In this document: one piece after another, positions 1-15,290 of the stretch
How the letters are laid out: each line of letters begins with the position of its first letter
Position numbering within the stretch: the first letter of the stretch is position 1
Assembly: GCA_023132135.1 (NCBI GenBank)
Contig: JAGLYR010000237.1
Location: 1 to 15,290 of the forward strand
DNA: 15,290 bases
Origin: Candidatus Eiseniibacteriota bacterium
Lineage (GTDB): Bacteria; Arandabacterota; Arandabacteria; JAGLYR01
Direction of reading: 5' to 3'
The notes under the pieces: model-generated
What the model was told of the DNA's origin: nothing
Seen by the model: the letters and a program-made list of their open reading frames with translations, nothing else
Database searches by the model: none
Made by a program: the position numbers and the translations under genes

Positions 1-806
1 CCGAAGTCGATCCGGTAGAGTCCCGTCTCCGAGATGATGATCTTGAACTCTTCCTGCCGCTCAGCGGTCTTGCTCCGGAAACGGAACCTCGGCGCGCGAC
101 GCCATGGCCGGGCCGATTCATGGTTGACGATGAGACGGGAATAGACACCTTCCCACCGGGACTCCTCCGGCGCCGGGGCCAGGAACTTCTCCTCCTTGCC
201 CTCCAACCAGGTCACTTCAAAGGTGACCGATGAAATCCAGCGGGCCCCGCCACTCACAGGATTCCACTGTACGGGATAGACGTCCACTTCCAGGAGTTGC
301 TGATACCGGAGAACCGAGACCCTCTTCTCTTCGATCACCGTCGCCGGGTAGAAAGCATCGCGCCGGTAGACACCCTCGTCGGGGTGGATGTCGTGCCGGA
401 TGAAGTCCAGACCGTCGCCGTCTGTGGCTCCGCGGCCCACAGGAACGGGCGTGATGTTCAGGCTCCCAAGGCTGTTCCCCTCCTCCACCGAAACCAGTCG
501 AAGTCTCGGCTCCACGCCAAACGGGATTCCCACCCGGACGCGCCGCACCGGAAGCAGGGGTTTGCCGACGGCTTCGATCCACCCGCAGCCCTCCACCGAG
601 AGACCGTCGTACCCTGAGTCCGCGGGACTGCTCCACTCCACCCGTGGCGGTGCAAACCGGACGGACACCGTAACCGACCGCTCGCTTGCCCGGACAACCT
701 CTGTCCCGGCGGGCGCGGCGGCCAGGTTCTGCGGGCCGGCGAGCGCCAGCAGGAGCGACAGGGCGACAAGGCGACGGAGTCGCTGCGGTCCTTCGATACA
801 CGGCAC
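1..806 (-). CDS. C25 (gingipain-like) family secreted protease, N-terminal part, cut by window edge
   Basis: About 268 residues of an exported protein run off the left edge. From a GTG at 806 the product begins with a basic stretch (RLRR) and a Leu/Ala-rich core ending near NLAAA, a good signal peptide. The rest is collinear with the N-terminal third of the C25 protease at 2193-6233: both have VPVR..VGIPFGVEPR, then VTFEVTWLEG (EVTWEGG in the other), then a WEG.Y.RL..NHESAR.WRR segment and an ETGLYRI segment. This part corresponds to the propeptide-like region. The catalytic domain lies outside the window, so activity cannot be judged. The start is uncertain: GTG 806 has a GGAGA just upstream, while GTG 860 and TTG 875 are in frame and would lengthen the n-region. 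The paralogy is seen in the sequence; the protease assignment rests on the full-length relative. Confidence 0.8.
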   Translation of the reverse strand, partial: MPCIEGPQRLRRLVALSLLLALAGPQNLAAAPAGTEVVRASERSVTVSVRFAPPRVEWSSPADSGYDGLSVEGCGWIEAVGKPLLPVRRVRVGIPFGVEPRLRLVSVEEGNSLGSLNITPVPVGRGATDGDGLDFIRHDIHPDEGVYRRDAFYPATVIEEKRVSVLRYQQLLEVDVYPVQWNPVSGGARWISSVTFEVTWLEGKEEKFLAPAPEESRWEGVYSRLIVNHESARPWRRAPRFRFRSKTAERQEEFKIIISETGLYRIDF

Positions 807-862
807 TCTCCGGCCGTGTGGCCCGCCTGCCGCACTCAGGACGAACGGGAAGAGTGCCACGA

Positions 863-880
863 AGGGGTTTTTCAACCCCT
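863..880. repeat. Small perfect hairpin upstream of the left-edge protease gene
   Basis: AGGGGTT-TTTC-AACCCCT forms a perfect 7-bp stem with a 4-nt loop. It lies 57 nt upstream of the proposed GTG start at 806, so it would be in the 5' leader or promoter region of that gene. It has no T-run on either strand, so it does not look like an intrinsic terminator. The rest of 807-1035 holds nothing else I can identify. Confidence 0.45.
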
Positions 881-1035
881 GTGTCCCCGCAGTCCGTGGT
901 GCTGCAACTATGTGGTCTGCATGTGGTTGGTATGCAAGACCCATCTGGTGTCGATTGACATACTGTTTCGTGTACATCGGACCCTGGAGAGTCTCGTTTT
1001 CTGCGTCAGAGTCCGAGACCTCAACGCTGCCGTTG

Positions 1036-1217
1036 TAGCCTGGGTTATTCAGGAATCCCGTCGCGAGAGGGGCGCAGGCTGTGACTGGCAAGGCGCGGGG
1101 TCGATTTCGACCGGAGGCGTGGCCTCTGGCCCCGCTGAGGATCGAAATCGGCGGCAGGGCGCAGTCCAAGCACATCCTGCGACACTCGCAGCAGGGATTC
1201 ATGAATAATCCAGGCTA
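1036..1217. repeat. 182-bp near-palindromic repeat element (two inverted half-copies)
   Basis: The left arm starts TAGCCTGGGTTATTCAGGAA at 1036. The right arm, read on the minus strand from 1217, starts TAGCCTGGATTATTCATGAA. Similarity continues inward through a GCGAG block, a CGCAGG.TGTG..TGG block and a CGATTTCGA block, and ends at GGCCTCTGGCC, centred at about 1126, which is the midpoint of the element. The arms are diverged and need one or two small gaps. The element fills most of the spacer between murQ and the left protease gene. Related half-copies occur at 6314 and 12341, with a mini version at 15199. No ORF inside resembles a transposase, so a MITE-like or REP-like element, or a structured RNA, is the best description. 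Confidence 0.7.
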
Positions 1218-1263
1218 GGGGTCACTTCATGGCGCATGTCTATTTCACAACAGAGACAGCCAT

Positions 1264-2145
1264 TCAGTTCCGCTTCTCGACGGCTTTCCTCACCCAACCC
1301 CCCACTTCCGCCAGTCGCCGTCCGGCTTCCTTCACGTCCGTCCCGGTCCGATGCATCACGATGGCCAGCTTCACGGACCCCCCGGACCGCGTCAGCAGCG
1401 AGGCGGCCTCATCGTAGGAAAGCCCCTCGGAAATCATCAGGATGCGCTTCCCGCGCTCGCGCAGCTTCTCGCTCGTGGCCATGAGGTCCACCATCATGTT
1501 CTCGTAGACCTTCCCCAACCGCACCATCGCCGTCGTGGTGAGCATGTTGAGCACCATCTTCTGCGCCGTTGCCGCCTTCATCCTGGTCGATCCCATGATA
1601 ACTTCCGGCCCCACAACCAGGGAAATCGGGACATCCACGTCCACCGGCAGATCATCCGGCGGATTCGCCGTAACCAGGATGGTTGGAGCACCAACTTCCC
1701 GAGCGTAGCCCAGTGCACCCGCAACGAAGGGGGTCCTGCGGCAGGCGGCAAGACCAACGACCACGTCACGGGCCGAGAGGTTCCTGTCTCTCAGGGCATC
1801 GGCGCCCCCCGCGGCATCGTCCTCGGCGCCCTCGACAGCCCGCACCAGGGCGCCATACCCCCCAGCGATGATCCCCTGAACCTGCTCCGGGTCCGTGCCG
1901 AAGGTGGGCGGGCACTCGGCCGCGTCCAGGACTCCAAGCCGCCCGCTGGTTCCGGCCCCCACATAGAAAAGCCGTCCCTCTGCCAGGAACGCTTTCACAA
2001 CCAGATCGACCGCCCTCGCGATCTCGGGAATCCGGGCCAATATCGCCGGGACCACCTTGCGGTCCTCCCGGTTGATCAGCGTGAGAACCTCTTCGACGGA
2101 CATCCGGTCCAGGTTCGCGCTGTCGGGATTTCGCCCCTCCGTCAC
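1264..2145 (-). CDS. murQ: N-acetylmuramic acid 6-phosphate etherase MurQ
   Basis: 293 residues, close to the usual length of about 300. MurQ cleaves the lactyl ether of MurNAc-6-phosphate to GlcNAc-6-phosphate and D-lactate in the cytoplasm, a step of cell-wall sugar recycling. Family signatures visible are TEGRNP at the start, the SIS-fold loop YVGAGTSGRLGVLDAAECPP (residues 61-80), EGAED (105-109) and GSTRMKAATAQK followed by MVLNML. By comparison with E. coli MurQ, Glu77 and Glu108 match the catalytic Glu83 and Glu114. One oddity is the usual A-S-G-R-T-P segment, which reads A-C-R-R-T-P at 134-139. The start is a GTG at 2145 with GAGGG five bases upstream; no other start codon lies in frame before the preceding gene ends. 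The gap to that gene is 47 bp, so the two are probably cotranscribed. No murK, anmK or PTS gene is present in the window. Confidence 0.95.
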   Translation of the reverse strand: MTEGRNPDSANLDRMSVEEVLTLINREDRKVVPAILARIPEIARAVDLVVKAFLAEGRLFYVGAGTSGRLGVLDAAECPPTFGTDPEQVQGIIAGGYGALVRAVEGAEDDAAGGADALRDRNLSARDVVVGLAACRRTPFVAGALGYAREVGAPTILVTANPPDDLPVDVDVPISLVVGPEVIMGSTRMKAATAQKMVLNMLTTTAMVRLGKVYENMMVDLMATSEKLRERGKRILMISEGLSYDEAASLLTRSGGSVKLAIVMHRTGTDVKEAGRRLAEVGGWVRKAVEKRN

Positions 2146-2192
2146 CAGGCCCTCGATTTCCCTGAATACCCGCGAGGGACCCTTCCCGGCGT

Positions 2193-5100
2193 CTATTTCA
2201 TTCTCACGATCTTTCCGATCTCCGATGTTACAGCCTCCTCACCGGCCTTGGCCGCGATCTGGTACAGATAGACACCGTTGGCAACATCCTCGCCGTCCTC
2301 ATCCCGGCCATCCCACGGCACGTAGTTGTAGTCCGTCACACCATCGGGCTCGAGGGTATTGATCAGCCGACCGGCAACGGTGAAAATCCTGATGCGAACG
2401 GTTGCCGCCCGGGAGAGTTCGAAGGAGAACCCGGTCCTCTCCCCGAACGGACTGGGATAGGCCGTGACGGAATCGATCCTCAGCCGGTCGGCGACCCCAA
2501 GGGTCATCAGAATCCCTTCGAGAGAGGCCGCGGTCAGGACGAGATCATACAGGCCCGGATCCATCGTCTCCAGAGAAAAGGTCACACGCCAGCGCGCGCC
2601 CGTCTCATCCAGGGACTCCGCCTCCGCCGGGAGGATCACGGACCCTCCCGGACCCTCCAGCCTCACGGAGAAATCCCCATCGCTCACCGACCGTGGAAGG
2701 TGCACCTCCAGTATCCCATCCACGCCCGGCCTCACATAACTCCCATCAACAGCATGGCGTCCGTCGAACCATGCCTGGAACGAGAACCGCACCCGGAGAC
2801 GCAGCGAGACGGGCCGGCCGCTCAGGTCCTTTGCGTCAAACGCCAGTTCATAATTGGCCAGGCGGAGATCGTGCGGGTATTCCACGATCAGGACTCTCGC
2901 GTCCGCCGTCGTGCTGTCCCGAAGAACGTGGTAATCCATCCCCGGGGTGAGAACGGTCTCGGTGTCCCCATCCAGAATTCTCACCACAATGGACGTGCTG
3001 TCGACGGCTACTTCGTCTCCCACCCGCACCCGGACGTTGACCGTTGGCGAGTTGCTTCCCAGGATCACGGCGCCGTTCTCGACGGGCGCACCGTCGACAA
3101 ACGCCTCCATGGCGGGAGGCAGCGCGTCCATCCGGAGCGCCGGATCCCCCAACAGAACGTAGCGGGTGAGGAACGATCCCCCGTACTGACTCGCCGCAAG
3201 GTTCGCCACAGCCGCGGCCTGCACTTCTCCCAGTAGCCAGCGGGCGTGAGAGGCGCCTCCAGCGTCAACCCCCACCGGCGGTTCCTCAAAGAAGGCCCGA
3301 TACAGGAACTCCTGGTAGGCTGTGCTGACTGTGATCGCCTCAACACCGCTGCTTCCCAGCGCAGCCACCGCCCCCCCGCGGGGCAGGAACAGCATTTTCT
3401 CCAGCATGCAGTCCTGCACATAGGGACTGCTTTCCTCCACCCGGTCGAAATCGCCGAATTGGCAACCGAATCCGTGAACAAAATAGGGCCGCCCGTCGTT
3501 GGCGGAATACTGCGTCAAATCCGAACGCCACTGTCCGGACGTCACGGCCACACTGTCCACCAGCAGGTGCTCGTCGAACATTATGTTGGGGTGGCCGTGC
3601 CCCTGGAAACTGAAGAGGAGAACTCCCTCGTTGAGCGCGTCGAAGACGAGCGGGGTCACGCGCGCCCGGACCGAATCCTTCACACAGGCCAGCGAACCAG
3701 CGCCGATGCCCCCCTCAGAACAGACCCCGTGGAAACCATCCTCCAGCGTGCGACCGGTGTAGTCGGCCAGGAGAATCTCCCGGACTTGCAGGGGCGCGCC
3801 CGGACTCCGTTGCACAATCCCTGCCGAGACCCGCGCCGCCTCCTCGAAAATCTCCTCTGTGGAATGTCCGCACTGGTAGGGGTTGAACCCCGAGCACTGG
3901 TCGTCGCTCACCAGAAGCACCCGACCGCGCCAGGCGTCGTCCGCCGAAATCTCCTCGTAGGCCAGTATTTTCTCCACGACCGCATCGAGCTCCGCTCGAG
4001 AGCCCGCGGGCAGACGGCCCAGGTACGCGTCGAGGATCAGATCGTCATCGAACCGCACGTACCAGTTGTCCATGGCCGCCAGCTCGTTGCCGGAGCAGCC
4101 GGCAATGGAGGGAACGAAATCGGGCTCGCTCTCCGGATACACTCCGAGATGATCTTCGCTGGCGTCTCCCACGAGAAGGACAAACTGCGGCTTGGTGGTC
4201 CAGTGCTCGAATCCCCATTGGAGATAGCGCTTGATGGCGACGGGATTCTTGATTCCCCCGCTGAATTCATCGTAAACATCCATGATGCCGGCGATCCGCA
4301 CCTCGAACCCCTGGGCCTCCCGGTGGGAAACCAGGGGTTCGATCCCGTCGAAGAAGAGGGGATGGCAGATCACGACATAGTCGCCCTCGGCGTCAAAGAT
4401 GGAGGCGGGGTGGTACTCAACGATGTCTTCGCTTGGGAGTCTGCGGGCGCTTCCCCCGGTGATGGCAACCCAATTCCGTGACGAGGTCAGGCTGTCCTGG
4501 AACACAAGCCGATAGCCACCGCCGTCGGGAACCACCGCTCCGGCCGGAAGCTGCATCCACATTTCCCGGCCGGCTTCGCTGACATCGAACATGTGGACAT
4601 CTTCCCGGGTGAACCCGGCCACCTCCAGTCCCCAGGACCCGCTGGGGGCGGAGAAGACCAGATAGTCGTCTCTTGCTCTGAGATGGCGGTCGTAGCTGAT
4701 CTCAACCCAGTCCAGAAACGCGCCGCTGCGCTCGCCCTGGGTGGATCCGACAAGCAGCCAGCCTTTGTATTCGAGGAAGTTCTCGCCCTCCGTCAGGAAA
4801 CCCGCCGGGATCAGGGTATCCGATTCGTAGATGTACGAGGAGTAGCTCTGGAAGGAGAAGGAGTCAGGTTCTGTGGATGCGCCGATCCCGCTGGTGAGGC
4901 CGAGATGGAAAATGTGGGTCCCCATCTGGGAGCCCTGAAACCTGGCCCGGATTCCAGACGCCAGGGAAGAATTCACATCATGAACAGTGATCCCCAACGA
5001 CACCTCATGGGCCCTCCAGTTGGTCCAGAACCACTGCTCGACGTCACACTCGGGAGGAACGCCGTCCCGATCCGGTCCCTGGGGTTGAGCCCAGTAGTGA

Positions 5101-6233
5101 GTTTCCTCTTCGAAATGAAGCACTTCCGGAAACGTTCGGAGTGTTCCGGCCACCGCCCCCCGCCACACACGGGCCGTGTCCATCCTCGCCCCACCGGCCG
5201 GTCCCCGCCCCACCCAGTAGACGTTCTCTGCGCTGTAGCGGTCTTCGTAGCCGAACTCCCCAAAGGCATCCCGGAAGCTCCGGGCCCAGAAATAGAAACG
5301 GTCGCCCGGACCGAACAATCTGTCCCTGTCTTCGTCCAGCAGATGAATGGGGATCGGCTCTTCTTCCCAGGGCCGGTTGCCCTGCTCATCGTAGACCTTC
5401 CGGTAGACACCCAGATCCTCCGCGGGGAACGCCACGCTCAGGCCCCGAAGGTCCTCGTAGCGGATTTCATAGAGCCCGGTCTCGGCAATTCTGAGTTGAT
5501 GTTCATCCTCCCGCGGCGGACTGTCTTTGGCATCCGGGACAGGGGCCGGGCTTCGCCTCCACGATCTCGCGCTCTCATGATTCGCGACCAGCCGCCGGTA
5601 CATCCCTTCCCAGAGGGGCTCCCCGGCGGCGAACCCCAACTCCTTGTCCCCGATGCCTCCCTCCCACGTCACTTCCACGGTCACCTGTCTTGCCCACGTT
5701 CCCCCTTTCCCGGGTTCCCACCGGAAGGGAAAGACCAGGACCTGAACAACCCGCTGGAACCGCAACGTGGCAACCCAGCCTTCCCGAACCCAGTCGTCCG
5801 GATACAGACCCTGCCGGCCGTAGATCGCGCGGTCCGGCTCGCGGACCGGAATTGCCCGGACCCTCTCCCCGTCGCGACGGGGTTCGTGCCGTGGCGCGGG
5901 CGGGATGCGGAGCCCGGGAATCCGGCCACCTTCCTCCACCTCGATCACGCGAACCCGAGGCTCCACACCAAAGGGGATCCCCACCAGCATCCCGCGGACC
6001 GGGACCTGGGGATGCCCGACCTCGGTGTTGGGAATGCACCCATCCACCAGAACCCTGTGACAGGGTTGCCCATCGATTTCGATGTCTCTGACCTGGGGAT
6101 TATCAAAGCGGATACTGAGGACAACGCGGTTGGCGCCGGAGTTCACAACTTCCACCGCCGGCGCGGCCGCGCCGGAAACCGGGAACAGAGCGAAGACCAA
6201 GAGGGGCAATGTCGGCAAGCGGTTCCAGCGCAT
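2193..6233 (-). CDS. Secreted C25 (gingipain-like) cysteine protease with FlgD-like C-terminal domain
   Basis: 1346 residues from ATG 6233. A signal peptide (MRWNRLPTLPLLVFALFPVSG, then AAA) is followed by a propeptide-like region with VPVRGMLVGIPFGVEPR and ETGLYEIRYEDL, then a beta-rich region. The C25 catalytic domain spans about 616-1036. It has the probable catalytic His879 in SFQGHGH and Cys924 in HGFGCQFGDFD, followed by GAVAALGSSG, as in gingipains. Ig-like segments follow. The last 90 residues (YPSPFGE, VRIRIFTVAGRLI, WDGRDEDG, GVYLYQI) form an FlgD-like / type IX sorting-like domain, so the product is probably cell-surface or secreted. An upstream in-frame ATG at 6275 is disfavoured because it lies about 4 nt from the predicted transcription start, and ATG 6233 begins the cleanest signal peptide. 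murQ follows after 47 bp. An N-terminal paralog lies at 1-806. Peptide specificity cannot be read from the sequence. Confidence 0.92.
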   Translation of the reverse strand: MRWNRLPTLPLLVFALFPVSGAAAPAVEVVNSGANRVVLSIRFDNPQVRDIEIDGQPCHRVLVDGCIPNTEVGHPQVPVRGMLVGIPFGVEPRVRVIEVEEGGRIPGLRIPPAPRHEPRRDGERVRAIPVREPDRAIYGRQGLYPDDWVREGWVATLRFQRVVQVLVFPFRWEPGKGGTWARQVTVEVTWEGGIGDKELGFAAGEPLWEGMYRRLVANHESARSWRRSPAPVPDAKDSPPREDEHQLRIAETGLYEIRYEDLRGLSVAFPAEDLGVYRKVYDEQGNRPWEEEPIPIHLLDEDRDRLFGPGDRFYFWARSFRDAFGEFGYEDRYSAENVYWVGRGPAGGARMDTARVWRGAVAGTLRTFPEVLHFEEETHYWAQPQGPDRDGVPPECDVEQWFWTNWRAHEVSLGITVHDVNSSLASGIRARFQGSQMGTHIFHLGLTSGIGASTEPDSFSFQSYSSYIYESDTLIPAGFLTEGENFLEYKGWLLVGSTQGERSGAFLDWVEISYDRHLRARDDYLVFSAPSGSWGLEVAGFTREDVHMFDVSEAGREMWMQLPAGAVVPDGGGYRLVFQDSLTSSRNWVAITGGSARRLPSEDIVEYHPASIFDAEGDYVVICHPLFFDGIEPLVSHREAQGFEVRIAGIMDVYDEFSGGIKNPVAIKRYLQWGFEHWTTKPQFVLLVGDASEDHLGVYPESEPDFVPSIAGCSGNELAAMDNWYVRFDDDLILDAYLGRLPAGSRAELDAVVEKILAYEEISADDAWRGRVLLVSDDQCSGFNPYQCGHSTEEIFEEAARVSAGIVQRSPGAPLQVREILLADYTGRTLEDGFHGVCSEGGIGAGSLACVKDSVRARVTPLVFDALNEGVLLFSFQGHGHPNIMFDEHLLVDSVAVTSGQWRSDLTQYSANDGRPYFVHGFGCQFGDFDRVEESSPYVQDCMLEKMLFLPRGGAVAALGSSGVEAITVSTAYQEFLYRAFFEEPPVGVDAGGASHARWLLGEVQAAAVANLAASQYGGSFLTRYVLLGDPALRMDALPPAMEAFVDGAPVENGAVILGSNSPTVNVRVRVGDEVAVDSTSIVVRILDGDTETVLTPGMDYHVLRDSTTADARVLIVEYPHDLRLANYELAFDAKDLSGRPVSLRLRVRFSFQAWFDGRHAVDGSYVRPGVDGILEVHLPRSVSDGDFSVRLEGPGGSVILPAEAESLDETGARWRVTFSLETMDPGLYDLVLTAASLEGILMTLGVADRLRIDSVTAYPSPFGERTGFSFELSRAATVRIRIFTVAGRLINTLEPDGVTDYNYVPWDGRDEDGEDVANGVYLYQIAAKAGEEAVTSEIGKIVRMK

Positions 6234-6285
6234 CAAAATGTCCCGGCGTGTTTCGAACCCGAATGGGATGGACAAATCTCACGCT

Positions 6286-6313
6286 ATTATACCGACGGGG
6301 CGGAGATGTGCAA
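6286..6313 (-). promoter_or_regulatory. Sigma70-type promoter for the C25 protease-murQ operon
   Basis: On the minus strand there is TTGCAC (6313-6308), a 16-bp spacer, then a perfect TATAAT (6291-6286). The expected start point is near 6279, giving a leader of about 46 nt to ATG 6233. The -35 box directly abuts the end of the dispersed repeat at 6314. This layout also argues against the ATG at 6275. Confidence 0.7.
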
Positions 6314-6350
6314 TAGCCTGGATTATTCATGAATCCCTGCTGCGAGGGGC
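6314..6350. repeat. Half-copy of the TAGCCTGGATTATTCATGAA repeat family
   Basis: The 33-base segment from 6314 (TAGCCTGGATT... to CTGCTGCGAG) matches the minus-strand right arm of the element at 1036-1217 without mismatch. No full inverted partner follows. The rest of the spacer to 6477 is GC-rich with GCGAG-type short repeats and holds one more repeat at 6433-6452. The core contains the palindrome ATTCATGAAT, so the unit itself can form a cruciform or a protein-binding dyad. Confidence 0.75.
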
Positions 6351-6432
6351 GCGTTGCGAGTGCGAGAGTGCGCGACAGGGCGAGGGCGAGTGACAGGTGT
6401 CGAGTGTCAAGGAAATAGGGCAGGATTCAAAC

Positions 6433-6452
6433 GGGACTATGCTCTGAGCAGC
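6433..6452. repeat. 20-bp dispersed repeat (inverted partner at 13021-13040)
   Basis: The reverse complement of this 20-mer (GCTGCTCAGAGCATAGTCCC) matches 13021-13040 at 19 of 20 positions. Both copies lie in non-coding DNA near members of the TAGCCTGG repeat family, so they may be another module of the same element. The segment is 25 bp past the stop codon of the gene ending at 6478. Confidence 0.55.
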
Positions 6453-6477
6453 ATCGAAGGGTTACGAACACGTGTAC

Positions 6478-9400
6478 TTACTGTCCTCGATGCGTGGCCG
6501 CGTTCATCTGTTCAAGTACCTGGCGGAGTTGGGTCCGGCCCGGGGCCAGGCGCACGGCAATCTCGATTTCCCGGCGGGCTTCGTCCAGCTTACCCTGCCG
6601 GTACAGCGTGATGCCGAGATTGGCGTGGGCTTCCGCGTTCTCAGGATCCTTCTCGGCCGCGAGACGGAAGTAGCTGATGGCGCTCTCCACCTTTCCCTCG
6701 TTAAGGAGTGTCGCGCCCAGATTGACGTATGCATTGGCATGGTCGGGGTCCAGCCGGATGGCCTCACGGAACTCCTCGGAAGCTTCTACCCAGCGGCCCC
6801 GGCGCATGAGAATACTCCCGAGGTTGGTACGGATCCATGCCGACTCCGGCTTCTCTTCGATGGCCAGCCTGAACTCCGGGATCGACTCGTCCATCCTCTC
6901 CAGCCGGACGAGGGTCTCCGCCACCTTCTCATGAATACCCCCAATCCCGTTCCGCCTGGCGTAGGGCACGGCGCCCCTGTACAAATCGAGTGCCTTCTCG
7001 TAGTCCTCACTCTGGAAGTAGTAGTTGCCCAGGTTCACCCGGGCGGCAGCGGCTTCCGGGTACACGTCGATGGCCGTCTGGGAGAGCTGCCGGACCATTT
7101 CGGTGTCGCCCCTGCGGTGGTACCACCGGGCCAGAAGTACGTAGCACCGGTTGAGGTGCTCCCGCACCGTCATGTCGTCGGGGTACATTTCCACGGATTT
7201 CCTGAGGACCGGCACCGCCTTGTCGAACTTGCCCTCCGAGATGAGGACCTGGCCGTCCATCGAGTAGCGCATCGCTTCGAAACGCCGGCGCAGGTTGTCT
7301 TCGATCGCGGCCGCTTCCTCCGGATTGTCCGAGAAATGGTACACGGGAAGGCGCTCGTACGTCCGGTACTGCAGCGCCTCCGCGAGGTTGGACTCGATGG
7401 TGCCCACGAAAGCGGACTTGGGAGACGAATACTCCAGGATCGGATGGTTCTCGGTGTTGATGGGTGCGTCCCCGCAGTAGAGATCAAGGGACTTCTCATC
7501 CAGGATGAACCGGGCCAGGACGTCGTCCACCGTCTCAAACCCGACCTCCTCCAGCGATTTGCGTACCGGCTCGTACTCCATCCGCTTTTTCAGGGCAGCG
7601 TAGTCGACCCGCATGGGCTCTTCCGTGCCCAGCATCACCATGTCCACATCGGTGAACCAGACGCTGACCGCCGGGAACACCCGCCGGAAGGTCTGCACGA
7701 TCATCTTGAAATCCGAGTCGGACAGGTTGTACAGCGGCAGGAACTGGCACATCACCCCGCCCGGATTCAGTGCCGCCCTTGCCGCCTCGAAATACTCGAC
7801 GGTGTACAAACTCCCCGCGCCCCGCGTGTACGGATGGAAGGGATCGGCCGTGATGCAGTCGAATTTGTCCAAAGTCGCACGGAGGTAATTCCTGCCATCC
7901 CTGAGAATAATGTGGGCCTTGGGGTTCTCCATCACATAGTGGTTTGCCGCGCCGAACCGGCGCGTTGCCCCCATGATGCTCTTGGATAGCTCCGCGCAGC
8001 GGCCTTCATCCAGGGGATGCTGCATCACCGCCCCGAAGGTCACTCCAGCGCCGAGCCCAACGTTGATGGCTCTCTTGGGATTCGGGTGCAGGAGCAACGG
8101 CAGATGGCCCATCATCCTCTGGAGACGCATGTCCATCCGGACGGTGGAAGCCTCCAGCTTGCCGTTGATCACGATAGACCGCCTGCCGAATTCCTCGAAC
8201 ACGGCAGCCGTGGTCCCGATCCCTTCCCTGTAGTAGATCAGCTTTCCCTGCTCCAGCTGCTGGGCTATGTCCTCGGGGGCGGACGGGTCACGCCCCACCG
8301 GCATGAACTGGGCCGCTTTGTGGTACACACCCCAGAGCAGGACTTTCATGTCCCAGCGCGGCAGGTAGAGCAGGCACCCCACGAACACGGCCGCCGCCAC
8401 ACCCACGGAAACCAACCGCCGCCACGCCCGGATCCGGCCGTTCAGGAGGAGGATTGTACTGCCCAGGGCAATGCTCAGGCCCGCCCCCACGAACTCGCTT
8501 CGCTGCGTCCCCAGCAACGGAATGATCACAAAACCCGCCATGAGAGAGCCCAGGATGGAGCCCACCGTGTTCACGGCGTAGATGTTTCCAATGGCCCGAC
8601 CCAGCCGGCGGACGGACCCGGAAACCACCCGGGCCGCCACGGGAAAGCTGGCTCCGAACAACATGGTAGGGATCAACATCACGAGGAAGGCGGAAGCAAA
8701 CTCTACGACCGAGGTCTGCCCCCACTCCCGGTTGGTGAGCGCGAACATCTTCAGGAAAATGAAGGGCAGTTGTCCAAAGAGCGGGATGATGGCCAGCGCG
8801 CAGAATCCAACGGCCAGCTGGATGTATCCAAACAGGCGGGCAGGATCCCGCACCCGGTCGACGAACCTGGAAACGATGAGGCTTCCCAGGGCAATTCCGA
8901 AGAGGAACGTGGTCAACATACACGCGAACGCGTACGCGCTGGTTCCCAACACCAGCTGGAGGATCCGGGTCCAGACAACCTCGTAGAGGAGCGCCACAAA
9001 TCCGGACACACCCAGGCCGACAATGACGCCCACTTGCAGACGGCGGGGTGTCTCCACCACCGGAGTAACCTCCGGCTCCACCGCTTCCGGCTCTTCCTCT
9101 CCCGACACCGTGAAGCGCGGCCGCTTCGAGAGCACGTAGCAGCCTGCGCCCACGGCAAGATTAAACGCTGCCGCCACGTAGACCGTTGCGCTCAGTCCAA
9201 CGACCGGAATCAGGAAATATCCGGCAGCGAAGGTGCCCAGCACCGCGCCGAAAGTGTTGATGGAATACAGGGTCCCGACGCCGAACCCGATCGCGCTCCG
9301 GCGACTCACCACGAACCGGCTGAGAATCGGCAGCGTCCCCCCCATCATCGTCGTCGGGATCAACATCACGGCGAAGGAGACGACGAAACGGAGGACGTCG

Positions 9401-9792
9401 AAGGCAGCGCCCGTCTCCCCGAGATTGCGGAACAGGAAGATGTTGATGGCCTCGACCCTAAGGTAGATGAGTGGGGTCAGGAGAGCGAAGATCCCGACTC
9501 CCAGTTCCAGCCAGGCGTAGGTCCGCAGCAGGTTCCTGATCCGCGCCGTCCGGCGGCCCAGCAGGAAGCTCCCCAGGGCCAGTCCACCCATGTAGGCCGC
9601 GAGAACGGCGCTCACGGCTTCGGCCGTCACTCCAAACGCAAGGGTCAGGTACCGGGTCCACACTACCTCGTAGACGAGGCCCGCCGCTCCCGAAAGGAAG
9701 AAAAGGCCCAGAACCAGCCGGAATGTGCTTCCTTCCGGAAGCCCGTCCTGGTTGCTCCGGACGCCTGCAGATTGGCTCGGGTTGCCCTGCAT
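6478..9792 (-). CDS. Polytopic spermidine-synthase-like (MFS-type membrane) protein with C-terminal TPR domain
   Basis: 1104 residues. The first ~475 are membrane-embedded in two homologous halves, each opening with a (G/A)L(V/L)YEVVWTR motif (about residues 38-47 and 267-276) and containing G(L/I)ALGS. An acidic linker (SGEEEPEAVEPE) separates them. A spermidine-synthase-fold domain follows: YYREGIGTTAAVFEE, the SAM-binding-type loop NVGLGAGVTFG (~577), DGRNYL (~632) and SLYTVEYFEAARAALNPGGV. In the position of the aminopropyltransferase D-x-x-D signature it reads ADPFHP, so the second Asp is His and true spermidine synthesis is doubtful. Residues ~825-1085 are TPRs, including A.VNLG and A.ANLGITLYRQGKLDEA. 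Start ATG 9792 follows AGGAGA by four bases; the upstream in-frame ATG at 9831 has no such site. Seen: the fusion architecture. Known: such fused MFS/spermidine synthase-like proteins are widespread with mostly unknown substrates. No operon partner is apparent. Confidence 0.85.
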   Translation of the reverse strand: MQGNPSQSAGVRSNQDGLPEGSTFRLVLGLFFLSGAAGLVYEVVWTRYLTLAFGVTAEAVSAVLAAYMGGLALGSFLLGRRTARIRNLLRTYAWLELGVGIFALLTPLIYLRVEAINIFLFRNLGETGAAFDVLRFVVSFAVMLIPTTMMGGTLPILSRFVVSRRSAIGFGVGTLYSINTFGAVLGTFAAGYFLIPVVGLSATVYVAAAFNLAVGAGCYVLSKRPRFTVSGEEEPEAVEPEVTPVVETPRRLQVGVIVGLGVSGFVALLYEVVWTRILQLVLGTSAYAFACMLTTFLFGIALGSLIVSRFVDRVRDPARLFGYIQLAVGFCALAIIPLFGQLPFIFLKMFALTNREWGQTSVVEFASAFLVMLIPTMLFGASFPVAARVVSGSVRRLGRAIGNIYAVNTVGSILGSLMAGFVIIPLLGTQRSEFVGAGLSIALGSTILLLNGRIRAWRRLVSVGVAAAVFVGCLLYLPRWDMKVLLWGVYHKAAQFMPVGRDPSAPEDIAQQLEQGKLIYYREGIGTTAAVFEEFGRRSIVINGKLEASTVRMDMRLQRMMGHLPLLLHPNPKRAINVGLGAGVTFGAVMQHPLDEGRCAELSKSIMGATRRFGAANHYVMENPKAHIILRDGRNYLRATLDKFDCITADPFHPYTRGAGSLYTVEYFEAARAALNPGGVMCQFLPLYNLSDSDFKMIVQTFRRVFPAVSVWFTDVDMVMLGTEEPMRVDYAALKKRMEYEPVRKSLEEVGFETVDDVLARFILDEKSLDLYCGDAPINTENHPILEYSSPKSAFVGTIESNLAEALQYRTYERLPVYHFSDNPEEAAAIEDNLRRRFEAMRYSMDGQVLISEGKFDKAVPVLRKSVEMYPDDMTVREHLNRCYVLLARWYHRRGDTEMVRQLSQTAIDVYPEAAAARVNLGNYYFQSEDYEKALDLYRGAVPYARRNGIGGIHEKVAETLVRLERMDESIPEFRLAIEEKPESAWIRTNLGSILMRRGRWVEASEEFREAIRLDPDHANAYVNLGATLLNEGKVESAISYFRLAAEKDPENAEAHANLGITLYRQGKLDEARREIEIAVRLAPGRTQLRQVLEQMNAATHRGQ

Positions 9793-9796
9793 CGTG

Positions 9797-9802
9797 TCTC
9801 CT
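9797..9802 (-). promoter_or_regulatory. Ribosome binding site deciding the start at 9792
   Basis: AGGAGA on the minus strand sits four bases before ATG 9792. It outranks the longer in-frame ATG at 9831, which lacks a purine-rich site. Confidence 0.75.
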
Positions 9803-9907
9803 GAAACGTGGTCGGAGATAGCTGCACGCATTGTCTGGATATCGGCCGTGAATTCATGAGCCTATAGGATTGAGTGGGAGGGTTCAAGTGAAAGATCGAC
9901 AAGAGCA

Positions 9908-9932
9908 GTGCTTCGTGCCCGGAAAAAGGCAT
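9908..9932. repeat. Dispersed repeat (partner at 12842-12866)
   Basis: GTGCTTCGTGC, two variable bases, then GGAAAAAGGCAT matches 12842-12866 at 22 of 25 positions. The nearby string CAAGAGCAGT (9900-9909) also recurs just after the tRNA at 12773-12782. Both copies are in non-coding DNA. This indicates a second dispersed intergenic repeat family. Confidence 0.55.
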
Positions 9933-9943
9933 TTGAGGGATTG

Positions 9944-9965
9944 AAGCCCCCCGGATGGGGGGCTT
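9944..9965. repeat. GC-rich hairpin, AAGCCCCCC/GGGGGGCTT
   Basis: A perfect 9-bp stem (AAGCCCCCC, loop GGAT, GGGGGGCTT) lies between the terminator at 10003-10031 and the start of the gene at 9792. It has no T-run on either strand. A shorter AAGCCC...GGGCTT hairpin occurs at 10811-10835, so this may be a recurring intergenic hairpin type. The rest of 9793-10002 shows only a weak promoter candidate (TTGAAC, 15 bp, TATAGG on the minus strand), which I do not claim. Confidence 0.5.
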
Positions 9966-10002
9966 TAACCCTTCCAATGCCCTCCTTAGACATATCCCCC
10001 CA

Positions 10003-10031
10003 CAAAGAAAACGGCGCTCCGAAGAGCGCCG
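10003..10031 (-). terminator. Rho-independent terminator of the two-gene secreted protein unit
   Basis: On the minus strand CGGCGCTC-TTCG-GAGCGCCG forms a perfect 8-bp GC-rich stem with a stable UUCG-type tetraloop, followed directly by TTTTCTTTG. It begins 26 bases after the stop codon of the gene ending at 10058. Confidence 0.92.
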
Positions 10032-10057
10032 CTTCTCAATTCCAGCCTCACGCAAGA

Positions 10058-10774
10058 CTACCGGTACATCGCCTTGACGTTCGACCACGTGCTCGGCTCC
10101 ACCGCAGTGTTGCCGGGACAGTTCCAGTACGGAACCATAGTGTGATACGTCCCACCAATCGTGCAGCCAAACTCGGCCACAACGTTGTCTTCGACAAAGT
10201 CGGGGGCCGGGCCAAGAACGTAGTTGTGAGGATTGGTCGGGTAACTGTAGGCCGACGGACCGTACTCCAGCGTCAAAGGAAGATAGGTCGGAAACGCAGC
10301 GGAGCCCCAGATGAAATAGGCGAACGTAAGAACATCGCCACAGATCCCCGCCTCGGTGCACACACTCTCACCAAAGGCCTGGATCCCGCCACCAAGGAAC
10401 GGATTGCCCAGAATCAGCGAGGCCTCCGGACAGTAGTTCAAGAGAGGCTGCGGAGGCGCACCACGAACGGTAGGCCAACCAGCGATGCAGTACTCCACAC
10501 CGGTGATGCAGTCCACGTTGTATGCCAGGAACACGACATACACGTAGCCGTACGACGCCTCGAGCTCGGCCGCCTCTGCACTGTTGTCAATCATCGTGCA
10601 GTCCATAGGATGATACCCCGGATGCAGCGGATCAAAATTCGAGAGCTCCGGGCAATACAGATACTCAGAGCTTGCGACCGTATGCATCGCCAGCGAAGCG
10701 TCCGGGTTTGGACCCGCAAGCGCCGGTGCAGCGATCAGCATCAGGCCAAAAGTAATTGCCAGCATTCTCTTCAT
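10058..10774 (-). CDS. Secreted Cys-rich protein with TWSxxKAxYR tail, family not recognised
   Basis: 238 residues. A signal peptide (MKRMLAITFGLMLIAAPALA) ends before GPNP. The mature domain is paralogous to the N-terminal domain of the protein at 13207-15198: shared features are AGPNP.A.LAMH.VAS, VEY...GWP..RGAP, a YC.EA..(L/V)LG.P segment, and PHNYVLGP.PD.VED followed by GC.IG. Several Cys residues are conserved between the two, suggesting disulfides. The last ten residues, TWSNVKAMYR, match the TWSAIKAKFR near the C-terminus of the other protein. ATG 10774 is chosen because it opens the signal peptide; longer in-frame reading up to 10885 would cover intercistronic hairpins. The gene lies 120 bp behind the dockerin-like gene and is probably cotranscribed with it, with a strong terminator after it. 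I do not know its function; export is inferred from the signal peptide. Confidence 0.82.
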   Translation of the reverse strand: MKRMLAITFGLMLIAAPALAGPNPDASLAMHTVASSEYLYCPELSNFDPLHPGYHPMDCTMIDNSAEAAELEASYGYVYVVFLAYNVDCITGVEYCIAGWPTVRGAPPQPLLNYCPEASLILGNPFLGGGIQAFGESVCTEAGICGDVLTFAYFIWGSAAFPTYLPLTLEYGPSAYSYPTNPHNYVLGPAPDFVEDNVVAEFGCTIGGTYHTMVPYWNCPGNTAVEPSTWSNVKAMYR

Positions 10775-10810
10775 TTCTCTCGACACCCCTTTCTGCTGTT
10801 GTTTCAGTAG

Positions 10811-10883
10811 AAGCCCCGGTCCAACCCGAGGGCTTTTGCAACCCAGAAGCGGTGACGCGGGAACCCTTGGTCCCCACGTCACC
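10811..10883 (-). promoter_or_regulatory. Two intercistronic hairpins between the secreted-protein genes
   Basis: Eleven bases after the stop codon at 10895, the minus strand reads GGTGACG at 10883 and CGTCACC ending at 10851. Inner pairing of GGGGAC with GTTCCC gives about 14 bp with two wobbles and a 5-nt loop. A second hairpin, AAGCCC-T-CGG with CCG-GGGCTT, spans 10811-10835. Neither is followed by a T-run, so RNA processing, stability or partial termination between the cistrons fits better than full termination. Confidence 0.55.
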
Positions 10884-10894
10884 ACCTGAAAACC

Positions 10895-11629
10895 CTAGGG
10901 ACACGGATCCGTCCACGGATCGCAGTTAGCCGGATCAGGCTCCTTGGGATGTCCGCAGCAGTCCATATAGGCGGTGGAGAAAGCTCCGAAATCGGAACCG
11001 GAGATCTCACCCCAAACACCCTGCGGGACGGGGGTCACCACCCACACGAAATCAGCATCCGGAGAGGGAATGCCGTACAACACCCAGTCGTTGTACGCAG
11101 TGGAAAACCGTCCAAAGTCAGAACCCCGGACATCACCATTGGGCACCAGATCGAAGGAGTTCATGAGCACCTCGATCGGGTACGGAATATCTCCCTCAAC
11201 CAGGCCCACAGTCACATGGACCGGACAGGTCATCGACGGAGCACATTCCGGGCCCACGGTAATCCTCAGCACCATTTCGCCAAGAGCATTCGTCTCCGTA
11301 GACTGGCATACCACCGTATAGTGCCCTTCGCACCCGGAGCAATTACCACCAGGCCCACCGCCAAGATTCGGATAGTCGGGATGCGGGATCACGGTGAACG
11401 TCATGTCGCTGCACAGATAACCCCCGACAGGGGCGTCATCCCCATTGTAGAGAACCACGGTCACATCCTGGTACCGCTCTGCAGCCGTGGTACCGTACGG
11501 ATGATCGTATGGATCTGCGTTGATAAGAGCCGAGTCCACGACGCAGTGCGCGGGAGACGGCACATTAGCCCATGCACTTGATGCAGCAAAGGCAATGAGT
11601 AAGACAACGGCCAAGCCGTAACGGCGCAT
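10895..11629 (-). CDS. Secreted protein with two C-terminal dockerin-like GSDFGxFSTAY repeats
   Basis: 244 residues. The signal peptide MRRYGLAVVLLIAFAASSAWA precedes NVPSPAHC. The middle is beta-rich with a Cys/Gly patch (GGGPGGNCSGCEGHYTVVC) and no family I recognise. Near the end are two repeats, NGDVRGSDFGRFSTAY and WGEISGSDFGAFSTAY. They have the spacing and D-F-x-x-F pattern of type I dockerin duplicates found in secreted proteins of related uncultured bacteria, but most calcium-ligand Asp/Asn positions are missing. The protein ends Cys/Pro-rich (CDPWTDPCP). ATG 11629 is supported by GGAGGTG five bases upstream. It is the first gene of a unit with the Cys-rich protein at 10058 and would be read from the promoter at 11966-11995 through a leader of about 330 nt. 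The dockerin relation is an inference; no cohesin is visible here. Confidence 0.8.
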   Translation of the reverse strand: MRRYGLAVVLLIAFAASSAWANVPSPAHCVVDSALINADPYDHPYGTTAAERYQDVTVVLYNGDDAPVGGYLCSDMTFTVIPHPDYPNLGGGPGGNCSGCEGHYTVVCQSTETNALGEMVLRITVGPECAPSMTCPVHVTVGLVEGDIPYPIEVLMNSFDLVPNGDVRGSDFGRFSTAYNDWVLYGIPSPDADFVWVVTPVPQGVWGEISGSDFGAFSTAYMDCCGHPKEPDPANCDPWTDPCP

Positions 11630-11634
11630 TATTG

Positions 11635-11642
11635 CACCTCCT
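11635..11642 (-). promoter_or_regulatory. Strong ribosome binding site for the gene starting at 11629
   Basis: AGGAGGTG on the minus strand lies five bases before ATG 11629. It fixes that start rather than the start six codons upstream. Confidence 0.85.
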
Positions 11643-11959
11643 TGCAAACTGACTTTCGAATTATCTTTCGAACCATGTACTGCTCCCTATCGCGTTCGTT
11701 CTCTAGATTTGCAGGTTTGGCCACCGCAAGAAGGTCGGTTTACGTACACCAGTGCCCGACCAAGACACTGGCCGGAAGACCCCAGCCACCTCCTTTCGTA
11801 TCGAAACCCTTGTCGAAGGAGTCAGGTTGAAGCGCTGTGTCTTCGAAACCGGACCCTCTCGCGCGTGAGAAGCCATATCCCTCATACAGATGCCCAGCGA
11901 CCTCCATGATCCATATAGGGAGATCCACCTGTACGGGAACCGATCACTCCTCAATCACG
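11643..11959 (-). promoter_or_regulatory. Long 5' leader with possible interleaved hairpins (pseudoknot)
   Basis: This stretch separates the promoter at 11966-11995 from the gene at 11629. On the minus strand CCAGTG (11771-11766) can pair with CACTGG (11754-11749), and GGTCGG (11761-11756) with CCGACC (11738-11733). The two helices interleave, which is the topology of an H-type pseudoknot. Upstream is a small hairpin TTTCG-ATA-CGAAA followed by GGAGGT. Near 11660-11680 the plus strand carries a direct repeat CTTTCGAA. I match none of this to a named riboswitch, and small ORFs here look random. Confidence 0.35.
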
Positions 11960-11975
11960 GACGTGATTATATCAC
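11954..11975. promoter_or_regulatory. Operator-like dyad overlapping the -10 box
   Basis: ATCACG-GA-CGTGAT is a perfect inverted repeat (11954-11967). Directly after it, GTGAT-TAT-ATCAC (11963-11975) forms a second dyad that contains the -10 box. A further ATCAC lies at 11943-11947. Such spacing over a promoter suggests a repressor site; the regulator is unknown. Confidence 0.5.
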
Positions 11976-11995
11976 AGGGCGGAACCCAAGGTCAA
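11966..11995 (-). promoter_or_regulatory. Sigma70-type promoter for the two secreted-protein genes
   Basis: On the minus strand TTGACC (11995-11990), an 18-bp spacer, and a perfect TATAAT (11971-11966) preceded by TGA, an extended -10. The start point is expected near 11959, giving a leader of about 330 nt to ATG 11629. No other gene on this strand lies between. Confidence 0.7.
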
Positions 11996-12131
11996 GATAA
12001 AACTTACGGCATCCTGTCTACTTGGATTCCCTCCCCATCACGCCTGCTGAGAGGTCTGACCTGACCACCATTCATACATACCATACCAAAACCTCACCCA
12101 CCTGTCAACTCGCCGTTCCCCAACTCAGGCG

Positions 12132-12197
12132 CCCGCCTTCAGCCCGCCTTCAGCCCGCCTTCAGCCCGCCTTCAGTCCGCCTTCAGTCCGCCTTCAG
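12132..12197. repeat. Tandem repeat, six copies of an 11-bp unit
   Basis: Four copies of CCCGCCTTCAG are followed by two of TCCGCCTTCAG, with no interruption. The unit length is not a multiple of three, so the block does not encode a simple peptide repeat. It lies in the non-coding DNA between the divergent promoters at 11966 and 12377. Flanking 12000-12131 and 12198-12340 hold nothing else I can identify beyond a weak inverted repeat. Confidence 0.95.
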
Positions 12198-12340
12198 ATG
12201 GGCGACCAAACCCTCCGTGCTGTCATTCTATTTAACCGTGATTTTCCCGATTGGTTCCCGCATTACTGCCCAAAAGAGTCCAAACCGGGATCGGGATAAG
12301 GATCTGCACGTCAGATGGCAGAACAACTGAACCATGATAC

Positions 12341-12370
12341 GGCAGCAGGCAATTCGTGAATAGTGCAGGG
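12341..12370. repeat. Diverged copy of the TAGCCTGGATTATTCATGAA repeat family
   Basis: GGCAGCAGGCAATTCGTGAA followed by TAGTGCAGG aligns with the plus-strand right arm at 1185-1217 (GCAGCAGGGATTCATGAATA, then ATCCAGG), with a one-base insertion and a few substitutions. Its CAGG end points to the promoter at 12377, as the copy at 6314 points to its own promoter. Confidence 0.5.
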
Positions 12371-12376
12371 CCGGGG

Positions 12377-12405
12377 TAGACAGGGCCGAACTCGGGTGGT
12401 AGAAT
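12377..12405 (+). promoter_or_regulatory. Sigma70-type promoter for the small membrane protein and tRNA-Val
   Basis: TAGACA (12377-12382), 17 bp, TAGAAT (12400-12405): each box is one base off consensus with optimal spacing. The start point is expected near 12412, which favours ATG 12451 over ATG 12421 as the start codon of the next gene. Confidence 0.6.
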
Positions 12406-12450
12406 GCGCGCCGGGTCGCGATGTCACCCTCGACAAGGAATCTGAAAACC

Positions 12451-12681
12451 ATGGTCAGGAAACCCGGAAAAGCGGAGGGCAAGGGGCGGAAGTCCCCGGA
12501 CCAGGACAAGGGAGAGCTGGTTCTCGGAAAGCGGAACTACGCGGTGCTTTCTCTCGGCGTGTTGCTCATCTGCCTCGGCTTCGTCAGGCTGGGACAGGGT
12601 TCCATTACGGACGCGCCCATCCTTCTTGTTCTCGGCTACTGCGTTGCCATCCCCATTGCCCTGGTGTTGAAACCGCGGTGA
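12451..12681 (+). CDS. Small two-helix membrane protein, DUF3098-like
   Basis: 76 residues from ATG 12451. A charged Lys/Gly-rich N-terminus (MVRKPGKAEGKGRKSPDQDK) is followed by LGKRNY and two hydrophobic segments: YAVLSLGVLLICLGFVRLG, then APILLVLGYCVAIPIALVL. A polar SITD turn separates them and the chain ends KPR. The RNY-helix-turn-helix plan resembles DUF3098 proteins of unknown function; this is pattern recognition, not a proven match. An in-frame ATG at 12421 would add ten residues but lies only about 9 nt from the predicted transcript start, whereas ATG 12451 has AAGGAA upstream, though the spacing is long. The stop codon is 7 bp from tRNA-Val, so the two probably share a transcript. 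Confidence 0.72.
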   Translation: MVRKPGKAEGKGRKSPDQDKGELVLGKRNYAVLSLGVLLICLGFVRLGQGSITDAPILLVLGYCVAIPIALVLKPR

Positions 12682-12688
12682 AATGGAC

Positions 12689-12764
12689 GGGCGAATAGCT
12701 CAGTGGTTAGAGCACCTGCCTTACAAGCAGGGGGTCACAGGTTCAAATCCTGTTTCGCCCACCA
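12689..12764 (+). tRNA. tRNA-Val (anticodon TAC)
   Basis: The full cloverleaf can be drawn: acceptor GGGCGAA/TTCGCCC, D arm GCTC...GAGC, anticodon stem CCTGC/GCAGG with loop CTTACAA, variable GGGTC, T arm ACAGG-TTCAAAT-CCTGT, and an encoded ACCA end. The anticodon TAC is at 12722-12724 and reads GUA-type valine codons. It follows the small membrane protein gene by 7 bp. No clear terminator follows; a 5-bp stem at 12768-12783 lacks a T-run. Confidence 0.97.
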
Positions 12765-12780
12765 GATACTGCGCAAGAGC

Positions 12781-12813
12781 AGTCCCTAGTCCGTAGTCCC
12801 TAGTGCCTAGTCC
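12781..12813. repeat. 7-bp tandem repeat (AGTCCCT, about 4.7 units)
   Basis: AGTCCCT, AGTCCGT, AGTCCCT, AGTGCCT and AGTCC follow each other directly, 17 bp after the tRNA. A second 7-bp tandem, GTGCTTC-GTGCTTC-GTGC, is at 12835-12852. Together with the neighbouring repeats this makes the 12765-13100 spacer a patchwork of short repeats with no gene. Confidence 0.8.
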
Positions 12814-12841
12814 AGGGGAAAAGGCATCAAAGACGTGCTTC

Positions 12842-12866
12842 GTGCTTCGTGCAAGGAAAAGGGCAT
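12842..12866. repeat. Dispersed repeat (partner at 9908-9932)
   Basis: GTGCTTCGTGC, then AA, then GGAAAAGGGCAT matches 9908-9932 at 22 of 25 positions in the same orientation. A shorter echo (GGGGAAAAGGCAT) is at 12815-12827. Confidence 0.55.
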
Positions 12867-12926
12867 GGGAGCAAGTCCCTGGTCCTCGGAATAGAACAAG
12901 GGGCAACCCCGCGAAGCACTCGCGCC

Positions 12927-12954
12927 CGTCGTCCCCGCGAACGCGGGGATGACG
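12927..12954. repeat. REP-like palindrome CGTCGTCCCCGCG / CGCGGGGATGACG
   Basis: Two 13-bp arms pair around a 2-nt AA centre with one G-T wobble. Palindromes of the CCCCGCG-x-CGCGGGGATGA type are common intergenic repeats in many GC-rich environmental bacteria. It lies in non-coding DNA and is probably a REP/MITE-type element rather than a terminator, as no T-run follows. Confidence 0.7.
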
Positions 12955-13020
12955 ATCGGCTTCGGCACCGCAACGAAGTCCAGGCACACCCTTCGACCCT
13001 CCCTTTGGTCTCGGCCCTGA

Positions 13021-13040
13021 GCTGGTCAGAGCATAGTCCC
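13021..13040. repeat. 20-bp dispersed repeat (inverted partner at 6433-6452)
   Basis: GCTGGTCAGAGCATAGTCCC matches the reverse complement of 6433-6452 at 19 of 20 positions. The following TTTAGCCCGCATTTCTCA is a weak echo of the TAGCCTGGATTATTCA core. Confidence 0.55.
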
Positions 13041-13107
13041 ATTTAGCCCGCATTTCTCACCAGCCTCGTCGCAACGTCCCCCAAAGCTACCCAAGCGGCC
13101 TCATCTG

Positions 13108-13116
13108 TGATATACT
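13108..13116 (+). promoter_or_regulatory. Probable extended -10 promoter for the beta-helix protein gene
   Basis: TGA-TATACT is an extended -10 motif with five of six bases of TATAAT. No good -35 is visible 17 bp upstream, which is tolerable for extended -10 promoters. The start point is expected near 13123, with a leader of about 84 nt to ATG 13207. Confidence 0.45.
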
Positions 13117-13206
13117 AAGCAGTGAAAATGGTAATGGAGAATGCTCGGGAGGGTGCGAAACAAAATGCACGCGGAGCAGGTCCTTTTCCCCAATGAGGTG
13201 ATGACA

Positions 13207-15198
13207 ATGAAACGGATGAGCCGTTTGGCTATCGCGGTTATGGTTATGACGACGGCGGTCGTGGTTCCGGGTTTCGGCGCGCACCCCGCCGCGGCCGGAC
13301 CGAATCCCAATGCGAAGCTGGCCATGCATCTCGTGGCATCGGATGATTATCTCTGTTGTGACGATCTCGCGCCTGCGAGTTCTGCGGACATCAACGTCGC
13401 GCTGAGCATAGCGGATCTTGCCGTCACAGACTACTGCGGCTATATTCTCTTCCTCCCCTACGACATTGACCTGTGCATCCGCTGCGTCGAGTATTACGTC
13501 ACCGGCTGGCCCATGGGGCGGGGTGCACCTGCCCTGGCGCTGCCAACCTACTGTGAGGAAGCGCTGGTTCTGGGGGACCCCTACGAGGCCAACGGGGGAG
13601 AGGGCGGCATTGCCTGTATCGTGGGAACCACGTGTCTTGGTGATCCTCTCTCGCACCTCGCTCCTTTCGCGTACGCGTTTTTTGACCTGTCCTCATACAC
13701 GGGCTACTTCCCCATTGCTCCCGACTACAGTCCCAGTACCTACACGTATCCCTACGACCCTCACAACTACGTACTGGGTCCGGGACCGGATTCTGTTGAA
13801 GACCCCGTGGTCGAGGAGAAGGGATGTGTGATCGGAAGTAGCGGGTCCGATCAGACAATCCTGCTGGTTGCTCCGAACGGTGGCGAAACACTGCAGGTCG
13901 GATCGACTCCCCCCATCGAGTGGGAATCCACCGGTTTCGAAATCGCGCGAATCGAGTACAGCGCCGACGGTGGCGCCACGTGGCAGGACATTGCGACTGT
14001 TTCTGCCAGCGCGAGGTTCTACCTGTGGACAGTGACCGACGAGCAATCGACAGATTGCTTCGTGAGGGTATCCGACGCCGTGGACGGCGATCCCTCGGAC
14101 ATGAGCGATGCATCCTTCACGATCTCCTATGAGTACGCACGGGTCCTGCGCGTGCCTGAGGAGTACCCGACAATCCAGTATGGGATTTACGCTGCGGCCC
14201 CGGCGGATACTGTGGTTGTGGCGCCGGGCGAGTACTTCGAAGGATTGGCGATGAAGGCGGGAGTTGCTCTGAGATCCGACGCCGGCAGCGCGCAAACGAT
14301 TATCAACGGGATCGGCCACGACCATGCCATCTCTTTTGACAGAACCCTCGATTCCGACGGCCTGGTCGATGGCTTCACCATCACGGGCGGAAACGCCTCT
14401 GGACCTGGCGCCGAGGCGCAAATGGGTGGGGGTATCCTCCTGGTGGGCTCCGGCGGGACGATCAGCAACTGTGTGATCACGGGCAATCAGGCGACGATCA
14501 TGGGCGGCGGGATCGCACTCGTAGCCATTACTGAGGTGACCATTGTCGACTGTGTGATTTCGGACAACATGGCCGCAGAGGGTGGGGGAATCTACTTCGG
14601 CGGTTCGGATCAGATCACGGTGCTCTCTACGGAGATCGTCGACAACACCGCCACGGGCCTCGGTGGTGGCGCGCTCTGCTGGATCAGCTCTCCCTCGATT
14701 TCCGGTTGCGTCTTCGCCCGCAATTCCGCGCAGGATGGGGGTGGGTTGCATTGCTGCTACCAAGCCAGCCCTTCCCTGAACGAATGCACGTTCACGCACA
14801 ACGCAGCCTCCATTGGAGGCGGGATCGCGTGCAACGTCCTGTGCTGGCCGACGCTTCAGAATACGCTGATCGTGTTCAGCACCCAGGGCGAAGCGGCCTA
14901 TTGCCACGAGTGTACTTTCCCTCTGCTCCTGTGCTGCGACGTCTACGGGAACGAGGGAGGCGACTGGGTGGGGTGCATCGAGCATCAGCAGGGGAGCAAC
15001 GGCAACTTCTCCGAGGATCCCCTCTTCTGCTGCGTGTCGAGCGGCGATTACCACCTGCAACCGCAGTCTCCCTGTGCGGATCATCCCATCTGTGGTCTTG
15101 TGGGCGCACTGGGTGTGGGCTGCACGGGACCGAGTCGAATCGAGCAGGCGACCTGGAGCGCGATCAAGGCGAAGTTCCGCCAACCGGCGCAAGACTGA
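13207..15198 (+). CDS. Secreted right-handed beta-helix protein with Cys-rich N-domain, Ig-like domain and TWSxxKAxFR tail
   Basis: 663 residues. The signal peptide (MKRMSRLAIAVMVMTTAVVV, cleavage near AAAG) is followed by four parts. Residues ~31-210 are a Cys-rich domain paralogous to the whole protein at 10058-10774. Residues ~217-308 form an Ig/Fn3-like domain (VAPNGGETLQVGS, EYSADGGATW, VRVSDA). Residues ~312-610 are a parallel beta-helix: the opening VPEEYPTIQYGI and VVVAPGEY.E precede at least five rungs of the type GGGI......I..CVI..N, and it closes with DPLFCC...GDYHLQP.SPC. At 649-658 is the tail TWSAIKAKFR, followed by QPAQD. Beta-helices of this kind usually bind or cleave polysaccharide, but no catalytic set can be assigned. 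ATG 13207 has GAGGTGA at 6-bp spacing; ATG 13201 is too close to it. The gene ends one base before a hairpin repeat. Unusually many Cys, including CC pairs, suggest disulfides outside the cell. Confidence 0.85.
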   Translation: MKRMSRLAIAVMVMTTAVVVPGFGAHPAAAGPNPNAKLAMHLVASDDYLCCDDLAPASSADINVALSIADLAVTDYCGYILFLPYDIDLCIRCVEYYVTGWPMGRGAPALALPTYCEEALVLGDPYEANGGEGGIACIVGTTCLGDPLSHLAPFAYAFFDLSSYTGYFPIAPDYSPSTYTYPYDPHNYVLGPGPDSVEDPVVEEKGCVIGSSGSDQTILLVAPNGGETLQVGSTPPIEWESTGFEIARIEYSADGGATWQDIATVSASARFYLWTVTDEQSTDCFVRVSDAVDGDPSDMSDASFTISYEYARVLRVPEEYPTIQYGIYAAAPADTVVVAPGEYFEGLAMKAGVALRSDAGSAQTIINGIGHDHAISFDRTLDSDGLVDGFTITGGNASGPGAEAQMGGGILLVGSGGTISNCVITGNQATIMGGGIALVAITEVTIVDCVISDNMAAEGGGIYFGGSDQITVLSTEIVDNTATGLGGGALCWISSPSISGCVFARNSAQDGGGLHCCYQASPSLNECTFTHNAASIGGGIACNVLCWPTLQNTLIVFSTQGEAAYCHECTFPLLLCCDVYGNEGGDWVGCIEHQQGSNGNFSEDPLFCCVSSGDYHLQPQSPCADHPICGLVGALGVGCTGPSRIEQATWSAIKAKFRQPAQD

Positions 15199-15244
15199 GC
15201 CTGGACTATGCACGAATCCGGATGGATTCGCACACAGTCCAGGC
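15199..15244. repeat. 46-bp hairpin of the TAGCCTGG repeat family directly after a stop codon
   Basis: Arms GCCTGGACTATGCACGAATC(C) and (G)GATTCGCACACAGTCCAGGC flank a GGAT loop, with 18 of 21 positions complementary. The left arm aligns with the GCCTGGATTATTCATGAATC core of the copies at 1036 and 6314. It starts with the first base after the TGA of the beta-helix gene. No T-run follows. Bases 15245-15290 hold only a short AATAGAGAA direct repeat. Confidence 0.7.
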
Positions 15245-15290
15245 AGAGCAATAGAGAAGTAGCTAATAGAGAATAGATCCCGGACAAGAG

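Follow-up and report, generated by a model that had tools for sequence, protein, structure and literature searches.

Two predicted exported proteins encoded in the stretch of DNA analysed here (15,290 nucleotides from a Candidatus Eiseniibacteriota bacterium, henceforth the window) end in nearly the same ten residues, TWSNVKAMYR and TWSAIKAKFR. The question raised by this locus is whether so short an end reflects only the common descent of two proteins or is a signal in its own right, as the initial annotation had proposed.

Two exported paralogs in the window

The two proteins have the N-terminal ~200 residues in common and are paralogs over that region. The tail that had been described on both of them, of the form TWSxxKAx(Y/F)R, was recovered on each. 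The larger protein had been thought to differ by an Ig-like domain and a beta-helix; the beta-helix, situated between the N-domain and the tail, was recognised by Pfam, whereas the Ig-like domain had no Pfam match. An AlphaFold model of the window protein built from two sequences had a mean pLDDT of 27. A near-identical second copy of the 663-residue protein, unchanged over its last 15 residues, is found on another contig of the genome (C301; locus L045, 1-5500) and is a recent duplication within the genome.

Table 1. Coordinates, in the window, of the tailed proteins and of the C25 peptidase.
Feature	Positions	Strand	Evidence or detail
Tail TWSNVKAMYR and stop codon of the 238-aa protein	10058..10090	-	tail 10090-10061, stop 10060-10058
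Predicted exported 238-aa carrier, signal peptide MKRMLAITFGLMLIAAPALA, Met at 10774	10058..10774	-	no match in Pfam and NCBIfam scans
Tail TWSAIKAKFR, then QPAQD and stop codon	15151..15180	+	pattern search
Predicted exported 663-aa carrier: N-domain common with the 238-aa protein, beta-helix, tail	13207..15198	+	Pfam Beta_helix
C25 (gingipain/PorU-type) peptidase, 1360 aa, FlgD-like (type IX) tail at 2241-2438	2193..6275	-	domain models

Both classes of C-terminal tail are thus present in the window, the FlgD type on the C25 peptidase (192 bits against the PorU model, cut-off 420) and the short one on the two paralogs. Adjoining the 238-residue tail gene, an exported 250-residue protein (10895-11647, minus strand), with neither Pfam match nor tail, carries two GSDFGxFSTAY repeats reminiscent of dockerin repeats. 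The window also encodes a 1117-residue fused MFS-like/spermidine synthase protein with a long TPR region (6478-9831, minus strand), and a tRNA-Val (anticodon tac, 12689-12764, plus strand) lies between both tail genes.

The tail and its carriers in the host genome

We searched the host genome (3.4 Mb in 345 contigs) with the pattern W-x-x-[hydrophobic]-K-x-x-[YF]-R, no stop codon being required, and used the same pattern reversed as control; the counts given here come from such pattern searches. There were 55 matches compared to five for the control, and 40 compared to one once a stop codon was required. Nearly all of them (52 of 55) end 0-6 residues before the stop codon, and 40 have Arg as the very last residue, while the three internal matches correspond to an ABC-type permease and to two frames of non-coding appearance. 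Positions left free in the search were nevertheless constrained: position +2 was G, S or T in all 52 tails, position -1 was T or S in 51 and position -4 was acidic in 41, the fuller motif being [ED]-x-[TSA]-[TS]-W-[GS]-x-[IV]-K-[AS]-[LM]-[YF]-R. The codons used are variable (Arg is encoded by all six, CGN and AGR, and Ser by both AGY and TCN), therefore selection acts at the protein level. Allowing one mismatch added C-terminal variants with the final R replaced by K (six) or H (two); no variant in this genome altered the W or the aromatic residue, and none exchanged the K for R. The tail has no transmembrane segment, no beta-sandwich and no Cys in the motif. Tails alone, as query fragments partly approximate upstream of the motif, had no match in Pfam or NCBIfam; the full natural carrier proteins were scanned separately.

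After removal of the tail, 51 carriers from the host genome fell into 20 clusters without mutual BLAST similarity, and 145 carriers from many genomes into 50. By a home-made score, a signal peptide was present in 39 of 42 carriers and in 27 of 121 neighbouring open frames (Fisher p ~2e-16). The enrichment at the C-termini of unrelated exported proteins that the initial annotation had named as support is thus apparent, and we found neither of the patterns that it had set against a signal, i.e. restriction to a single family or equal frequency inside cytoplasmic proteins. The fact that both window proteins are paralogs could suggest chance, or an end inherited within one paralog family. Given the excess over the control, the 20 unrelated families and the occurrence in other phyla (see below), we rejected this explanation, which is hardly conceivable.

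A few carriers have a lipobox in place of the ordinary signal peptide (L006, twice, and L027; judging by their sequences also L119, L146, L149 and L159). Since such lipoproteins are already membrane-anchored, they count against the tail being simply the sole anchor of its protein. The domains preceding the tail are diverse and include beta-helix, lamin-tail (LTD), PPC, proprotein-convertase P-domain, thioester domain, pectate lyase, MAM-like, NHL and choice-of-anchor J and W. Choice-of-anchor domains are named for their alternative C-terminal anchors. In one carrier (L039:5350-6006) the choice-of-anchor W model matched over its whole domain with 172 bits (cut-off 45). The tail comes immediately after it, at the place where, as the name of the family implies, other choice-of-anchor W proteins bear another anchor. 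These families (NCBIfam NF041928 choice_anch_W and NF038128 choice_anch_J) are therefore exported domains found here with the tail in the anchor's place; they describe carrier domains, whereas the tail would be the signal itself.

Distribution across genomes and a single-copy carrier

All eight genomes examined from the phylum of the window contained 10-40 tails (stop codon required), the controls giving 0-1. Among 47 genomes of the Eisenbacteria-type phylum, 45 had at least one tail and 36 at least four. The other 11 had 0-3, ten of them (G385-G394, phylum of L062) being neighbours in the genome table; these may form a sub-group in which the system was lost or did not expand. In a collection of 84,980 species the strict pattern was found in at least 118 stretches and, apart from a few odd labels, nearly all of the matches listed are labelled as FCB-group lineages or simply as bacteria, with Eisenbacteria, Krumholzibacteriota, Latescibacterota, Ignavibacteria, KSB1, Delongbacteria, Cloacimonadota, Zixibacteria, Neomarinimicrobiota, Hymenobacter and Adhaeribacter among them. 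Fifty of the strict-pattern genomes form two groups by tail number, many-tail genomes with 6 to 82 copies and few-tail genomes with 1 to 4. In a sample of Bacteroidota, 24 of 296 genomes had exactly one tail, always of the form WG[ST]IK[AS][MI]FR, and none had more.

Few-tail genomes mostly have as carrier a member of a single family of ~140 residues, made up of a signal peptide followed by an FN3-like sandwich and the end RTWGSIKAMFR. This exported protein, ending in TWGSIKAMFR, is near-universal at one per genome in Ignavibacteria, KSB1, Delongbacteria and Hymenobacter (loci L056, L057, L072, L079, L085, L127, L128 and others). Because these loci were picked for having the tail, conservation of the W, K and R in them is partly built in. 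The positions left free, to which this does not apply, were also conserved, with S after WG in 37 of 40 and I and F in all 40 even though V and Y were allowed. The full-length family was absent from the many-tail genomes: the FN3-like matches there were all partial, lay within larger proteins and stopped short of the tail. It is therefore the tail, and not the protein, that is common to both groups. In single-tail genomes the tail gene is surrounded by housekeeping genes, which vary from one lineage to another (judged by eye, SpoIID-like, Maf, RuvB, HAM1 and uridine kinase), and in many-tail genomes the sole widespread class of neighbours was proteins with FlgD-like tails (19 loci). No dedicated partner gene was found among the conserved neighbours in either group.

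AlphaFold predicted a confident beta-sandwich for the FN3-like family, with the tail as a separate helix (residues 119-130, pLDDT 63-67), and a fold search with this model retrieved generic Ig/FN3 folds only. When the tail is plotted on a helical wheel, W, I, M and F share one face, which K and R adjoin, and G, S and A lie opposite. As modelled, this arrangement is compatible with a docking helix on a linker.

Known C-terminal signals and a possible role of the tail

A first comparison is with the C-terminal domain (CTD) of the type IX secretion system (T9SS), the FlgD-like or Por secretion tail, which occurs in the same group of phyla, in the same genome and on the same kinds of carrier domains. 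We found 125 FlgD_ig matches in the host genome, where beta-helix proteins end in either an FlgD-type tail (at least 14) or the short one (10, plus two degenerate forms), and never in both. The CTD is an Ig-like beta-sandwich of 70-100 residues (PMC11285876), whereas the tail has ~10 residues, is a predicted helix and sits on smaller proteins (median 239 aa, as compared to 869-aa open frames for proteins with FlgD tails). Neither did any of 21 carriers from the host genome match FlgD_ig, and the tails alone matched nothing.

Such an exchange on beta-helix proteins would also be expected if the tail were a short alternative T9SS signal, directing small cargo to the translocon SprA in place of the 70-100-residue sandwich. 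SprA was detected in 60 of 65 tail genomes, including the host, in which a SprA_N match (G000:C275, E 3e-20) reveals a T9SS translocon. In Bacteroidota it was present in 24 of 24 tail genomes and in 204 of 272 others (p = 0.0014, without kinship correction). This co-occurrence is suggestive only: SprA is nearly as common in genomes without the tail and so does not decide for a type IX route; the 204 tail-less Bacteroidota indicate that SprA alone does not demand a tail. Two tail-bearing Cloacimonadota had no SprA_N match, some carriers are lipoproteins, and T9SS transport has been described as needing a structured CTD of 70-100 residues, unlike short unstructured signals (PMC11285876). On balance, we regard a type IX role as possible but less likely than not.

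Signals such as PEP-CTERM/exosortase, GlyGly-CTERM, MYXO-CTERM and LPXTG share with the tail a short C-terminal block, found on many unrelated signal-peptide proteins in many copies per genome. Copy numbers have a median of 8 per genome for PEP-CTERM (PMC1569441) and reach dozens for MYXO-CTERM (PMC11980579). PEP-CTERM and its kin combine a motif with a transmembrane helix and a basic cluster, whereas here a motif of ~9-14 residues runs to the stop codon and has no matching enzyme. In keeping with the initial annotation, which saw no match to LPXTG, PEP-CTERM or the FlgD-like type IX tail, the defining features of these systems are absent from tails and carriers. There is no PEP motif, transmembrane helix or basic cluster of the PEP-CTERM kind and no hydrophobic stretch after the R-stop; MYXO-CTERM has an invariant Cys, a transmembrane helix and an Arg-rich end, and the tail has no Cys in the motif and no transmembrane segment; and inspection of the 52 tails revealed no LPXTG motif, which in sortase substrates is accompanied by a transmembrane helix and a basic end.

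A variant of PEP-CTERM deserves separate mention, because the sequence PxSTW locally resembles some PEP-CTERM starts and nine of 29 many-tail genomes had a strong exosortase match. Exosortase (PF09721) was found in none of the eight genomes from the phylum of the window, nor in most of the other many-tail genomes; PEP is not conserved and the protein ends at the motif, with no transmembrane helix after it. Failing on both enzyme and architecture, this very improbable variant was rejected. Co-occurrence with one particular processing enzyme, which had been suggested as a check, is thereby excluded for exosortase, and the type IX translocon does co-occur with the tail but non-specifically.

What the tail does display are the general traits of a sorting signal, namely C-terminal confinement (52 of 55) and unrelated carriers with signal peptides (20 clusters; 39 of 42 by the home-made score). 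Together with tail exchange, strict side chains and a basic last residue, these form the pattern that defined PEP-CTERM (PMC1569441) and MYXO-CTERM (PMC11980579). The case for a function as sorting tag is hence stronger than that for placing the tail in any named system, for each of which a defining feature is lacking. Searches of open-licence PMC papers, whether for the motif or for sorting and type IX secretion in these phyla, returned nothing on the tail, and we found no model or annotation for it either. As a C-terminal sorting signal the tail would represent a new architecture within a known class.

We consider it likely that the tail is a C-terminal address or docking tag of exported proteins, read by a putative receptor in the envelope. 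The tail, its position, the constraint at the amino-acid level, the unrelated exported carriers and the exchange with type IX tails are all observed; from them we infer a helix, its docking, a receptor and a destination. Docking is preferred because the tail includes neither a transmembrane helix nor a CTD-like domain and because no exosortase was found in the phylum. The carrier would leave the cytoplasm by Sec and lose its signal peptide, upon which the last 9-14 residues, ending in R-COOH, may form a short amphipathic helix on a flexible linker, in which W, I/V, L/M and Y/F make up one face, bordered by K and R, the small residues lie opposite and S/T forms a cap. This helix would dock into a periplasmic or outer-membrane receptor, which would put the protein in its final place or keep it there; that place is most likely the cell surface. 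A parallel can be drawn with the encapsulation peptides of microcompartments, whose short amphipathic helix, borne on a flexible linker, attaches cargo to a receptor, although these act in the cytoplasm and the present carriers are predicted to be exported. The proposal of a sorting or anchoring signal is thus supported as a class, the choice between the two being a matter of interpretation. Counting against an address tag, the location of the carriers is a prediction, and lineages with one carrier would need to maintain a receptor that serves this protein alone.

Two other roles were considered. The invariant Lys could form a covalent bond with peptidoglycan, or with some other polymer of the envelope, much as in Braun's lipoprotein, whose C-terminal Lys is attached by L,D-transpeptidases. 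Amino-group chemistry would require precisely such a Lys, without one-step changes to R, and the basic and aromatic neighbours at the C-terminus recall the end of Lpp. The Lys of the tail is however internal and not terminal, and conservation is just as strong at the final R and on the W face, which fits docking as well; we deem this linkage unlikely. The tail might also be recognised by a periplasmic C-terminal protease or chaperone of the PDZ type and govern turnover instead of location, for which the free C-terminal end in 40 of 52 tails would be suitable. Its presence on many unrelated secreted structural domains and its swaps with type IX tails argue against this, and the C-terminal protease tags known to us are less strictly conserved, so that a turnover tag appears quite unlikely. 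Lys-linked attachment and turnover control are both less supported than the address tag.

Going further, the address tag may tentatively be seen as part of a separate envelope-sorting pathway with a dedicated receptor, ancient in the FCB group and independent of type IX and of every sortase, which would have retained just one client in Ignavibacteria and in Cytophagales and would have expanded to dozens in Eisenbacteria-like phyla. Earlier C-terminal sorting signals have more than once been the starting point for the discovery of new enzymes (sortases, exosortase, rhombosortase, myxosortase), and also of type IX secretion. Here the tail is widespread in poorly known environmental phyla, its architecture is unlike that of earlier signals, and it labels dozens of proteins per genome that had no previously known place. 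Its single copy in the cultured Hymenobacter and Adhaeribacter opens the putative receptor to direct search there.
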